A stretch of 64,000 bases of DNA from [Ruminococcus] torques ATCC 27756 (GTDB taxonomy: Bacteria; Bacillota; Clostridia; Lachnospirales; Lachnospiraceae), in assembly GCF_000153925.1 (NCBI RefSeq), contig NZ_DS264358.1, positions 124,001-188,000 of the forward strand, written 5' to 3'. This document shows positions 1-64,000 of the stretch, one piece after another. The notes beneath the pieces were generated by a model. The model saw only the letters and a list, made by a program, of their open reading frames with translations. It did not search any database and had not been told where the DNA came from. The position numbers were made by a program, and so were the translations under genes. Numbering within the stretch: position 1 is the first letter of the stretch; each line of letters opens with the position of its first letter.

Positions 1-554
1 TCCATCGCCGTATCTTCCGGATATTCGATCAGATACTCGGACGCTTTTTGCTTCGCGTTTTCCCAATCAGCCAGTTTTTCATAACAGACAACTTCGTTAT
101 ATCTCATCTCCTGAATCATTTCAGCAGAATCTTTTCCATTTTCCGAATTCTTCTCTTCTTCACCTGACATATCTGTTTCCGCCATGGCAAGACCCGCCTG
201 TATATATTCAAGAGCCGCCTCGTAATCCTCTGTCTTCATTGCACAAATACCCATCAGATTATAGATCTGAGTCGTCTGTACTACTCCTGTGTCAACAGCT
301 TTTTTAAACGCATCGAGAGCCGAGCTATACTCCTCCTGCTCATAATATGTCATCGCAAGTCCCCGATACCCCTCTGCCGATTTCTTCTTATCCTTTTCTT
401 CAGTCAGTTTTTCAAACTGTGCCTGCGCCTCTTTATAATCTCCTGCCTCCAATGCCTCTACACCTGATTTCGCACTGTTTGCACAGCCTGATGCCACAGT
501 CGGCACAGCCATACAAAGAACTGCCGCCAACACGATCTGTTTTTTGATTTTCAC
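1..554 (-). CDS. TPR-type lipoprotein, C-terminus cut by window edge
   Basis: Reading starts at a GTG at 554 and stays open to base 1, so only the first 184 residues are visible. The N-terminus has a lysine-rich start, a hydrophobic stretch and a lipobox ending in ASGC, so the mature protein is probably a membrane-anchored lipoprotein. Behind it are helical repeats with the TPR spacing of small and large residues (for example GDYKEAQAQFEKL and EDYEAALEYIQAG), which suggests a protein-protein interaction scaffold outside the membrane. It begins 7 nt after the stop of the metal ATPase gene and is probably co-transcribed with it; whether it has a metal-related role is unknown. Confidence 0.75.
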   Translation of the reverse strand, partial: MKIKKQIVLAAVLCMAVPTVASGCANSAKSGVEALEAGDYKEAQAQFEKLTEEKDKKKSAEGYRGLAMTYYEQEEYSSALDAFKKAVDTGVVQTTQIYNLMGICAMKTEDYEAALEYIQAGLAMAETDMSGEEEKNSENGKDSAEMIQEMRYNEVVCYEKLADWENAKQKASEYLIEYPEDTAM

Positions 555-561
555 GATTCGT

Positions 562-2427
562 TTACACCCCCGATTCCGGATACTTCATCATCCAAAATGA
601 ATTCAAAATATTAATTACCATCACAACCATGTCTGCTATAATAGCGCTTTGCATCGTCACAAGACCGAAAAACGCAAGTATGACTAAAAATACTTTCATA
701 CCGATCGCAAACAATACATTTCCCCGTACAGACCGGATCGTTCCTTTTGCGATCCGCACCGCATTTATAATCTTCGACGGCTCATCTTCCATAAGGATAA
801 TGTCCGCCGCCTCAAGCGCGGCATCCGCGCCGAGACCGCCCATCGCGATGCCGATGTCTGCAAGCGCCAAAACAGGCGCGTCATTCATTCCATCTCCTAC
901 AAACGCCAATTTTTCATTTTCCATGCGGTCATTGCAAAACTCTTCCAGAAGCTGCACTTTATCTTCCGGCATCAGCTCCGCATAAACGCTGTCGATTTTC
1001 AGCTCTGCCGCCACTTTTTCCGCCGTACGCTCGTTATCTCCGGTCAGCATAACCGTTCCCATATTTTTCTTTCGCATCCAGCGCATCAGTTTTCCCGTAT
1101 CTTTACGAATCGTATCCGCAATCAATATGTATCCCGCATACTTTCCGTCAACAGCCACATGAACGGCAGTTCCGTCTTTTTCCGTCTGTGCGTAGAGGAT
1201 TCCTTCCCGGTTCATCAGCCTTGTGTTCCCGGCATAAACTTCCAGTCCGTCCACAAACGCATGAACACCGTACCCCGGTTCTTCTTTCACATCTTTGATC
1301 CGCGTACTTTCAGCCGGCTTTCCATAAGCTTCCGCAAGAGACAGCGCCACCGGATGCTTTGAATAACTTTCCGCCAAAGCCGCAAGCTCCAACAGTCTTT
1401 CCTTTTCAAACTTATACGGAACAATATCTTTCACATGAAATACGCCTTCCGTCAGTGTTCCCGTTTTATCAAAAACATATGTGTCTACCCGGATCAGATC
1501 TTCCAAAACAGCTCCGCTTTTTATCAGAACGCCCTGCTTTGAAGCAGATCCTATCCCGCCCAAAAACGCAAGCGGTATAGAAACCATCAACCCGCACGGA
1601 CATGCCGCCACAAGAATGATCAATCCTCTGTATATCCACTCAGCCTTCGCCTCCACAAACATCATAGGCGGGAGAATGACAGTTAAAAGCGCGATCAAAA
1701 TAACGATCGGCGTATAATATTTTGTGAATTTATCTACAAAATGTACGCTCTCCGATTTGTTTTCATTTGCGCTTTCTACAAGCCGCATAATCTTCGCCGC
1801 AGTAGAATCATTGTACAGTTTCTCAACTCTGGCTTCCAACACGCTGTTCAGATTGATGCTTCCGCTGAACAGCCTGTCTCCGATCCGCACAGTGACAGGA
1901 TCCGGTTCTCCTGTCAGCGCTTTCATATCAACTGTTCCCGTTCCGCTTGTCACAACCGCATCAACCGGGATCTTGTCTCCCGGATGCAGTACGATCGTCT
2001 GTCTCAAATTCAGCTCCTGCGGCGGAACAATCTTTTCTGTGTTTCCGATTTTCAGGTTCGCATATTCCGGACGAATATCAATAAATTTCGCAATAGATTT
2101 TTTCGTCCTGCTCAGAGAGATTTCTTCTACAAGTTTTCCGACCTGATAAAAGAGCATCGCCGCAACGGCTTCTTTGTAACGTCCTACAAAAAATGCTCCT
2201 ACAGTCGCTATGATCATCAGTAAGTTTTCATCCAGAAACTGCTTTTTCAAAAATTTCTCTGCCTGCTCTTTATAAATACTGATCGCCGATACAATATACG
2301 GCAGTAAAAACAAAAGCATCTCCGCCTTTGATTTCATCTTTGCCTGCATGCTTATTAAGAATGCCAGCAAATATAAAACAAGACCGATACCGATCTCCAA
2401 TTCCCTTTTTCTGGTTTCTCTCGTCAT
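562..2427 (-). CDS. P1B-type heavy-metal (Zn/Cd/Pb-class) efflux ATPase
   Basis: At 621 aa this is a complete P1B ATPase core without an N-terminal HMA metal-binding domain. It has the phosphorylation motif DKTGTLT (about residue 319), the TGEP actuator loop, the hinge motif GDGMNDAP and a membrane CPC metal-binding motif (about residue 277) in the form ACPCGLMVSIP. CPC with an adjacent SmtB/CadC-type repressor points to export of Zn2+, Cd2+ or Pb2+ using ATP; this specificity is inferred. The arsR-family gene lies directly upstream and would repress it. The gap to that gene holds a degenerate 18-nt tandem repeat. Confidence 0.9.
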   Translation of the reverse strand: MTRETRKRELEIGIGLVLYLLAFLISMQAKMKSKAEMLLFLLPYIVSAISIYKEQAEKFLKKQFLDENLLMIIATVGAFFVGRYKEAVAAMLFYQVGKLVEEISLSRTKKSIAKFIDIRPEYANLKIGNTEKIVPPQELNLRQTIVLHPGDKIPVDAVVTSGTGTVDMKALTGEPDPVTVRIGDRLFSGSINLNSVLEARVEKLYNDSTAAKIMRLVESANENKSESVHFVDKFTKYYTPIVILIALLTVILPPMMFVEAKAEWIYRGLIILVAACPCGLMVSIPLAFLGGIGSASKQGVLIKSGAVLEDLIRVDTYVFDKTGTLTEGVFHVKDIVPYKFEKERLLELAALAESYSKHPVALSLAEAYGKPAESTRIKDVKEEPGYGVHAFVDGLEVYAGNTRLMNREGILYAQTEKDGTAVHVAVDGKYAGYILIADTIRKDTGKLMRWMRKKNMGTVMLTGDNERTAEKVAAELKIDSVYAELMPEDKVQLLEEFCNDRMENEKLAFVGDGMNDAPVLALADIGIAMGGLGADAALEAADIILMEDEPSKIINAVRIAKGTIRSVRGNVLFAIGMKVFLVILAFFGLVTMQSAIIADMVVMVINILNSFWMMKYPESGV

Positions 2428-2433
2428 CCCTTT

Positions 2434-2524
2434 TTCCCTTTTCCGTCAACTTTTCCCTGTTCGTCAGCTTCCCCTTGTTCGTCGGCTTTCTCCTGTTTGC
2501 CGGCTTTCCCTGCCCGCCGGCTTT
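2434..2524 (-). repeat. degenerate 18-nt tandem repeat between arsR and the metal ATPase
   Basis: On the minus strand about five units of 18 nt follow one another, each close to AAGCCGACGAACAGGGAA. They fill nearly the whole gap between the ArsR-family stop and the ATPase start. The units are purine-rich and contain GGGA/AGGG, resembling weak ribosome binding sites. Read through in one frame they encode Lys/Asn/Arg-rich units, but no start codon with a ribosome binding site supports a gene. The repeat may affect spacing or translation of the ATPase message; no function is established. Confidence 0.6.
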
Positions 2525-2531
2525 TCTTTTA

Positions 2532-2897
2532 TTACTCTTGTATATGTTCCATTCCCTGATTAATAATCGTTTTAATGTGCCCGTCTGCAAGAGAATAGAA
2601 TACTGTCTTTCCTTCCCTTCTGTTTTTCACGAGCTTCATCTGTTTCAAAATGCGGAGCTGATGAGAGATCGCCGACTGAGTCATATTCAGCGTCTTTGCC
2701 AGATCGCACACGCACATCTCCGAATGAAACAACACGCTTAACAATTTCAGTCTCGTCACATCTCCGAACACTTTAAAAAATTCCGCAAGATCATTCAGCT
2801 CTCTTTCTGCCGGAATGTGTTCCTTTACTTTTTTTACTACATCTTCATGAACATGTATAAAATCGCAGCGTTCTATTTCTGTTTTTTCTTCCTGCAT
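2532..2897 (-). CDS. ArsR/SmtB-family metal-sensing repressor
   Basis: The 121-aa winged-helix protein carries both metal sites known from the CadC/SmtB group. The alpha-3N site has Cys11 plus the CVCDLA motif (Cys62, Cys64). The alpha-5 site has the spacing Asp105-x-His107 and His118-x2-Glu121, which matches the SmtB/CadC ligands. The recognition helix is in the segment NMTQSAISHQLRIL. In this family metal binding releases the repressor from a palindrome overlapping the promoter. Here a TATAC-A-GTATA palindrome covers the predicted -10 element. It is the first gene of the operon with the ATPase downstream, so autoregulation is likely. Confidence 0.88.
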   Translation of the reverse strand: MQEEKTEIERCDFIHVHEDVVKKVKEHIPAERELNDLAEFFKVFGDVTRLKLLSVLFHSEMCVCDLAKTLNMTQSAISHQLRILKQMKLVKNRREGKTVFYSLADGHIKTIINQGMEHIQE

Positions 2898-2915
2898 TCG
2901 TCTTTTCCCTCCAAA

Positions 2916-2949
2916 TATACAGTATAACGAAAAGAGGCAAAAGCATCAA
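2916..2949 (-). promoter_or_regulatory. sigma-A promoter and candidate operator of the metal-resistance operon
   Basis: On the minus strand a TTGATG (2949-2944), 17 nt spacer and TATACT (2926-2921) lie just upstream of the arsR-family gene. The -10 overlaps a short palindrome TATAC-A-GTATA, a plausible ArsR-family operator. The spacer also overlaps the terminator hairpin of the preceding gene. Confidence 0.55.
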
Positions 2950-2960
2950 TATCTTTTGCC
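2928..2960 (-). terminator. terminator of the alarmone synthetase gene
   Basis: On the minus strand the inverted repeat GGCAAAAG / CTTTTGCC with a 9-nt loop is followed by a T-rich run (TCTTTTCG). It lies about 40 nt after the stop of the synthetase gene and separates it from the arsR unit. Confidence 0.6.
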
Positions 2961-2997
2961 CCCAAAGCTTAAAACTTAAGATTACTTAAGATTTTCT

Positions 2998-3717
2998 TTA
3001 CTGTTTTCTTCTTTCGCCGATCACATTGTCAAACACATCTTCCATACTTTCTTTTCTCTGATCGTCTCTGATCATGCAGGCCTGAATCGCCTCATTCAAA
3101 GAGAGCATCTTGTCGTCAAGTTCCGACACCATCTTCGCACACTCTTTCAATTCTCTGCTTATATAATCAGGCGCATTCCCTTCAAACTTATAATAAATCT
3201 TATGTTCCAAACTCGCCCAAAAATCCATCGCTATCGTTCGGATCTGGATTTCCACTTTTGTATCGACTACGCTGTCGGAAAGAAAGATCGGAACGGATAC
3301 AAGCATATGATAACTTTTATAACCGCTTTCTTTTGGATTTTTAATATAATCTTTGATCGAAAGAACTTTCAGATCGCTTTGATTGCCGATCATCTCCGCC
3401 AAACGGTAAATATCAGATGTAAAGGAACAAATAAGACGTACCCCCGCAATGTCATTGATATAGCGTACCATGTTCTCGATCGACGTCTCATGGCCATACC
3501 GCCTTAATTTCTTCACAATGCTTTCCGGCGTCTTTATCCTTGTCTTTATATGCTCGATCGGATTATATTGATGTACATGCTGAAATTCGTCATTCAAAAT
3601 CTCCAGCTTTGTTCCTACTTCTTTCAGCGCTGCGTTATACAGAAAAATGATCGTCTTCCAGCTATCGACATCCTCATAGCTTTTCAGCGCAGCTTCTACT
3701 TGTTGTTCACTCGTCAT
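2998..3717 (-). CDS. GTP pyrophosphokinase family small alarmone synthetase (RelQ/RelP-like)
   Basis: The 239-aa protein has a stand-alone RelA/SpoT synthetase domain without hydrolase, TGS or ACT domains, the length usual for small alarmone synthetases. Recognisable motifs are the RYINDIAGVRLIC segment (Mg2+/nucleotide site), the KESGYKSYHM loop and the EIQIRT strand near residues 85-160, followed by a helical C-terminus. Such enzymes transfer pyrophosphate from ATP to GDP or GTP to make (p)ppGpp in stress. It appears to be monocistronic, with its own terminator downstream. Confidence 0.88.
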   Translation of the reverse strand: MTSEQQVEAALKSYEDVDSWKTIIFLYNAALKEVGTKLEILNDEFQHVHQYNPIEHIKTRIKTPESIVKKLRRYGHETSIENMVRYINDIAGVRLICSFTSDIYRLAEMIGNQSDLKVLSIKDYIKNPKESGYKSYHMLVSVPIFLSDSVVDTKVEIQIRTIAMDFWASLEHKIYYKFEGNAPDYISRELKECAKMVSELDDKMLSLNEAIQACMIRDDQRKESMEDVFDNVIGERRKQ

Positions 3718-3807
3718 TTCAGACTGCCTCCGCCAGTTATTTTACTTTTTCATTCTAACATAAATCCTAAGGCATGTCATAGATTTCATTGTTTTTTAAG
3801 ACTTCTC

Positions 3808-4863
3808 TTACAACTCTAATTTCATATCTCCCTGACGGATCCACTTCTTTTTCCGCATAAACTCAGAAATGAGAAGCGTCACCGCCGCAGGAAGGATAAA
3901 CTGGATCAAAATGATCTTTCCGAGCACGATCACTCCCGCTTCACTTTGCGTCATTACCTGCCATGTCATAAGCGGACCGACAAGTCCGGCTGTTCCCATA
4001 CCCGATCCCGTAGCGTTGTTCGTCATATGAAGAAGCATTGTTCCGATCGGACCTAAAACGGCGCTTGACAAAATAACCGGAAGCCAGATCAAAGGTCTTC
4101 TTACGATATTCGGTATCTGAAGCATCGACGTTCCGATTCCCTGCGCCAGAAATCCGCTGAATTTATTTTCTCTCCAACTAGCCACCGCAAATCCGATCAT
4201 ATTACAGCAGCATCCGATCGTCGCCGCCCCTGCCGCCAGTCCCGACAGATTCAGGATTACTCCAAGCGCCGCTGAGCTGATCGGAAGCGTCAGGATCATT
4301 CCCATTAAAACGGAAACGACAATTCCCATCAAAAACGGCTGCTGCTCTGTTCCCCAGTTGATCAAGGAGCCAAGCCATAACATAAATTCAGAAATCGGCG
4401 GACCGACAAACAGACCGACTGCCGATCCCGTTCCGATGCAGACCAGCGGAGTCAGTATAATATCAAGTTTTGTTTTACCCGAGATCAAGATCCCGATCTC
4501 GATCGCCAGATACGCCGCCGCAAAAGCGCCTAACGGCTCTCCCGGCCCTGCCAGAACCAGATTTCCATCCACAAGAACCTGTCCGGATAAGATTTTCCCG
4601 GCAAATGCACCGATCATACCGACAACCGCGGCCGAAACGATTACGAGATGTCCTGCTTCTAATTTTCGCGCCACACCGACTCCGATGCCTGCACCTGTCA
4701 AACCTGCGGCAATCTTTCCAAGTTCATAAATAAGATCTCCTGTGCCGCCTCCCATAAACAACCCGATCTGCTGAATGATCGTTCCTATGATCAGCGTAGC
4801 AAAAAGTCCCTGTGCCATTCCGCCCAGACCATCTATAAAAATCCGATCTAAAAGTTTTTTCAT
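3808..4863 (-). CDS. PTS_EIIC_2-family membrane transporter subunit
   Basis: This 351-aa, strongly hydrophobic protein has eight to ten predicted membrane segments and the glycine-rich loops of the PTS IIC family related to PF13303. No IIA, IIB or sugar-metabolism gene is next to it, so the substrate and phosphorelay partner are unknown, and some members of this family may not be classical sugar transporters. Its ATG overlaps the TGA of the upstream 154-aa gene (ATGA), so the two are translationally coupled. Confidence 0.8.
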   Translation of the reverse strand: MKKLLDRIFIDGLGGMAQGLFATLIIGTIIQQIGLFMGGGTGDLIYELGKIAAGLTGAGIGVGVARKLEAGHLVIVSAAVVGMIGAFAGKILSGQVLVDGNLVLAGPGEPLGAFAAAYLAIEIGILISGKTKLDIILTPLVCIGTGSAVGLFVGPPISEFMLWLGSLINWGTEQQPFLMGIVVSVLMGMILTLPISSAALGVILNLSGLAAGAATIGCCCNMIGFAVASWRENKFSGFLAQGIGTSMLQIPNIVRRPLIWLPVILSSAVLGPIGTMLLHMTNNATGSGMGTAGLVGPLMTWQVMTQSEAGVIVLGKIILIQFILPAAVTLLISEFMRKKKWIRQGDMKLEL

Positions 4864-5324
4864 TTCTTAAGATACCCCCACTCGCCTGCATACGCTTCTT
4901 TTGCCGCAAAACACGGAGTCGTTTTTCCTTCTGCGTCCACGATTTCGGGGATCATGTCCGACTGCTTAAAATGATAATCCGTCAAAAGCCAGCTTACGAT
5001 ATTTACATTGTCCTTCCTTCCCACAACACAGTCCGGCGCAGCCATAAAAATCATCTGTTCAAGAAAATCTATATCGACTTTATTTTCTTTACTGTACAAA
5101 AGAAGATTTTTATGAAACCACAAATACACCCCTTTTACCGTCTCTTCTGTTTCTTGCTCTCCCTCGGTGTCAAGATTTCGTTTTTCCGAATCAAGATATA
5201 CTGTCTGAAACTTTTCGTCAAATCCAAACTCCTCGATCGCCGCCAAAATTGCTCCGGCATACGGCTCTTCCTGTAAATACTTTTCCAATATTTCTTTGTC
5301 ATTTATCGTGCATACTCTGATCAT
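4860..5324 (-). CDS. conserved hypothetical, resembles the N-terminal half of a GNAT acetyltransferase
   Basis: The 154-aa protein begins like clostridial GNAT-family proteins (MIRVCTINDKEILEKYLQEE, then a GFDEKFQTVYLD segment), but it ends before any recognisable acetyl-CoA loop (Q/RxxGxG/A). It may be a stand-alone N-terminal domain or a truncated enzyme. It is translationally coupled to the PTS IIC gene, which suggests a shared role, but no function can be assigned. Confidence 0.6.
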   Translation of the reverse strand: MIRVCTINDKEILEKYLQEEPYAGAILAAIEEFGFDEKFQTVYLDSEKRNLDTEGEQETEETVKGVYLWFHKNLLLYSKENKVDIDFLEQMIFMAAPDCVVGRKDNVNIVSWLLTDYHFKQSDMIPEIVDAEGKTTPCFAAKEAYAGEWGYLKK

Positions 5325-5468
5325 CTTTTTACTCCTTTACAAACTCCTGCGTCACATCATGTTTTCTTTTTTCATTTCACCGCACAGACACGATATAAAC
5401 TTGCCGGCTTTCCCTGCATGTATATTTTGTCCGAGCGCCCGAACTGATACTAATATATCAAAAAGGGC

Positions 5469-5497
5469 TTGCACAAGCAACGGGATTTTTGTATGAT
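5469..5497 (+). promoter_or_regulatory. sigma-A promoter for the small gene at 5529
   Basis: TTGCAC (5469-5474), a 17-nt spacer and TATGAT (5492-5497) lie about 30 nt before the ATG at 5529. Confidence 0.6.
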
Positions 5498-5528
5498 AAA
5501 TTTCATAAACTTTGAAAGGAGCTTCGTT

Positions 5529-5792
5529 ATGTTTCGTTTATGGGGAAAAGAATTTAAAGAAAACAGGCTTCTGCGCGATACTGTCATTTGCGATGAGACA
5601 ACAGACACCCGCACACATAAGATTTTCAACGCTTTGGACGCCATCTGCTATGAGTTCGATCTAAGCAAGCCTATCTGGCTTGACACAACGATCGCCGACT
5701 TCAAACGGCACGCAAAAGCTCGGTTTTATCAGGATAACTTTGTAGACAGCATTGATTTTGATTATTTAGAAATAGAGGTGATCGAGGAATAA
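5529..5792 (+). CDS. small conserved hypothetical protein
   Basis: An 87-aa reading frame starts at ATG 5529, chosen because AAAGGAG lies 8 nt upstream; upstream in-frame ATGs lack such a site. The protein is soluble with mixed charge, and its C-terminus is rich in Asp/Glu and aromatic residues (YLEIEVIEE). It has its own promoter and terminator, supporting a real single-gene unit facing opposite to its neighbours. I do not recognise a domain with known function. Confidence 0.7.
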   Translation: MFRLWGKEFKENRLLRDTVICDETTDTRTHKIFNALDAICYEFDLSKPIWLDTTIADFKRHAKARFYQDNFVDSIDFDYLEIEVIEE

Positions 5793-5815
5793 TCCCCGGT
5801 CACCTCTGTCTTTTA
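5774..5815 (+). terminator. terminator of the small gene at 5529
   Basis: AGAGGTGA pairs with TCACCTCT across a loop that contains the stop codon and is followed by GTCTTTTA. Confidence 0.65.
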
Positions 5816-5901
5816 CCATTTTTCGTTATTATCCGATCTATCTGCGCCTCTTATCATCGGCTGATCGTCACTTATTTCTAACCGCCGCCTGTTTCCGGTT
5901 G

Positions 5902-7326
5902 TCATTCATTTCTGATCGCCGCAAGCGGACTTAACTTCATCGCCCTTCTCGCCGGGAAATATCCCGCCGCCGTTCCGACAAGCATTGCAAACCCAAGAGA
6001 AACAAGAACAAGCCACAAAGGAATATAAGAAATCTGCCCTGTTGTCATTCCCATCTCTTTGCCCTTCACAAGAGCATTGATCGCCGCAGACATAAGGAAA
6101 CTTAAAACATTTCCGATCACACCTCCGCCAAGTCCGATAAACGCCGCTTCCAAAAGAAACATCTGACGAATATTTCCAAGACTGCATCCGATCACTTTCA
6201 TAACGCCGATTTCTTTCGTTCTCTCATAAATAGACATCATCATCGTATTTGCGATTCCGATTGCCGCAACAAACAGCGAAACGGCTCCGATTCCGCCAAG
6301 CACCGCCTGAACCATTGCAAACTGTTTCTTCATGCTGTCGATATATTCGATATTCGACGACACATTATATCCCATCGCCCGAATCGCGTCTGAGACAGCC
6401 TCTACGTTTTCCATGTCGTCCGCCTGTACTTTTGCCGACGAATATACAAACTTATTATATGGTTTTCCGCTCTTTGTCGTCGGCTGCCCCGGAATCGCTC
6501 TTCCTCTGAATTCTTTTTCAAGATACGTCCTCAGCTTATTGATATCGCAAAACGTCATATATGAATTGACTGTATATGTGTCCGGTCCGCCCTTTAAAAC
6601 GCCGCTTGCAGATACGACATGTTTTTTCGGAGGCGTTTTTGCCGACGCTGTTCCGCCTTCTCCGCTTTCTCCGGCAGAGCCGCCGATATCCGAAGCCGCG
6701 CTCTGCGACTGATAATAGCCGTCCTGATCGAGTATAAGAAAAACGGAATCCGTCTGCAGATCTATATCAGGAAGTTCTCCCGAATCCCAATATCCTCTTC
6801 CTGATGTTTTTTCATAAAAATTCGTTATTACTGTATTTCCATATACAAGTTCCAGCTGGGCGCTGTTCGGATCAGGAAGCCGCCCGCCATCCTCCAGCTC
6901 CAGATTCAATGTCTTCAAACCTTCAGGCGTCATTCCTGTCAATTCGATAAAGCCTTCATATTTTCCTTTCAGCGCGATTACCGATATGCTTAAGATCGGC
7001 TCTGCACTTTTTACATGGGCTACGTTTTTCAAATCTTTGATCACATCATCTGTGATGTATTTCTGCGATTCTTCTTCGTCCGAAGACATTCCCGAATAAC
7101 CGTACATCATTCCGCCCGAATCTTTTCCCGTCACGGTAATACTTGTCGTTCCTCCGTTTTGCTCCACCTCTTTATACATGGATTCCTGAAGTCCGAGTCC
7201 GAGCGATATCATAACTACTATAGAAGCCGTTCCGATCACAACGCCTAGTACCGTAAGAAACGTTCTTAATTTTCTGCGCCGCAGGCTGCTAACGCTCATC
7301 CTCAGCAGATCGCTCCACCTCATCAA
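5902..7326 (-). CDS. MacB/FtsX-type ABC transporter permease
   Basis: The 474-aa protein has the MacB-like layout: one N-terminal membrane helix (about 20-45), a long extracellular domain (about 50-335) and three C-terminal membrane helices in an FtsX domain (about 345-470) ending RRAMKLSPLAAIRNE. Such permeases do not form a simple pore; they transmit ATP-driven motion to extracytoplasmic partners. Its start lies inside the end of the upstream surface-protein gene (38 nt overlap), and the ATPase gene is first in the operon, so the three products likely form one complex. Confidence 0.9.
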   Translation of the reverse strand: MMRWSDLLRMSVSSLRRRKLRTFLTVLGVVIGTASIVVMISLGLGLQESMYKEVEQNGGTTSITVTGKDSGGMMYGYSGMSSDEEESQKYITDDVIKDLKNVAHVKSAEPILSISVIALKGKYEGFIELTGMTPEGLKTLNLELEDGGRLPDPNSAQLELVYGNTVITNFYEKTSGRGYWDSGELPDIDLQTDSVFLILDQDGYYQSQSAASDIGGSAGESGEGGTASAKTPPKKHVVSASGVLKGGPDTYTVNSYMTFCDINKLRTYLEKEFRGRAIPGQPTTKSGKPYNKFVYSSAKVQADDMENVEAVSDAIRAMGYNVSSNIEYIDSMKKQFAMVQAVLGGIGAVSLFVAAIGIANTMMMSIYERTKEIGVMKVIGCSLGNIRQMFLLEAAFIGLGGGVIGNVLSFLMSAAINALVKGKEMGMTTGQISYIPLWLVLVSLGFAMLVGTAAGYFPARRAMKLSPLAAIRNE

Positions 7327-8917
7327 ACAACTCCTCCTCTTCCGCTTCCAGACGTTTTGCTTTTTTCCTCTTCATAATAAGCACGATTGCCACAGCCACA
7401 GCAACGATCACAACTACGGCTGCTGCCAAGATCATTCCGATCGGCAGCCCCCCCTGTTCTTCCGGTATATCTGCCATAGCGTCCAGGTCTCCGGCATCTG
7501 ACATCGGCATAACAGTAAGGTCAAATTTTTCCTCCGCTGTCGATACATTTCCCGCATCATCTTCATAAGTTAAGATCAGCTTACACTCTGTATTGTCCAT
7601 CGTCTCTTCTTTCGCCGTCACGATGGCGTCGATCATGCCTGTCGCGCCGGAATCAAGATTTCCGATAAACTGTTCGTCTGACTCGATCATCTTGCCTTCA
7701 AAACGAGCTTTCACATTGTACATCTTCACCCGTCCGAGATTGTACAGACTGCAGGAAATATTCGCCTCTTCTCCGACCGCTACTGTCTCCGGCGCGATCT
7801 CGATCTTACTGAACTCAAACCGGGCGTCCTGTATGACCGGGATCGCAAGGCTTGACTGCGCCTCATACTGCGCCGCGCTGCTGTCTTCATACTTCATAGA
7901 CATGCTGATACTGTACGGCTTTTTCACAAGATCTGCCCGTGCATTCAATTCGATTGAAATGTCGCTCGTTCCTCCGGCAGAAATTCCGTCAAGATAAACA
8001 GAGCTTGAACCCGATGCCGGAAGAAACGCCGGAGCTTCCGCCGCACCTTCTGAACCTGATGACGGAGCCTGCATATCAAAAAGCATATTTGAAACAGCAG
8101 TTTTTGAAGAAGTATTTTTCAGGTGGACGATCAATTTAAAATTACTTCCCGCGCGAACTTCCGCCGGCTCTGTATTAAATCCTGTTACAATCACCCGCGG
8201 AACAGATGCGCTTGACGCATCCGCGCCGCCTGCCGAGCCGCCTGCCATGACCGGATCGCTGGTATATACTCCTCCGAACACCGCGCCCGAATCGTCCGGC
8301 GTTCCCTGCGCATTTCCCGATCCGCCGCTTCCGTTTCCGGTATTTCCGTTGTTTATCTCTCCGCCGTTTGCATTTCCACCCTGATTTTCCGATGGCTTTT
8401 CTTTTGCGGTCGTTTTTACAAAGACATACTTATCCGTCTCATAGGATTTCTCTCCGTCATCGTAAGAAATCTTAAATTCCAGTTTATAAGACTTCCCTGT
8501 CACATCTCCTCTTACGATAAGAGGTTTCTCTTCACTCCCCCACACAGCCGCAGTCTGTCCGCCGCTTTTGATCGTAGACAACTCTTTTTCATAATTCAGC
8601 TTATCAAGTTCAAAGGGCCAGTCGGATGCATTCTTGATATCCGGTTCTATCCGCACGTTGTGCGCGTCTACATTTCCGTTGTTTTTTACATTGATCCGAA
8701 ACTCGGATACCTTCTGCCCCGCCTTAAACACAGGCGTCTCCTGCCCGTCGCCGACACTGATCTGAATGTACGCAAGCTCTCTCTTTGACACCTGACTTCC
8801 GGACTCTGTTTTTTCCTCTGCAAATGCCACGAGCGGAGCAAGCATAGACAACACAAACACCATGCATAAAATTCCGATTCCGATCCGTTTCAACGTCATT
8901 TTTCTATGCTCTCTCAT
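7289..8917 (-). CDS. secreted, membrane-anchored CARDB-like protein of an ABC operon
   Basis: The start at ATG 8917 (MREHRKMTLKRIG) follows the site AGGAGGAAAGAGGAAA and overlaps the end of the ATPase gene. A signal peptide is present (cleavage near AFAEE). Then come several repeated beta-sandwich domains of the CARDB/COG1361 S-layer type, a Gly/Asn-rich linker near residues 190-215, a C-terminal membrane helix (about 500-525) and a charged cytoplasmic tail. It is probably the extracellular partner or adaptor of the MacB-like permease. The cargo, perhaps a peptide or an envelope component, is not shown by sequence. Confidence 0.82.
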   Translation of the reverse strand: MREHRKMTLKRIGIGILCMVFVLSMLAPLVAFAEEKTESGSQVSKRELAYIQISVGDGQETPVFKAGQKVSEFRINVKNNGNVDAHNVRIEPDIKNASDWPFELDKLNYEKELSTIKSGGQTAAVWGSEEKPLIVRGDVTGKSYKLEFKISYDDGEKSYETDKYVFVKTTAKEKPSENQGGNANGGEINNGNTGNGSGGSGNAQGTPDDSGAVFGGVYTSDPVMAGGSAGGADASSASVPRVIVTGFNTEPAEVRAGSNFKLIVHLKNTSSKTAVSNMLFDMQAPSSGSEGAAEAPAFLPASGSSSVYLDGISAGGTSDISIELNARADLVKKPYSISMSMKYEDSSAAQYEAQSSLAIPVIQDARFEFSKIEIAPETVAVGEEANISCSLYNLGRVKMYNVKARFEGKMIESDEQFIGNLDSGATGMIDAIVTAKEETMDNTECKLILTYEDDAGNVSTAEEKFDLTVMPMSDAGDLDAMADIPEEQGGLPIGMILAAAVVVIVAVAVAIVLIMKRKKAKRLEAEEEELFDEVERSAEDER

Positions 8918-9617
8918 TTTCCTCTTTCCTCCTGTTTTCTGTAATGTGTACAATTTTTCCGTCTATAATCTCCAATACCCGGTCTGCATATTCCGCCTGA
9001 CTTCGATCATGCGTGACCATGACAAGCGTTCTTTTCTGCTCTCTTACGAGTCTTTGCATCAGGCGCATCACATCTTGAGACGTATGTGAATCAAGCGCTC
9101 CTGTAGGTTCATCCGCAAAAATAATCTTCGGATCGTTCACAAGCGCCCTTGCCACGCTTACTCTTTGCTGCTGTCCTCCTGATAACTGGTTCGGCAGATG
9201 TTTTTTATGTTTTTCCAAGCTCACCAGATCCAGCATTCTGTCGGCTTTTTTTATTCGTTCTTTTCTCGGCTCTCCGCGAAATGTAAGCGGAAGCGCCACA
9301 TTTTCCAGTGCATTCATCGTTCCCATCAGATGAAACGACTGAAATATAAAACCAACGTTTTCTCCTCTGAACTTTACAAGTTCATTTTCTTTCATCTGCT
9401 CGATATGCTTCCCCGCTACGATCACTTCCCCGCGAGTCGGTTTTTCCAGTCCGGCAAGCATATTCAAAAGAGTCGATTTTCCGGAACCGGACGTTCCGAC
9501 GATCGCACAAAATTCTCCCTCGTACACTGAAAAACTAACGCCGTCCAATGCCCGGACGACCGAATCGCCGACACGATACAGTTTATACAGGTTTTTCACA
9601 CTGATAATCTCCCTCAC
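8904..9617 (-). CDS. ABC transporter ATP-binding protein (LolD/MacB type)
   Basis: Walker A (GTSGSGKST), Q-loop, signature LSGGQQQRVSVARAL, Walker B (IIFADEPTGALD) and H-loop (MVTHD) are all intact. I chose the GTG at 9617 because AAGGAGG lies 5 nt upstream. In-frame starts at 9647 (ATG) and 9680 also exist but have weaker sites. The protein belongs to the family that powers MacB/LolCDE-like permeases, in agreement with the downstream permease. It is the first gene of the three-gene operon. Confidence 0.9.
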   Translation of the reverse strand: MREIISVKNLYKLYRVGDSVVRALDGVSFSVYEGEFCAIVGTSGSGKSTLLNMLAGLEKPTRGEVIVAGKHIEQMKENELVKFRGENVGFIFQSFHLMGTMNALENVALPLTFRGEPRKERIKKADRMLDLVSLEKHKKHLPNQLSGGQQQRVSVARALVNDPKIIFADEPTGALDSHTSQDVMRLMQRLVREQKRTLVMVTHDRSQAEYADRVLEIIDGKIVHITENRRKEENERA

Positions 9618-9841
9618 TGTCTCCTCCTTTTTGCTTTCTTTACTCATTCTGTCTGTTTGTTTTATCTCCTGTCTCAACACATACGAATCTTCGGCAGTCA
9701 GATCTGCCTTTTTACGAAACAGCGATGCATTGTTATTTGTATCGTATCATATGTTTTGTTAGATTTCGCTATGTATTTTATGAATAATTTCTTAATATCC
9801 GAATCTCATCTGCGCAAAACTTCTGTTTTCCCCCTATAACA

Positions 9842-9875
9842 AAAAAGGCCGCAAAACATCTGCAGCCTTTCTGCT
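9842..9875 (-). terminator. terminator after ung
   Basis: On the minus strand AAAGGCTGC and GCGGCCTTT form a stem with an AGATGTTTT loop followed by TTTTTTG. It closes the hisH-hisF-ung unit. Confidence 0.75.
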
Positions 9876-9882
9876 TTCTTTT

Positions 9883-10551
9883 CTATTCGATCTGCCAGTC
9901 AATAGGCTCTTCGCCTTGCGACTCTAAAAACTCATTCGTTTTACTAAACGGTCTGCTCCCGAAAAATCCACGATATGCCGACAGCGGACTCGGGTGCGGC
10001 GCTGTCAATATCAGATGCTTCGGATTGTTCAGCATCGCCTTTTTTCTCTGCGCCGGAGCGCCCCATAAAATAAATACGATCGGACGGTCCTGACCGTTTA
10101 ACGCCATGATCGCCGCATCCGTAAATTCTTCCCAGCCGATGCCCCTGTGGGAATTTGCCTGATGAGCACGAACAGTCAGCACAGTATTCAACATGAGAAC
10201 TCCCTGATTTGCCCATTTTGTAAGGCATCCGTGATCAGGGATCGTACACCCGAGATCATCATGAAGCTCTTTATAAATGTTGACAAGAGACGGCGGCACA
10301 TCCACTCCCTTTTTCACTGAAAAGCAAAGCCCGTGCGCCTGTCCGTTATTGTGATAAGGGTCTTGTCCGAGTATCACTACTTTCACCTTTTTCAGCGGAG
10401 TCAAATGAAATGCATTAAATATATCCTCCGCCGGCGGGAAAATCAATCTTGTTCTATATTCCTCGTTTACCGTCTGAAATAATGTTCTGTAATATGGCTT
10501 TGAAAATTCACCTTTCAGCGCTTCATACCAGTCTCCGCTTATACCTGACAT
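9883..10551 (-). CDS. ung: uracil-DNA glycosylase
   Basis: A family-1 UDG of about 222 aa that removes uracil from DNA in base-excision repair. The catalytic water-activating motif GQDPYH, the uracil-binding region and the C-terminal HPSPLS loop are intact. I chose ATG 10551 (MSGISGDWYEAL) because GAGGGTGAT precedes it and the length then matches Ung (E. coli 229 aa). A GTG at 10647 that overlaps the hisF stop would add 32 poorly conserved residues. It lies downstream of hisF. Confidence 0.93.
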   Translation of the reverse strand: MSGISGDWYEALKGEFSKPYYRTLFQTVNEEYRTRLIFPPAEDIFNAFHLTPLKKVKVVILGQDPYHNNGQAHGLCFSVKKGVDVPPSLVNIYKELHDDLGCTIPDHGCLTKWANQGVLMLNTVLTVRAHQANSHRGIGWEEFTDAAIMALNGQDRPIVFILWGAPAQRKKAMLNNPKHLILTAPHPSPLSAYRGFFGSRPFSKTNEFLESQGEEPIDWQIE

Positions 10552-10643
10552 CTTTATCACCCTCGTCTTTCTTTCCGTTTGTATCTCCGCCGCTTTTATC
10601 GGTATTGTCTCTTCATGCAGTCTTTCCCCTTGTTCCTCTAAGA

Positions 10644-11405
10644 TCACAATCTTACAGAAACGCCTTCTTTTGCCAAATACTCTTTCACCTGTCTGATTTC
10701 CAGTTCTTTATAGTGAAACAGCGACGCCGCCAGAGCCGCATCTGCCATTCCTTCTGCAAGAGCATCCTTAAAATGTTCTAATTTCCCCGCTCCTCCCGAG
10801 GCGATCACAGGAATCGACACGCTTTGCGCGATCGCTTTTGTCAGTTCCAGATCGTATCCCGACTTCGTTCCGTCACAATCCATGCTTGTAAGTAAAATTT
10901 CTCCCGCGCCGAGTTGTTCCACTTTTTGCGCCCACTCTACCGCATCGATCCCAACGTCTACTCTACCGCCGTTTTTATAAATATTCCACCCCGAACCGTC
11001 CTGACGTTTTTTCGCGTCGATCGCCACTACAACGCACTGACTGCCGAATTTATCCGCCGCATCGCGGATCAGCTCCGGCGTATTGATCGCCGAAGAGTTA
11101 ATGGAAATCTTATCTGCCCCTTCGCGAAGAAGCGCCCGAAAATCATCGACCGTGCGGATTCCTCCGCCGACAGTAAATGGAATGAAAACACATTTTGCCA
11201 CTTCTCTGACCATATCGACTACCGTTTTCCGCTGATCGGAAGACGCCGTAATATCAAGAAATATAAGTTCATCCGCTCCTGCCGCGTCATATGCCTTCGC
11301 GATCTCCACCGGGTCTCCGGCATCTTTCAAACCTACAAAGTTGACTCCTTTTACGACCCGTCCGTCTTTTACATCCAGACAGGGAATAATTCTCTTTGTA
11401 AACAT
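10644..11405 (-). CDS. hisF: imidazole glycerol phosphate synthase subunit HisF (cyclase)
   Basis: This (beta/alpha)8-barrel cyclase of 253 aa combines ammonia from HisH with PRFAR to form imidazole glycerol phosphate and AICAR in histidine synthesis. Two catalytic aspartates are visible: in [12 protein letters not shown] at the N-terminus and in the AIDAKK strand near residue 130. The start [11 protein letters not shown] follows AGAGGTGA. It lies directly after hisH, its obligate partner. No other his genes are in the window, so the pathway is split across the genome or extends elsewhere. Confidence 0.96.
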
Positions 11406-11417
11406 CACATTCACCTC

Positions 11418-12023
11418 TTATAATTCCACGAAATTTTTCAATATCCGAAGTCCCGCCGTACTGCTCTTTTCCGGATGAAACTGACACGCAAAAACATTTT
11501 TTTGTTCTACCGACGCATGGATATGTACACCATATTCAGCGGAAGCTTTCACTATTTGCTCATCCTCTGCTTTCAAATAATAAGAATGCACAAAATAAAC
11601 ATACGGATCATCTTCTATCCCTTTGAACAGCCTTCCGTTATTCTCTAAATGCAGAGAATTCCACCCCATATGCGGAATTTTTAATCCTTCTGCATTCGGG
11701 ATCCTGCATATCTTTCCTTTTAAAATCCCAAGTCCTTCCACCCCCGGCGCTTCTTCGCTTTGTTCAAACAACACCTGAAGTCCAAGGCATATCCCCAGAA
11801 ACGGAATTTCCTTTTCCACTGCTTCCCGGATCACAGCGTCGAGTTGTCGCTTTCTCAGATTCTCCATAGCGTCTCCAAACGCGCCTACCCCCGGTAAAAC
11901 AATCTTATCCGCGCCCAGTATTTCATCTTGTTTCGCCGTAACTGTCACTTCCTGTCCGAGACTTAAGAGCGCTTTTTCCACACTTTTAATATTTCCTGCG
12001 TCATAGTCTATAATTGCGATCAT
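11418..12023 (-). CDS. hisH: imidazole glycerol phosphate synthase subunit HisH (glutaminase)
   Basis: This 201-aa class I glutamine amidotransferase supplies ammonia to HisF. The nucleophile motif GICLGLQ and the His-Glu dyad in CQFHPEKS are intact, and the N-terminal [12 protein letters not shown] segment is typical. The ATG is preceded by GGGAGAGG. It is separated from hisF by only 12 nt, and the two products form the heterodimeric synthase. Confidence 0.96.
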
Positions 12024-12116
12024 ATTTTCCTCTCCCTGCTTTTGTTTTTCATTCTATATTTCTCTTTTTCGTTTCTTTATTCCGTACGGCAGTTTTCCGC
12101 TTCTCGTTTCGTGTTT

Positions 12117-13520
12117 CTATCTTCTTTTTCCTCTTCCTGTTTTTACGACCGGAATCGGCGTATGATCTACCGCATCCAGATTTTTAATATATTTTTTCGT
12201 CTCTTTTACGATAACCGGAGAAAGGAGCAGCACTGCGGTCAGGTTCGGTATCGCCATCAACGCGTTCAGTATATCCGCCACCTTCCACACAAGATCAAGC
12301 GCAAGCACCGGAGCGACAAGAAGCACCGCTACATAGAGAAGCCGATATGGAAGAAGTCCCGCTTTTCCCGCAAAATATTCTACGCACCGCTCACCGTAAT
12401 ACGCCCATCCCAAAATCGTCGAATACGCAAATGAGATAATACCGACAACAAGAATAAGAGAACCGAAAAAGGGAATCTGACCAAACGCCATCGTTGTCAG
12501 TTCGCCTCCGTTTACCGCCTCGTCAATATTGATCGCCGGATTTTTCATAATCGTTGTCACAAGCACAAGTCCGGTCATCAAACAGACGACAACCGTATCC
12601 CAAAACGTTCCCGTGGAAGAAACAAGAGCCTGACGGACCGGATTTTTTGTCTTTGCCGCCGCAGCCGCGATCGGAGCCGAACCAAGTCCCGATTCGTTTG
12701 AGAAAAGTCCTCTTGCGACTCCATACTGAATGGCATACCGGATACCTCCGCCTACAAGTCCGCCTGCGGCCGCTCCTTTTGTAAACGCAAGCCGGCAGAT
12801 CGTCGTGACCGCCGGAATGATGTAATCATAATTGATAAACAATATAACGACGCAGCCTATCACATAGAAAGCCGCCATAAACGGAACAAGCTTTTCACAT
12901 ACTTTCGCAATACTTTTTATTCCTCCGAAAATCACAACCGCCGTCATCCCTGCCACAACAACGCCGACAACAAACGGATCGATCCCTAGGTTCTTACTGC
13001 ACACTTCCGCGATCGCGTTTACCTGAGTCGCGCATCCGATTCCAAAAGAAGCAAAACCTGCCAAAAAAGCGAACGCCAAACCGAGCCACCTCATATTCAG
13101 TCCGCGCTCCAACGCATACATCGCGCCGCCCTGCATTCGCCCGTCTTCTGTTTTTACTCTGTACTTTACCGCAATAAGCGATTCGGCATACTTCGTTGCA
13201 ATTCCGAAAATGCCCGTGATCCAGCACCAGAATACAGCTCCCGGACCGCCCAGAGCGATCGCTGTTCCGACACCGATGATATTTCCCGTTCCGATCGTGG
13301 AGGCAAGCGCTGTTGCAAGCGCTCCGAACTGACTGACTTCTCCGTCTGCCCCCTCTTCTTTTGCAACCGAAAGCCGAATCCCTTTTGTAATTGTCTTTCT
13401 CTGGATAAATCCTGTGCGAACTGTCAAAAACAGATGCGTTCCCAGCAAAAGTGCGATCATCCCCCAGCCCCATACGAAATCGTCTGCCGATTGAATGATC
13501 TCGTATATTTTATCATACAT
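12117..13520 (-). CDS. alanine or glycine:cation symporter (AGCS family)
   Basis: A 467-aa membrane protein with about ten to eleven helices and AGCS (sodium:alanine symporter) signatures, such as the FGALATALASTIGTGNIIGV segment near residue 70 and FSNESGLGSAPIAAAAAKT near residue 270. It imports a small neutral amino acid with Na+ or H+. The start MYDKIYEIIQ at 13520 follows AAGGAGGG; upstream in-frame residues are non-conserved leader. A strong hairpin with a T-run lies about 60 nt upstream and may act as attenuator or as the end of the preceding operon. Confidence 0.92.
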   Translation of the reverse strand: MYDKIYEIIQSADDFVWGWGMIALLLGTHLFLTVRTGFIQRKTITKGIRLSVAKEEGADGEVSQFGALATALASTIGTGNIIGVGTAIALGGPGAVFWCWITGIFGIATKYAESLIAVKYRVKTEDGRMQGGAMYALERGLNMRWLGLAFAFLAGFASFGIGCATQVNAIAEVCSKNLGIDPFVVGVVVAGMTAVVIFGGIKSIAKVCEKLVPFMAAFYVIGCVVILFINYDYIIPAVTTICRLAFTKGAAAGGLVGGGIRYAIQYGVARGLFSNESGLGSAPIAAAAAKTKNPVRQALVSSTGTFWDTVVVCLMTGLVLVTTIMKNPAINIDEAVNGGELTTMAFGQIPFFGSLILVVGIISFAYSTILGWAYYGERCVEYFAGKAGLLPYRLLYVAVLLVAPVLALDLVWKVADILNALMAIPNLTAVLLLSPVIVKETKKYIKNLDAVDHTPIPVVKTGRGKRR

Positions 13521-13565
13521 ACTTATCCCGCCCTCCTTCTTACTTTTACACTCTTTTTTACATTT

Positions 13566-13627
13566 TTTACTATTGCAAAAAGGGCATACGATATACCGAC
13601 CGCTGACAGCCGGCATGCCGTATGCCC
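13566..13627 (-). terminator. terminator or attenuator hairpin upstream of the AGCS symporter
   Basis: On the minus strand AGGGCATACG pairs with CGTATGCCCT around an internally structured loop (GCATGCCGGC...), followed directly by TTTTT. It lies between the histidine kinase stop and the symporter start, so it may end the two-component operon or attenuate symporter transcription. Confidence 0.7.
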
Positions 13628-13708
13628 TCTTACGCAACTATCCTTGAATTATTAGTTGCATTTTAGCACATTTACGCGCTAACGTAAAGCATTGAACTTA
13701 TAAGTTTT

Positions 13709-15190
13709 TCACGCTTTTGCATCCAATTCAAACCAAAACGCTACTCCATTATCAAAGTTCTCTACTCCGTATTTCTGGTGGAACGATTCCATGATCGCTT
13801 TCACGATCGACAGACCGATTCCGTTGCCGCCATATTCTCTTGTATGCGCTTTGTCCACTTTATAGAACTTATCCCACAACTTCGGAATATCTTCTTCCGG
13901 AATCGGAGTTCCGCTGTTAAACACAGTGATCCGCACTTTTCCGTCCCCATTTTCTATACGGACTTCTATGCGCTTCTCATTGCCGACATGGTGGATCGCA
14001 TTCGTAAGATAATTTCGTACAACCTGCTCTGTTTTAAACTCATCCGCCCACACACAGATACTTTCATCGGAAATAAAACTGATCTTTGCCCCTGCCTGCT
14101 GAACAAGGATCTCACAGCTTACAATTACCCCCTTTACAAGGCGCACGATATCAAACCGCTCAAACTGTACTTCATCAGAGCCGAATTCCAACTGATTCAG
14201 CGTCAGAAGATTTTTCACCATCACATTCATTTTCGCCGCTTCGTCTATGATCACATCACAGTAAAATTCGCGGCTTTCGGGATCTTCGCTGATTCCTTCT
14301 TTCAGCCCTTCCGCATACCCCTGGATAAGGGCGATCGGCGTCTTTAGTTCATGAGACACGTTTCCGAGAAATTCATTTCTCATATCCTCGATCTTTTCTT
14401 TCTGTTCGATATCTTTCTGCAGCTGATTATTCGCCTGCTTTAGTTCTGACACCGTTCTTTCCAGCTTCTCCGACATTTTATTGAAATTATTCCCGAGCAC
14501 ACCGATCTCATCCATGCCGCCGCGCGTATACTTGGTATCGAAATTTAAGTTTGCCATCTCCTGGGATAATCCGGCAAGTTCCATGATCGGTCTTGTAATA
14601 CTTCGGGAAAACATCCATACTAACAGACCTCCGATAACCATTCCGATACATCCGAGATAGATCAAAAAGCGGTTTGCAAGAGATGCACTTTCCGTAATAC
14701 TCGCATAAGGACACTGCATGATAAACCATGAGCCGTCCATAAATCTTCCCCACATTTTCAAATACTCTACATCTCTTTGTACTTGACTGCTCTTATCTCT
14801 GTAAATCGTGTAGTCCTCATTCCGCTTCAGTATGTTTTCATGATCGACTCCTTCCATTCCGAATAAGCCGCTGAACATTTCTTTCAAACGCGGATCGCTT
14901 TCTCCAAGTGTCGTAAGGATCGCATTTCCACCTCCGTCCACCACGACAAGGTCAACGTTCGCCCGCTCAAGCTGTGTCAGAATATCCCTCACCGAATCAG
15001 AATCTGACAGACTTCCGGACTCCAGCTTCGCATTGACGTCATTGTATGTTCGGATCAGATCATCCGCTTTGTGAGACAGATAATAATGTCCTAAAAAAGC
15101 GTTATTTATAATAAGGACAAGACCTAAAATAAGACTGAACAATCCGATAAAAATCGCCGTCATCTGACGCCTGATCGAATACTTTATCAT
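13709..15190 (-). CDS. sensor histidine kinase with HAMP domain
   Basis: This 493-aa membrane kinase has an N-terminal helix (about 10-32), an extracellular sensor region (about 35-165), a second helix (about 170-190), HAMP, a HisKA phosphoacceptor motif NVSHELKTPIALIQG (near residue 279), and HATPase_c with the N-box NYLTNAIHH and G-boxes GNGIGLS. It would autophosphorylate on His and pass the phosphate to the response regulator encoded 17 nt upstream in the same operon. The signal is unknown. Confidence 0.93.
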   Translation of the reverse strand: MIKYSIRRQMTAIFIGLFSLILGLVLIINNAFLGHYYLSHKADDLIRTYNDVNAKLESGSLSDSDSVRDILTQLERANVDLVVVDGGGNAILTTLGESDPRLKEMFSGLFGMEGVDHENILKRNEDYTIYRDKSSQVQRDVEYLKMWGRFMDGSWFIMQCPYASITESASLANRFLIYLGCIGMVIGGLLVWMFSRSITRPIMELAGLSQEMANLNFDTKYTRGGMDEIGVLGNNFNKMSEKLERTVSELKQANNQLQKDIEQKEKIEDMRNEFLGNVSHELKTPIALIQGYAEGLKEGISEDPESREFYCDVIIDEAAKMNVMVKNLLTLNQLEFGSDEVQFERFDIVRLVKGVIVSCEILVQQAGAKISFISDESICVWADEFKTEQVVRNYLTNAIHHVGNEKRIEVRIENGDGKVRITVFNSGTPIPEEDIPKLWDKFYKVDKAHTREYGGNGIGLSIVKAIMESFHQKYGVENFDNGVAFWFELDAKA

Positions 15191-15207
15191 CCTTGTATTT
15201 CCTCCGG

Positions 15208-15885
15208 TTAATTGACTTCAAATTTATATCCCATACCCCATATCGTTTTGATATACTCGCCCCTGTCGCCTAATTTACTGCGGAGTTTTTTCACATGAGT
15301 ATCGATTGTTCTCGCATCACCGAAATAATCATAATTCCACACATTATTCAATATTTTTTCCCTGGACAGCGCAATCCCCTGATTTTCCACAAAATATGAC
15401 AACAGTTCAAACTCCTTATAACTTAAATCGATCATCTTGTCATTGATCTTAACAATATGCGCCGCCTTATCAATCTTGATATCTCCCGCTTCGATCACAT
15501 CTCCGGCCGTATTTCCGAGAGTTCGTCTTAAGATAGCGTTTACCCGCGCCACAAGAATCTTCGGGCTGAACGGCTTTGATATATACTCGTCCACTCCAAG
15601 TTCAAACCCTTGAAGTTCGTCACGTTCTTCCGATCTTGCCGTCAGCATGATGATCGGTACTTTGGACGTCTCTCTGATCTCCCGGCAAACCTGCCAGCCA
15701 TCCATCTTCGGCATCATCACATCAAGGATCACAAGGGCAATCTCCTTATCTTCATAGAAAATGTCCATCGCTTCCATGCCGTCTCCCGCCTCAAGCACAG
15801 CATATCCTTCCCGGGTAAGAAAGTCTTTCACAAGTTTTCTCATCCTGCTCTCGTCATCTACAACAAGCACTTTTATATTTTCCAC
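15208..15885 (-). CDS. OmpR/PhoB-family response regulator
   Basis: The 225-aa protein has a receiver domain with phosphoacceptor Asp55 (VILDVMMPKMDGW), the acidic pair at VVDDES and a conserved Lys in ISKPFSPK, followed by a winged-helix DNA-binding domain (about 130-224) ending IWGMGYKFEVN. I chose the GTG at 15885, which follows GAGAGGTGG at good spacing; a second GTG lies 9 nt upstream. It is the cognate regulator of the adjacent histidine kinase. Confidence 0.93.
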   Translation of the reverse strand: MENIKVLVVDDESRMRKLVKDFLTREGYAVLEAGDGMEAMDIFYEDKEIALVILDVMMPKMDGWQVCREIRETSKVPIIMLTARSEERDELQGFELGVDEYISKPFSPKILVARVNAILRRTLGNTAGDVIEAGDIKIDKAAHIVKINDKMIDLSYKEFELLSYFVENQGIALSREKILNNVWNYDYFGDARTIDTHVKKLRSKLGDRGEYIKTIWGMGYKFEVN

Positions 15886-16021
15886 AATATCCACCTCTCA
15901 TATAAAAATGTACCGGCAAAAATATTCCGATAATTTCTCTTTTATTTTCAGATTACCATACAAATATGTCAATCCTGTGAATTTGTTTTATTTCTCGTCC
16001 CAAAACCCCCGTTCCTTTCTC

Positions 16022-16050
16022 TTGAAAAACAGTATTTTTAGTGCTATTAT
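16022..16050 (+). promoter_or_regulatory. sigma-A promoter for mntP
   Basis: TTGAAA (16022-16027), a 17-nt spacer and TATTAT (16045-16050) lie 35 nt upstream of the mntP start. No yybP-ykoY manganese riboswitch is visible in the short leader. Confidence 0.55.
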
Positions 16051-16084
16051 TTTTAAGATTTATAATTCCTAAGGAGTTTTTTAT

Positions 16085-16645
16085 ATGGGACTTACAGAAC
16101 TTTTCATCCTGGCAGTCGGACTTTCCATGGATGCTTTTGCCGTTGCCGTCTGTAAAGGACTTGCTATGCCGAAAGTCACCTGGAAAAAGATTACCGCCGT
16201 CGGTCTTTGGTTCGGCGGATTTCAGGCTCTTATGCCTGCAGCAGGCTACTTTCTCGGCATCCGGTTTAAAGACGGCATTACCGCTATAGATCACTGGATT
16301 GCGTTTATACTGCTTTCCATCATCGGAATCAATATGATCCGCGAAGCTTTCTCCGGCGACGAAGAATCTTCAAACGACCTTTTAGATTGCAAAACGATGT
16401 TCCCTCTGGCTGTTGCGACAAGTATTGACGCTCTGGCCGTAGGCATCACCTTCGCCTTTTTAAATGTACATATTATTCCTGCCGTTTCATTTATCGGCGT
16501 AATAACGTTTATCATCGCTGCCGCAGGTGTAAAAATCGGAAACATATTCGGGACAAGATACAAATCGAAAGCAGAGCTTGCCGGAGGTATCATCCTGATT
16601 CTTCTCGGCGTTAAGATCCTGCTCGAACATCTCGGCATATTTTAA
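16085..16645 (+). CDS. mntP: manganese efflux pump MntP
   Basis: The 186-aa, six-helix protein has the two internally repeated signatures of the MntP family: [15 protein letters not shown] near residue 15 and [15 protein letters not shown] near residue 118, each with the conserved membrane Asp. It exports Mn2+ from the cytoplasm. The start follows AAGGAG. The MATE gene begins 65 nt downstream, so both may be co-transcribed. Confidence 0.93.
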
Positions 16646-16710
16646 ATGAAAAACTTTTGATCCGATATTTTTATCGGCAAAAGTATTACATCAGGGAGAC
16701 TTTTATTATT

Positions 16711-18060
16711 ATGGAAAAGAAAAATTCATTCATGCAGACGAAACCTGTTTTTTCTCTTCTGCTTTCTATGTCTGTACCTATGATGCTGTCCATGCTTATT
16801 CAATCGCTTTATAACATCGTTGACAGTATCTACGTTTCCAGACTTGGCACAGATGCTCTGACTGCCGTTTCGCTTGCCTATCCGCTTCAAAACGCGATCT
16901 TATCCGCAGCGGTCGGAATCGGCGTCGGGATCAGCTCCGCTATCTCCATTCATTTAGGAGCGGGAAATCGGGAAAAAGCCGACCGGGCGGCGACTCTGGG
17001 AATCGCCCTTACATTGATCCACTGCATCTTTTTTATCATTGCAGGTCTGACGATCTCCGAACCGTTTTTAAAACTTTTTACAGACAACCCGAAAATATTA
17101 AACGACGCATCCATATATACGGAAATCGTACTTTGCCTTTCTTTCGGCTCTCTTTTTCAAATTGCATTTGAAAAGATCTTCCAGGGAATCGGTGAAATGA
17201 AGATTACAATGTACCTTCTCATCGCCGGCTGTGTCGTCAATATTATACTCGATCCGATCCTGATCTTCGGATTGCTCGGTTTCCCGGCGCTTGGCGTTGC
17301 AGGCGCTGCCATCGCCACCGTGATCGGACAGATCAGCGCCTTACTCTTATACATCATCGTATATAGAAGAAACTCTTACGCGGTACACATCAGCTTCAAG
17401 CATCTTGTCTTTGATAAAGCGATCATCAGACAAATTTACAGTGTCGGAATCCCCTCTACTGTTATGATGCTCCTGCCGTCTATATTGATCAGTGTACTAA
17501 ACAGTATACTTACTGCATTTTCAGACGTTTATGTCGCAGTTTTAGGCGTTTATTTCAAACTTCAGACTTTCATCTATATGCCTGCAAACGGAATCGTACA
17601 GGGAATGCGTCCGATCATCGGGTACAATTACGGCGCCGGTGAAAGTTCCCGCGTCAAATCAACAATACGATACAGCCTGCTCACTGCGGCAGGATTGATG
17701 TTGACAGGAACGATCCTCGCTCTTGCCCTTCCGAAACAGATTCTCTCTCTGTTCGATGCAGACGCCGCTTTAATGAGCGCCGGAGTCACTGCTCTTCGCA
17801 TCATCAGCCTCGGATTTCTTGTTTCTTCTGTCGGTCTGATCTATTCCGGCGTATTTGAGGCGATAGGAAACGGGCGGAATTCTCTGATCATCTCTTTGCT
17901 CCGCCAATTTGTGATAACAATCCCGTTAAGTTTCATCCTCACCCGCTTTTTCGGACCTACGGGCGTATGGATCTCATTCCCTGTAGGTGAGCTCTGCGCT
18001 TCCGCCGCGGCGTTCTGCCTATTAAAAAAATATCAAAACGGAGCATTCTCGCCTCTTTGA
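16711..18060 (+). CDS. MATE-family multidrug/cation exporter
   Basis: This 449-aa protein has twelve predicted helices in two homologous MatE halves and signatures such as QSLYNIVDSIYVSRLG near the N-terminus. These transporters export organic cations or other compounds with Na+ or H+ antiport. I used the ATG at 16711 (MEKKNSFMQTKP); the preceding GGGAG is 12 nt away, a little far. The substrate cannot be predicted from sequence. Confidence 0.9.
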   Translation: MEKKNSFMQTKPVFSLLLSMSVPMMLSMLIQSLYNIVDSIYVSRLGTDALTAVSLAYPLQNAILSAAVGIGVGISSAISIHLGAGNREKADRAATLGIALTLIHCIFFIIAGLTISEPFLKLFTDNPKILNDASIYTEIVLCLSFGSLFQIAFEKIFQGIGEMKITMYLLIAGCVVNIILDPILIFGLLGFPALGVAGAAIATVIGQISALLLYIIVYRRNSYAVHISFKHLVFDKAIIRQIYSVGIPSTVMMLLPSILISVLNSILTAFSDVYVAVLGVYFKLQTFIYMPANGIVQGMRPIIGYNYGAGESSRVKSTIRYSLLTAAGLMLTGTILALALPKQILSLFDADAALMSAGVTALRIISLGFLVSSVGLIYSGVFEAIGNGRNSLIISLLRQFVITIPLSFILTRFFGPTGVWISFPVGELCASAAAFCLLKKYQNGAFSPL

Positions 18061-18076
18061 CGGGATGCTCCTTCTA
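18042..18076 (+). terminator. terminator of the MATE gene
   Basis: GGAGCAT pairs with GATGCTCC across a loop that includes the TGA stop codon, followed by TTCTAT. Confidence 0.6.
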
Positions 18077-18130
18077 TATAATACGACATCCTCAGCAAAA
18101 CCATTTTAATTACCGAAAGGAGATTTCCCT

Positions 18131-18787
18131 ATGAAACACTCTTTGCAAATGTCTGAAACACTCCGCTTAGGAATCATCCTCGCCTTATCCGGCGGATTTA
18201 TGGACGCCTACTCTTATCTTGAACGGGGAAACGTATTCGCAAACGCCCAAACCGGAAATCTGCTCCTATTCGGTGTAAATCTCGCGGAAGGGAACTATTT
18301 TGCCATGCTCAGCTATCTCCTCCCTGTTCTCGCGTTTACTCTCGGCATCTTACTTGCCGATACTGTGCGCTGCCTCAACATACGACTCCACTGGCGTCAG
18401 CTTTCCGTTCTGTTGGAAGCTGTTATTTTAATATGTGTAGCCTTTTTCCCTCACTCTTTAAATCCCCTCGCAAACTCACTCACCTCTTTTGCCTGCGGCA
18501 TTCAGGTCGAAAGCTTTCGCAAGATCCGCAACAGAGGAGCGGCTACAACTATGTGTATCGGAAACTTAAGAAACGGAACCGAGAATCTGCACCGCTTTCT
18601 GCGAACCCATGACCGTAAAGCATTCTACAACGCCCTTCTTTTCTACGGCATTATCCTCTGCTTTATAATCGGAGCAGTCCTCGGAAACTTCGTCATCAAA
18701 CGCTTTCATGAGAAATCGATCCTCGTATGTTCAGCGCTTTTGTTTATTGCATTTTTCATGATGTTTGTCAACAAAGAGCAAAAATAA
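18131..18787 (+). CDS. DUF1275 (YoaK-like) membrane protein
   Basis: This 218-aa integral membrane protein has about six helices and the YoaK/DUF1275 signature GGFMDAYSYL near residue 20 and ANAQTGNLLLFG near residue 40. Members are widespread, and their biochemical role is not settled; a transporter-like function is often assumed. A good ribosome binding site (AAAGGAG) precedes the ATG. It is followed by the GH95 gene on the same strand, which has its own promoter. Confidence 0.85.
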   Translation: MKHSLQMSETLRLGIILALSGGFMDAYSYLERGNVFANAQTGNLLLFGVNLAEGNYFAMLSYLLPVLAFTLGILLADTVRCLNIRLHWRQLSVLLEAVILICVAFFPHSLNPLANSLTSFACGIQVESFRKIRNRGAATTMCIGNLRNGTENLHRFLRTHDRKAFYNALLFYGIILCFIIGAVLGNFVIKRFHEKSILVCSALLFIAFFMMFVNKEQK

Positions 18788-18949
18788 ATTCTGCAGACCG
18801 ACACCGGTTTCCACAGTTATAACTCGATTTATCAATGCTCAAAAAAACAATGACCACAAACTCAGTTTTTGAATTTTCAGAATTTTTTGTTAATTGTCCA
18901 TTTCAATCCGGAATGTGTTAAAAAACAGCTTTTAATATCCTGTTTTAAA

Positions 18950-18978
18950 TTGACAATCTCCTCTCCAAACGATATATT
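18950..18978 (+). promoter_or_regulatory. sigma-A promoter for the GH95 gene
   Basis: Consensus TTGACA (18950-18955), a 17-nt spacer and TATATT (18973-18978), about 55 nt before the start codon. The strongly AT-rich upstream sequence from 18840 could act as an UP element or hold a catabolite operator; no clear cre site was found. Confidence 0.65.
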
Positions 18979-19032
18979 CATAATAGAATTTTATACTTAT
19001 TTATGAATCTACAGAAATTAGAGGAGACAATG

Positions 19033-22000
19033 ATGAAAACAAGAATGAAAAAATTGCTTGCGGGGATGTGTGCGGTTCTCATACTTCCCATCGGTTCCGC
19101 GCAAACTGTTCTTGCCGAAGAGCCGGAACAAAACTTCCCGATATCCGTAGAAAAAGCGGTAAATCAGACATTAAAACTATGGTACGGTTCTCCTGCCAAA
19201 ATTAATACTGCCGAATCCAGCGGCGGCGAATGGATGCAGCAATCTCTGCCTCTCGGAAACGGGAATCTGGGAAATTTGATTTTCGGCGGAATCTCAAAAG
19301 AAAGAATCCATTTCAACGAAAAAACACTTTGGACAGGCGGTCCTTCATCGAGCCGTCCCAACTACCAGTTCGGAAATAAAGCAACGGCATATACTGCCAC
19401 AGAGATTGAAAATTATCGAAAACTGCTTGATGACAAATCTTCTAATGTATTTAACGATGACCAAAGTCTCGGCGGTTACGGTATGGGGGCAAAAATCAGA
19501 TTTCCGGGCGAAGACAATCTAAACAAAGGCAGTTATCAAGATTTCGGCGATATTTGGCTTGATTTTTCCGCAATGGGAATCACTGACGATAATGTGCAGA
19601 ATTATCGGAGAGAACTGAATTTACAAACCGGAATTGCATCAACAGAATTTTCTTATAAAAATGTTTCTTACAAAAGAGAGCATTTTGTAAGCAGTCCGGA
19701 TCAGGTAATGGTAACAAACCTCTCCGCTTCTGAAAAAGGAAAACTTAATTTCAGCGCAAAAATGGAACTAAACAACGATAACTTAGAAGGAAAGCTTACA
19801 TTCGATGTCCGGAATCAAACTTGCACTATCGAAGGAAAAGTAAAAGATAATGATTTAAAATTCCGTACAACTATGAAACTCCTTCTAACCGGCGGCGAGA
19901 TAACGGCAGATGAAAAAAATCAGGTTTACCGGATTAAAAATGCAGATCAGGTCACAATCATAATGGCTGCCGAGACAGATTACAAAAACGATTATCCTAC
20001 TTACCGGGACAAAGAGAAAAATCTGTCGAATGTTATCGACACCCGGATCAATGACAGCTCGAAAAAATCTTACGATGAATTAAAGCAGACGCATATAGAA
20101 GACCACCAAAGTCTTTTCGACAGAGTAAGTTTAGACTTAGGAGAGTTTCAGACATCCGTTCCGACAGATCAGTTGATAGACGAATATCGAAACGGCAGCT
20201 ACTCGCACTACCTGGAAACTCTTGCATTCCAATACGGACGTTATCTGACAATAGCCGGTTCCAGAGGTACGCTCCCAAGCAACCTTGTCGGCTTATGGAC
20301 AGTAGGTCCTTCCGCGTGGACGGGAGATTATCATTTTAACGTCAATGTACAGATGAACTATTGGCCGGTATATTCAACGAACCTTGCCGAATGCGGAACA
20401 ACTTTTGTAGATTACATGGATAAATTAAGAGAACCGGGACGCCTGACGGCAGAAAGAGTTCACGGTATTAAAGGGGCTGTCGATAACCACACCGGATTTA
20501 CCGTACATACGGAAAACAATCCTTTCGGCATGACCGCTCCTACTAACGCGCAGGAATACGGCTGGAATCCGACAGGAGCGGCATGGGCTGTCCAAAACCT
20601 TTGGTGGCATTACGAGTTTACGCAGGATGAAGCATATTTAAAAAATACTATTTATCCGATCATGAAAGAGGCGGCACAATTTTGGGACTCTTATCTCTGG
20701 ACGTCAGAATACCAGAAAATCAACGACGAAACTTCGCCTTATCACGGTGAAAACAGACTTGTAGCAGCGCCTAGTTTTTCAGAGGAACAAGGACCGACCG
20801 CAATCGGAACAACTTACGACCAATCTCTTATATGGGAATTATATAACGAATGTATCCAGGCAGGCAAAATCGTCGGAGAAGATGAAGCTGTTCTGCAATC
20901 TTGGGAAGAAAAGATGCAAAAACTTGATCCGATTGAAATCAACGCTACAAACGGAATTAAAGAATGGTACGAAGAAACCCGTGTAGGTCAGGAAACCGGA
21001 CATAACAAATCTTATGCAAAAGCAGGAGATCTGGCAGAGATCGCAGTACCTAACAGCGGATGGAATATCGGACATAACGGAGAGCAAAGACACGCCTCCC
21101 ATCTGGTCGGACTCTTTCCCGGAACATTGATCAACAAAGAGAATCCGACTTACATGAACGCCGCTATTCAATCATTGACCGAACGAGGAGAATATTCTAC
21201 AGGCTGGTCGAAAGCAAACAAGATCAATCTCTGGGCGAGAGCCGAAAACGGAGAAAAGGCATATAAGCTTTTGAACAATCTGATCGGAGGAAATTCTTCC
21301 GGTCTCCAGCATAATCTCTTCGATTCTCACGGATCCGGCGGAGGAGACACAATGATGAACGGAACTCCGGTATGGCAGATCGACGGCAATTTCGGTCTTA
21401 CTTCCGGCGTAGCAGAAATGCTTGTTCAATCGCAGTCAGGCTACACACAATTCCTCCCCGCAATTCCAGACGCATGGGAAAAAGGAGAGGTCAGAGGTCT
21501 AAAGGCCAGAGGTAACTTCACGATCGGCGAAAAATGGGCGAACGGCATTGCGGAAGCCTTTACCGTACGTTATGACGGCAATAAAGACAGCGCTGTTTTC
21601 ACAGGATCATATAAAAATATTACTTCTGCAAAGATCTACGAAGACGGCAAAGAAGTTCAGGTGACAAAAGATACCGATAAAGATCGTATTTCCTTTGAGG
21701 CAGACGCCGGCAAGACATATACGATCGATATATCCGAAACAAATATAAACGAACTAAAAGAGCAGGCGTCTACATTTTTAAATCAGCTTCACCCTGATCT
21801 CATCAATGCCAAAAACGAACTGCAGACAGCAATCGATCTTTCTTCAAAAGAATTAGGTACAGTTCTGACAAAAGTCAAACTAATGGATCAGTTATATCGC
21901 TCCTATCTGAATAAGGCAGAAAACATATATTATCTGACCGACAAAGATAACTTAACCTATTCACAGATCGACACGCTTTACAATCAGCTTCGCAAACTGC

Positions 22001-24441
22001 GCAAGACTCTGTTGGAAAACACCGGAGATTTAGAGGATTATCAAAACGCCGAGAACCAATTTACAGATCTTAGCGCACAATTAGAAAAACCGATGGCAAA
22101 CCGGATCATTTCATTCAGCAAAGATTCCGGTGTCATCACAGGAAACGACCGGACACTTACTTTGAGTAAGAGTTCAGACGCCAAAGACTTTGAGATCCGT
22201 TATACAACAGACGGAAGTATTCCGAGACATACATCTGACCGGTATGAACACCCTCTGCAATTAGACAATAAAGAAAATACCGTTGTCAGAGCGGCGCTGT
22301 TTTATAACGAACAGAGAGTCAGCCCTGTATACACAAAGAAATACATAGCAAAAAGCATAAAGATCCAAGACGTAACCGTATCTCATACAGAGGACTGGGG
22401 CAATAACTATGTAAAAGCCGGTATGATCGATCAAAACACTTCGACACGGTGGGCATCCAAAAACGTAGACGCTTCTAAACCGTTGGAAATCACATTGAAT
22501 TTCTCCGAAAAAGAAACGCTCGATCAAATGAATTTCGATCTGTTCGTATCCAAAAATAACGGAATCGGCGCTTTTGAAATTCAGGCGCTTTCTGACGGAA
22601 CATATCGAACTGTGTATGAAGGAACAAAAATGGGAAATATCGACGACAAAGTCGGCGATATCGACGGCGGAAGCGGCGGATATCACGCTTATTACTTCGC
22701 CGAATTTCCCGAAACAACGACAGAATCCGTAAAGGTAATATTAAAACCGGGATTCTTAGGCGAACCGTCTCTATATGAAATAGCGCCTCTTTACACAGGC
22801 GTACAGGCAGACGGCGCCGGAGATACGTCAGAATTAGAAAAAATGATACGTTCGGCAGAAGAAGCCGACAGAACTGCCGACCATTATGTAAACGCGCCGC
22901 AAACATTAAAAACCGCGTTTGAAGAAAGTATTTCAGACGGGAAAGAACAACTGAAAGCATCGCAGGATATTATTGATTCCCGTACCGAATTTTTATCTGA
23001 CAGATATCACCGTCTCGGATTCGGAACGACAGATAAGTCAAAATTAAACTCGCTGATCACAAAAGCAGAACAGGAACTAAACGGAAACTATACAAACGAT
23101 TCTTTATACCAACTGAAAAAAGTTCTCTCAGACGCTAAGAAAACAGCCGATGACGAAAACGTAAAACAACCAGCCGTCGATCAAATGACAGAAAAACTAC
23201 AGGCAGCATTAAACAGTCTCGAACAAGGCGGTTTTTCCGAAACATCCATCCCGGCAGGAGATCTGCAAGGTTCCGGAAAGTGGATCCAGGCAGGAGATTT
23301 CAAAGCAACAGAAGCAGATGATGCGGGGCCTCTGACTTATAAATTCAACGGAAATTCGATACAAGTTTCCACGGTCAAAGGAGATGATCACGGCGTTATC
23401 CGGGTGACGATCCTAGATCAAAACGAGAAACAGATCTGCCGAGAAGAAATTGATACATATGCCGAAAAACGCATAGAGGGCGCCGAACTGATACAGAAAG
23501 ACTTTCCGGAGGGCAGCTACACAATTCAATTTGAACGTGTCGGAAAAAGTCCAAACGGATCACCGGAAAAAAGAGGATGGGTCGAAGTCGGAACACTGAA
23601 GATCCGTACAGAAAAGAAAGAAATCGTAGACCGAAGCCAATTGGAAGAAGAACTGACGATCTGCGACGGGCTGAATAAAGACAAATACACAGAAGAAAGC
23701 TGGAACAAATTACAAAAGGCAGTCAACAGCGCCAGAGAACTCCTAAACAAAAAGGATGAAGAAACGTGTACTTCCGAAATGAATGATAAGGCAAATGAAG
23801 TTCGGAATGCAAGAAATAGTCTTCAGGAGATAAAAGTTGATACGTCCGCATTAAACGACGCGTTAAAAGCCGCAAAATCCATTTCCCGGGAAGGATATAC
23901 GGAAGAAAGTTTTGAAGCATTAACACAAAGCATTTTAGAGGCAGAAGCTTTATTAAACGGCACATATACCCAAAAAGAAGTCGATGAAAAAACCGCCGTT
24001 TTAATACAGCGTATGAAGGATCTACGCGCAGATAAAACTTTGCTTCAGGAAAAATATAACAAAATAAAAGATATGACTCAAGGCAACGCAACAGATGCTT
24101 CCTGGAATGATTTCACCAGACTTCGAGAGCTTGCAAATGCGATCTTAACCGATCCAAACGCAACGCCTGCGGAAGTATCCGATATACTGAATCAATTAAA
24201 TACATTTGAATTCGCATACAAAGATGATCCTGATGAGGGCGGAAATAAAGACCCACAAGAACCACTCGAGCCGCAAAACCCACAAAATCCCAATAGCGGA
24301 AATCAGGGAAATACAAACACTTCACATGCGGATACCAGTGTAAAAACAGGAGACAGCACACCTCTTTTGCTTCCTCTTGCCACAATGTGCAGCATCATAG
24401 GATTGCTTTATATAATGCACAAAAAACGAAAACTCGGATAA
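19033..24441 (+). CDS. cell-wall-anchored GH95 alpha-L-fucosidase, multidomain
   Basis: A secreted enzyme of about 1,803 aa. In order: signal peptide (cleavage near residue 28), GH95 catalytic unit (about 50-900), chitobiase-C-like beta domain (about 1025-1105), F5/8-type C discoidin/CBM32-like domain (about 1107-1256), several FIVAR-type helical repeats (about 1268-1396 and 1535-1728) flanking a carbohydrate-binding-like domain (about 1407-1526), a Pro/Asn-rich linker, and a sorting region with SVKTGD, a hydrophobic span and KKRK. GH95 motifs are NVNVQMNYWP (about 436-445) and SEEQGP (about 583-588), near the catalytic Asn and Glu. GH95 enzymes cleave alpha-1,2-linked fucose (some galactose) from mucin or milk glycans by inversion. 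GAGGAG precedes the tandem ATGs at 19030/19033. Confidence 0.9.
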   Translation: MKTRMKKLLAGMCAVLILPIGSAQTVLAEEPEQNFPISVEKAVNQTLKLWYGSPAKINTAESSGGEWMQQSLPLGNGNLGNLIFGGISKERIHFNEKTLWTGGPSSSRPNYQFGNKATAYTATEIENYRKLLDDKSSNVFNDDQSLGGYGMGAKIRFPGEDNLNKGSYQDFGDIWLDFSAMGITDDNVQNYRRELNLQTGIASTEFSYKNVSYKREHFVSSPDQVMVTNLSASEKGKLNFSAKMELNNDNLEGKLTFDVRNQTCTIEGKVKDNDLKFRTTMKLLLTGGEITADEKNQVYRIKNADQVTIIMAAETDYKNDYPTYRDKEKNLSNVIDTRINDSSKKSYDELKQTHIEDHQSLFDRVSLDLGEFQTSVPTDQLIDEYRNGSYSHYLETLAFQYGRYLTIAGSRGTLPSNLVGLWTVGPSAWTGDYHFNVNVQMNYWPVYSTNLAECGTTFVDYMDKLREPGRLTAERVHGIKGAVDNHTGFTVHTENNPFGMTAPTNAQEYGWNPTGAAWAVQNLWWHYEFTQDEAYLKNTIYPIMKEAAQFWDSYLWTSEYQKINDETSPYHGENRLVAAPSFSEEQGPTAIGTTYDQSLIWELYNECIQAGKIVGEDEAVLQSWEEKMQKLDPIEINATNGIKEWYEETRVGQETGHNKSYAKAGDLAEIAVPNSGWNIGHNGEQRHASHLVGLFPGTLINKENPTYMNAAIQSLTERGEYSTGWSKANKINLWARAENGEKAYKLLNNLIGGNSSGLQHNLFDSHGSGGGDTMMNGTPVWQIDGNFGLTSGVAEMLVQSQSGYTQFLPAIPDAWEKGEVRGLKARGNFTIGEKWANGIAEAFTVRYDGNKDSAVFTGSYKNITSAKIYEDGKEVQVTKDTDKDRISFEADAGKTYTIDISETNINELKEQASTFLNQLHPDLINAKNELQTAIDLSSKELGTVLTKVKLMDQLYRSYLNKAENIYYLTDKDNLTYSQIDTLYNQLRKLRKTLLENTGDLEDYQNAENQFTDLSAQLEKPMANRIISFSKDSGVITGNDRTLTLSKSSDAKDFEIRYTTDGSIPRHTSDRYEHPLQLDNKENTVVRAALFYNEQRVSPVYTKKYIAKSIKIQDVTVSHTEDWGNNYVKAGMIDQNTSTRWASKNVDASKPLEITLNFSEKETLDQMNFDLFVSKNNGIGAFEIQALSDGTYRTVYEGTKMGNIDDKVGDIDGGSGGYHAYYFAEFPETTTESVKVILKPGFLGEPSLYEIAPLYTGVQADGAGDTSELEKMIRSAEEADRTADHYVNAPQTLKTAFEESISDGKEQLKASQDIIDSRTEFLSDRYHRLGFGTTDKSKLNSLITKAEQELNGNYTNDSLYQLKKVLSDAKKTADDENVKQPAVDQMTEKLQAALNSLEQGGFSETSIPAGDLQGSGKWIQAGDFKATEADDAGPLTYKFNGNSIQVSTVKGDDHGVIRVTILDQNEKQICREEIDTYAEKRIEGAELIQKDFPEGSYTIQFERVGKSPNGSPEKRGWVEVGTLKIRTEKKEIVDRSQLEEELTICDGLNKDKYTEESWNKLQKAVNSARELLNKKDEETCTSEMNDKANEVRNARNSLQEIKVDTSALNDALKAAKSISREGYTEESFEALTQSILEAEALLNGTYTQKEVDEKTAVLIQRMKDLRADKTLLQEKYNKIKDMTQGNATDASWNDFTRLRELANAILTDPNATPAEVSDILNQLNTFEFAYKDDPDEGGNKDPQEPLEPQNPQNPNSGNQGNTNTSHADTSVKTGDSTPLLLPLATMCSIIGLLYIMHKKRKLG

Positions 24442-24497
24442 AACATCTTATCCGTCAAGATCTCGGATAAATCCGGATTTTGGCTCATTACCGTAAC

Positions 24498-24540
24498 AAA
24501 AAAGCCGTGACCTCTGATTACTCAAAGGTTACGGCTTTTG
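24498..24540 (+). terminator. terminator of the GH95 gene
   Basis: AAAAGCCGTGACCT pairs with AGGTTACGGCTTTT across a 12-nt loop. It is near-symmetric and could also end transcription from the minus-strand micro-operon on its other side. Confidence 0.8.
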
Positions 24541-24559
24541 TAGTGCGGATGATTTTCTT

Positions 24560-24679
24560 TCAGCCCAATGCTATAAATTGAATCTGTCCGTACAGATCTC
24601 CGGCTTCATCGTGTAGGTTTGCGGTTTCTTCCACGATATACTCCTTATAAAGTACTTTTATTTTTTCAGGTATCTTCAT
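24560..24679 (-). pseudogene. 39-aa remnant resembling the start of a small phage/ImmA-like peptidase-family protein
   Basis: ATG 24679 is preceded by an excellent site (AAGAAAGGAGGGGAAAG), then 39 residues from MKIPEKIKVLYKEYIVEE to a stop after YGQIQFIALG. The LYGQI segment followed by loss of the rest resembles the N-terminal part of ImmA/IrrE-like small proteins often found in mobile elements, where the metal-binding HExxH comes later. The short end suggests truncation by mutation. It follows two other small genes on the same strand. Confidence 0.45.
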
Positions 24680-24718
24680 ACACTTTCCCCTCCTTTCTTA
24701 AAAATGGGTATAAAAATA

Positions 24719-24748
24719 CCACAGACCTTTTCGACCTGTGGCTTTTAA
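24719..24748 (-). terminator. hairpin after the Cys-rich small gene
   Basis: CCACAG and CTGTGG form a 6-bp stem with a 10-nt loop. T-rich sequence lies on the plus-strand side, so orientation is uncertain; it overlaps the stop codon of the Cys-rich gene. Confidence 0.4.
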
Positions 24749-24918
24749 TCGTCTCTGTGATTCGGACAATTCATACATATTTTCCTAAAATCCGGTGTCT
24801 GAACTGCTTTTTTCGGCGCTGTGAATTTAGGTGCACACCCTTCAACAACCATGTGGATATCGAAGCATATTGCATCATCAACACATTCGTCCATCAATGG
24901 ACAATCAACCTTTTTCAT
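24745..24918 (-). CDS. 57-aa cysteine-rich small protein
   Basis: The reading frame starts at ATG 24918 within the last codons of the upstream 75-aa gene, so translation is probably coupled. It has six cysteines (Cys6, Cys12, Cys18, Cys28, Cys48, Cys51), including a C-terminal CMNCPNH, arranged like a small metal-binding (Zn or Fe-S) protein. I do not recognise the family. The neighbourhood looks like a remnant of a mobile element. Confidence 0.5.
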   Translation of the reverse strand: MKKVDCPLMDECVDDAICFDIHMVVEGCAPKFTAPKKAVQTPDFRKICMNCPNHRDD

Positions 24919-25132
24919 GATTCTTTAACACCTCCCTCATTTTTTTCACATATTCATCAATCTGTTCTTTATGAAATGCCGTTCTAATGTTAGCATTTTC
25001 TATATCGACAAACACCGTACCATTCAGTCCGTAATAAGCTTCCTCAAATGCAGTCTTCTGAGCAAGTCCCTCCTTAATCATCGCCATATTTAAAGCCGAC
25101 TCCAGAGTACACTCAACTCCAAGTGCCTCCAA
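24905..25132 (-). CDS. small hypothetical protein, mobile-element remnant
   Basis: The 75-aa frame starts at a TTG preceded by GAGGAAGG. It is helical and charged, with a C-terminal segment rich in Lys/Glu, and shows no recognised domain. It overlaps the Cys-rich gene by 14 nt. Together with the two small genes downstream it forms a short minus-strand unit between the GH95 gene and the tRNA operon, a common place for element remnants. Confidence 0.45.
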   Translation of the reverse strand: MEALGVECTLESALNMAMIKEGLAQKTAFEEAYYGLNGTVFVDIENANIRTAFHKEQIDEYVKKMREVLKNHEKG

Positions 25133-25328
25133 AACCGCCTTCCTCTATCGTTAACGGTTGATATGATTGCAAGATACACTCTTTAACGGTAATTTATGGC
25201 TTGATTGTCTCCATCCTTAATATGAAAAATAAAAAGTAGCCGCCCTGTCTCTGGTAAAGATAACGACTACTCTTTGTAACTAGATTATTTATCTTGCCCG
25301 GAGCAGATGGGGTGCAGCCATCTCCTCC

Positions 25329-25355
25329 AAAAAAGCCCAGTAAAACCAGGCTTTT
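25329..25355 (-). terminator. terminator of the seven-tRNA operon
   Basis: On the minus strand AAAAGCCTGG and CTGGGCTTTT (with G-T pairs) flank a short TTTTA loop and run into a T-tract, 5 nt after the 3' end of tRNA-Leu. Confidence 0.7.
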
Positions 25356-25359
25356 GCAG

Positions 25360-25439
25360 TGCGGATGACAGGAATCGAACCTGCACGGTCTCCCACTAGA
25401 TCCTAAGTCTAGCGCGTCTGCCAGTTCCGCCACATCCGC
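25360..25439 (-). tRNA. tRNA-Leu(TAG)
   Basis: An 80-nt cloverleaf with acceptor GCGGATG/CATCCGC, anticodon loop CTTAGGA (TAG, reading CUA), a variable arm and T-loop TTCGATT. CCA is not encoded. Last gene of the tRNA operon. Confidence 0.93.
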
Positions 25440-25578
25440 ATGTTATATTTCGATCACCGAAAACGCCAAAAGGCATATCTCGGGACTTTGTAAGCAACCT
25501 CCAAATTTCCGGGCATCCCCGGACTTTAGCACGTCGCCTATACAAAAAATAAAACAAGCATATTCGCTTGTTTCACAG

Positions 25579-25651
25579 TGAGCGTGCGGGGATTCGAACC
25601 CCGGACAACTTGATTAAAAGTCAAGTGCTCTACCAACTGAGCTACACGCCC
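25579..25651 (-). tRNA. tRNA-Lys(TTT)
   Basis: A 73-nt cloverleaf with anticodon loop CTTTTAA between CTTGA and TCAAG. Acceptor GGGCGTG pairs with CACGCTC (one G-T pair). CCA is not encoded. Confidence 0.94.
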
Positions 25652-25681
25652 TCACTATTTCTTCTCAGCTTCCCGAGATAA

Positions 25682-25753
25682 CTGGGCTAGCTGGATTCGA
25701 ACCAGCGAATGCAGGAGTCAAAGTCCTGTGCCTTACCGCTTGGCGATAGCCCA
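25682..25753 (-). tRNA. tRNA-Gln(TTG)
   Basis: A 72-nt cloverleaf with acceptor TGGGCTA/TAGCCCA, anticodon loop CTTTGAC (TTG) and T-loop TTCGAAT. Confidence 0.94.
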
Positions 25754-25805
25754 TTAAAGACTTTATTTCTGACACTGCATGCCAGTTTGAATTATAAAAG
25801 AAAAG

Positions 25806-25880
25806 GGTGGGTAGTGGGACTCGAACCCACGATATCCAGAACCACAATCTGGCGCGCTAACCAACTGCACCATACCCACC
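25806..25880 (-). tRNA. tRNA-His(GTG)
   Basis: A 75-nt gene that includes the extra 5' G (G-1) opposite C73, as is typical for tRNA-His. Anticodon loop TTGTGGT (GTG) lies between CCAGA and TCTGG. Confidence 0.94.
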
Positions 25881-25884
25881 ATAA

Positions 25885-25958
25885 CGAGCCTGGGGGGATT
25901 CGAACCCTCGACCTACGGCTTAGAAGGCCGTTGCTCTATCCAGCTGAGCTACAGACTC
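25885..25958 (-). tRNA. tRNA-Arg(TCT)
   Basis: A 74-nt cloverleaf with acceptor GAGTCTG/CAGGCTC and anticodon loop CTTCTAA (TCT, reading AGA). It lies only 4 nt from tRNA-His. Confidence 0.94.
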
Positions 25959-26004
25959 ATTTTAATATCCCCTTTTCAAAAGGCTCTCCGTATTTCTACG
26001 GAAA

Positions 26005-26075
26005 AGCGGGTGATGGGAATCGAACCCACGTATCCAGCTTGGAAGGCTGGTGTTCTACCATTGAACTACACCCGC
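26005..26075 (-). tRNA. tRNA-Gly(TCC)
   Basis: A 71-nt cloverleaf with acceptor GCGGGTG and CACCCGC followed by a T discriminator, and anticodon loop CTTCCAA (TCC). Confidence 0.93.
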
Positions 26076-26083
26076 AGAGTTTA

Positions 26084-26158
26084 TCGGGGTGACAGGATTC
26101 GAACCTGCGACCTCCTGGTCCCAAACCAGGCGCTCTAGCCAAGCTGAGCCACACCCCG
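26084..26158 (-). tRNA. tRNA-Pro(TGG)
   Basis: A 75-nt cloverleaf with acceptor CGGGGTG/CACCCCG, anticodon loop TTTGGGA (TGG) between CCTGG and CCAGG. First gene of the operon. Confidence 0.94.
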
Positions 26159-26198
26159 GCATTTCCTACGTTCCTGTCTCTCCCGTAGCGCAATGCCT

Positions 26199-26227
26199 AT
26201 TATATTATAAGGTTTTTAGATTGTCAA
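26199..26227 (-). promoter_or_regulatory. consensus sigma-A promoter of the tRNA operon
   Basis: On the minus strand a perfect TTGACA (26227-26222), 17-nt spacer and perfect TATAAT (26204-26199), about 40 nt upstream of tRNA-Pro. Full consensus is typical of stable-RNA promoters. Confidence 0.85.
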
Positions 26228-26322
26228 TATTTTTTTTGCATTTTTTTTATTTTTTTAATGACTTTTTATTTCATCCTGTTTTTACACGCAATTTCCCGTC
26301 TTTTACTCTGCCGGACATTCCG

Positions 26323-26805
26323 TCAATCCAAGTATTTCTGATTGAAATGAGCCTTTCCCTCCTGATCAATCTCCATAATCATATAGCTTCCCTTTCTGCC
26401 TTCCTGCCTCGGATATGCCAAACTGCCCGGATTCAGCACAGTGATTCCATCCTTCTGTTCAAAATACGGCTTATGTGTATGACCAAACATCACGATATCG
26501 ACTTTTCGAGCTGCGCCTTCCTCTCTTATATACTCTGAATCCAAAGACACATAATACGGATGTCCGTGAGTAATAAAGGCTTTATACCCACCTATATCGA
26601 TTTCCTCTTCCCGCGGCAAATCCGAGAAAAAATCATTGTTTCCTCTTACCATATGCTTCTCACATTCCACAACCGAATTAATATAGCTTTCTCCGCCTTC
26701 TATATCACCTAAATGAATAAAAAGATCGATCTTTCCTTCTTTTTCAAGAACACGGTCTAATCCTGTATGTCTGCCGTGTGTATCGCTGACTATCAGTACT
26801 TTCAT
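26323..26805 (-). CDS. YfcE/MJ0936-family metallophosphoesterase
   Basis: This 160-aa calcineurin-like phosphodiesterase has the metal ligands of the family: SDTHG near the N-terminus, HLGDIEG, GNND and FGHTHKP. Family members hydrolyse phosphodiester model substrates with Mn2+; the natural substrate is not known. Its start overlaps the stop of rdgB by 4 nt, and it is the last gene of a tight three-gene operon. Confidence 0.92.
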   Translation of the reverse strand: MKVLIVSDTHGRHTGLDRVLEKEGKIDLFIHLGDIEGGESYINSVVECEKHMVRGNNDFFSDLPREEEIDIGGYKAFITHGHPYYVSLDSEYIREEGAARKVDIVMFGHTHKPYFEQKDGITVLNPGSLAYPRQEGRKGSYMIMEIDQEGKAHFNQKYLD

Positions 26806-27416
26806 AATAAATCATCTCCGATTTTCCCTTTTAATTTGCGTTTTATCGCACAGAGCGCTTTGCCTCGGTGACTTACTTCATTTTTTTGTTCCGGGCTAAG
26901 CTGCGCCGTTGTACAGCCATATTCAGGAAGATAAAAGATCGGATCATAACCAAAGCCGTGCGTTCCCGCCGACTCATGCGCAATCCTTCCCTCGATCGTC
27001 TCCCTTACTACGTCTACGCTTCCGTCAGGAAATACAGCCGCTACCGCACATACGAATCTCGCAGTACGCTCTTCATCCGGAACCCCTTCCAGACGATCCA
27101 GAAAAATACGGTTTTTAATATCATAGGATGTGTCTTCCCCTGCAAATCTTGCAGAATAAATTCCCGGAGCTTTATCGAGATAATCGATTTCCAGCCCGGA
27201 GTCATCCGCAAGAACAATATCGTTTGTAAGAATTCTCGCTACCGATCTCGCCTTAATCTCTGCATTTTCTTCAAAAGACATTCCGTCTTCCACAATATCG
27301 ATATCCACTCCCGCTTCTTTCATCGAAACGATCTCCGTATTCAGATCTGAAAGGATCATTCGTATCTCTTTCATTTTATTTTCATTTCCCGTTGCAAATA
27401 CAATTCTTCTTTTCAT
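26802..27416 (-). CDS. rdgB: RdgB/HAM1-family non-canonical purine NTP pyrophosphatase
   Basis: The 204-aa enzyme hydrolyses (d)ITP and XTP to monophosphates, cleaning the nucleotide pool. Signatures present are FATGNENKMKEI at the N-terminus, the catalytic LADDSGLEID near residue 70, and HGFGYDPIF near residue 155. It overlaps both neighbours by 4 nt, so the three genes are translationally coupled. Confidence 0.94.
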   Translation of the reverse strand: MKRRIVFATGNENKMKEIRMILSDLNTEIVSMKEAGVDIDIVEDGMSFEENAEIKARSVARILTNDIVLADDSGLEIDYLDKAPGIYSARFAGEDTSYDIKNRIFLDRLEGVPDEERTARFVCAVAAVFPDGSVDVVRETIEGRIAHESAGTHGFGYDPIFYLPEYGCTTAQLSPEQKNEVSHRGKALCAIKRKLKGKIGDDLL

Positions 27417-28582
27417 AATGCCATCCCCTGCTCTCTTACCGTTTTCCGCGGCGGTCTTGGACCTTGAAATTGATAGAAATAAGTCCGCAGCATCCCGTTG
27501 TAGATTTTCCGGTTTTTATCTGCCTTCCGTCCGAAATACCGTTCCGCTTCCTCATAGCTTGTAATCATATACGCCGACCAACTATCCAGATTTTTAAAGG
27601 CGTCTCCGAATTCTTTATATAATTTCGGAAGAGCTTCTTTTTCCTCAAGACGTTCGCCGTACGGCGGATTCGTAATAATAAATCCATACTTTTTCGGATG
27701 ACTGAGATCCTTTACTTCCCTTTGCTGAAAATGAATCAGATGACCAACCCCTGCTTCCTCTGCATTTCTGCGAGCCGCACGAAGGACAGATGCATCTGCG
27801 TCATATCCTTGGATATCAGTCTCTATATCGTCGTCTATCATATCCGTCGCCTCATCGATTGCTTCATACCATGACTTTTTCGCAATGATATTTGTCCATG
27901 TCTCAGCCGTAAACGATCGGTTCATTCCCGGAGCAATGTTGGCTGCGATCATCGCCGCCTCGATCGGAAACGTACCGCTTCCGCAAAACGGATCTACGAG
28001 AATCCGGTCTTTTTTCCACGGAGTGAGCATAATAAGCGCCGCTGCCAGATTCTCTGCGATCGGCGCTTTTCCCGCCACCGGGCGATATCCTCTCTTATGA
28101 AGCGATACTCCGGTCGTATCAAGCCCTACCGTCACCGTGTCTTTCATAAGAAACACGCGCACCGGGTAAGACGCGCCTGTTTCTTCAAACCACTTGATCC
28201 CGTATTTGCCCCGCAGTCTTTCCACCATAGCCTTCTTCATGATCGACTGAATATCAGATGGACTAAACAGCTTGCTTTTTACCGATGCCGCTTTTGCCAC
28301 CCAGAACTTTCCGTCTTTCGGTATGTAATTTTCCCACGGCAGCTCCTTCGTTTTCTCAAACAGCTCGTCAAATGTCTTTGCCTGAAAACTGCCGACTTTC
28401 ATCAATACACGCTCCGCAGTCCGCAAAAATATGTTTGCCCTGCAAACAGCCTCCGCGCCTCCGCGAAAAGTAACCCTGCCGTCTTCCACCTGTACGATCT
28501 CGTATCCGAGTTGTTCAACCTCTCGTTTGAGTACCGATTCCAAACCAAAGTGACAAGGGGCTATCCATTCTATTTTATCCAT
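27413..28582 (-). CDS. THUMP-domain class I SAM-dependent RNA methyltransferase (RlmL/YpsC-like)
   Basis: This 389-aa protein has an N-terminal THUMP RNA-binding region (about 1-160) and a UPF0020 methyltransferase domain with DPFCGSGTFPIEAA (SAM site) and the catalytic NPPYGER motif typical of N2-guanine or N6-adenine methyltransferases. Relatives modify 23S rRNA guanine (RlmL N-domain); exact target unproven. It is the first gene of the operon with rdgB and the phosphodiesterase. A terminator lies upstream, separating it from the small Lys/Asn-rich gene. Confidence 0.9.
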   Translation of the reverse strand: MDKIEWIAPCHFGLESVLKREVEQLGYEIVQVEDGRVTFRGGAEAVCRANIFLRTAERVLMKVGSFQAKTFDELFEKTKELPWENYIPKDGKFWVAKAASVKSKLFSPSDIQSIMKKAMVERLRGKYGIKWFEETGASYPVRVFLMKDTVTVGLDTTGVSLHKRGYRPVAGKAPIAENLAAALIMLTPWKKDRILVDPFCGSGTFPIEAAMIAANIAPGMNRSFTAETWTNIIAKKSWYEAIDEATDMIDDDIETDIQGYDADASVLRAARRNAEEAGVGHLIHFQQREVKDLSHPKKYGFIITNPPYGERLEEKEALPKLYKEFGDAFKNLDSWSAYMITSYEEAERYFGRKADKNRKIYNGMLRTYFYQFQGPRPPRKTVREQGMAL

Positions 28583-28623
28583 GAACTTATCCGTCCTTAC
28601 CTTTTTCTTCCTACAATATTACT

Positions 28624-28665
28624 ATAAAAACAGGGCAGAGTAAAGTTGAAGTTTACTCCGCCCTG
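28624..28665 (-). terminator. strong terminator after the Lys/Asn-rich small gene
   Basis: On the minus strand CAGGGCGGAGTAAA pairs with TTTACTCTGCCCTG (one G-T pair) and is followed by TTTTTAT. Confidence 0.85.
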
Positions 28666-28744
28666 CCATTGTTTTACTATTATTTTACCGAATAAAACAT
28701 TTCACATCGTATTCTGTAAATACGAGATGTTTTTCACCTAATCT

Positions 28745-29002
28745 TTAGTATTTGTCAGATTCGTCAAACGCGTCTCTGATCTTACCACAGTTTTTATTTC
28801 CGCCGTAGCTCATAGCAGACTTTGCGCTGTTTTTATCTGCATTTTTGTTTGCGTTTTTACTTGCATTTCTGCTTGCATTTTTTGTTGTGTTCTTATCGCA
28901 ATTTTTGCTGCTGTTCTGTGACTCTGAATAAGAAGAGAAAGCTCCGTTTTTTGACTGTGCGTTTTTGTCTGAATTGTTTGCATTACTGTAGTTTTTTGCC
29001 AT
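28745..29002 (-). CDS. Lys/Asn/Ser-rich low-complexity small protein
   Basis: The 85-aa frame starts at ATG 29002 with AGGAGG upstream. The middle is built from repeated K-N-A-S/N-K-N-A-D units of four residues; the ends are conserved-looking (MAKNYSNANNSD and CGKIRDAFDESDKY). There are two Cys and no hydrophobic segment. The composition resembles gamma-type small acid-soluble spore proteins, but no diagnostic motif is present, so function is open. It has its own terminator and a -10 element with an adjacent palindrome upstream. Confidence 0.7.
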   Translation of the reverse strand: MAKNYSNANNSDKNAQSKNGAFSSYSESQNSSKNCDKNTTKNASRNASKNANKNADKNSAKSAMSYGGNKNCGKIRDAFDESDKY

Positions 29003-29158
29003 TGTATTTTCCTCCTGTTTTTTTGATTCAAAACTAGTATTTCTCCTTATTATTTTTTATTCCTCTTTTTATTTGTGTTTTTCTTTGTATTTTATTAAAT
29101 TTTTCAAATATTTTTGTTCAATTTCTTAATTTTTTGCTTGCTTTTTCCATTTTCCTAT

Positions 29159-29195
29159 ATTATACTGTTTCTTGTAGAAAGGTTATTTTCTACAA
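29159..29195 (-). promoter_or_regulatory. -10 element with palindromic operator-like site upstream of the Lys/Asn-rich gene
   Basis: On the minus strand TATAAT (29164-29159) is preceded, 7 nt upstream, by the perfect palindrome TTGTAGAAA-N6-TTTCTACAA (29172-29195). No good -35 hexamer is present where expected, so the palindrome could bind an activator or repressor. The site is 160 nt from the gene start, so a long leader would be required. Confidence 0.4.
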
Positions 29196-29223
29196 CCCCT
29201 TATTAATTATTTATACTCCCCTC

Positions 29224-29254
29224 AAAAGACCGATGGCTCCCCCATCGGTCTTTT
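29224..29254. terminator. bidirectional terminator in the 29.0-29.5 kb gap
   Basis: AAAAGACCGATGG pairs with CCATCGGTCTTTT around a short CTCCC loop, so it can work on both strands. The rest of 29003-29499 is very AT-rich and apart from this hairpin and the palindromic site at 29172 I see no gene. Confidence 0.8.
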
Positions 29255-29499
29255 ACTTTCTTTTCTCTTCTTAAAGCGGGATGTTCATATTTTGTTCATT
29301 TATTATTTTAAATTCTTTCATTTTCTCCTCACGTTTTCTTCATTTATATCGCATATACTAAGCTTACCGAATTAAAGGTGATTACAAGTTGTTTTTGCAT
29401 AAACTTTTTCATAATACATGCTGGGAATCATATTGATTACCCGGCATCCTCCCTTTTCAGAACTATTTTTCTCCATATTTCGTATTTTCACTCTGACGC

Positions 29500-30837
29500 T
29501 TACGATTCTCCTTCTTCGCCTTTATATAACTCATACCCTTTAAGCATCTTTGTGATTTTTTCCGACGCCTCAATCCGTTCCAAAACTTTCTTCCCGGTCT
29601 CCGCCGCTTGTTTATAATCGCCCTGCGCTGCTTCCAGCTTCATTTTTCTTACGCCGGCCTCTTCTAATTGTATCGGATCTTGCTCCCATTCGATCAGTTG
29701 ACCGTATGTTTGAATCTGCTCCGTCTTCATTCCCGACCGCTCATAAGCATCGGCCAGTTTCCACAAAACGGACAATCTCGCTTTTTCCCCTATCTCTATC
29801 GCCTTTTGATTTCCACTATCCGTATGTTGATCCAAATACAATTCCATCCATTCCGCAGCGGCATCTGTTTTTCCACTCTCGTCTGTCACATTTTTCTTCA
29901 CTTCATCCGCATCTGCCGTATCTTTTTTTCTTTCCTCGTTTTCTGTATCTCCGTCTCTATCTGACCGCACCTCCGCTTCTCTGTTTGCTCTTTTATCTTT
30001 GCCCATATCTGTTTCTGTCATTTCCACACCTGGTTCTGTCGTTTCTGAGCCTGTTTTTGTCGTTTCTACATCTGTTTCTATTGTTTCTATATCTGTTCCC
30101 GTATCTGTTTTTATATCCTCCCCTGTAATCTTTTCTCCGTTCGATACAGCCAGATCTGTGTGAGCGTCTCCCATATAAACCGCCGCCAAAATACATCCCG
30201 CCGCACCTGCCGCGATTCCCGACCATACTCCGACACGCTTTTTGTCTGTCTTTTCTGTTTTGTTCCTCACTGTAGGAAGTTCTTTTAAAACTTGCAGAAA
30301 CGAGCTGTATTTTTTTCTTGTCTCTCCGATGCATTTCCCACATATACGAAAAAGACGGATTTCTTCCCGTTTTGTCAGCGCCGGAACTACTTTCATATAT
30401 GCCAGCATAAAACGAAGCGTATTCCCGTATCCAAACAGATCAGGCTCTCTGCTGCCGCAAGTATCCATTTCGTATACCGGTCTGATAAAATGACTTCTGA
30501 CAGCTCTTTTCTGCATCTGCTTCATCACCTCGGCATTTTCTCTCGATTCTGTATCCAGAAACAACACTTCTCCTTCATCAGACAACACAATTCCATACGG
30601 ATTCAAATACTTATAATTCTGTCCTTCACCGCATCGCTCATACTGCTCTGCACAGACTGCCATTTTTCGGAACCATCCAAATAAAACTGCTTTATCGACG
30701 ACCGCTTCATTCTTCATACGATCGATAAGCAGCATACCATGTACACAATCCATGCTTCTGCGGCAGTAACCTCCGTATTCGACAAATTTCAATACTTCAT
30801 ACATTTTTTCCAAGTTCACTGCATTCATTTTTTCCAT
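29500..30837 (-). CDS. bitopic membrane protein with kinase-like N-domain and TPR-like C-domain
   Basis: About 445 aa from ATG 30837 (in-frame starts exist up to 30936 and none has a convincing ribosome binding site). The cytoplasmic part (about 1-195) resembles a degenerate protein-kinase fold: a YLNPYGIVLSDEGEVLFLD segment looks like the catalytic loop/DFG strand of a pseudokinase. It is followed by one membrane helix (about 205-225), a Thr/Glu/Asp-rich linker of imperfect repeats (about 230-320) and a helical TPR-like domain at the end. This layout recalls EssB/YukC of type VII secretion, but no ESX genes are nearby. Function unknown. Confidence 0.6.
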   Translation of the reverse strand: MEKMNAVNLEKMYEVLKFVEYGGYCRRSMDCVHGMLLIDRMKNEAVVDKAVLFGWFRKMAVCAEQYERCGEGQNYKYLNPYGIVLSDEGEVLFLDTESRENAEVMKQMQKRAVRSHFIRPVYEMDTCGSREPDLFGYGNTLRFMLAYMKVVPALTKREEIRLFRICGKCIGETRKKYSSFLQVLKELPTVRNKTEKTDKKRVGVWSGIAAGAAGCILAAVYMGDAHTDLAVSNGEKITGEDIKTDTGTDIETIETDVETTKTGSETTEPGVEMTETDMGKDKRANREAEVRSDRDGDTENEERKKDTADADEVKKNVTDESGKTDAAAEWMELYLDQHTDSGNQKAIEIGEKARLSVLWKLADAYERSGMKTEQIQTYGQLIEWEQDPIQLEEAGVRKMKLEAAQGDYKQAAETGKKVLERIEASEKITKMLKGYELYKGEEGES

Positions 30838-31075
30838 ATTCACTTTTTCATCGGGTGCACATAACCGGAAGCGGGGCGTCCCTCCTGCCCCGTTCCCGAA
30901 TGAGCTTATTATTCTTGGCGAAATCCGGCGAAACAACTGCCGTAAAAGATGTGTCTTGAATCAGACTCATTTAATAAGTATTTGTATCTTACTTGAATTT
31001 ATACAGAAAAGCAAGTGTCTGCATTATCTTTTTTCTTTTGCTTTTTTGCCTTTTTCTTTTGTCTCTTTCTTACGT

Positions 31076-32176
31076 CTACACAATCCGGTCAAGCTGTTCA
31101 AGAGCCGCTGCGATCACTTTATCCATATCATAGTATTTATAATTCCCGAGTCTTCCGCCGAAAATCACGTTTTCCTCTTCGTCCGCCAGTTTTTTATACT
31201 GTTCATATAAAGCGTTGTTTTTTTCGTCGTTGACCGGATAATAAGGCTCCATTCCAACTGCCCACTCCGAGGAGTATTCTCGTGAAATCACAGTTTTCTC
31301 CTGCTTTCCGAACTCAAAATGCTTATGTTCGATCACACGTGTATAAGGCACTTCACCATCGGTATAATTGACAACCGCATTCCCCTGATAATTGTCACAG
31401 TCAAGTGTCTCCGTCTCAAATCTCACCGAACGATACTCAAGCGCTCCGAGTCTGTAACCAAAATATTCATCGATCATCCCCGTAAATATGATCTTGTCTG
31501 CAATATCCGCATTCTGAGCACGAAATTCAAAAAAGTCTGTTCCCGTAAGAACATCCGCTTTTTCAAGCATTTTTTCCACGATCGGAGTATAGCCGCCGAT
31601 CGGGATTCCCTGATATCTGTCGTTGAAATAATTGTTGTCATACACAAAACGAAACGGAAGCCTCTTAATGATAAATGCCGGAAGTTCCGTACATTTTCTT
31701 CCCCACTGCTTCTCTGTATATCCCTTGATCAGTTTTTCGTAAATATCCTTCCCACCGAGGAAAAGCGCCTGCTCCTCAAGGTTTTTCGGTTCTGTTATCC
31801 CCGACTCTTTTCGTTGTCTTTCGATGATCTTCTTTGCCTCTTCCGGTGTTTTTATTCCCCACATCCTGCTGAATGTGTTCATATTAAACGGCAGATTATA
31901 CAACTCGTCTTTATAAACTGCTACCGGAGAATTAATATAGTGATTAAACTCCGCAAATTGATTTATATAATCCCATATTTTTTTATCAGACGTATGGAAA
32001 ATATGCGCTCCGTACTTATGCACATGAATCCCTTCTACATCTTCACAGTAAATATTTCCGGCAATGTGATCTCGTTTATCGATCACAAGACATGACTTTC
32101 CCTTTTTTCCAAGCTCATATGCCATAACTGCGCCGTATAATCCCGCACCGACGATCAGATAATCATATTTTTTCAT
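31076..32176 (-). CDS. glf: UDP-galactopyranose mutase
   Basis: This 366-aa FAD enzyme interconverts UDP-galactopyranose and UDP-galactofuranose for galactofuranose-containing surface glycans. The N-terminal dinucleotide fold has GAGLYGAVMA with VIDKRDHIAGN, followed by the family segment VHKYGAHIFHT near residue 55. The C-terminal NYKYYDMDKVI segment is also typical. It stands alone without other glycan genes in the window. Confidence 0.95.
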   Translation of the reverse strand: MKKYDYLIVGAGLYGAVMAYELGKKGKSCLVIDKRDHIAGNIYCEDVEGIHVHKYGAHIFHTSDKKIWDYINQFAEFNHYINSPVAVYKDELYNLPFNMNTFSRMWGIKTPEEAKKIIERQRKESGITEPKNLEEQALFLGGKDIYEKLIKGYTEKQWGRKCTELPAFIIKRLPFRFVYDNNYFNDRYQGIPIGGYTPIVEKMLEKADVLTGTDFFEFRAQNADIADKIIFTGMIDEYFGYRLGALEYRSVRFETETLDCDNYQGNAVVNYTDGEVPYTRVIEHKHFEFGKQEKTVISREYSSEWAVGMEPYYPVNDEKNNALYEQYKKLADEEENVIFGGRLGNYKYYDMDKVIAAALEQLDRIV

Positions 32177-32319
32177 ACCAAGCCTCTCTTTCCGCGCCGC
32201 AAAATATCAGCGCTGATTTATCCTGTATTTTAACAGCATAACATCTTTTCCGCAATTTTTCTTATAATGTATCACTTTTCGTCATTTTCGTTATTTTGCC
32301 TATGTTTTTGATTTTTTTG

Positions 32320-32348
32320 TTTACAAATTAGTCATTATGCACTAAAAT
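32320..32348 (+). promoter_or_regulatory. sigma-A promoter for the phosphofructokinase gene
   Basis: TTTACA (32320-32325), 17-nt spacer, TAAAAT (32343-32348). The leader contains a small hairpin CCGCAG/CTGCGG (about 32364-32382) ahead of the ribosome binding site GGAGGT. Confidence 0.6.
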
Positions 32349-32410
32349 AATTGTATATCCGTCCGCAGCAACAACCTGCGGGCAAACATACAGAACGGAG
32401 GTACTTCATC

Positions 32411-33643
32411 ATGAAAGGAAATGTAATTGTCGGACAATCCGGTGGTCCGACAGCGGCAATCAACTCAAGTCTCGCGGGAGTATACCGCACTGCCAAAGAC
32501 AGAGGCGCAAACAAAGTATACGGTATGCTTTTCGGCATTCAGGGACTCCTTCAAGAGCGTTACATCGATTTGTCCGAGTACATTACGAACGATCTTGATA
32601 CAGAACTTTTGAAAAGAACCCCTGCGGCTTTCCTCGGATCATGCCGCTATAAACTGCCTGAGATCCACGAGAATAAAGACGTATACGAAAAAATCTTTTC
32701 AATTCTCGAAAAGCTTGACATTGAAGCCTTTATTTACATCGGCGGAAACGACTCAATGGATACGATCAAAAAACTTTCTGATTACGCCATTGTAACAGGT
32801 TACCGCACCCGATTTATCGGATGCCCTAAGACGATCGACAACGATCTTGCTCTTACAGACCACACTCCGGGATACGGAAGCGCCGCAAAATATATCGGAA
32901 CATCTGTAAAAGAAATCATCCGCGACAGCTTCTGCCTTGAATATGGAAAAGGGCTTGTTTCTATCGTTGAGATCATGGGAAGAAACGCCGGATGGCTGAC
33001 CGGAGCGGCAGCTCTTGCAAAGGGCGAGGACTGTTTGGGCCCAGATCTTATCTATCTGCCTGAACTTCCTTTTGATATCGAAGCTTTCAGCGAAAAAGTA
33101 AAAGATCTTCTGGCGAAAAAACCGTCGGTTGTTGTCGCTGTTTCGGAGGGAATCCGTCTCGCCGACGGAAGATATGTATGCGAACTCGGACAAAGCGTTG
33201 ATTTTGTCGATGCGTTCGGTCACAAACAGCTTTCGGGAACTGCAAACTATCTTGCAAGCTATATCGCCGGCGAATTCGGCTGCAAAACCCGTGCGATCGA
33301 ATTGAGCACGTTGCAGCGCTCCGCTTCCCACTGCGCTTCCAGAGTCGATATTCTCGAAGCTTATCAGGTAGGCGGCGCGGCAGTAAAAGCTGCGGATGAA
33401 GGAGATTCCGGCAAGATGGTCGTTCTCCAGCGTCTTTCCGACGATCCGTATCAATGCGGAACAGAAGTAAAAGATGTGCATAAGATTGCAAACGACGAAA
33501 AAGTCGTTCCGCGCGAATGGGTTACAGAAGACGGATCTTATGTAACCGACGATTTTGTTTCATATGTACGCCCGCTCATTCAAGGTGATGTATCTCCGGT
33601 AATGGTTGACGGTATCCCGCGTCACCTCTACCGCAAAAATTAA
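32411..33643 (+). CDS. 6-phosphofructokinase, probably pyrophosphate-dependent
   Basis: This 410-aa enzyme phosphorylates fructose-6-phosphate in glycolysis. Typical signatures are QSGGPTAAINSSLAG at the N-terminus and MGRNAGWL for substrate binding. Two diagnostic positions favour PPi over ATP as donor: the ATP-type GGDG loop reads GGND (Asp in place of Gly) and the PGTIDND motif reads PKTIDND (Lys). Pyrophosphate use is therefore inferred. The start at ATG 32411 follows CGGAGGT. It has its own promoter and terminator. Confidence 0.92.
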   Translation: MKGNVIVGQSGGPTAAINSSLAGVYRTAKDRGANKVYGMLFGIQGLLQERYIDLSEYITNDLDTELLKRTPAAFLGSCRYKLPEIHENKDVYEKIFSILEKLDIEAFIYIGGNDSMDTIKKLSDYAIVTGYRTRFIGCPKTIDNDLALTDHTPGYGSAAKYIGTSVKEIIRDSFCLEYGKGLVSIVEIMGRNAGWLTGAAALAKGEDCLGPDLIYLPELPFDIEAFSEKVKDLLAKKPSVVVAVSEGIRLADGRYVCELGQSVDFVDAFGHKQLSGTANYLASYIAGEFGCKTRAIELSTLQRSASHCASRVDILEAYQVGGAAVKAADEGDSGKMVVLQRLSDDPYQCGTEVKDVHKIANDEKVVPREWVTEDGSYVTDDFVSYVRPLIQGDVSPVMVDGIPRHLYRKN

Positions 33644-33650
33644 TTCACAT

Positions 33651-33705
33651 ACTGCCGCTCCTGATATCTATGATATGTTCACGATCAGGATGCGGCAGTT
33701 TTTTA
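33651..33705 (+). terminator. terminator of the phosphofructokinase gene
   Basis: ACTGCCGC pairs with GCGGCAGT, with inner pairing of CCTGAT and ATCAGG, followed by TTTTTTAT. Confidence 0.85.
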
Positions 33706-33893
33706 TATCCGGTTTTATAACACTGCTCCTTTTTATTCTCTTGTCTCTTTCTTATTCTTCCTTTATACTTTACCTATATACAGATGCGTTTTTCACTTAT
33801 ATATGATTACATATGAATCCATTTATTTCCGTTACGCGTCTTTGTTTCGCATAATAATTATTACAGCAATCTTATATTCAAGGAGGTTTTTTC

Positions 33894-35159
33894 ATGCTTA
33901 TTAAAAACGGTTTTCTTATAGACCCTGCCACTAAAAAATCTGGAAATTACGATATCCGAATCAAAAACGGGATCATTACAGAAATCGGAAACACTCTTTC
34001 ACCTGCCCCAAACGAGCAGGTAACAGATGCCGCCGGTCTGACTGTCGCGCCGGGACTTATCGATACGCATATCCATTTCCGTGACCCCGGATTTACTTAC
34101 AAAGAAAATATCCACACAGGTTCACAGGCCGCCGCCGCAGGAGGATTTACTTCTGTCATCTGTATGGCAAATACGTCTCCGGTCGTAGACAATACAGAAA
34201 CTTTAACAGATATTTTAGAAAGAGCGAAAGACGAAAAAATACACGTCTATCAGGCCGCTTCCGTCTCTCATAAACTGCGCGGCGAAGAAATGACCGACAT
34301 GGAAGCGTTGAAAACTGCCGGAGCATGCGGATTTACCGACGATGGCATTCCGTTGAAAAACGCCGCGTTTTTATACGAGGCAATGGAAAAATCCAAACAG
34401 CTAAACGTACCGATCAGCCTTCATGAAGAAGATCCGTCATTTATTAAAAACAACGGCGTCAACCACGGCGCGGTGTCTGAACAGCTCGGCATTTACGGTT
34501 CTCCCTCTATCGCCGAAGAATCCCTCGTCGCAAGAGACTGCATGATCGCGCTGCATTCAGGCGCCGACGTTGTTATGCAGCATATCAGCTCGGGACGTTC
34601 CGTAGACATTATCCGCCACTTTAAATCACTCGGCGCAAATATTCACACGGAAGCAACGCCGCACCATTTCACACTGACAGACGAGGCTGTTCTGACATAT
34701 GGAACACTTGCAAAGATGAACCCGCCGCTTCGCTCCGAAGCTGACCGTCAGGCAATCATCGCCGGACTCGCCGACGGAACGATCGATATTATCGCAACAG
34801 ACCATGCCCCGCACAGCAAAGAAGAAAAAGAACGCTCCATCACTGCCGCTCCAAGCGGAATCATCGGTTTGGAAACATCACTGGCGCTCGGGATCACTTC
34901 TCTTGTACGCAAAGGGCATCTGTCACTTATGCAGCTTCTCGAAAAAATGACGATCAATCCCGCCAGACTGTATCATTTAGACGGCGGAAAAATCGAAAAG
35001 GGCGCTCCTGCCGACCTCGTGATCTTCGATCCCGAAGCAAAATGGATTCCTGAATTCTTCGCTTCCATGTCGTCAAATTCACCGTTTATCGGCTGGGAAT
35101 TGTACGGAAAAGTGAAAATGACTGTATGCGGCGGAGAAATTGTATACACTGCCATTTAA
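33894..35159 (+). CDS. pyrC: dihydroorotase (class I, PyrC-type)
   Basis: The 421-aa amidohydrolase closes carbamoyl-aspartate to dihydroorotate in pyrimidine synthesis. The Zn-binding motif DTHIHFRDPG, the FTDDGIP segment and the TDHAPHSKEEK motif (catalytic Asp) are intact. The start follows AAGGAGG. No other pyr genes are next to it, so it appears as a single-gene unit ended by a strong terminator. Confidence 0.95.
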   Translation: MLIKNGFLIDPATKKSGNYDIRIKNGIITEIGNTLSPAPNEQVTDAAGLTVAPGLIDTHIHFRDPGFTYKENIHTGSQAAAAGGFTSVICMANTSPVVDNTETLTDILERAKDEKIHVYQAASVSHKLRGEEMTDMEALKTAGACGFTDDGIPLKNAAFLYEAMEKSKQLNVPISLHEEDPSFIKNNGVNHGAVSEQLGIYGSPSIAEESLVARDCMIALHSGADVVMQHISSGRSVDIIRHFKSLGANIHTEATPHHFTLTDEAVLTYGTLAKMNPPLRSEADRQAIIAGLADGTIDIIATDHAPHSKEEKERSITAAPSGIIGLETSLALGITSLVRKGHLSLMQLLEKMTINPARLYHLDGGKIEKGAPADLVIFDPEAKWIPEFFASMSSNSPFIGWELYGKVKMTVCGGEIVYTAI

Positions 35160-35167
35160 TTACTTTT

Positions 35168-35213
35168 AAAAATCTCCATCCTTCAAGTAAGAATGGAGAT
35201 TTTTTATATAATA
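35168..35213 (+). terminator. terminator of pyrC
   Basis: AAAATCTCCATCCTT pairs with AAGAATGGAGATTTT around a short loop, followed by TTTATAT. Confidence 0.85.
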
Positions 35214-35323
35214 CTATAAAGACTCCTTGACCAAAAGAAAAGCGATGACAAACATCTAAAACATGTAAGTTATTACCATAACCTATGCATTTTGTTACAT
35301 TTCAAAAAAAAGAGTAAAAATAG

Positions 35324-35332
35324 TGTTATAAT
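35324..35332 (+). promoter_or_regulatory. extended -10 promoter element at the head of the AT-rich island
   Basis: TGTTATAAT is a perfect extended -10 (TGnTATAAT) without a clear -35. It is followed by AAGGAGA at 35334 but no start codon, which suggests a decayed gene start. The gap 35160-35534 otherwise holds the pyrC terminator and AT-rich sequence without a supported gene. Confidence 0.4.
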
Positions 35333-35534
35333 TAAGGAGAAAAAATATCATCTATTCAAACTCTCAAATAAATTGACAGCAACACAAAGTCAATCACCCT
35401 AACCAAAAATATTTTTAACTAATCGTTATGTTGCCTCAAGAAATATATCATAAGGAGTGATACCATTGGAATTTTTATTTAGTTTGCCATAAAAGGTTAT
35501 AAGTTTTAAATTCCTCTTAATAAAAGGCGAAAAA

Positions 35535-35899
35535 ATGGAGTCAATTATAAAAAAGTCGGTCGGTTCTTTCAATCACATAAAGTAGAAACTGATTCCCCTA
35601 TTTTTGCAAAGGAAAAATCAGAAGAATTTATTGCGAAAGATAATATTGAACAAATCACTGATTTTTACACATTAGCGGGTCATACAGAATCTGCAGCCCG
35701 TGAAAAAGCAATCACATATATATCGGAACGTGATGATACTTATCAAAAAGCAATCGCAAAAGTTTATGATGTAACTGACGAAAAGTTTTGGGCATATTTA
35801 GAGAAATTAAAAAACTATAAACAAAGCAACCTATTAGAATTAAAAAAGAATTCTATAAAGAGTTATGCCAATGAAAACTTTACTTTTAGTTTTCATTAA
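35535..35899 (+). pseudogene. decayed duplicate of the 36557 membrane/secreted protein gene
   Basis: The segment begins with the same leader and first codons as the intact copy (ATGGAGTCAATTAT then A-tract), but the proper start codon reads ATA, the signal-peptide region is deleted and the frame shifts near 35569. Behind the shift the reading frame aligns well with the intact gene: for example NIEQITDFYTLAGHTESAAR against DIEQATEFYILAGYTESTAR, then YQKAIAK and FWAYLEKLK. It ends at a TAA at 35899 after a divergent C-terminus. It cannot produce a secreted protein as the intact gene does. Confidence 0.85.
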
Positions 35900-35943
35900 A
35901 TTCACTACTTTTAAATATTTGATGTACGAGGAAGGGAACAGAT

Positions 35944-36495
35944 ATGAAAAATTTTTTTAAAAAAACTACATTAATTCCAATTTTATTTGCTATGTTAATT
36001 TACTCTCCACTCATCACAAGCCATGCAACGCACTTAGAAACTCAAACCAAACGTCAGTCATTGCAAAAAGGAAGCGTAGTTCAAGATCAACATGTTTTTG
36101 CAATACCCGATAATGGATGGAATGTAGTGGACATAGAATTAGACTATTACGAATCTTATTATTCTTCCACTAATACACAGAATGCATTTCCATTTCGTCA
36201 AAAATTTTATATGATAAAAAGATCTGGCGCTGGAGCTAACAATATTTCTGTAGATGTATCTAACGCATTACATACGGATGGAACTAACAAAGTTATTATA
36301 TCACCGTTCCAACAAGGCGATTTGTTGGTAGATACTAGCAAGTGGGAATGGGGATGGTACTATTTTAACACTACAGTAAAATATTATCCTAAAAACACTA
36401 CCTACAAAGGACAAATCACATATTTATTAACCTGTCCAGATGGAATTCCTATGGCCTACTCAAACTCAGCAACCATACCATTAGCAACAAAATAA
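35944..36495 (+). CDS. secreted protein of unknown function
   Basis: A 183-aa protein with a clear signal peptide (MKNFFKKTTLIPILFAMLIY, cleavage near SHA) and a beta-rich, Tyr/Asn/Thr-rich mature part without cysteines except one near the C-terminus (LLTCPDG). The start is preceded by GAGGAAGGG. It lies between the decayed and intact copies of another small secreted-protein gene, in sequence clearly more AT-rich than the flanking chromosome, so the group was probably acquired. I do not recognise the family. Confidence 0.7.
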   Translation: MKNFFKKTTLIPILFAMLIYSPLITSHATHLETQTKRQSLQKGSVVQDQHVFAIPDNGWNVVDIELDYYESYYSSTNTQNAFPFRQKFYMIKRSGAGANNISVDVSNALHTDGTNKVIISPFQQGDLLVDTSKWEWGWYYFNTTVKYYPKNTTYKGQITYLLTCPDGIPMAYSNSATIPLATK

Positions 36496-36556
36496 TTTTG
36501 TGATCACCCTTAAAAATTTAAAATTGCTATTAAAAAGCAAAGAAATGGAGTCAATT

Positions 36557-37201
36557 ATGAAAAAACGAATACTAATAGCTACATCATTACTTGTTATTTT
36601 AATCATAGGATCAATATCTGTATATGCCACATCATTTGAGTCCAATATTGATATCATGGAAAAAGTCGGACAGTTATTTAAATCTCATAAGGAAAAAAGT
36701 GATAATTCTATTTTTGCAAAAGGGAAATCAGGTGGAATTATTACAAAAGACGATATTGAACAGGCTACCGAATTTTACATTTTAGCCGGATATACCGAAT
36801 CTACTGCTCGCGAAAAAGCAATTAAATATATGTTAGAACGTGATGCTACATATCAAAAGGCAATTTCAGAAGGCTATTCTGTAACCGATGAGGAAGTTTG
36901 GGCATATTTGGATGAATTAAAAGAGATCATAAACGGAGCAACAAATAAAGACGAAGCACAAGCTTTAATTAATCAGTTCGATTCTGAAGAAGAATATTGG
37001 CAACACGAATTTGAAGTTTATAAAATCAATCTACCGATTGAGAAATATTTAAACTCCGTAAAACAAGATTACTTAAATAACGCTGCAACCATCTACTCAG
37101 AATCAGAACACGAAACAGAACACTTGAACAGCTGCAATGAGTACCTTCAAAACCTCCAATCTGATTTAGCAGAAAAAGAAGATTATGAAATAATGGAATA
37201 A
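36557..37201 (+). CDS. signal-peptide or signal-anchor helical protein of unknown function
   Basis: I chose ATG 36557 (MKKRILIATSLLVILIIGS) because TGGAG lies 7 nt upstream; the resulting 214-aa protein starts with a hydrophobic export signal ending near VYA. The mature part is acidic and helical, with a conserved EFYILAGYTESTAREKAIKY segment shared with the decayed upstream copy and a long C-terminal coiled-coil-like region. The first-copy decay indicates past tandem duplication. An IS256-family element lies 30 nt after the stop. Confidence 0.7.
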   Translation: MKKRILIATSLLVILIIGSISVYATSFESNIDIMEKVGQLFKSHKEKSDNSIFAKGKSGGIITKDDIEQATEFYILAGYTESTAREKAIKYMLERDATYQKAISEGYSVTDEEVWAYLDELKEIINGATNKDEAQALINQFDSEEEYWQHEFEVYKINLPIEKYLNSVKQDYLNNAATIYSESEHETEHLNSCNEYLQNLQSDLAEKEDYEIME

Positions 37202-37222
37202 AAATGTTTAATAACAACTTAA

Positions 37223-37230
37223 AATATCGC
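37223..37230. repeat. left copy of 8-bp IS target-site duplication
   Basis: AATATCGC, identical to 38713-38720 on the other side of the IS256-family element. Confidence 0.9.
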
Positions 37231-38712
37231 GAGAATGTGAAACTTTTTCTGTAAATAATGTTTTAGAAGGTCTTCTATGGTAAAATATTTTATCATAAGG
37301 AGGCCTTTTATTATGGCAAGAGAAAAGAAACCTGTACACAAAGTACAAATGACAGAAGGAAAACGTAACATCATTCACCAGCTCTTGAAAGAATACGATA
37401 TCCAATCAGCAGAAGATATCCAGGATGCGCTGAAAGATCTTCTTGGTGGAACCATCAAAGAGATGATGGAAGCGGAAATGGATGACCACTTGGGATATGA
37501 AAAATCACAACGTTCTGATAGCGGTGATTATCGCAATGGTTATAAGCGAAAAAGAGTGAATAGTCGTTATGGTTCTATGGAGATTGAAGTTCCACAAGAC
37601 AGAAAATCAACTTTTGAACCTCAAGTAGTAAAGAAACGTCAGAAAGACATTTCAGATATCGATCAGAAGATTATTTCTATGTATGCAAAAGGTATGACAA
37701 CCCGGCAGATTTCAGAAACAATCGAAGATATTTATGGTTTTGAAACATCCGAAGGTTTTATATCAGATGTTACAGACAAGATTCTCCCACAAATTGAAGA
37801 CTGGCAGAATCGGCCATTAGATGAAGTTTATCCAATCCTGTATATTGATGCGATTCACTATTCCGTCCGTGATAATGGAGTGATCCGGAAGCTTGCTGCG
37901 TATGTCATTCTTGGGATTAATGCGGAAGGTAAGAAAGAAGTGCTTACTATCAGTATTGGAGAAAATGAAAGTTCCAAGTATTGGCTCTCCGTCTTAAACG
38001 AATTAAAAAATCGTGGTGTAAAAGATATCCTGATCATTTGTGCAGATGGACTCACAGGTATCAAAGAAGCGATTGCGGCAGCATTTCCTAAGACAGAATA
38101 TCAAAGATGTATCGTTCATCAAGTGCGAAATACCTTGAAATATGTTCCAGATAAAGACAGAAAAGCATTTGCCACAGATTTGAAAACGATATATCAGGCA
38201 GCGGATGAAAAGAAAGCTTTGGCAGCTTTGGATCGGGTAATGGAAAAATGGACTGCAAAATATCCGAATTCCATGAAACGCTGGAAGGATAACTGGGATG
38301 CTATTTCCCCAATCTTCAAGTTTTCAGCAGCGGTTAGAAAGGTCATTTATACAACAAATGCCATTGAATCTCTGAATTCCACTTATCGGAAGCTGAACCG
38401 TCAGAGAAGCGTCTTTCCAAGCGATACAGCCCTTTTAAAAGCCCTTTATCTGGCTACCTTTGAAGCTACAAAAAAATGGACTGCAACAATCCGGAACTGG
38501 GCTCAGGTTTATGGAGAGTTAAGTATCATGTATGAAGGTCGCTTGCCAGAGTAATAAAAAAAGCAGAAAAACAGGCGGATTACCCGCCTGCTGTTGACAT
38601 GCAATTTTGTAACTGTTATATATAAAGCAAGGGCGAAAAGCTGATTTTGTTTAAGCCTATCGCCCATTCTTATCATAGAAGATCATATTTACAGACTTTT
38701 CTTCATAGTCTC
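37231..38712 (+). mobile_element. complete IS256-family insertion sequence
   Basis: This 1,482-bp element encloses one transposase gene. Its ends are imperfect inverted repeats: GAGAATGTGAA at the left and, reverse-complemented, GAGACTATGAA at the right, with further matches TCTGTAAATA and TCTTCTATG inside. It is bounded by a perfect 8-bp direct repeat AATATCGC (37223-37230 and 38713-38720), the target duplication expected for IS256 relatives. The right flank shows that it inserted into the arm of a terminator hairpin. Confidence 0.93.
37313..38554 (+). CDS. IS256-family (mutator-type) transposase
   Basis: The 413-aa transposase starts at ATG 37313 after AAGGAGG. The DDE triad is visible: Asp in ILYIDAIHYSV (about residue 182), Asp in LIICADGLTG (about residue 245) and Glu in TTNAIESLNS (about residue 350). 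The protein is full length without frameshift, so the element may be active. A hairpin (CAGGCGG/CCGCCTG) just after the stop probably ends its transcript. Confidence 0.96.
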   Translation: MAREKKPVHKVQMTEGKRNIIHQLLKEYDIQSAEDIQDALKDLLGGTIKEMMEAEMDDHLGYEKSQRSDSGDYRNGYKRKRVNSRYGSMEIEVPQDRKSTFEPQVVKKRQKDISDIDQKIISMYAKGMTTRQISETIEDIYGFETSEGFISDVTDKILPQIEDWQNRPLDEVYPILYIDAIHYSVRDNGVIRKLAAYVILGINAEGKKEVLTISIGENESSKYWLSVLNELKNRGVKDILIICADGLTGIKEAIAAAFPKTEYQRCIVHQVRNTLKYVPDKDRKAFATDLKTIYQAADEKKALAALDRVMEKWTAKYPNSMKRWKDNWDAISPIFKFSAAVRKVIYTTNAIESLNSTYRKLNRQRSVFPSDTALLKALYLATFEATKKWTATIRNWAQVYGELSIMYEGRLPE

Positions 38713-38720
38713 AATATCGC
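38713..38720. repeat. right copy of 8-bp IS target-site duplication
   Basis: AATATCGC directly after the right end of the IS; identical to 37223-37230. Confidence 0.9.
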
Positions 38721-38755
38721 ATCTTAAACCTGTCATTTAAGATGCGATATTTTTA
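38713..38755. terminator. bidirectional terminator carrying the IS insertion
   Basis: AATATCGCATCTTAAA pairs with TTTAAGATGCGATATT around a CCTGTCA loop, with T-runs on both outer sides. The left eight bases are the IS target duplication, so the hairpin was rebuilt after insertion. It ends transcription of the 38763 gene and originally faced the 36557 gene. Confidence 0.85.
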
Positions 38756-38762
38756 TGCCCCC

Positions 38763-40262
38763 CTATCCATTCAAATGAACTGTTCCTATATAGCTTTTTT
38801 CAAATTTCCATCCGCTCTTCAAATCTGTACTTGTAAAATCAGCTTTTTTATTTCCATACTCCCCCTGACCGAGGGTTAAGTAATAAACTCCATTCTCATA
38901 TTTCAAACTGTCCACTTTATTCAGAAACATCACTTCTTCCGAAACAGTATCCCACGGAAGCTCTATTTCCGCAAATGACGCCCCGCCGTTTTCTGTCACA
39001 AGTACATGCGGCCACGAATTTTCTCCAAATTGTTCATCCATCGTAAGCATCCCGGCTGACTGATCGGCAAATGCAAGTCCCGACAAAATCCATCCGTTTT
39101 CCACAGCTACAGGTGTTGTCTCCCAAGTTGCGCCGCCGTCATGCGTCCAGCCGATGTAAGTAGCTCCTCCGGTTCCCATTGACCAGTCTGTTCCAAGACC
39201 TACATATCCGTTTTCAGGATCAAGAAAACGAACAATTCTCGAAGTGCATAGTCTCGGATACTCCTCCTGAAATACAAAATCAGTCCAAGTCTCACCGTCA
39301 TCTTTTGAGACATGAAGCGTCGGGGTCTCGCCCCAAAATACTGCAAACATTCCGTTTCCGTCTGCGTAAACACTGTTCTCCGGAATCATATTTCCTTGAC
39401 CGTATACCGCTTTCGTTTCTTCCAACTGCTTTGTCGTCAAACCGCTTGCAACCCATGTTTCCCCACTGTCATCTGTCAGCATAAGTTCCTCTCCCCTGAA
39501 ATAATAATCGGTCTGCATCACTGTCTCCGTCTGACCGACAAGCGCATTTTCATCTGCCGGAGCACAGATATATTCGATCCTCTCTCCCATCACTCCTCCA
39601 CCGTCAGTCAGAGAGATCACAACCTGCGAACTTCCGTCGCTTGCCCCTCCTGCTCCCTGCTGATATTCTTTCTGTGTCAGCACGGAAAATCCGTTTCCGT
39701 CTCTTCCGTCTATCACTACATCCGCATCTTGAAGCCGTCTGTCCTGACTGTATTCCACGACATATCTGTCAAAATCCAACTCCTTCATCTGCGCCATTAG
39801 CGGGAGCATTTTTATCTGGCTGTCCAAATAATCCACTTCTGCATTCGGGTCATACTCAGTCGGAAACGCCTCGTTTACATTTTCTGTTTTACTAAGCTTT
39901 CCTTCTCTGCTGTCATACCTGTAATAAATATCTTTCATGTATTCATCTGATTCGTCAAATTCTTGAATATTAAACGCAAAGTCGTACACTTCTCCGTTTT
40001 TCCACAACTCTGCCTCGATATCGGAAACAAGAAATTTTTTCGGAAGTTTCTCTTTTTCTTTCTCAGACATCCATTCGATCATTCCTTTCAGTCCGTCTTT
40101 TTCTAAAACCACTTCCGTACTTTGTTTCGACGCATATTCTATGTACTCCCTTAACAAATGATAAGCATACTTTCCTGCAAAAAATGTAACTGCTGCCATT
40201 ATGATCACTATGACAACAAACACAATAAGAAATTTTGCGCCTCGTCCTGTTTTTCTGTTCAT
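38763..40262 (-). CDS. membrane-anchored BNR-repeat protein of unknown function
   Basis: This protein of about 499 aa has an N-terminal membrane helix (about 8-30), a helical/linker region, and a beta-propeller-like C-terminal half with Asp-box (BNR) motifs: TDDSGETWVAS, SKDDGETWTDF, THDGGATWETT and TENGGASFAEI. Such repeats occur in sialidases and in Ycf48-like proteins; the sialidase catalytic arginines and FRIP motif are not visible, so an enzyme function is not supported. The start MNRKTGRG is chosen for its spacing to GGAGAA. It follows the XRE regulator and may be co-transcribed. Confidence 0.7.
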   Translation of the reverse strand: MNRKTGRGAKFLIVFVVIVIIMAAVTFFAGKYAYHLLREYIEYASKQSTEVVLEKDGLKGMIEWMSEKEKEKLPKKFLVSDIEAELWKNGEVYDFAFNIQEFDESDEYMKDIYYRYDSREGKLSKTENVNEAFPTEYDPNAEVDYLDSQIKMLPLMAQMKELDFDRYVVEYSQDRRLQDADVVIDGRDGNGFSVLTQKEYQQGAGGASDGSSQVVISLTDGGGVMGERIEYICAPADENALVGQTETVMQTDYYFRGEELMLTDDSGETWVASGLTTKQLEETKAVYGQGNMIPENSVYADGNGMFAVFWGETPTLHVSKDDGETWTDFVFQEEYPRLCTSRIVRFLDPENGYVGLGTDWSMGTGGATYIGWTHDGGATWETTPVAVENGWILSGLAFADQSAGMLTMDEQFGENSWPHVLVTENGGASFAEIELPWDTVSEEVMFLNKVDSLKYENGVYYLTLGQGEYGNKKADFTSTDLKSGWKFEKSYIGTVHLNG

Positions 40263-40349
40263 TCCCATATTTTCTCCTCTCTATTCTAAGCGCTCCGAAT
40301 CTGATTTACTCTTTTTGACATTCCATCCTTTCATTCCAAATGGATTTCT

Positions 40350-41639
40350 CTAATGCATAATGATCGGAGCTGTTTTTTCCATCGCTACTTTGCACAAAGT
40401 AACTGTTCCGCCTTCTTCTATCCGGCTTCCTCCCGCTTCCACTACGCAGTCTTTATTTAACACAAGCGTCCATTTCGGATCATCACTGGGAAATACAACT
40501 GCAAGCGTTCCATACTGAAGACATTCTTCCGGTTCATAATGCTCTTTACCTTCCGGTGTTTCAATATCGATTCCGCCGTTTTCTCCTGTTCCTACTTCCA
40601 ACTTATAATTTTCTCCCCGGTCTTCCGGCATCCATGTACCATAAGCCACATTTGCCACATAATAATAAGATACCGCTTCATTTCTGTCTCCGTAAGTCGC
40701 CACAAACTGATGCACCTGATCATCTTCCGGCGACTCATATGTAAGAGCACACACATCGTTTTCAAGCCACTGTACTTTCACATCATCTTTCACAGTAAAC
40801 GGAAATACATCAGACTGCGCTCCGAACAGCAGCCCCCGCTGCCGATAAAAAACCGCTCTTCCGTTTTCATCAATTTTCAGACACATTGTATTTGAAAAAT
40901 CAGGTGCAAGATCAACGATTTCCCTCTGCTTTAGAAAACAAAATGGACAAACCTCAATTCCTGCAGCTAATAAAATCGCCGTTACTGCAATAACAGATTT
41001 TCTTTTCCATATCGGGCGGAGTTTTTCAATGCACATGCCGCCGGCCCCAAAAAGGAAAACTGCCGCCGCGTTTATCACATATGGAGTTACATTCCTTATA
41101 TAGATCAATCCAAGTTCTCTTCCCTGAGTCAGAGTCCAAATCTGCACTATGATCAACCCCACCGCAGACAAGATTAGCAGACAGCCAAAAACATCTTTCC
41201 ATGTGATCCGAATCGTTTCCGCCTTTCTTTCGGCTCGCTCCAACACAATTTCCAAAAGCTTCTTATCCTCATCCGATACGGCAGTTTCCGCTCTTTTCTC
41301 TTGTTCAATCTGTTCTCCCATTAAAATTTCATCAACTGTCACTCCAAGCGCCTTTCCAAGTTCAGGAAGGATTCCGATATCCGGCATTCCCTGACTTGTC
41401 TCCCATTTTGACACAGCCTTATTCGTAACCCCAAGCAGCTCTGCCATTTCCTTCTGAGTCATTCCGCGTTCCTTTCTCTTTCGCGCAATAAATTCTCCTG
41501 TCTTATTTCCTCCTTTATTTTTTACTCTTTTCTCCGGTCTGTTTTCTATTACATTTTCCGATGTATTATCCTGTCCGCTTTTTCTCCCATAGTCAACTTC
41601 TTTTTCATTTCCTGCTTCACTGTTTTTTCTTTCTTGCAT
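40350..41639 (-). CDS. XRE-family regulator with membrane-spanning C-terminal domain
   Basis: This 429-aa protein starts after a strong GGAAGGAGG site. After a charged linker of about 45 residues it has an XRE helix-turn-helix (about 48-103, with TQKEMAELLGVTNKAVSKWE), then three membrane helices (about 150-250) and an extracytoplasmic domain. Membrane-bound XRE proteins of this kind in Firmicutes are thought to couple envelope or peptide signals to local gene expression. The 38763 gene lies 81 nt downstream and is a possible partner. Confidence 0.8.
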   Translation of the reverse strand: MQERKNSEAGNEKEVDYGRKSGQDNTSENVIENRPEKRVKNKGGNKTGEFIARKRKERGMTQKEMAELLGVTNKAVSKWETSQGMPDIGILPELGKALGVTVDEILMGEQIEQEKRAETAVSDEDKKLLEIVLERAERKAETIRITWKDVFGCLLILSAVGLIIVQIWTLTQGRELGLIYIRNVTPYVINAAAVFLFGAGGMCIEKLRPIWKRKSVIAVTAILLAAGIEVCPFCFLKQREIVDLAPDFSNTMCLKIDENGRAVFYRQRGLLFGAQSDVFPFTVKDDVKVQWLENDVCALTYESPEDDQVHQFVATYGDRNEAVSYYYVANVAYGTWMPEDRGENYKLEVGTGENGGIDIETPEGKEHYEPEECLQYGTLAVVFPSDDPKWTLVLNKDCVVEAGGSRIEEGGTVTLCKVAMEKTAPIIMH

Positions 41640-41907
41640 TTTGTTCCTCCTTCCGCATCGTCTCGCAGAAAGTAAAATATTTTACTGACCTAATCATATC
41701 AAACTATGAAAATTTTACAATACACGTTCATTTTCCATCGGTCTACGCTGCGTAGACTCCCTAAATCAAACGTAAATCATTCGGTTTTCATAAAATTTTG
41801 AGAATCCCCCGGCTGATCATACAAAAACAGACAAGAAAAAACAGAATACAAATACAAATTTAACACTTTACAAACATCTTTTCTTATGATAAAATATCAT
41901 TTGTCGA

Positions 41908-41991
41908 GCGGAAGTGGCGGAATGGCAGACGCGCTAGATTCAGGTTCTAGTGGGAGTTTATCCTGTGAGAGTTCAAGTCTCTTCTTCCGCA
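41908..41991 (+). tRNA. tRNA-Leu(CAG)
   Basis: An 84-nt cloverleaf with acceptor GCGGAAG/CTTCCGC, anticodon loop TTCAGGT (CAG, reading CUG), a long variable arm and T-loop TTCAAGT. CCA is not encoded. It is close to the prophage but its 3' end is not obviously the attachment site. Confidence 0.93.
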
Positions 41992-42007
41992 TTGCTGACG
42001 AAAGTCG

Positions 42008-42048
42008 AGAAACCTTATTAAATCTAAGGTTTCTCGTTTTTTTATGCT
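42008..42048 (+). terminator. terminator of tRNA-Leu(CAG)
   Basis: CGAGAAACCTTA pairs with TAAGGTTTCTCG around a short AT loop, followed by TTTTTTTA. Confidence 0.85.
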
Positions 42049-42273
42049 TAATTATCCCATCCATTTTTCGCAAAAACTTTATTCATCCGCAGCGCCCCCG
42101 ATCAACTCTTCCATCCGAAATAAGCCGTCTTCTAATTGTTTCTTAGACTTCATAAGCCATTTATCCAATATTACAAGCGCACCTTTTTCCTTTTTAATAT
42201 CTCATAAATGATGATATACTTATTTACAACAACCGTTAAAACTTTTTATATCAAACAAGGGGGAAAACAGATC

Positions 42274-42460
42274 ATGAAAGGAAAATACTTAAAAAAATGG
42301 ATGTCTGTCTTTTTATCAACAGCACTGGCAATCAGCAGCATTTCAGGTTGCGGAAATTCAGACAAAGAACCTACAGACTCCACAGACGAAACAGGAAACC
42401 TTGATTTTAAGCCATTTCTTCCAGCAAAATGTAGGAATACTCAAGAAATAAACGACATTT
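42274..42460 (+). pseudogene. host lipoprotein gene truncated at the prophage end
   Basis: ATG 42274 (MKGKYLKKWMSVFLST) encodes a lipoprotein signal with lipobox SISGC and a Ser/Thr/Asp/Glu-rich linker (NSDKEPTDSTDETGN), the normal start of a large solute-binding or surface lipoprotein. After about 50 residues the sequence loses coding character, and the frame runs into the antisense 3' end of the last phage gene (stop only at 42579). The gene body was therefore most likely displaced by prophage insertion around 42400-42460, and its rest should lie beyond the other prophage end. Confidence 0.65.
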
Positions 42461-42712
42461 CTACACTTTTTTATACACCGTTTCACCCTGTATTACATTA
42501 TTCGCTTTATCAAGGATATTCTCCCCCTTTGAATCCTGAAGGGTATCGAGAAACGAATATCTCGAAGGGTAGTCTTTAAATGCGGTCCCTACAATTTTTG
42601 TACCGTCCGCTTTATGCGCTGTATAACCTCGCAACAATGTTTCCTCTGTGATTGTATCCTCGGTCAGATCTATGAGGGTCTTACCGCTATAAACGACTTT
42701 ACTTGTAGCCAT
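42461..42712 (-). CDS. small phage protein with tail-fibre-like repeat domain
   Basis: An 83-aa protein whose first 45 residues match the start of the neighbouring 193-aa gene (KVVYSGKTLIDLTEDT versus KVIYGGRTLIDLSGDT, then a GYTAHKADGTKIVGT unit). Such G-T-rich short repeats are frequent in phage tail-fibre or virion-associated proteins. It is the last gene before the prophage end. Specific role unknown. Confidence 0.65.
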   Translation of the reverse strand: MATSKVVYSGKTLIDLTEDTITEETLLRGYTAHKADGTKIVGTAFKDYPSRYSFLDTLQDSKGENILDKANNVIQGETVYKKV

Positions 42713-42725
42713 TTAAGCCTCCCTT

Positions 42726-43307
42726 CTACCCGATAGTTACCGTGGTACCTCCAGCGGGATTTTCACTTTCCTGATACGGAATTGCTGCAACTGTAACCTG
42801 TGATAAGTAGTTATATCCTTCTTCAGTATCTGGTAATACAGTCTGTTCTGTGGTTTTCGGTGTAACTGTCTTGGCCTGTGGTTTGGCGTCTTCTGTTCCG
42901 GACATCGTTCCCTCAACGCCAAGCAACGTAATACCCTCTCGAATATTAGCAGGAACCAATTTTTCTTTTTCTGTATCTACAATTCCAACTTTACCAGAAC
43001 CATCATGATATCCCTGAGGAACTGTATATTGCTCATCCTTAGAAGAAATTGTTCCAGCCACAGCACTATTGTTTTTCATAGTACCAGTCAGTTTCTTACC
43101 TCTTACATAAGCGGTCTTTCCCTGAAGAATTTCAGCAACAGCAGCCGTCGCATCACTAGAATCTACATCGTACTTACAAGTACCGGTGATAGTCTCTCCT
43201 TTTTTATCATGAGCTGTAAATCCATCGAGAATTTTATCAGCAGTGACAGTATCGCCACTTAAATCGATCAGTGTCCGTCCACCATAAATTACTTTGTTAA
43301 TAGCCAT
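42726..43307 (-). CDS. phage tail-fibre-like protein with GT-rich repeats
   Basis: The 193-aa protein contains successive short units of the form G-x-T-x-x-G-T-M (for example KKLTGTM and VEGTMSG), a pattern common in phage fibre or host-interaction proteins of Firmicutes. The N-terminal domain is duplicated in the next gene. It lies after the holin, outside the main tail module, so a late addition to the virion or a surface-binding role is possible but unproven. Confidence 0.65.
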   Translation of the reverse strand: MAINKVIYGGRTLIDLSGDTVTADKILDGFTAHDKKGETITGTCKYDVDSSDATAAVAEILQGKTAYVRGKKLTGTMKNNSAVAGTISSKDEQYTVPQGYHDGSGKVGIVDTEKEKLVPANIREGITLLGVEGTMSGTEDAKPQAKTVTPKTTEQTVLPDTEEGYNYLSQVTVAAIPYQESENPAGGTTVTIG

Positions 43308-43359
43308 ATTCGTATCATCCTCTCTTTTAAAAATAAAAAAGAACGGTTTCCCGCTCTAA

Positions 43360-43653
43360 TTACTCATTTTTATTTGCCTGTTTGATAATCTGATTTACAT
43401 AATTACTGAGACCTGCCATTAAAATCCCCTGAACAATTGCTGTAAAGACCGCCATAGCAATCTCCTGACCGTTACCTAATGGCGATGTTGCCAGAACCCA
43501 AATTCCACAAAGAACGATTCCTCCTGCCCCCAGAAGCATAGGGATATATTTATCCTTAACCACCTGTGTCTGCTTCAATGCCATTCCGCAGAAATACAGA
43601 ACAATCGCTACAACAATCAGTTCCGGTTTTACATAATTCATAATCTGTTCCAT
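43360..43653 (-). CDS. phage holin (superfamily V, Hol44-like)
   Basis: This 97-aa protein has three membrane segments and the holin pattern of PF16079-like proteins: an MNYVKPELIVVAIVLYFCG start, a charged loop VVKDKYIPM and a small-residue-rich third helix. Holins make membrane lesions that release the endolysin. The endolysin itself is encoded 14 kb away in the tail module. Confidence 0.8.
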   Translation of the reverse strand: MEQIMNYVKPELIVVAIVLYFCGMALKQTQVVKDKYIPMLLGAGGIVLCGIWVLATSPLGNGQEIAMAVFTAIVQGILMAGLSNYVNQIIKQANKNE

Positions 43654-43665
43654 GATTGATTCCTC

Positions 43666-43989
43666 CTACTGATTTTTTTGAGTATATGTTGATTTATGAA
43701 TGGGTAGTTTGTTGACTTCCGACATAACTTTCTTCGCCGAACCATTTCCTCCCATTTTTTCATAAGGCTTATAGAGATAATCATGCAGATTTTCATATTC
43801 ATCCTGCGTAATCCAACCCCGATCGATATAGGACATGCCAAGATATACGATTCTGTCATGAGCAAGCCCAATCAACATCTGTGTTCTCACATCTTTTTTC
43901 TCGCTTCTCTTCTGGATGTATGCCCAAAAACCAGAAGAAGCGACAACTGCACATACAATCGTCGCTACCATTTGAAACCATGGCTCCAT
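43666..43989 (-). CDS. phage membrane-anchored small protein near the holin
   Basis: A 107-aa protein with an N-terminal membrane helix (about 5-25) followed by a charged helical domain with the segment DRGWITQDEYENLHDYLY. Genes of this kind are frequent beside holins in clostridial phages and may be accessory lysis proteins; function is not established. It lies between the DGR reverse transcriptase and the holin. Confidence 0.65.
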   Translation of the reverse strand: MEPWFQMVATIVCAVVASSGFWAYIQKRSEKKDVRTQMLIGLAHDRIVYLGMSYIDRGWITQDEYENLHDYLYKPYEKMGGNGSAKKVMSEVNKLPIHKSTYTQKNQ

Positions 43990-44007
43990 ATAGGTACCCT
44001 CCCATAT

Positions 44008-45204
44008 TTATCTTGTTTTATCGACTATAATCATCTTTTTATTGACAATCTCAATCGATTTTTCAAATAAATCTTCGTAAAGACCTATTAAATTTTTTCT
44101 TTGTTCTTTGGATAGAAGTTTATAAAAACCACCCATCCAGCTTCGAAACATATTTTCTACATTTTCATACGAAATTTCCTCATTCTTCACTTTTACAGCA
44201 AGCCTTTTGAGTTTTCTACGCATCGCAGTAACTCTCTTTGGATTGATTCGTTTGATTACTTTACCGGAATCGGTCAAACTATATTTGATTTGCAGAAATT
44301 TGTATGTACTGGAAATCTTCACAATTCGAGTTTTCTTCCTATTGATATGGATTCCATATTCTTCTGCAATCTGATGAATATGATCCAGCAAATCTAACAA
44401 TTCTTCTTTGCTCGGGTTCATGATATACCAATCATCCATGTATCTTCCATAGAATTTCTGACTTCGCACATACTTGACATAATTATCGATCCGATATGGA
44501 TAATAAATTCCAATAACCTGAGATAGCTGGTCGCCAATATTAACCGATTTCTCCATCCATTTTTCACCAGTCAACTTTGACTCTGGAATATTTCTATACT
44601 CCAACTTATTGAAAGTATCTGTCATACATGTGGCATATTCTTCGTCTGTCATGTAAGAAACATCGATTTTAAACCCGTCAAAAATTTGCGTTAATAACCA
44701 ATCAATAAATTCATCGTCATCAAATAGCCTCAACAATTCTCGTTTGGCAATTTCATGAATGATATTGTCATAAAACTTAGAAAAGTCTCCAAACAATATC
44801 CAACCTTCATTCCCATACAAACGATAATATTTACGAAGATGAACTTCGAATCTATCTCGCTGATGAGAGATTCCTCTTCCTTTTATCGAAGCACAATTAT
44901 CATAAATAATATGCTTTTTCACTTCAGGAAGTAAAATCTCATCGCATAAAACATGTCGAATAATACGATCTCTAATTTGAATACTTGTTATAGGTCTTAC
45001 TCGACCTCTCTCAAACAGCGTGAATTCTTGTGTCGGTCCATTTTGAAGTGTCCGATTTATCAAATCATCTTGAATAGAAAAGATATACCTCAGAAAATTC
45101 ATCATGAATTTCTGTGTTGTTTCTTTCCATTTGCTGGTTTTGACAGAGGCCTTATAAGCCCTATACAAATTGTTGGCGTCACAGACAATCTCCTCATAGT
45201 TCAT
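44008..45204 (-). CDS. DGR reverse transcriptase
   Basis: The 398-aa enzyme is a retroelement polymerase with the catalytic GRYMDDWYI motif (domain 5) and the DGR-type domain 4 motif IGDQLSQV, in which I/LGxxxSQ replaces the usual QGxxxSP. This motif distinguishes DGR enzymes from group II intron and retron RTs. It copies the template-repeat RNA with errors at adenines, and the cDNA replaces the variable repeat. The template repeat lies 110 nt upstream of its start, and Avd before that, the usual DGR order. No frameshift or active-site loss is seen. Confidence 0.96.
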   Translation of the reverse strand: MNYEEIVCDANNLYRAYKASVKTSKWKETTQKFMMNFLRYIFSIQDDLINRTLQNGPTQEFTLFERGRVRPITSIQIRDRIIRHVLCDEILLPEVKKHIIYDNCASIKGRGISHQRDRFEVHLRKYYRLYGNEGWILFGDFSKFYDNIIHEIAKRELLRLFDDDEFIDWLLTQIFDGFKIDVSYMTDEEYATCMTDTFNKLEYRNIPESKLTGEKWMEKSVNIGDQLSQVIGIYYPYRIDNYVKYVRSQKFYGRYMDDWYIMNPSKEELLDLLDHIHQIAEEYGIHINRKKTRIVKISSTYKFLQIKYSLTDSGKVIKRINPKRVTAMRRKLKRLAVKVKNEEISYENVENMFRSWMGGFYKLLSKEQRKNLIGLYEDLFEKSIEIVNKKMIIVDKTR

Positions 45205-45313
45205 AAATCATTCACCGTGTTAGCAATACTTACCGTAGTAAATTGCGTCCGGCTTTGCTATTTATCCCTTCGGAAAGGACAATGTCTCCTTCTCTGTTGG
45301 TCAGGCAGAGAAT
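45205..45313 (-). ncRNA. DGR template RNA spacer between template repeat and RT
   Basis: The 109-nt stretch following the template repeat has no reading frame and contains short inverted segments (for example CCTTTCCGAAGGG). In studied DGRs the RNA flanking the template repeat on the RT side is needed for cDNA priming with Avd and RT; that this spacer does so here is inference. Confidence 0.5.
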
Positions 45314-45402
45314 CCGGACGAACCCCAAAAGAGTACGAAGCGTTGTTGTAGTTCGTATTGCCATTGTTGTTCACATTAGCGAAATTAGCCGAAGAAACGA
45401 CG
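45314..45402 (-). repeat. DGR template repeat (TR)
   Basis: This 89-bp non-coding repeat is homologous over its full length, without gaps, to 46477-46565 at the end of the variable-protein gene. Eighteen positions differ: fifteen are adenines in the TR (coding strand) changed to G, T or C in the variable copy, and three are TR thymines within the 8 nt next to the homing end. Read in the frame of the variable protein the TR is rich in AAC/AAT codons, as expected for sites meant to be mutagenised. Confidence 0.97.
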
Positions 45403-45414
45403 CATAATTAGACA

Positions 45415-45900
45415 TTACCCTTTTAACTGTGACCTGATCCGGTTATCTCGTTGACGCCACTTTTTTATCAATCCGATTTCTCGGTCGATAGCTTTAACAT
45501 AGCGACTATAGAGATTAACATCCACTTCGAATATCTCAACGATTCGTTGTAGCTCTTTTAAGAGTTGCTCGCAGTTTACTATGGCTGTATTCTGATAATC
45601 TCTTCTTTGCTCATATTCATGCAGCGTGGTCGGATATATAGAATTTGCCGCTCGAATATTGCTTGTTAGCATGGAGGCTAACTGATCTATTCGATTTTTG
45701 TAATTCAGCATCAAATATCTATATCTTGAAAAATCTTCTGTAGTATCCTTTCCATAAGCATATTTCATTCGAACAAGCCGATCCAAATCTTTTACTCCGA
45801 AGCTACGCTGCATCAACTCGATTAACATATCATGCAATTCAACGGAATATGTAATCGCCTCAAATTTGGATTCTGTCCGGTCGCTCACTAGGACACTCAT
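45415..45900 (-). CDS. avd: DGR accessory variability determinant (Avd)
   Basis: The 161-aa, strongly basic, all-helical protein fits the Avd four-helix-bundle family; its first helix reads SKFEAITYSVELHDMLIELM. Avd forms a pentamer that binds RT and the template RNA and is required for mutagenic retrohoming. The stop codon lies only 12 nt from the template repeat. It overlaps the xkdX stop by 4 nt (ATGA), so it is expressed with the tail operon. It is longer than the BPP-1 protein (128 aa). Confidence 0.88.
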   Translation of the reverse strand: MSVLVSDRTESKFEAITYSVELHDMLIELMQRSFGVKDLDRLVRMKYAYGKDTTEDFSRYRYLMLNYKNRIDQLASMLTSNIRAANSIYPTTLHEYEQRRDYQNTAIVNCEQLLKELQRIVEIFEVDVNLYSRYVKAIDREIGLIKKWRQRDNRIRSQLKG

Positions 45901-46040
45901 GCGTAATCCTTATCCGTAATCTCTTTAAATTCTTCTTCCGTGATCCAATTCATTTTCACGGCATTTCGGACACGCATCTCGTTCCACATTCCCATGTTAT
46001 AATAGCGTTTTACTTTGTCAAAATTTTTACTACGTCTCAT
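45897..46040 (-). CDS. xkdX: XkdX-family phage protein
   Basis: This 47-aa protein was too small for ordinary gene calling but is preceded by AAGGAGGAG. It matches the XkdX pattern: YYNMGMWNEMRVRNAVKM followed by WITEEEFKEITDKDYA. XkdX-type proteins are encoded near the tail tip/baseplate genes in PBSX-like and many siphovirus genomes; their biochemical role is unknown. Its stop overlaps the avd start. Confidence 0.88.
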   Translation of the reverse strand: MRRSKNFDKVKRYYNMGMWNEMRVRNAVKMNWITEEEFKEITDKDYA

Positions 46041-46054
46041 GTCAGCTCTCCTCC

Positions 46055-46375
46055 TTACAGTTCAATTTCAGACATCATGGCTATATATTCAATATCCGAC
46101 TGTAATTTAATAAAAGCCAATTCATTTTCTGGAACATCACGAAGTATAAACCAATACTCCTCTCCCATCTTTGTGATCTGTACCAGTTCCATATTCGTAT
46201 GGACATCGTCTTTTTCGCCGTCATTGATTGTGACATTTAGGCAGTTCCCATCAAAAATGGTCTCATCAATTTCCACAGGCGAAATAAAGTTGTTTCCGTT
46301 CAGTTTCAGATTATCAATCACTGTCCCATCAGCCAGAGTAATCTTATAAATCTTATCATCCATTTTGACATTCAC
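46055..46375 (-). CDS. conserved small phage protein between variable protein and XkdX
   Basis: A 106-aa acidic beta-rich protein (MDDKIYKITLADGTVIDNLKLN at the start, with a downstream ATG four codons in). Similar small proteins often sit in this place in clostridial phage tail-tip operons. No recognised domain; it could be a chaperone for the variable protein or a tail component, but neither is shown. Confidence 0.7.
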   Translation of the reverse strand: MNVKMDDKIYKITLADGTVIDNLKLNGNNFISPVEIDETIFDGNCLNVTINDGEKDDVHTNMELVQITKMGEEYWFILRDVPENELAFIKLQSDIEYIAMMSEIEL

Positions 46376-46434
46376 CTTTCATTCATTTTTTCTTTTTATA
46401 GCACAGATAGCTGTCACCTGCGTACTGTTTTTTC

Positions 46435-46449
46435 GGGGCACAGGGCCCC
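46435..46449 (-). other. GC-rich hairpin downstream of the variable repeat
   Basis: GGGGC-ACAGG-GCCCC lies 11 nt beyond the stop of the variable-protein gene and 28 nt from the variable repeat. It has no T-run on the minus strand, so it is not a normal terminator. DGRs often carry a GC-rich hairpin close to the variable repeat that promotes target recognition; assignment here is by position and composition. Confidence 0.45.
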
Positions 46450-46459
46450 TGGATTAAAA

Positions 46460-47431
46460 CTAACCAATAGGGAAGACCGGACGAACCCCACTAGAGAGCG
46501 AAGCGTAGCTGCAGTCCGTATCGCCACCGCCGAGCACAACAGCGAAATAAGCCGAAGAAACGACGTCTCTGAGCCAGAAAGTCGCACGGTTTGAAATGAA
46601 TTTCGGAACCACAGTAAATAAAGCAAGCTGCGTCTTTCCAACTGTATATCGATTCGGAACAATTTTTCCATCTCCAGCCGGTGCGAAAACGTGACTTCCA
46701 TACATCATAATCTCATTAGGAAGTTCTAAAGTAGAATCAAACCACGCCCCTCCGGAGGGATATCCTTCCGTAACGGCATTTGTCAGATGTTCACGATGAG
46801 AAAGAATCAGATTACCAAAAGCACTTGCTGCTAATGTTTTCGCCTGATCAAGATTTTTCTTATACATTTCAGAACCCACGTAACCACCAGTAGTGATGTT
46901 CGTCGCGTTCATCTGTGCATTGTAAAGTGGTTTGTCCGGCATAATGACCAAATGAGGTTTTGTAAACGCGGTATCTCCACAATCATACCAGTAATCAAAA
47001 TCCACAATCCTCCACGTATAGCTTCCGATAATCCAATAATCCCCTAAGAAAAAGCCCTTAAAGGTACCATTTTTAATATTGGTCTTCTGTTCTTCTGTAA
47101 CAACACTTCCAAGGTTCTTCCCTCTGTAAATCATTCGGCGCTGTTCCTTCGGCACAAAAGAATCCAGAATAGCAAACAATGCATCATTGGCACCAATTGC
47201 TTTATTTCCGCCCGAAGTTCCAACTAAAAACTTGTCATTTGTAGACAAAGTCTTAATTTGATCAAGCTCGGACAGATTAACCCCCGAAATAAAATCTTTT
47301 GAATTCATGAGACCAATCAGAGCCTTTGCGAAATCACTTACTAAGATCGTTTTGGTCCCGTTGTTACCATCAATCAAGACAATATTGCTCTCATCCAACT
47401 GACGAACTTTCTCATAATCTGTAATTTTCAT
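46460..47431 (-). CDS. DGR-diversified tail-tip protein (variable protein)
   Basis: This 323-aa protein has an N-terminal domain (about 1-90) that probably attaches it to the tail, a glycine/serine linker region, and a C-terminal C-type-lectin/formylglycine-generating-enzyme-like domain (about 110-323) with WIIGSYTWRIVDFDYWYD and the ending SSGVRPVFPIG typical of DGR targets. The last about 30 residues are encoded by the variable repeat. About 11 residues differ from the template-encoded version, mostly in place of Asn (for example Tyr, Val, Leu, Gly, Asp, Ser). By analogy with phage BPP-1 Mtd it should bind host surface receptors. Confidence 0.93.
   Translation of the reverse strand: MKITDYEKVRQLDESNIVLIDGNNGTKTILVSDFAKALIGLMNSKDFISGVNLSELDQIKTLSTNDKFLVGTSGGNKAIGANDALFAILDSFVPKEQRRMIYRGKNLGSVVTEEQKTNIKNGTFKGFFLGDYWIIGSYTWRIVDFDYWYDCGDTAFTKPHLVIMPDKPLYNAQMNATNITTGGYVGSEMYKKNLDQAKTLAASAFGNLILSHREHLTNAVTEGYPSGGAWFDSTLELPNEIMMYGSHVFAPAGDGKIVPNRYTVGKTQLALFTVVPKFISNRATFWLRDVVSSAYFAVVLGGGDTDCSYASLSSGVRPVFPIG
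46477..46565 (-). repeat. DGR variable repeat (VR)
   Basis: The recipient repeat, 89 bp, ending 15 bp before the stop codon of the tail-tip gene. The end next to the stop (46477-46490) is identical to the template, TGGGGTTCGTCCGG, and serves as the likely initiation-of-homing element. Of 21 template adenines in the core, 15 are changed here (nine A to G, five A to T, one A to C). Confidence 0.96.
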
Positions 47432-47451
47432 TTTGTCATATCCTCCTTTTT

Positions 47452-48582
47452 TTATCTAATGCAAAAAATAACGCGACCATCAATCGGCTGTCCGTTACTA
47501 TCCAGAATCAAAGAACTGGAGTATGCTCTCGCTACAATCGGATCTATGTCACTATCAATAATAGTTCCGTCCGATGAATCAAGAAGCTTGTCATGGTTCT
47601 CGTAACCATTATCATAAAGTTTATTGTAAACGGTAAATTCTGTCCGAATTCCTTCTACAATTTCTTCTAAAATCTTCGTTCGCTCCTGCAACTCCAATAT
47701 CTGGTTTGCCAGATTCGCCTCTACGTTCTCCGAAAGCGTATCTTTCAACTGTTGGAACCACTCATCAAATAAAGCTTGGGCGTTCTCTCGCCATGCAGCC
47801 ATTTCGGATGTATTATTGTTCGTGTACTCGTTGAACCAGGTCGCCCATAACTGTTTCCAATAGGCATTCGTTTCCTGCATATCCGCCGTTTGCGTCGCAT
47901 ACCAATCATTCCACTGTTTTTCCCAGTCCAGATAGGATTGTTGAATTTCTTCTGTCTGTGCATTAAACCATTTTGACCATTGGTCTTTCCAGAAAGAATT
48001 TGTTGCCTCCATGTCCGAGGTTTCTTTTTCATAAAAAGCATCCCATTGGTCTTTCCACTGAGCAACCAACGCATCAATAGACATCTTCTCCAAAGGCGCT
48101 GTTACAAATGGACACTCCGATGTTCCAACCGTATTAGTAATATTCGCCTGTCGTATGGATGTAACCCCAGAATTTACTCGAATGTACGCCAATGGATATT
48201 GCCAACGATCATTTGTTTTTATCATTGATGGTTTTACCGGATTTGTAGCCGGTGTACCCTTAACGATTTTAATGGTATTTGCTCGAACAGATTCTCGAGA
48301 ATCCACTTCCAAAATCACAGCATCAATTCGATTCAGAATTACTTCTGACTGTGGTACAGTTAATGGAAGCAAGGCATCGTTCAATGTCCAGGTATGATTA
48401 AACCACGCCCGTCCGATTCCGACATTCACCATCATGCCAGTAGACTCTTTTACCATCATAGCAGTCCCAACATGCTGCAAAATGCCGTCACGAATGATTC
48501 CGTCAAAAATACTGGACATTTGAATGGCGTCATATCGCCGGTCTTTGTTCTTTGAGTTATAGAACCCATAAGTGACACTCAT
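47452..48582 (-). CDS. phage baseplate/tail-tip structural protein with Trp-rich repeats
   Basis: The 376-aa protein starts with a domain (about 1-150) that is common in siphovirus tail-tip proteins (YGFYNSKNKDRRYDAIQMSS). Residues about 165-275 form four imperfect helical repeats of about 22 residues rich in Trp (for example FWKDQWSKWF, WEKQWNDWYA, YWKQLWATWF, WRENAQALFDEWF), then a coiled coil and a small C-terminal domain. It lies directly upstream of the variable protein and may carry it on the tail tip. Confidence 0.75.
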   Translation of the reverse strand: MSVTYGFYNSKNKDRRYDAIQMSSIFDGIIRDGILQHVGTAMMVKESTGMMVNVGIGRAWFNHTWTLNDALLPLTVPQSEVILNRIDAVILEVDSRESVRANTIKIVKGTPATNPVKPSMIKTNDRWQYPLAYIRVNSGVTSIRQANITNTVGTSECPFVTAPLEKMSIDALVAQWKDQWDAFYEKETSDMEATNSFWKDQWSKWFNAQTEEIQQSYLDWEKQWNDWYATQTADMQETNAYWKQLWATWFNEYTNNNTSEMAAWRENAQALFDEWFQQLKDTLSENVEANLANQILELQERTKILEEIVEGIRTEFTVYNKLYDNGYENHDKLLDSSDGTIIDSDIDPIVARAYSSSLILDSNGQPIDGRVIFCIR

Positions 48583-48602
48583 TTTTCTTCACCCCTTTCC
48601 TG

Positions 48603-49673
48603 CTATTCTACGGTAACGAATGTCGGATACGAATCAAGTCCTTCTTTGCTCTGGGAACGAATAAATTCTGTGACACGGGCTTTTCCCTCAATGCCGTATT
48701 CGTTCACAATCTGGACCATGTCTCCTAAGAAGAAATCCTCTCCATATCGGTACATTCTTGTTGTTTCAACCTTTCCCTCAAACGATTTAGTTGCGATGTT
48801 CTCAGCCAGATTTTCCAAACCTCTTTGAGAAAGCTGTGCTTTATACTCAGCATCCGTTAATGTTTCATTATCCACGGTCGAAGAAACATCTCTGGCATCT
48901 GTGTAAAGTTCCCTTCGATTCAAACCTGTTCCGGCTCCAGACGAACAAGCTACAGTTGTAGTCTTTCGATCAGCCCCTTCTCCCTCTCCGGCAACCAAAG
49001 TAACAGTTTTTAAAGTCTTCTTTGATTCCAGATAATTGGTATTGATTACATTCTCAAACTTGGGAGAAAAGATGACATATGGATTCGTGAACTGATCGTA
49101 AGAACGGTCCGCACCGGCATAGAGTTTAAAAACGAATTTGTTATCGTCGGACAGCTTGATTCGGAAACCGATATTCTTGGAATCGCACAGCTTTTTTATG
49201 GCATCATACAGATTGTCTCCGGTAAACTGTGCATCTACCGTCAACCCAGTAATCGCCGGATCTGTTGATGCTTCGAATATCAATCTTTCAACCTTTCGAG
49301 AAGCATCAGAAGGATTGATGATATTCTCATCCAACAGCTTTTTAATTCCATTTTGAAAGTTTCCGCTTAGAATCGTTTGTTTCCAAATAATGCGGCGTTC
49401 CAAAATGGATTCCAATGACCTTCCGGTGACTGTGAAATGGTTTCCGTTTTCGGCATCTGATTCAATCTTTCTATCCTCGACAATCATAGTCTGGTCGGAT
49501 TCTTTCAGCCAGAGATAGTAGTCGTCTTTCAGGATTTCAAGAATAGAATCGTTGATGCTTGTATATACCTCAAAATCACCATAGGCGGAATACCGCTCCG
49601 TCCATATAAGCGACTCGAAGGTATCAAGCACTGAAAGCATTTTCAAAGAAGTATCCAGAACAATCAATTCCAT
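48603..49673 (-). CDS. Siphovirus Gp37-like tail protein (Tal-type)
   Basis: The 356-aa protein matches the ReqiPepy6 Gp37-like family: MELIVLDTSLKMLSVLDTFE start, a SLIWTERYSAYGDFEVY segment, and the ESKKTLKTVTLVAGEGEGADRK type region cut across several strands. These proteins form the tail tip after Dit, like the tail-associated lysin/receptor-binding base. It starts 2 nt before the end of the Dit gene. Confidence 0.85.
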   Translation of the reverse strand: MELIVLDTSLKMLSVLDTFESLIWTERYSAYGDFEVYTSINDSILEILKDDYYLWLKESDQTMIVEDRKIESDAENGNHFTVTGRSLESILERRIIWKQTILSGNFQNGIKKLLDENIINPSDASRKVERLIFEASTDPAITGLTVDAQFTGDNLYDAIKKLCDSKNIGFRIKLSDDNKFVFKLYAGADRSYDQFTNPYVIFSPKFENVINTNYLESKKTLKTVTLVAGEGEGADRKTTTVACSSGAGTGLNRRELYTDARDVSSTVDNETLTDAEYKAQLSQRGLENLAENIATKSFEGKVETTRMYRYGEDFFLGDMVQIVNEYGIEGKARVTEFIRSQSKEGLDSYPTFVTVE

Positions 49674-49675
49674 AA

Positions 49676-50590
49676 CTATACCCCCTCAAATGCTGTCCGG
49701 TTTTCAATCTTAAACTGTACATTGGTCGTTCCTTCTTCAACCACATAAGCAAAAATGTTATCGCCTTTGGATAACTGAAACCAATCTGAGTCTTTGTCAA
49801 GACAGTTTAAAATATTGGTATAAATACCATTTCGAAGAAGTGTAATTGATTTATCACCTTTAATCGTTGAAATGATGATTTCATCACCTGCAACCATTCC
49901 AGAACCAGTTAGTTTCTCTAACTTATCAGTGTCAATGCGCATTACTTCTCTCGTCCCGGTATTATAAATCGTAATGTTTCTCACATTTCCGATGGCATGG
50001 ATGGTAATCACAACCCCGATTTCAGCATCACCGGAGTAATATACTGTCTGCTCAGTTTCGTTTTTAATCTCGCCAAATTCGATTAGAGATTCAGTCAAAG
50101 ATTCATTCGAAAAAGCAAACTCAAACAAAGGTTCCACACCGTAAAAGATAGTTGTGTTGGTTCCATCCGGACCAGCAGAATAAAAATAAGGATCAGGACA
50201 CACGATGGAAATTTGTGTCGTTTCATCGCTGCTGAAAATATCCGGCTCATTCGATTCCACATAGCCGTAAGTCTCACAAATGCGGTTATCTGTCTCGATG
50301 AGAAGCGTCACTCTCTTCTTTATCGGAAAGTATTTGTAGGAATCTTGTCTTGTGTCTTCGATCTGAGGGGTAAACATCAGTTTTAAAGACATAACAATAT
50401 TTCTGGAATTCACTCTTGCTGAGTTATACAGTGATCCATCATTCGTAGAAATTTCAGTCGTGTTAATATCAGCTTTGCTCGGTCCTAATCCGCTTATCGA
50501 TTGAACAGCGAACCCGGATTTTTCCGGGAACGCTAATTCAAATCTCTTGGATTCTCCTAAATAATTAGTTACCGTTACTGCTCTAATCAT
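49676..50590 (-). CDS. distal tail (Dit)-type protein
   Basis: This 304-aa beta-rich protein lies directly after the tape measure (4-nt overlap), the usual place of Dit, which forms the hexameric hub at the end of the tail tube. The N-terminal half has the characteristic segment FPIKKRVTLLIETDNR with a Gly-Tyr-Val strand, and the C-terminal half forms a jelly-roll-like domain. The name rests on position and fold-like features. Confidence 0.8.
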   Translation of the reverse strand: MIRAVTVTNYLGESKRFELAFPEKSGFAVQSISGLGPSKADINTTEISTNDGSLYNSARVNSRNIVMSLKLMFTPQIEDTRQDSYKYFPIKKRVTLLIETDNRICETYGYVESNEPDIFSSDETTQISIVCPDPYFYSAGPDGTNTTIFYGVEPLFEFAFSNESLTESLIEFGEIKNETEQTVYYSGDAEIGVVITIHAIGNVRNITIYNTGTREVMRIDTDKLEKLTGSGMVAGDEIIISTIKGDKSITLLRNGIYTNILNCLDKDSDWFQLSKGDNIFAYVVEEGTTNVQFKIENRTAFEGV

Positions 50591-53500
50591 GTATTACTCA
50601 CCAGCCCTTTCATCGCCGAAAATTGATTCTTTGTCTGTCGATAAATATCAATTCTCGACAAAGCCTTAGGCGAATAATTATTTTGTGTGAATTGATAGGT
50701 GTTCCCCGCAGAAGAACTTTCTCCATTTTGAACTTCCATCTCTGAAACCCGCTCATTCATTCCAGTGCTAACGGACAAAGCCTGATTACGACTGAACAAA
50801 GTATTCAATCGCCCAGTCCCTGCTTCAACAGCAGATAGATCAAGCACTGGTCGAATAGTAGGTTGAACGTCCATATCTGCGTCTACATAATCCGCAATTC
50901 TGGAAATGACATCATTCAATCCATCAATAGAAGATTTGGCAATTTCCCGTCCGGCTTTACCAGCTTTTGAAACGTTATCAATCAATGCGTTTATAAAACC
51001 GATTCCCGCAAAGTCACCAATTCCATAAAAACGTTTGGAAGGGGAATGTTCATCCAATTCGTCTTCCGCCGCTTCTGCTGCCGCGGCTGCCATTGCTCTT
51101 GCTTTTGCCTCTGCTTTCCAAGTATTTTCGCTTATACCATTACAAAAACCATCGACCAAATATGAGCCAGCAGATTTGAACTCACCATAATAATCTTTGA
51201 TAGCAGTTATGGCACCACTCAGCGTAGTTGTAAAAGCGGTTCTGAGTTCACTATCCTTACTTCTAACCCCCGCAATAAACTTAACCATGAGTGTAGAACC
51301 GCTAGTTTGAAATTCTCCCTGTTTTCCGTTAATTGCCGTCAATACAGCTTGAACTAAGGTTATGAATGTTGTTGTCAGTTCAGATTTCTTCGCATTTGCT
51401 CCGTTGATAAAAGATGCCAACATACTCGATGCTGCTGTTGTTACCCGAGTTCCTGCATTATTGAATGCATTGATAAATCCAGTTACACCGGTTTCCCCGA
51501 GAGTTGTCAACGCGGAACTGAAAGAAGTCATACCACTTGTGTCCAGACCAACCATCCCATTAGCCATACTCACAAGGCGATTCGTCTGGGTAATTACACT
51601 AGACAGCAGAGTTGTATCAATACCGCTGATACTGTTGTAATAATTGCCGAAATAGGAACCAAACGATGCCATGTCACTACCGAAGCTGGAAAGTGTCATA
51701 TCATCAGAGAACCATCCACCTTCTTTTGGAAGACTTTTCTGAAGTTCGACAATAGAGGTCGCAGCATTGGTTGTAGCAGTAACAATATTCGCGTCTACAT
51801 TTTTCATATAGTTGGAATACTGTGCAAAATTCTTACCAAAGGAAACAAGACTTGTCCCAAAAGAAGCAATATCGTTGTCTCCGGTAAACCAACTCACCAA
51901 TCCACCAGTATTCGGTAAAGTATTTGCCAGTTCAACCACCGCTTTTCCAGCCGTTGCAGAATTCGTAACCGCTTCCACATCGATACCGGCAATCGCATCG
52001 GAGTAGGACTTCATCGCCTTACCAAACGGTACCAGATTTTCTCCAAATGCACCCATGTCATTCTCTCCAGTAAAGAATCCAACGACACCGCCGCTATTTG
52101 GAACCGTGTTTGCCAATTCAATCAAAGCTTTTCCTGCTGTAGCAGACTCCACGATTACATTTGCATCCAAACCTCTTACTGCTTGTGAGAACAACATCAT
52201 CGCCTCACCAAAGGGAATAAGCTGCTCGCCAAATGCATCCATGTCATTTTCTCCGGCAAAGAAACCTACTACGCCGCCAGAATTCGGAATCGTGGTTGCC
52301 ATCTCTGCCATAGCTTTACCGGCAATGGAAGCGTTAGTTACAGCATCGGCATCCAATCCCTGTACCGCGGATGCAAATCCCATCATCGCCTCGCCAAATG
52401 GAATAAGCTGTGCGCCGAAAGCGCTCATATCATTCTCACCTGTAAAGAACCCGATTACTCCTCCAGAATTCGGAAGAGTTGATGCCATCTCAGCAAGTGT
52501 TCTTCCGGCTGTAGCTGCATTCGCCACTAATTCCCCATCCATACCAGCAATAGCAATAGAAAAATCCCGCATTGCTTCGCCAAACGGAACGAGTTGAGTA
52601 GCGAAATCGCTCAGGGAAGATCCTCCCGTAAGCCAAGAAGTCAATCCGTTCAGAATATCAGCCGCAGTCAGAATAAGAATGGTTTCCGCTAATGCTTTTA
52701 CACCATCTAACATAGAAGGATTAAGCTGTGTAGCACCTTCAATGAAAGGCCGCACATTTATCATAAATGCAGAAAGGTCTGCTCCGATTTGCGGAAACTG
52801 ACTGGAAACTCCAGACATAAATCCTCCGACAATACCACCTACAAATTGACCGATAGCGGTACCAATTCCCTGTAACAGCTTTCCGCCTTCTCCAATGAGC
52901 CATTCCAATCCGGGTATTTGAGCCAAAGCCCCGACCGCCGCCAGAACCAATGCCAACTCTGCGATGACTGCACCCATTCCGAGAACGCCAATCATAGCAC
53001 CCGGTACCAAAGATGCAACAGCACTGAGAGCGAGCATGATTGCTGAGAGTAAGCCAATTCCGGCGATTCCTTTAACGAGTACATTCACATCAATACCACT
53101 CAAAGCGTCGATTACCCCGTCGAAGAAAGCCATCAATAATTCAACACCGGCTTTAATCAATTCCGGAAGCTTCGTTGTGATAGCTTGAATGATTCCGATT
53201 AGAATATCGAATAACTGCTCCACGATGGTCGGTGTATGCTCAACCAGAGCCGAAAGTACGCTGTCAATCAAGACAAACAGTCCATCCACAACAGCCGGAG
53301 TAGCCGTAACCAACGCCTCGACAGCAGCAAGAACCAATACGGTAAATGCCTCGGCAATAGCCGGTCCTCCATTCGCGATTACACCAGCAAGAGAAAGAAT
53401 TCCTTCTCCAATTGCTTCAAACAGTAATGGAATCAGACTAAGAATACTGGATACTGCCACCACAAGGGATGCCGCCCCCGCTGCCCCTGATACTGCCAAA

Positions 53501-56500
53501 GCAGAAAGTCCAGTAGAAAATGCGAGAATACCGGCACCTGCGGCCAGACACCCTACCCCTAATACAGCAATAGCGGCTGAAAGTCCGAGAATAGCCGGCG
53601 TCAGCGGTCCTAACACAACTCCAGCAACACCAAGTACAGTGAAAGAACCAGCTAGTGCCACCAAGCCTTTGGCAATGCTCTCCCAAGACATATTTCCCAA
53701 TGTCTTGATAACTGGAGTAAATACAGCCAGTGCTGCGGATACTGTGAGAACAGCCGCCGCACCCGGAAGTGCTCCTCTCATCGCATTGAGTGCCACAACA
53801 AGAATGGTCATGGAACCGGCAAGGGTCACTAAACCTCTGGCGATTTCTTCCCAAGACATTCCACCCATATTTCGGACCGCTTCACCGATGATGAGTAATG
53901 CCGCACCAACTTCCACCATTCCAGTCGCTTTCGACATCATTCCCTTCGTAAGAAGATTCATCGCAACTGTTACAGCCACCAAAGAACCAGCCATTGTTGT
54001 AAGACCTCGTCCAATCTCTCCCCAGGACAAGTTCCCCATCTTTTCTACTGCTTCTCCAAACACAAGCATGGCTGCTCCAAGAATAGTCATTGCTGTAGCT
54101 GTTGAAATCACATGCTTCGCGTTAGCTGTCACTTTAGTGAATACTGCCAGTTCTGTAAGAACCACTGCAACCGCAGATAATCCCTTCAAAAGACTGGAAA
54201 TATCCAAAGTGCCAAATGCTCCAACTGCATTCGCCAGAATATTGATGGATGCCGCAAGAAGAACTAAACCAGTTCCTTTCAGAACACCCATCCCATCCAA
54301 ATCCGTAGTTTTCAGGAATAACGCCAGTTCAGTGCAAAGAACGCCAACTCCAATCAGACCTTTCGCCAAAGATCCTGCATCTAACGCTCCCAAATCTTCA
54401 ACTGCTCCCACAAGCACTCGAATCGCTGCTGCAAATACTACCAAACCAGCAGAACCTTTTATTAGCCCTTTCGATGTTTTGGAAAGTGCTGTTGCAGACG
54501 TCACCAGAATAGCAGATAACCCAGCAACGCCGACTAATCCTTTCAGAAGTCCATCCCAATCCAAACCGGATAATTTCTGCACTGCTCCGGCAAGAATAAG
54601 AACAGCAGTAGACAGTCCAATCATCGCAATAGTCAACTGCCCCATTCCTTTGATTGCTACGCCATTCATTATCTTTTCAAAAATAGCCATAGAGCCAAGC
54701 AACTCAACAAATAGAACACTCAAAGCACCTAAGGAGGCGTTCAGTTTCCCCGAATCGACAAGCGATAATGCAACTATTGCCGCTGTCAAAATCGCCATCG
54801 CACCAGCAATTTTAAGAAGAGTTCCAGCTTTCAGACTTGATTGCCATGCTTCTAAACTTCCCTTGACTCCATCCAAAATATCTTTGAACGAACCAAGTAT
54901 TCCTCCGCCATTTTCTGTGATTTCCGATAAAGAGTTGATAAACTTCTTCACTCCAATCAGAATTGCAGAAAACAATCCAGTATTGATCAAGTCCAAAATC
55001 GGATCAAAGCTCGCAGTATCAAACGCTGTGAGAATCGCTTCTCCGAGGTTTCCAAATGCGTTCGCAACAATAGAACCCAGCTTCGATAAAACAGGAGATG
55101 CCTTCTCGACAATCCCGATAATCCCTTCAAATGCCTTCTTTACCAATTCGCCTAATTCTACAAACGGTTCAAATCGAGTCTGTACCTTGTCCGCAAAATT
55201 ATCGAGTCCACTGGTATCAACATTCGCAAATTCGCTGAAAGCATCCGCAATTGTTTTTACAAAAGTCTTCACACCATCAGCAATCGGTTTCAAGAAATTT
55301 CCAATTCCTTCTATGGCTTTGTTGAACGCATCAGATGATTTAATAGCTTCATCAATGCCGACAATGAAATCTCCGATTCCCGCTGTAAAGCCAAGAATAC
55401 CATCCCCTGCCGGAGCCACATAACCAATCAAATCGGCAAATCCGCCAACTAGTGCTTTAATTCCTTGAAGTCCGATATCAAATAAAGCGAATACCCCTTT
55501 GAATGTTCTCTTCAGGTTATTCGCCGTTTCTTCACCTATTTTGAATTTTTCTGTAAGTTCTTGTAGCCCGACTGTAAGATTGTAAAGCTGTTCTCCAGTC
55601 ATTGGGGGGAATACCTCTCTAAATGCTTCTTTAACCGGCTTTACAATATTCAAAACACCTTCGAAGGCATTTCGTACAGCTTCAATCAGCGCAGTTCTAC
55701 CCCCAAGCTCTTTCCAATCCTGTAACATTTTATTTCGTGCTTCAGCGGAAGCATTTACCATGTTACCCAAGGAATTACTTACTTCGGTTAGAAGCTCTTT
55801 TGCCTCTTCGAAATCACCAATGATGATTTCCCAGCTTTGCGTCCATCCAGACTGAACCGACTCTTTCAGTGTATCCCACAACTGTGTAAATGTTTTTACT
55901 TTCGTAGCTGCATCCAGTGCTGTTTTGGCAAGTTCTGTAATTTCTCTAGCCTGTTCCTCTGTATAACCCTGCGCAATAAGATCTGCTTCGGAATAGGCTC
56001 CCGATAACTGAGTCAATGTTTCAGTCAGAACTTCTGTTGTCAGCCATTCGCCTTCAGTCAAAGATGCTCGGAATGAGCCATACTTTTCAATCATTGCATC
56101 CATGTTGACGCCAAAATGTTCAGCAGTTCGTTTCAACGCGTCTTGAAATAACTGACCGCCCATTCCCGCATTTACAACGGAGTTCCAGTCTTGCAAGCTA
56201 ACTTTTCCCGCCGCAATCGCCTGTGAAAGCTGATACATGGCAGTGCTTGCCTGCTGAGCATTGGAACCAGAAACCGCTGCCAGGTTCGCAATACCTTTGA
56301 TAGAGGTTACTGATTTATCCAAATCCACGCCCGCAGCCGTAAAAGTACCAATATTACGGGTCATTTCCGTAAAATTGTAAATAGTCTGATCTGCATATTT
56401 GTTCAGCTCATCAAGCGCGGCATTTACCTGGTCAATCGTTGTTCCTTTACTCTGCGTATTGGCAAGAATTGTCTGAACTGCGTTAATCTGCGTTTCGTAT

Positions 56501-56835
56501 TCTTGGAAGCCCATCTTAATCGGATCGATTGTTAATGCCGAAACAATATTTTTACCGGCATTTAATGCGGAATTCGTAATGTTCGACAACGCCGTCATCG
56601 CCATGACTTCGAGTGCAGAGAAACGCATTTTTACTGTTTCAACCGCATTGGAAAGCGGCGTCATATTACAGTTTTTGGCTGCAACATTGACATCCTCTAA
56701 TCCCTTGGAGGCACCTTTGAGATTTAAGCTTTTTTCGAGCTTTTCGATTGACGATATGCTGGTTTGAACATTCTGCTCAAATTGTTTATTATCAAATCGC
56801 ATTTCGACAACTCTTTCATCAATTGTCCTGCTCAT
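50587..56835 (-). CDS. tail tape measure protein with two internal repeat arrays
   Basis: At 2,082 aa the protein sets tail length; at about 1.5 angstrom per residue this predicts a tail near 300 nm. The N-terminal 350 residues are a typical tape-measure domain (for example TMYQLSQAIAAGKVSLQDW). Residues about 730-1080 hold roughly six hydrophobic units of about 70 residues with a W-x-x-I-x-x-G-L core. Residues about 1400-1710 hold about six units of 54 residues around PNSGGVVGFF-GENDM-AFG and PFGEAM. The C-terminus ends in a coiled segment. The reverse strand has a long open frame (53189-55423) that is a shadow. Confidence 0.95.
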   Translation of the reverse strand: MSRTIDERVVEMRFDNKQFEQNVQTSISSIEKLEKSLNLKGASKGLEDVNVAAKNCNMTPLSNAVETVKMRFSALEVMAMTALSNITNSALNAGKNIVSALTIDPIKMGFQEYETQINAVQTILANTQSKGTTIDQVNAALDELNKYADQTIYNFTEMTRNIGTFTAAGVDLDKSVTSIKGIANLAAVSGSNAQQASTAMYQLSQAIAAGKVSLQDWNSVVNAGMGGQLFQDALKRTAEHFGVNMDAMIEKYGSFRASLTEGEWLTTEVLTETLTQLSGAYSEADLIAQGYTEEQAREITELAKTALDAATKVKTFTQLWDTLKESVQSGWTQSWEIIIGDFEEAKELLTEVSNSLGNMVNASAEARNKMLQDWKELGGRTALIEAVRNAFEGVLNIVKPVKEAFREVFPPMTGEQLYNLTVGLQELTEKFKIGEETANNLKRTFKGVFALFDIGLQGIKALVGGFADLIGYVAPAGDGILGFTAGIGDFIVGIDEAIKSSDAFNKAIEGIGNFLKPIADGVKTFVKTIADAFSEFANVDTSGLDNFADKVQTRFEPFVELGELVKKAFEGIIGIVEKASPVLSKLGSIVANAFGNLGEAILTAFDTASFDPILDLINTGLFSAILIGVKKFINSLSEITENGGGILGSFKDILDGVKGSLEAWQSSLKAGTLLKIAGAMAILTAAIVALSLVDSGKLNASLGALSVLFVELLGSMAIFEKIMNGVAIKGMGQLTIAMIGLSTAVLILAGAVQKLSGLDWDGLLKGLVGVAGLSAILVTSATALSKTSKGLIKGSAGLVVFAAAIRVLVGAVEDLGALDAGSLAKGLIGVGVLCTELALFLKTTDLDGMGVLKGTGLVLLAASINILANAVGAFGTLDISSLLKGLSAVAVVLTELAVFTKVTANAKHVISTATAMTILGAAMLVFGEAVEKMGNLSWGEIGRGLTTMAGSLVAVTVAMNLLTKGMMSKATGMVEVGAALLIIGEAVRNMGGMSWEEIARGLVTLAGSMTILVVALNAMRGALPGAAAVLTVSAALAVFTPVIKTLGNMSWESIAKGLVALAGSFTVLGVAGVVLGPLTPAILGLSAAIAVLGVGCLAAGAGILAFSTGLSALAVSGAAGAASLVVAVSSILSLIPLLFEAIGEGILSLAGVIANGGPAIAEAFTVLVLAAVEALVTATPAVVDGLFVLIDSVLSALVEHTPTIVEQLFDILIGIIQAITTKLPELIKAGVELLMAFFDGVIDALSGIDVNVLVKGIAGIGLLSAIMLALSAVASLVPGAMIGVLGMGAVIAELALVLAAVGALAQIPGLEWLIGEGGKLLQGIGTAIGQFVGGIVGGFMSGVSSQFPQIGADLSAFMINVRPFIEGATQLNPSMLDGVKALAETILILTAADILNGLTSWLTGGSSLSDFATQLVPFGEAMRDFSIAIAGMDGELVANAATAGRTLAEMASTLPNSGGVIGFFTGENDMSAFGAQLIPFGEAMMGFASAVQGLDADAVTNASIAGKAMAEMATTIPNSGGVVGFFAGENDMDAFGEQLIPFGEAMMLFSQAVRGLDANVIVESATAGKALIELANTVPNSGGVVGFFTGENDMGAFGENLVPFGKAMKSYSDAIAGIDVEAVTNSATAGKAVVELANTLPNTGGLVSWFTGDNDIASFGTSLVSFGKNFAQYSNYMKNVDANIVTATTNAATSIVELQKSLPKEGGWFSDDMTLSSFGSDMASFGSYFGNYYNSISGIDTTLLSSVITQTNRLVSMANGMVGLDTSGMTSFSSALTTLGETGVTGFINAFNNAGTRVTTAASSMLASFINGANAKKSELTTTFITLVQAVLTAINGKQGEFQTSGSTLMVKFIAGVRSKDSELRTAFTTTLSGAITAIKDYYGEFKSAGSYLVDGFCNGISENTWKAEAKARAMAAAAAEAAEDELDEHSPSKRFYGIGDFAGIGFINALIDNVSKAGKAGREIAKSSIDGLNDVISRIADYVDADMDVQPTIRPVLDLSAVEAGTGRLNTLFSRNQALSVSTGMNERVSEMEVQNGESSSAGNTYQFTQNNYSPKALSRIDIYRQTKNQFSAMKGLVSNT

Positions 56836-57209
56836 GGCTTAATAACCTCCTCCCATGCGTTATTTGCAATTTTGTCAAAAATAGGCTGGATAGCAGGATT
56901 GATGTAATCTCGCCCCTGTACCCAGCCTCCGTTTCGAGTTCCATGCCCGTATTGCAAAATAATAGCGATTGGAACTCCATTTTGAATATTTGAATTATGA
57001 AACGAAATCGTTACAGAACCTTTTCGATTCTCAATCTCGTAATACCAGGAACTCGCCGTTTCCCCAGAATCCACAGGTGTTGCAGACGCAAGGGCGGCTA
57101 CTCCCTCTTTACCAAACTTATCTAAGTCTCCAATACGAACTGCCTCTTTTGCTCTTTCCAAAAATCGAGTCAGCTTGGAAAAGTCGCCCTTTTGTCTGAA
57201 TTTGATCAT
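56832..57209 (-). CDS. HK97 gp10-like head-tail/tail protein
   Basis: The start at ATG 57209 (MIKFRQKGDFSKLTRFLERA) is chosen because AGGTAGG precedes it and longer versions would overlap the endolysin gene. The 125-aa protein resembles HK97 gp10-like proteins: TPVDSGETASSWYYEI near residue 50 and YGHGTRNGGWVQGRDYI near residue 95. These usually lie between the connectors and tail terminator; here the gene is between endolysin and tape measure, so the order is rearranged. Confidence 0.8.
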   Translation of the reverse strand: MIKFRQKGDFSKLTRFLERAKEAVRIGDLDKFGKEGVAALASATPVDSGETASSWYYEIENRKGSVTISFHNSNIQNGVPIAIILQYGHGTRNGGWVQGRDYINPAIQPIFDKIANNAWEEVIKP

Positions 57210-57228
57210 ACAATACCTACCTATCTGC

Positions 57229-58890
57229 TTATGCCTTTTCGATATATGCCGAATGAACAAAGCCATAGATTCTTCCATCAATTCTGATGTAATACCATCG
57301 GGAACCATCTGGAGCATTCACAACATCACAAACATCCACTAAATTCCCGTAGCCAAGTCGAGGCCATGATTTAATCAGTGGATTATTCGTTCCTGCCCAT
57401 GTGCGGACATTAAGAACATCAGCGATTACCTTTCCTACCCATTGTGGTGTTTTGGTAATTACGCCATCATCTGAAACGGTTGTATCTGCATTCGGCTTGC
57501 TGGAAGACTGCTTTGTAATATATGCTGCCGCAACAAAACCATATTTTTCGCCTTTATTTCCTGTGATTTTAATGTAATACCAAGGATCTCCATTTTTATC
57601 CTTCACCGTTTCGCAAACACCAACTTTAGTTCCCTGCGAAAGTGTCGGATAAGATTTCAACTGTGAATTTTCTGTTCCTGCCCATGTGCGAACATTCAGC
57701 GTTCCTGTATTTACCACTCCGTACCATGCTACATTTTTGCTCAGACTTCCGTCTCCAGATGCCGGCGGTGTAACCGGGTTACTTGGAGTGGTTCCTGCAC
57801 CGCTGTATCTTGGTCTTGCATACCCCCTGATATTTCCATTTCCAACAGAAATAACACGCCTTGCAACGGCTTCTCCTTTATTTCCTTCGATACAGGTAAT
57901 CTGACCTCCAGAAACACTCTCTACAAAACCGATATGATCTGAGTATCCGTTATTTGGCTGATAAGACTGACCCCAGTTATAGAGGATAATATCGCCAGGT
58001 TTCGGCACAATTGTTCCGTCTTCAATCCAGATTCCCATACTCTGAAAAATCTTAACGTGTTGTTCGCATCCACATTCTCGTCCAATCAAATCTGAACATT
58101 CGGCTTTGATTCCGGCTGCTGATACTGTAGTATCACACCATTCGTCATGATACTGTACTGCGTAACCTCTCGGAAGGGGTTTTACAGAATTGTATAAATC
58201 GATAATCTGTCTGAATTTTCCGTTTACTTCGTTATAACCCAGCCAGCTTCGCATCACATTCAACACATCTTGTGCTGTTTTTCCCATCTGCTCTTCCTCC
58301 TGTTTTTCTCCAAAAAAGTAATTCATATCTACATTTCCGTTAATACCAGGAACCTTACCACTGCTTGTATATTGCTGATATGTGCATTTCACATCTGGAT
58401 TACCGGTATAATCAGCAAGCCATAATATATACTTGTCCAATGTTTCTTTGTCATACATATTCTGGTAATAATCCAGATTTGTATATACTCCAGCTTTATA
58501 ACCCTGACTCTCCACATAGGAACAGAACGCTTTTGTGAAAGCAATACATTCTGATTTTCCTAATGTAATTCCCTGCTCAGCCGCTTTCTTAACAGTGTCA
58601 TATTCAAAATCAAAGAATACGATCACATCTTTTCCCAACCCAGCTTTCCGCATGTTTGCAATACAAGAAGCCGCTTCTTCTTCCGCTCCAACTGTGGAAG
58701 TTGCGTAACAGAAATGATAAACTCCATGAATCGGAATGCTATTTCCTTTACAACCTTGCACATATTCCAAAAATCGTTTGTCAATTGTCATCCGGTATCC
58801 TTCCCTGAGAATTACGAATTCTACACTTTTGGAAACTTTAGAAAAATCTACTTTTCCCTGCCAGTAAGAAATATCAATTCCTTTCTTCAT
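57229..58890 (-). CDS. phage endolysin: GH25 muramidase + CHAP + two SH3b domains
   Basis: 553 aa from ATG 58890 (MKKGIDISYWQ). Domains: GH25 lysozyme (about 1-195) with Asp6 and the catalytic Asp94-x-Glu96 in FFDFEYD; CHAP-type amidase/endopeptidase (about 215-380) with nucleophile Cys in DEWCDTTVS and His in SDHIGFVES; then two bacterial SH3 domains (about 395-470 and 485-553), each with LNVRTWAGT. It cuts the glycan and peptide parts of peptidoglycan. Position inside the tail module, between the assembly chaperones and the tape measure, suggests a virion-associated role in DNA entry besides or instead of lysis. Confidence 0.92.
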   Translation of the reverse strand: MKKGIDISYWQGKVDFSKVSKSVEFVILREGYRMTIDKRFLEYVQGCKGNSIPIHGVYHFCYATSTVGAEEEAASCIANMRKAGLGKDVIVFFDFEYDTVKKAAEQGITLGKSECIAFTKAFCSYVESQGYKAGVYTNLDYYQNMYDKETLDKYILWLADYTGNPDVKCTYQQYTSSGKVPGINGNVDMNYFFGEKQEEEQMGKTAQDVLNVMRSWLGYNEVNGKFRQIIDLYNSVKPLPRGYAVQYHDEWCDTTVSAAGIKAECSDLIGRECGCEQHVKIFQSMGIWIEDGTIVPKPGDIILYNWGQSYQPNNGYSDHIGFVESVSGGQITCIEGNKGEAVARRVISVGNGNIRGYARPRYSGAGTTPSNPVTPPASGDGSLSKNVAWYGVVNTGTLNVRTWAGTENSQLKSYPTLSQGTKVGVCETVKDKNGDPWYYIKITGNKGEKYGFVAAAYITKQSSSKPNADTTVSDDGVITKTPQWVGKVIADVLNVRTWAGTNNPLIKSWPRLGYGNLVDVCDVVNAPDGSRWYYIRIDGRIYGFVHSAYIEKA

Positions 58891-58894
58891 CTTC

Positions 58895-59437
58895 TCACCC
58901 TTTCGTGTTCCATTTTTTCTTTCGAGCCGCATTTAATGCCGCATTTCGTTTCATAATTTCTCTGCGGCTATGTTTCTTCGGCGGTCTGCTCTTTATATCA
59001 CAGACTCTTATCAGCGTAAAAAGTTTATTGAGATGCCATTTCTGACACTCAAACGGAATGTTTAAGACGATCATCCAATAGTAAACAAGTTCAGCCGTAA
59101 TTTGCTCTTTGCTTCCAGGGCTTTTCTTCTCCTCAAAAAACTGAGTAGCCGTCATTGGAAGAGCAATATATCGATTAACTTCATTGATATTACTGTTTGT
59201 CAGATAGTTGTAAACTTCCGGTTTCACATTCTGTGTAAGAGTCATGCATTTTACATAGTCAATGGTTTCTTCTAATGTTTTTTCCTGCTTTGTCAGAAAT
59301 GGTTTATTCCATCTCGATTCCCATTTTGAAAGAGAAACAAGAGAATGCTCCAATTGCAAGGTCTGAGCCTTTGTGTAAACAAACTCTTGCTTCGCCTCAT
59401 CCCAAAATTCCGTGGATGGTATTGTGATTCGGAGCAT
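58895..59437 (-). CDS. phage tail-assembly-region protein
   Basis: The 180-aa protein (MLRITIPSTEFWDEAKQEFV) lies where the second tail assembly chaperone is expected, between the first chaperone-like gene and the endolysin/tape-measure genes. It is helical and basic at its C-terminus (KKHSRREIMKRNAALNAARKKK). Proteins of this type are widespread in clostridial siphoviruses. A frameshift fusion with the upstream gene is not seen: the frames are separate, with 13 nt between them. Confidence 0.7.
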   Translation of the reverse strand: MLRITIPSTEFWDEAKQEFVYTKAQTLQLEHSLVSLSKWESRWNKPFLTKQEKTLEETIDYVKCMTLTQNVKPEVYNYLTNSNINEVNRYIALPMTATQFFEEKKSPGSKEQITAELVYYWMIVLNIPFECQKWHLNKLFTLIRVCDIKSRPPKKHSRREIMKRNAALNAARKKKWNTKG

Positions 59438-59450
59438 CTCTTACCTCCCT

Positions 59451-59852
59451 TTAGTTCTGAGTATTTGTGGAAATCATCGGAGTTGCAGCAGAATTGCCAA
59501 CGTTCATTACTGCGTTCACAAAATCCGCTGCTGCCTTATCGTTTGTAACTAACTCTTCAAACAAGATCTCATAAGCAGGTGATTCCATAAAGGATCTGGA
59601 AATCTCCTCAGACTTCATAAAGCGACGACCATCCTCGCTCTTTACACCGTAAGCCTTCTTAATAAGATCCTCGAAGAATTCCATAATCTGACCGCCATCA
59701 GCACCGGCACCAATACTTTTAAGCTGTACGTCATAGCCGCCCTTCACACTTGTCTGCATCTTGACAATTTCCGGCTTTGACAGATGAAAATAAAAATCCT
59801 CTTTTCTTTCAACGCCGTTCAGATCAATATAGGGAATAGTTTTTTTCAACAT
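59451..59852 (-). CDS. phage tail assembly chaperone
   Basis: The start MLKKTIPYIDLNG at 59852 follows AAAGGAG. The 133-aa acidic protein fits the chaperone class that follows the major tail gene: a conserved FYFHLSKPEIVKMQ strand and a C-terminal helical part. It helps to keep tape measure and tail tube subunits in order during assembly. It is followed 13 nt later by the second chaperone-position gene. Confidence 0.75.
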   Translation of the reverse strand: MLKKTIPYIDLNGVERKEDFYFHLSKPEIVKMQTSVKGGYDVQLKSIGAGADGGQIMEFFEDLIKKAYGVKSEDGRRFMKSEEISRSFMESPAYEILFEELVTNDKAAADFVNAVMNVGNSAATPMISTNTQN

Positions 59853-59913
59853 AATTTTTTCTCCTTTCAAATAAAAAGAAGCCCCGCACATTGAATACGA
59901 GGCTCCCTGTAAT

Positions 59914-60303
59914 TTATTCTCTTTCCAAGGTCAGTCCAGAAAGACCATAAGTCTTCTCAATGCTTTCCTTGTCATGCGTGATTGTTACCTTAATACTCTG
60001 AGTATCCTTATTCTTGATAAGGAGTACGATGTTTCTGTCTTCGTCAAGTGTAACCGGTCCTTTTGTTCCGCCTACGAGTTCAACAACTGTTTTGGCTTCA
60101 ACCGGCTCTGTATCTATCTTGATCGCCAAGTAATTACCTGACTGCTCTGAAACATTGCTACTGAAACCAACATAACCGTCGATATACTTCAGAGTGCCTG
60201 TCACCTCATTATCAGCGATAACCACATCTCGCTGTAATTCATTAACTGCTTTTCCAAGCAAAGTAGCCTTTCCGTCTTCAGGCTTAACAGAAAGGCTTAT
60301 TAA
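59914..60303 (-). CDS. C-terminal extension of the major tail protein in the -1 frame (Ig-like)
   Basis: No start codon with a ribosome binding site serves this frame. It is open from inside the end of the major tail gene, and a -1 shift at CCCTTAA joins it, adding 129 residues beginning LISLSVKPEDGKATLLGKAV. The domain has alternating beta-strand pattern and the segment VELVGGTKGPVTLDEDRN, identical in the capsid extension. Ig-like domains are known to be added to phage tail and capsid proteins this way. Independent expression cannot be excluded. Confidence 0.8.
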   Translation of the reverse strand, partial: LISLSVKPEDGKATLLGKAVNELQRDVVIADNEVTGTLKYIDGYVGFSSNVSEQSGNYLAIKIDTEPVEAKTVVELVGGTKGPVTLDEDRNIVLLIKNKDTQSIKVTITHDKESIEKTYGLSGLTLERE

Positions 60304-60309
60304 GGGTTT
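60300..60309 (-). promoter_or_regulatory. -1 ribosomal frameshift site at the end of the major tail gene
   Basis: Zero-frame codons A-AAC-CCT-TAA contain a classical X-XXY-YYZ heptamer (A AAC CCT) directly before the stop codon. Slippage of tRNAs from AAC to AAA and CCT to CCC enters the frame of the 129-residue extension. Confidence 0.75.
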
Positions 60310-61001
60310 TCCTTTGACATAATCTCGATTACTTCATCCGGTAACGGAAGTCGTGGCTCAACGCCATCATCTCCTTCTGGAGAAGTCGGATCTTTACCAT
60401 AAAGAATTTCTTCCAACTCAGCTAAATTCTTAGCATTTACTCTGGTAGAATCGAAAGTAAGAATAGCTGTTGGCTTGATTCTCTTTCCTTCAATCAGTTT
60501 TGAAATCTCCGCAGGAGTTGTACTAAACTCCCAAGAAAGTGCAATAGGTTCCGGGCTGTCATTTTTGGTCTGATAACCTTTCTCTGAAGGAGAAGCCAGA
60601 CATCCATACACCAGATGAAGTTTATAACCATAGTCATCTGAATCGACATCATTTCCCAGAATGGTACGATAAGAAAGACCAAACTGTTTTCTACTCTGCT
60701 GCCCCGCAAACACACCTGGAGCAATCTCTACAGAACCGTCACATTCTGCGAATTCATCCGGATAAGTATATGCTTCAATTGTCCCCCCAAAATCTTCTGC
60801 CGACATCATATTCAGATATTTGATGTTATCAGCATAGATCGGCGAAGGTTCTGCTCCAGACGGACTCTCCGTCACCGCACTCAGACCATTCCATGCAACA
60901 CCCTTGTTGTATTTTCCACCAGTCTGAATCGGATAAAGAACTCCATGATCACAACCGGTTTCGTAAAACCGTTCTCCAACTTTATCCCAAACAAGTTTCA
61001 T
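60300..61001 (-). CDS. major tail protein
   Basis: A 233-aa protein (MKLVWDKVGERFYETG) of the phi13/TP901-like major tail family, with GVLYPIQTGGKYNKGVAWNG near the N-terminus and EAYTYPDEFAECDGSVEI near residue 80; it polymerises into the tail tube. It ends with KENP-stop at a slippery site; a -1 shift would give a 362-residue form with a C-terminal extension. Ribosome binding site GGAGG lies upstream. Confidence 0.92.
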   Translation of the reverse strand: MKLVWDKVGERFYETGCDHGVLYPIQTGGKYNKGVAWNGLSAVTESPSGAEPSPIYADNIKYLNMMSAEDFGGTIEAYTYPDEFAECDGSVEIAPGVFAGQQSRKQFGLSYRTILGNDVDSDDYGYKLHLVYGCLASPSEKGYQTKNDSPEPIALSWEFSTTPAEISKLIEGKRIKPTAILTFDSTRVNAKNLAELEEILYGKDPTSPEGDDGVEPRLPLPDEVIEIMSKENP

Positions 61002-61019
61002 TGAATTATTCCTCCAATC

Positions 61020-61346
61020 TTAAAAATATACATTAAAAATATAGTGGTTCAGATTATCTTTTTTGAAATGCCGGTCAAACCGGCTCATTGGTAAATTCGT
61101 TACTTTCTGTACAAGGTTCGTATCCGGATCTTTATCGATAACCACAATGGTATATCTTCGCTTAGATAAATATACCCCGTCGTTTGCATATGTCTTATCA
61201 ATATCATCAAGACTATATACAATGGCGGGGTAACTCATCTTAACAGATTCTGGCGGCTGAAAATAGCATCGACATCTTTCACCTTCTATGGGACAAGATA
61301 AAATCTCGCACAATAGTCCATGAAACTTGATTCGTCGGTCAATCAT
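61020..61346 (-). CDS. tail terminator/completion protein
   Basis: The start at ATG 61346 follows GGAGGTG and overlaps the upstream stop. The 108-aa protein is in the position of the tail terminator directly before the major tail gene and has the usual features: MSYPAIVYSLDDIDKTYAND near the middle, YTIVVIDKDPD and a C-terminal strand. It caps the tail tube at the head side. Confidence 0.8.
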   Translation of the reverse strand: MIDRRIKFHGLLCEILSCPIEGERCRCYFQPPESVKMSYPAIVYSLDDIDKTYANDGVYLSKRRYTIVVIDKDPDTNLVQKVTNLPMSRFDRHFKKDNLNHYIFNVYF

Positions 61347-61653
61347 TATACACACCTCCTACTGTCAAGATCAAACGCGGATACTGAACTTCGACACTGG
61401 AAATTTTCCATTTAGCTCCCATAAACTCGACATACCGCATTGCATGAAAATTCTGATAGGCAAAAGGATCGGCTACAATACTGATTTCGTTTGAAATATT
61501 GACGTCGTCATTGAGCTTATCGGAAGTTTGATACCGGCTGGTATTCCGAAGCAAATCTCCAAAATATTCCCGTTCAGTAATTTCATCATCCCAAACACCC
61601 GGACGAATTTCCATTCTCACAGCATAGCCGATTTTTCCATAAAATTTTGCCAT
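61339..61653 (-). CDS. head-tail connector protein
   Basis: The 104-aa beta-rich protein (MAKFYGKIGYAVRMEIRPG) lies between capsid and tail terminator, the place for head-closure connectors. The segment ISIVADPFAYQNFHAMRYV is typical of this group in clostridial phages. It follows AAGGAG at good spacing. Confidence 0.78.
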   Translation of the reverse strand: MAKFYGKIGYAVRMEIRPGVWDDEITEREYFGDLLRNTSRYQTSDKLNDDVNISNEISIVADPFAYQNFHAMRYVEFMGAKWKISSVEVQYPRLILTVGGVYND

Positions 61654-61668
61654 TTTGAATTTTCTCCT

Positions 61669-62058
61669 TTATTTTCCCTCTAAAGTCAATCCAGTAAGTT
61701 TATAAGTCTTTGTAGAAGAGTTGCCCTCATTGTTTACAGTCACCTTAATACTCTGAGTATCCTTATTCTTGATAAGGAGTACGATGTTTCTGTCTTCGTC
61801 GAGTGTAACTGGTCCTTTTGTTCCGCCTACGAGTTCAACAGTAACAACTGCATCCTGAGAATCGGAATCCACTTTCAAAGCAAGATAGTTTCCTTCTTGC
61901 TCAGAAACATTGCTACTGAATCCTGTGTACCCGGTAACATGTTTTAGCGTACCGGTAATCTCAGCCTCTCCGACAACAACATTCTCCTGTAACGAATCTA
62001 CTGTTTTCCCGAACAGATTGGCTTCCCCATTTTCGGGATTAACGGAGAAGCCGATTAA
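61669..62058 (-). CDS. C-terminal extension of the major capsid protein in the -1 frame (Ig-like)
   Basis: Open frame without an initiation site, joined to the capsid gene by a -1 shift at CCCTTAA; it adds 129 residues starting LIGFSVNPENGEANLFGKTV, the same length as the extension on the tail protein. The segments GTLKHVTGYTGFSSNVSEQ and VELVGGTKGPVTLDEDRN are shared with that extension. An internal TTG (61878) is only a fortuitous start. The beta-sandwich-like pattern suggests an Ig-like surface domain. Confidence 0.8.
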   Translation of the reverse strand, partial: LIGFSVNPENGEANLFGKTVDSLQENVVVGEAEITGTLKHVTGYTGFSSNVSEQEGNYLALKVDSDSQDAVVTVELVGGTKGPVTLDEDRNIVLLIKNKDTQSIKVTVNNEGNSSTKTYKLTGLTLEGK

Positions 62059-62061
62059 GGG
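62055..62061 (-). promoter_or_regulatory. -1 ribosomal frameshift site at the end of the capsid gene
   Basis: Zero-frame CTC-CCT-TAA. The P-site proline tRNA can re-pair from CCT to CCC one base back, entering the extension frame at TTA, with the slow stop codon as stimulator. The heptamer is less canonical than at the tail gene, but the CCCTTAA core is the same. Confidence 0.65.
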
Positions 62062-63230
62062 AGGTCAGTTACATCCTCTTCGATTGCAATGGCAGAGTAC
62101 ACTCTGGTCAGAGCACCGGAACATCTGGTTTCCAGAAGGGACTTCTCCTGGTTAAAGTCGATATCAAACTGTGTGAAGTGGGTAACTTCGCCGCCCTTTG
62201 TGGCACCCAGAGAGTAGTCATTCAGGTTCGTAATGATAGCAAGCAGTTTCTTGGTCTTGCTGTCGTCCGTCTTACGGGTCTTGCCCTCAAACTGCTCAGC
62301 GGTAAGAATCTCACCAACGTTAAAAGCAGATGCAAGTTCCGCCTTGGAAGAGTAGATTCTGCGACCATTCATGTCACGAGCCAAAAGCATCACATTAAGC
62401 ATATGCGGTGTGATATACATATCTGGTGTACCAGTTCCCTTGTAATTCTCTCTTGCATACAGAACCGCATTGATCATAGCCTCGGCGAGAATATAATTTT
62501 CACCAAAGTTTGCACCTGTATTGGTTCCCTGAAGCTCTTTCTTTGCGGCTTCTACATCTAAATCTGCATGGATGGTGTACAAATCGTCGTCTGTCCAAAT
62601 AGGTCTGATTTTATCCGGATCAATTTTACCCTCGTCGCCATCTTCACGACCGTCTCCCAGCATCATTGCGATTGCCAGTTCCTCGTTGAGCATCAAACGA
62701 TCGATATCATAGAGATACTTAACATAATCAAAGTCTGTGATATCAACAATATCGTCACGATGTAACGCATTCTTTACATAAACGGTCTGCGGATCTGTCG
62801 TTCTGCGAACCAATTTGAAGTTTCCAGCCTGTTTCTTCTCTTTACCCTTTTTATAACCTCTGGCACGCAGAGAATCGATACCACGAATATCAGTCTGGCT
62901 GGTTCTGATTCTGGAAATAGGGCTCTTATGTACTTTTCTCATCACATTGGAAATCCAGCCCTGATCATTGGTAATAAGCTCAGGGGCACCTGGACGAACT
63001 TCCTGATACTCAGGGAAAAGAGCCGTCACATTACCCTCGCCAGCCTGAACAAATCCACCGCTTACCGCATCATGCTGAAAACCATTCTGCTCTGCATAAA
63101 TCTCAAGTGCAGTCTGGAAAGTGCCAACCTGACTGGTCTTTGCCATCTTGATAATATCCTCCTGGGCAGAATGAGCCAGAAAGCCACCCGTTTCGTTTTT
63201 CTTTTCATTGTCAAACACATTATGCTTCAT
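62055..63230 (-). other. internal translation start producing capsid protein alone
   Basis: Within the fused gene, ATG 63230 (MKHNVFDNEKKNE) follows AAAGGAGG with AGGAGG at 63246-63241, 10 nt from the ATG, a near-perfect site lying precisely between the scaffold region and the capsid domain. It would produce a 391-aa capsid protein without protease, providing an excess of capsid over protease-fusion subunits. Confidence 0.7.
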
Positions 63231-63893
63231 TTCGGTTTTTCCTCCTTTAGAATCATCGTTTTTATCTTCGGGCTTATCCGGTTCCCCGAAAGCCTGTCCG
63301 AACATTGCATAGATTACATTTTTCTGCTTTTCGCTGAGCGTATCAAATATCTGCTCAACTGTTTCTTCATCTTCTTCCGTTTTCTCTTCAGAAGTTTTAC
63401 CTTCCTGCGTTTCGGACTTCTCTTCTTTTTCATCCGCAGAATGATAAATCATAATATTCTCATCATATCCAATAATCATGCGATCTTCCGAAGCGTCACC
63501 ATGCTCCATGACAGAATCAATGAATGCGCCTGGATTAGCTCCAGCCAGAACAAGGCTCAATTCATAAATAACGCCATGTACTACATTTGCTCCTGCCTGT
63601 TTAAGTTGACCGGCACAAATGGAAAGTGAACGAACATCTCCATGCTTCACTAATTTCTTTGCAGCAAGTCCAGATTCACTGTCATTGAAACTACAATAAG
63701 CGTAAACACCCTCGTCACGATTTTCCAAAACAGCATGACCGAGCACGCGATTAGGATCGGAATGGGTGTGCCCCCAAACCAGCGGAACGGTTTCTCCATT
63801 CTGGTTTTTAAACGCATCTTTTTTGATGGTTCGACCATCAACACAAAGAAGATCGTTTCTAGTAGCCCAGCCACTAAAATCATATTTCTCCAT
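62055..63893 (-). CDS. prohead protease fused to HK97-type major capsid protein
   Basis: 612 aa from ATG 63893 (MEKYDFSGWATRND); an upstream GTG at 63905 overlaps the ribosome binding site. Residues 1-135 are an S78-type prohead protease with probable triad His42 (VWGHTH), Ser91 (RSLSICA) and Glu111 (YELSLVLAGANPGA). Residues about 140-221 are an acidic Glu/Lys-rich scaffold-like delta region. Residues 222-612 are an HK97-fold major capsid protein. The protease should cut itself and the scaffold away during maturation. The gene ends DLP-stop at a frameshift site. Confidence 0.92.
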   Translation of the reverse strand: MEKYDFSGWATRNDLLCVDGRTIKKDAFKNQNGETVPLVWGHTHSDPNRVLGHAVLENRDEGVYAYCSFNDSESGLAAKKLVKHGDVRSLSICAGQLKQAGANVVHGVIYELSLVLAGANPGAFIDSVMEHGDASEDRMIIGYDENIMIYHSADEKEEKSETQEGKTSEEKTEEDEETVEQIFDTLSEKQKNVIYAMFGQAFGEPDKPEDKNDDSKGGKTEMKHNVFDNEKKNETGGFLAHSAQEDIIKMAKTSQVGTFQTALEIYAEQNGFQHDAVSGGFVQAGEGNVTALFPEYQEVRPGAPELITNDQGWISNVMRKVHKSPISRIRTSQTDIRGIDSLRARGYKKGKEKKQAGNFKLVRRTTDPQTVYVKNALHRDDIVDITDFDYVKYLYDIDRLMLNEELAIAMMLGDGREDGDEGKIDPDKIRPIWTDDDLYTIHADLDVEAAKKELQGTNTGANFGENYILAEAMINAVLYARENYKGTGTPDMYITPHMLNVMLLARDMNGRRIYSSKAELASAFNVGEILTAEQFEGKTRKTDDSKTKKLLAIITNLNDYSLGATKGGEVTHFTQFDIDFNQEKSLLETRCSGALTRVYSAIAIEEDVTDLP

Positions 63894-63936
63894 TTTGAAA
63901 ATCACTCCTTCTATCAGTATTGTGCGAAAGCTATTT

Positions 63937-64000
63937 CTACTTCCTCCGTTTCCTCTTCTTTACTGCTTTATATTCGGAAGCTATCTTATCAAACTCTTGC
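63937..64000 (-). CDS. C-terminal end of an upstream phage head gene
   Basis: Twenty codons are visible from the window edge to TAG at 63937-63939, ending EYKAVKKRKRRK. The gene lies directly upstream of the protease-capsid fusion, where a portal or minor head protein is expected, but the visible part is too short to identify. Confidence 0.5.
   Translation of the reverse strand, partial: QEFDKIASEYKAVKKRKRRK

Follow-up and report, generated by a model that had tools for sequence, protein, structure and literature searches.

A complete diversity-generating retroelement (DGR) of already-known type, judged from its sequence, is present in the tail module of a Lachnospiraceae prophage, within the 64,000 nucleotides of [Ruminococcus] torques ATCC 27756 DNA analysed here (the window). 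Comparison with related prophages makes it very probable that the element is an active-type phage DGR, with two targets and with a template that is occasionally rewritten by a mutagenised copy. One target, the variable repeat VR1, is close to the template repeat (TR); the other, VR2, is in the gene of a second variable protein, VP2, far from the reverse transcriptase (RT).

Components of the retroelement

The prophage occupies positions 42379 to 64000 of the window (minus strand) and encodes a holin, XkdX, a tape measure and further phage proteins. Its left edge, 42379, was inferred from the start of homology to a related prophage; at the other side it extends past the window to the end of the contig (C26) and then onto contig C35. 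The preliminary description had reported all parts of a DGR in one unit, and RT, Avd, TR, VR, GC hairpin and variable protein are all confirmed on the minus strand. The variable tail-module protein, VP1 (323 aa, 46460 to 47431), has VR1 (46477 to 46565) at codons 289 to 319, and a GC hairpin (GGGGC-CCTGT-GCCCC, 46435 to 46449; DNA fold -5.8 kcal/mol, z -2.5) is located downstream of VR1. Between VP1 and avd there are an open reading frame with a GTG start that encodes a 106-aa protein (46055 to 46375), for which no Pfam or PHROG match was obtained at E ≤ 0.01, and a gene for a 47-aa XkdX-type small phage protein (45897 to 46040; PF09693, E = 1e-17). The accessory variability determinant, Avd (161 aa, 45415 to 45900), had no match in the Pfam search and is assigned to phrog_3206, 'Avd protein of DGR' (E = 3e-19). 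TR (45314 to 45402) is followed directly at its 3′ end by an inverted repeat (ATTCTCTG..CAGAGAAGGAG, 45286 to 45313) that opens the TR-RT spacer and is unlike the VR hairpin. The RT (398 aa, 44008 to 45204) has a YMDDW motif and an IGDQLSQ motif, the latter being what we take to be the mark of DGR RTs. It matches RVT_1 (E = 3e-17) and phrog_1423 (E = 3e-61) in family searches and is the sole RVT_1 match at E ≤ 0.001 in the whole genome. TR and VR1 are, as first reported, both 89 bp and align without gaps at these coordinates.

The C-type-lectin fold that had been suggested for VP1 is supported by structure prediction for residues 113 to 323, the VR included. This region of the model (pLDDT 84.7) aligns to 9qa6 with a VIA-align Z of 11.7 (rmsd 2.6, 161 aligned), and the further VIA-align rows are mostly C-type lectins with Z of 3 to 5. 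Some of the BFVD matches are called 'Receptor Binding Protein' or 'DUF6273 domain-containing protein'; Foldseek returned no PDB match at E ≤ 0.001, and a profile search no PDB sequence match at E ≤ 1.

Adenine-specific differences between TR and VR1

TR has 21 coding-strand adenines, and the consensus of its relatives has 24. TR and VR1 are 80% identical, and a recount agrees with the 18 differing sites reported earlier: 15 of its 21 adenines (A>G at 9, A>T at 5 and A>C at 1, TR to VR1) and 3 of its 27 thymines, whereas all 22 C and all 19 G are the same in both repeats. After the last difference, 14 nt are common to both repeats before they diverge. Relatives were sampled as RT loci from IMG/VR (49 of 52 used, with L086, L087 and L089 left out as truncated, and with no usable pair in L048, L083 and L084) and from genomes (37 of 44 used, with L118, L120 and L132 to L136 left out, and with no usable pair in L097 and L123). 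In 72 distinct pairs from these loci, 1073 of 1109 TR/VR1 differences are at TR adenines, a count that excludes four rewritten templates and in which the adenine share is somewhat flattered, as the scan charged A mismatches less. Because so large a fraction is at TR adenines over so many pairs, the pattern, on these alignments, is not chance. Direct VR1-VR1 comparison, which is without this scoring bias, placed 282 of 305 differences among close relatives in A columns (20 pairs, which share members). Scanning IMG/VR with a pattern for the TR 3′ flank added almost no new contigs and, within the genus, a TR match was found in 1 of 58 genomes, the window's own.

The TR/VR1 differences had been read as the fingerprint of adenine-specific mutagenic retrohoming and as a sign of past activity in this lineage, and both readings stand with the relatives included. 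VR1 is hypervariable among relatives having a near-identical RT, which would put activity in recent times as well. Of 75 distinct loci, 72 have a GC stem (≥ 5 bp) in the 60 nt that follow VR1, and 1 has such a stem following TR.

Changes in the template repeat

The three thymine differences (0-based coding-strand indices 67, 73 and 74; window positions 45335, 45329 and 45328, minus strand) were correctly placed near the homing end in the preliminary description but were left unexplained. They appear to be changes in the template, adenines lost in the window's lineage, because the nearest relative, L038 (RT DNA 99.08% identical), has A at all three sites (AAC..AAT versus TAC..TTT in the window). 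TR differs in 7 of 19 pairs of relatives with RTs at least 98% identical, and all 51 differences in these seven pairs are on consensus-A columns (24 mutable A columns of 89); with RTs 95-98% identical, 4 of 9 pairs have non-A TR differences. In a tree of 71 distinct TRs (83 rows, with L084 dropped and 11 duplicates), short RT branches have A-only bursts of TR change (L053, 14/14; L072, 10/10; the window, 3/3; L110, 3/3), and on longer branches 18/19 (L059) and 20/22 (L126) changes are at A. Over the whole tree, 111 of 303 TR changes start from A, a modest excess given that A constitutes 26% of TR letters, and long branches have many ordinary non-A TR changes. The window alone provides just 3 template changes.

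On short branches, the rewritten tracts fall in the final two mutable codons next to the 3′ (homing) end or extend as far as these. In L127, A has changed at 67 and 68 with the last mutable codon intact; in other clades, some 5′ template adenines change singly. Rewriting extends through the whole template in L053, L059, L072 and L126, all from metagenome contigs or a MAG, leaving 3 to 10 adenines and 10 to 18 differences from the adjacent VR1. L108 and L109 have one rewritten template in common and different VRs.

These patterns suggest that the DGR, or recombination with its own products, rewrites its template. TR has been described as staying unaltered (PMC10907252), and the one-way BPP-1 model with 'template DNA unaltered' does not accommodate the A-only template changes found here between relatives. 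No account of template self-rewriting was among the literature matches listed, which is weak evidence of novelty, as preprints and most subscription papers were outside the search.

The template was more probably written by cDNA self-homing than by VR-to-TR recombination. Gene conversion by homologous recombination, with a VR as donor (VR2, for instance, in which the same TACTCTTTT is found), would yield the same product with no need of RT in this step, and is possible though unlikely. The last 29 nt of VR2 are the same as those of TR and recombination between 89-nt repeats is plausible, but a VR2 written after the template change would match too, and the short-branch tracts, being at or reaching the 3′ end, have a polarity that fits homing more than general conversion. 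The differences between whole-rewritten templates and the adjacent VR1 also argue against conversion, although VR1 may since have been overwritten. Ordinary point mutation, with template A sites drifting neutrally and non-A changes purged since they are copied into the targets, is improbable overall and is refuted for the bursts. A sites vary in VRs anyway and single A changes are present in several clades, but L053 has 14 template changes versus relatives with an RT gene 99.92% identical, and L072 has 12 versus relatives with RT genes 99.24-100% identical. For the window, at least 3 changes in 24 A columns have P ~0.001 (simple binomial, at the pair's divergence), and in all 89 columns P ~0.05. 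Assembly of VR reads into the TR locus is very improbable, even with the identity of TR to VR noted above and the metagenomic or MAG origin of the whole rewrites. The exact VR1-common sequence at the TR edges is 5 to 16 nt, with one junction of 21 nt (four whole rewrites plus the window), mostly too short for k-mer chimeras, and the rewritten TR of L108 and L109 is found in two genomes with different VRs. The stretch matching VR1 at the 3′ edge measures 30 nt in L110 and 28 nt in L108, and for these two the edge argument gives no protection.

A second target remote from the RT

The DGR had been regarded as one unit, a description that is incomplete, as a second variable repeat is located outside the window. 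A 201-nt TR query (E ≤ 0.001) identified only TR, VR1 and VR2 in the genome, and the exact VR-end-plus-hairpin pattern occurs only at VR1 and VR2. This third copy, VR2, is in the gene for VP2, a DUF6273 protein encoded on contig C35; it differs from TR at 13 sites over 85 nt, all at A, and is followed by the same hairpin as VR1. The hairpin is translated within VP2 in the window's phage. In six prophages (one over 58 of 89 nt), 89 of 90 differences between VR2 and the TR of the same prophage are at A, no separate count being given to the repeat in L023, a second copy of VP2. Versus the TR of another phage, the corresponding values are 17/17 for L090, 15/15 (53 nt) for L091 and 17/20 for L017. 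In related prophages, in a complete chromosome and on other contigs, VP2 and the RT belong to one phage and are ~50 kb apart. On these comparisons, the window's DGR has a second, remote target in VP2 of the same prophage. VP2 presumably binds a variable ligand; its model is weak (pLDDT 62.9), fold comparison gave no resolved fold and, with this weak model, Foldseek returned no PDB match at E ≤ 0.001.

It is hardly credible that VR2 instead belongs to a separate mobile element of the cell and is targeted in trans: the genome is a draft in which VP2 and the RT are on different contigs, VP2 being in a piece flanked on both sides by host-like genes, but in a prophage contig 96-99% identical the C26 end abuts the C35 piece (20268 and 20260, respectively), a multi-copy IS (3 full copies and 3 fragments in the genome) is at the joint of the two pieces, and the C35 piece has a run of 100 N at its other edge. 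To judge from this colinearity the trans-target reading is refuted for the phage family, and colinearity with the related prophage together with the multi-copy IS at the joint makes targeting between two mobile elements very improbable in the window's genome. A search for attachment sites found no common core > 10 nt between the two prophage edges, that on C35 being at the 100-N run.

Proposed mechanism and implications

The sequences themselves show the parts, the hairpins, the differences specific to A in VR1 as well as VR2, and the A-only template changes between near-identical relatives. Acting as in BPP-1, by analogy, RT and Avd would make cDNA from the TR transcript, with random bases in place of adenines. 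This cDNA would then replace the repeat at targets marked by the common 3′ GGGGTTCGTCCGG end plus the GC hairpin, namely VR1 in the adjacent, predicted lectin-fold VP1 and VR2, ~50 kb off, in the same prophage's DUF6273 protein, VP2. Now and then a mutagenised copy would be written back into TR, the template not being immune. One such event in the window's lineage would have turned three template adenines to T; VR1 would keep bases derived from the old template at the three sites, and VR2 matches the new template.

A broader proposal, for and against which we see about equal weight, is that in this DGR family the template is a rewritable store, with mutagenised cDNA homing into TR, 3′ end first. 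Such events would remove mutable adenines for good, fix the residue in later copies and spend mutating capacity; whole-rewritten templates would be burnt-out elements, and the many intact templates would persist through selection for evolvability. DGRs have been described as copying in one direction only, from a master that does not change. Should this master be rewritten at the letters that mutate, the capacity of a DGR to diversify can be lost or fixed, and retention of template adenines becomes a measure of selection for evolvability. This suggests that some elements dismissed as degenerate for non-adenine differences may have edited templates; published filters require no fewer than 10 adenines in TR, or allow a maximum of 2 non-adenine mismatches per 100 bp (PMC3521204, PMC4372165). 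Because the second target of the window's DGR is remote, surveys restricted to the RT vicinity would miss such targets, a loss acknowledged by Roux et al. (PMC8144416). A variable protein such as VP2, encoded far from the tail genes, needs an explanation other than tail receptor binding.

Comparison with known retroelements

The DGR of Bordetella phage BPP-1 (mtd, avd, brt) is similarly composed of RT, Avd and TR, with adenine-specific VR differences, a hairpin just after VR and a tail target with a C-type-lectin fold. Unlike BPP-1, the window's phage has two targets, one of them remote, and A-only template changes. Directionality in BPP-1 comes from an element of 21 bp in which TR and VR mismatch at 5 sites (PMC3240598); the 3′ ends of TR and VR1 in the window agree over 14 nt before diverging. 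The BPP-1 DGR has also been rebuilt from plasmids in laboratory E. coli (PMC12875486). The hankyphage DGR (Bacteroides phage p00) is also a phage DGR with a nearby TR/VR pair but is unlike the window's in A-only template rewriting, found in none of only 4 close pairs (TR in 12 of 21 hankyphage-relative loci). Phages nd4 and nd12 (tentaclins) likewise have one TR that feeds two different targets, both described within one DGR cassette (PMC10743442), whereas the second target of the window's DGR is ~50 kb away. TR was obtained in 4 of 44 loci from nd4-type relatives, with no close pair.

A remote second DUF6273 target is not new, being in effect already in print for Faecalibacterium phage Lelie (PP479942), for which, as for prophage CP11, two DUF6273 targets are described (PMC11792537). 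Mapping of Lelie placed TR at 24484 to 24605, a VR at 26513 to 26634 (17/17 differences at A) and the remote VR at 40451 to 40551 in orf58, ~16 kb from TR (15/16 differences at A). The Lelie RT is, however, ~25% identical to the window's RT, and Lelie was not found by tblastn with VP2 at E ≤ 1e-5. In Acutalibacter phage Fontainebleau (ON453893), with an RT 43.5% identical to the window's RT over 80% of the query, TR is beside the RT, VR1 is in a tail-side gene, a hairpin follows both VRs, and VR2 is in a VP2 homologue adjoining DNA polymerase I. The Fontainebleau VP2 stops before the hairpin, whereas the VP2 of the window's phage translates it.

Organization of the DGR and variation of its local target

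All parts of the DGR are encoded on the minus strand of the window. VP1 (46460-47431), the 323-aa variable protein of the tail module that contains the local variable repeat VR1, comes first. After it come a GC hairpin, a pair of small genes that includes XkdX, the accessory variability determinant gene avd (45415-45900), the template repeat (TR; 45314-45402) and, last, the reverse transcriptase gene (RT; 44008-45204), which gives the one RVT_1 match in the genome. TR and VR1 are both 89 nt and align without gaps. They differ at 18 sites, of which 15 fall on the 21 TR adenines and the other 3 on thymines; on recount, these values and the coordinates of the preliminary description are exact. 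By eye, a 425-aa ORF close to the prophage edge (37277-38554) has the look of a mutator-family transposase. The structure model of VP1 has a mean pLDDT of 84.7 over the whole protein, and residues 113-323, predicted with good confidence, align to C-type-lectin-fold structures, as had been anticipated for this protein. Matches among viral predicted structures include ones named Receptor Binding Protein and DUF6273. VP1 is likely an adhesin.

Relatives of the RT were sampled at 52 loci from IMG/VR and 44 from GTDB genomes, and a TR/VR1 pair was scored in 82 of the 86 loci having a scan result, 75 of which are distinct. The adenine specificity proposed from the window's own repeats extends to these relatives: with rewritten templates excluded (72 pairs), TR adenines hold 1073 of the 1109 TR/VR1 differences, a share that is slightly generous as the scan scoring favours A mismatches. 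The 1701 template adenines in these pairs appear in VR1 as A (628), G (528), T (313) or C (232). Even where RT is nearly the same, the VR1s of two relatives are in most cases highly divergent. In the first 20 pairs of close relatives, which overlap, 282 of 305 VR1-VR1 differences are in A columns and two pairs have a single difference; all 19 differences between the window and its nearest relative, L038, are in A columns. At the level of sequence this is the pattern expected from an active DGR, and the activity put forward in the preliminary description is supported, the pattern arguing against an invariant VR.

A second target, probably in the same prophage

A search of the genome with TR identified a third repeat copy, VR2, on contig C35, within the gene for VP2, a 283-aa DUF6273 protein (PF19789, E=6e-8; phrog_21980, E=2e-111) for which the structure model is poor. 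The separate contig raised the possibility of a trans target in another element, which was rejected in view of a colinear, 96-99% identical prophage contig in which the end of C26, the contig with the other prophage piece, and the C35 piece are adjacent with an overlap of ~9 nt. The C35 piece is bounded at the prophage split by an IS with a DUF772/DDE transposase (C35:89430-91060; transposase at 521-1978 of the C35 stretch L010), present in the genome as 3 full copies and 3 fragments. Its other edge is a run of exactly 100 N (C35 ~73.35-73.45 kb; 3355-3454 of the stretch L005), probably a scaffold gap, and the host flank beyond may not be the true neighbour. The two pieces thus appear to constitute one prophage of ~59 kb, divided here by IS rearrangement or by assembly. 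From ~106.3 kb of C35 (L010:17348 onward, and L011), the ORFs read as a second prophage-like region with a long serine-recombinase-like gene and with SSB-like and terminase-like genes.

VR2 differs from the window's TR at 13 positions over 85 nt, all at A, and in six prophages, one compared over 58 nt only, 89 of 90 differences between VR2 and the prophage's own TR are at A. Of 299 sampled Lachnospiraceae genomes, with the window's own among them, 6 carry VP2 (E <= 1e-10) and 10 carry RT (E <= 1e-60). Every VP2 carrier has RT as well, though in G149 and G136 it is fragmentary or broken. The interval between RT and VP2 is 49.8 kb in Hungatella hathewayi DSM 13479 (G046, matched by coordinates), whose chromosome is complete. 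Cuneatibacter caecimuris (G247:C10) has an interval of 50.5 kb, and IMG/VR contig 2585427815_000007 one of 49.7 kb. VP2 is far from the tail and head genes, with DUF6353 genes on both sides (L005:7358-8137 and 9566-10336), a possible functional link, and the VP2 homologue of phage Fontainebleau comes after DNA polymerase I; by position, VP2 would belong to the phage early region. G247 also has two VP2-like genes ~2 kb apart within one prophage (C5:181934-184422; L021, L023). The VP2 of a Hungatella hathewayi locus (L018:1237-2022) has an additional N-terminal stretch with a YCRADV motif, resembled by YCQNDV downstream of the hairpin in the related locus L017.

Hairpins

In 72 of 75 distinct loci, VR1 is followed within 60 nt by a GC stem of 5 bp or more. 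Such a stem follows TR in 1 of 75; instead, a different inverted repeat lies 3' of TR. VR2 likewise has a hairpin downstream, as do both VRs of Fontainebleau. In the window's phage and the relatives L016, L017, L090, L091 and L092, this hairpin is within the VP2 frame and is translated as ESRGPVPR, whereas in L018, L021 and Fontainebleau VP2 ends upstream of it. The translated hairpin reads as a cis DNA element captured within the reading frame. Beyond it, VP2 (L005:8715-9566) of the window's phage and five relatives has a long-helix tail.

Probable rewriting of the template

Codons that are TAC..TTT in the window's TR are AAC..AAT in L038 (RT DNA 99.08% identical), L039, L093-L096 and L098, and three adenines have therefore been lost from the window's template. 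VR1 has CTC..AGT, as expected from sequence for copies of the old AAC..AAT template, and VR2 has TAC..TTT, in agreement with the new one.

When mapped on an RT gene tree with 71 distinct rows, template changes on all branches number 303, many of them non-A, with 111 from A (26% of letters). As tallies only, 229 of 614 changes in the upstream flank (37% A) and 69 of 303 in the downstream flank (33% A) start from A. Short branches carry A-only bursts, in L053 (14/14), L072 (10/10), the window (3/3) and L110 (3/3); on longer branches, 18 of 19 changes in L059 and 20 of 22 in L126 are at A. RT identity is 95% or higher in 28 pairs and 98% or higher in 19 of them. TR is identical in 12 of the 19 and different in 7; all 51 differences fall on consensus-A positions, which make up 24 of the 89 columns. 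These pairs share members and represent ~six events; with one draw for each, the chance that all land on A columns is 4e-4. Four of the nine 95-98% pairs have non-A differences, also or exclusively. Short-branch tracts lie within or reach template indices 67-74 (0-based, coding strand), the last two mutable codons; in L127, 67-68 are changed and 73-74 kept, and lone changes at the TR 5' codon recur too. Upstream of the RT in L126, where the RT match spans residues 1-395, the template has just 3 adenines in 89 nt, possibly a burnt-out DGR.

In BPP-1, the direction of copying is reported to be set by an element of 21 bp that mismatches TR at 5 sites, and a hairpin is required, yet residual activity is described without it (Guo et al., PMC3240598). 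In the window, the final 14 nt of TR are those of VR1 and only the downstream sequence differs, from which we infer that direction would depend mainly on the hairpin and would leak, so that cDNA may at times enter TR. Conversion from VR to TR is a possible alternative author of the template. Assembly chimeras, in which k-mers of TR and VR1 are mixed, are unlikely for the window and for the four templates rewritten throughout, because exact TR/VR1 sharing at the edges is only 5-16 nt except at a single junction (21 nt). This argument fails for L110 and L108, with 3' runs of 30 and 28 nt in common with VR1. One rewritten TR is common to L108 and L109, which have different VRs; judging from record names, both of these and L111 may come from cultured strains. 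Point mutation with selection cannot plausibly generate 12-14 template changes alongside RT genes that are 99.2-100% identical.

Comparison with known DGRs

A complete phage DGR is of a known kind. Phage DGRs with two targets have also been published (PMC10743442; PMC11792537, including phage Lelie). We mapped the second VR of Lelie to orf58 (L137:40451-40551), ~16 kb from TR and with 15 of 16 differences at A, and a remote DUF6273 target is therefore not new in kind; the ~50-kb distance in the window's phage family, the in-frame hairpin and the recurrence in this DGR family are details. Four close pairs of hankyphage relatives have no A-only template rewriting and no close pairs were obtained for nd4 relatives, too small a sample to call rewriting special to the window's DGR family. 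DGR template rewriting is absent among the matches listed in a literature search. TR is stated in PMC10907252 to stay unaltered, whereas in the window's DGR family the template itself has undergone A-only changes between relatives.
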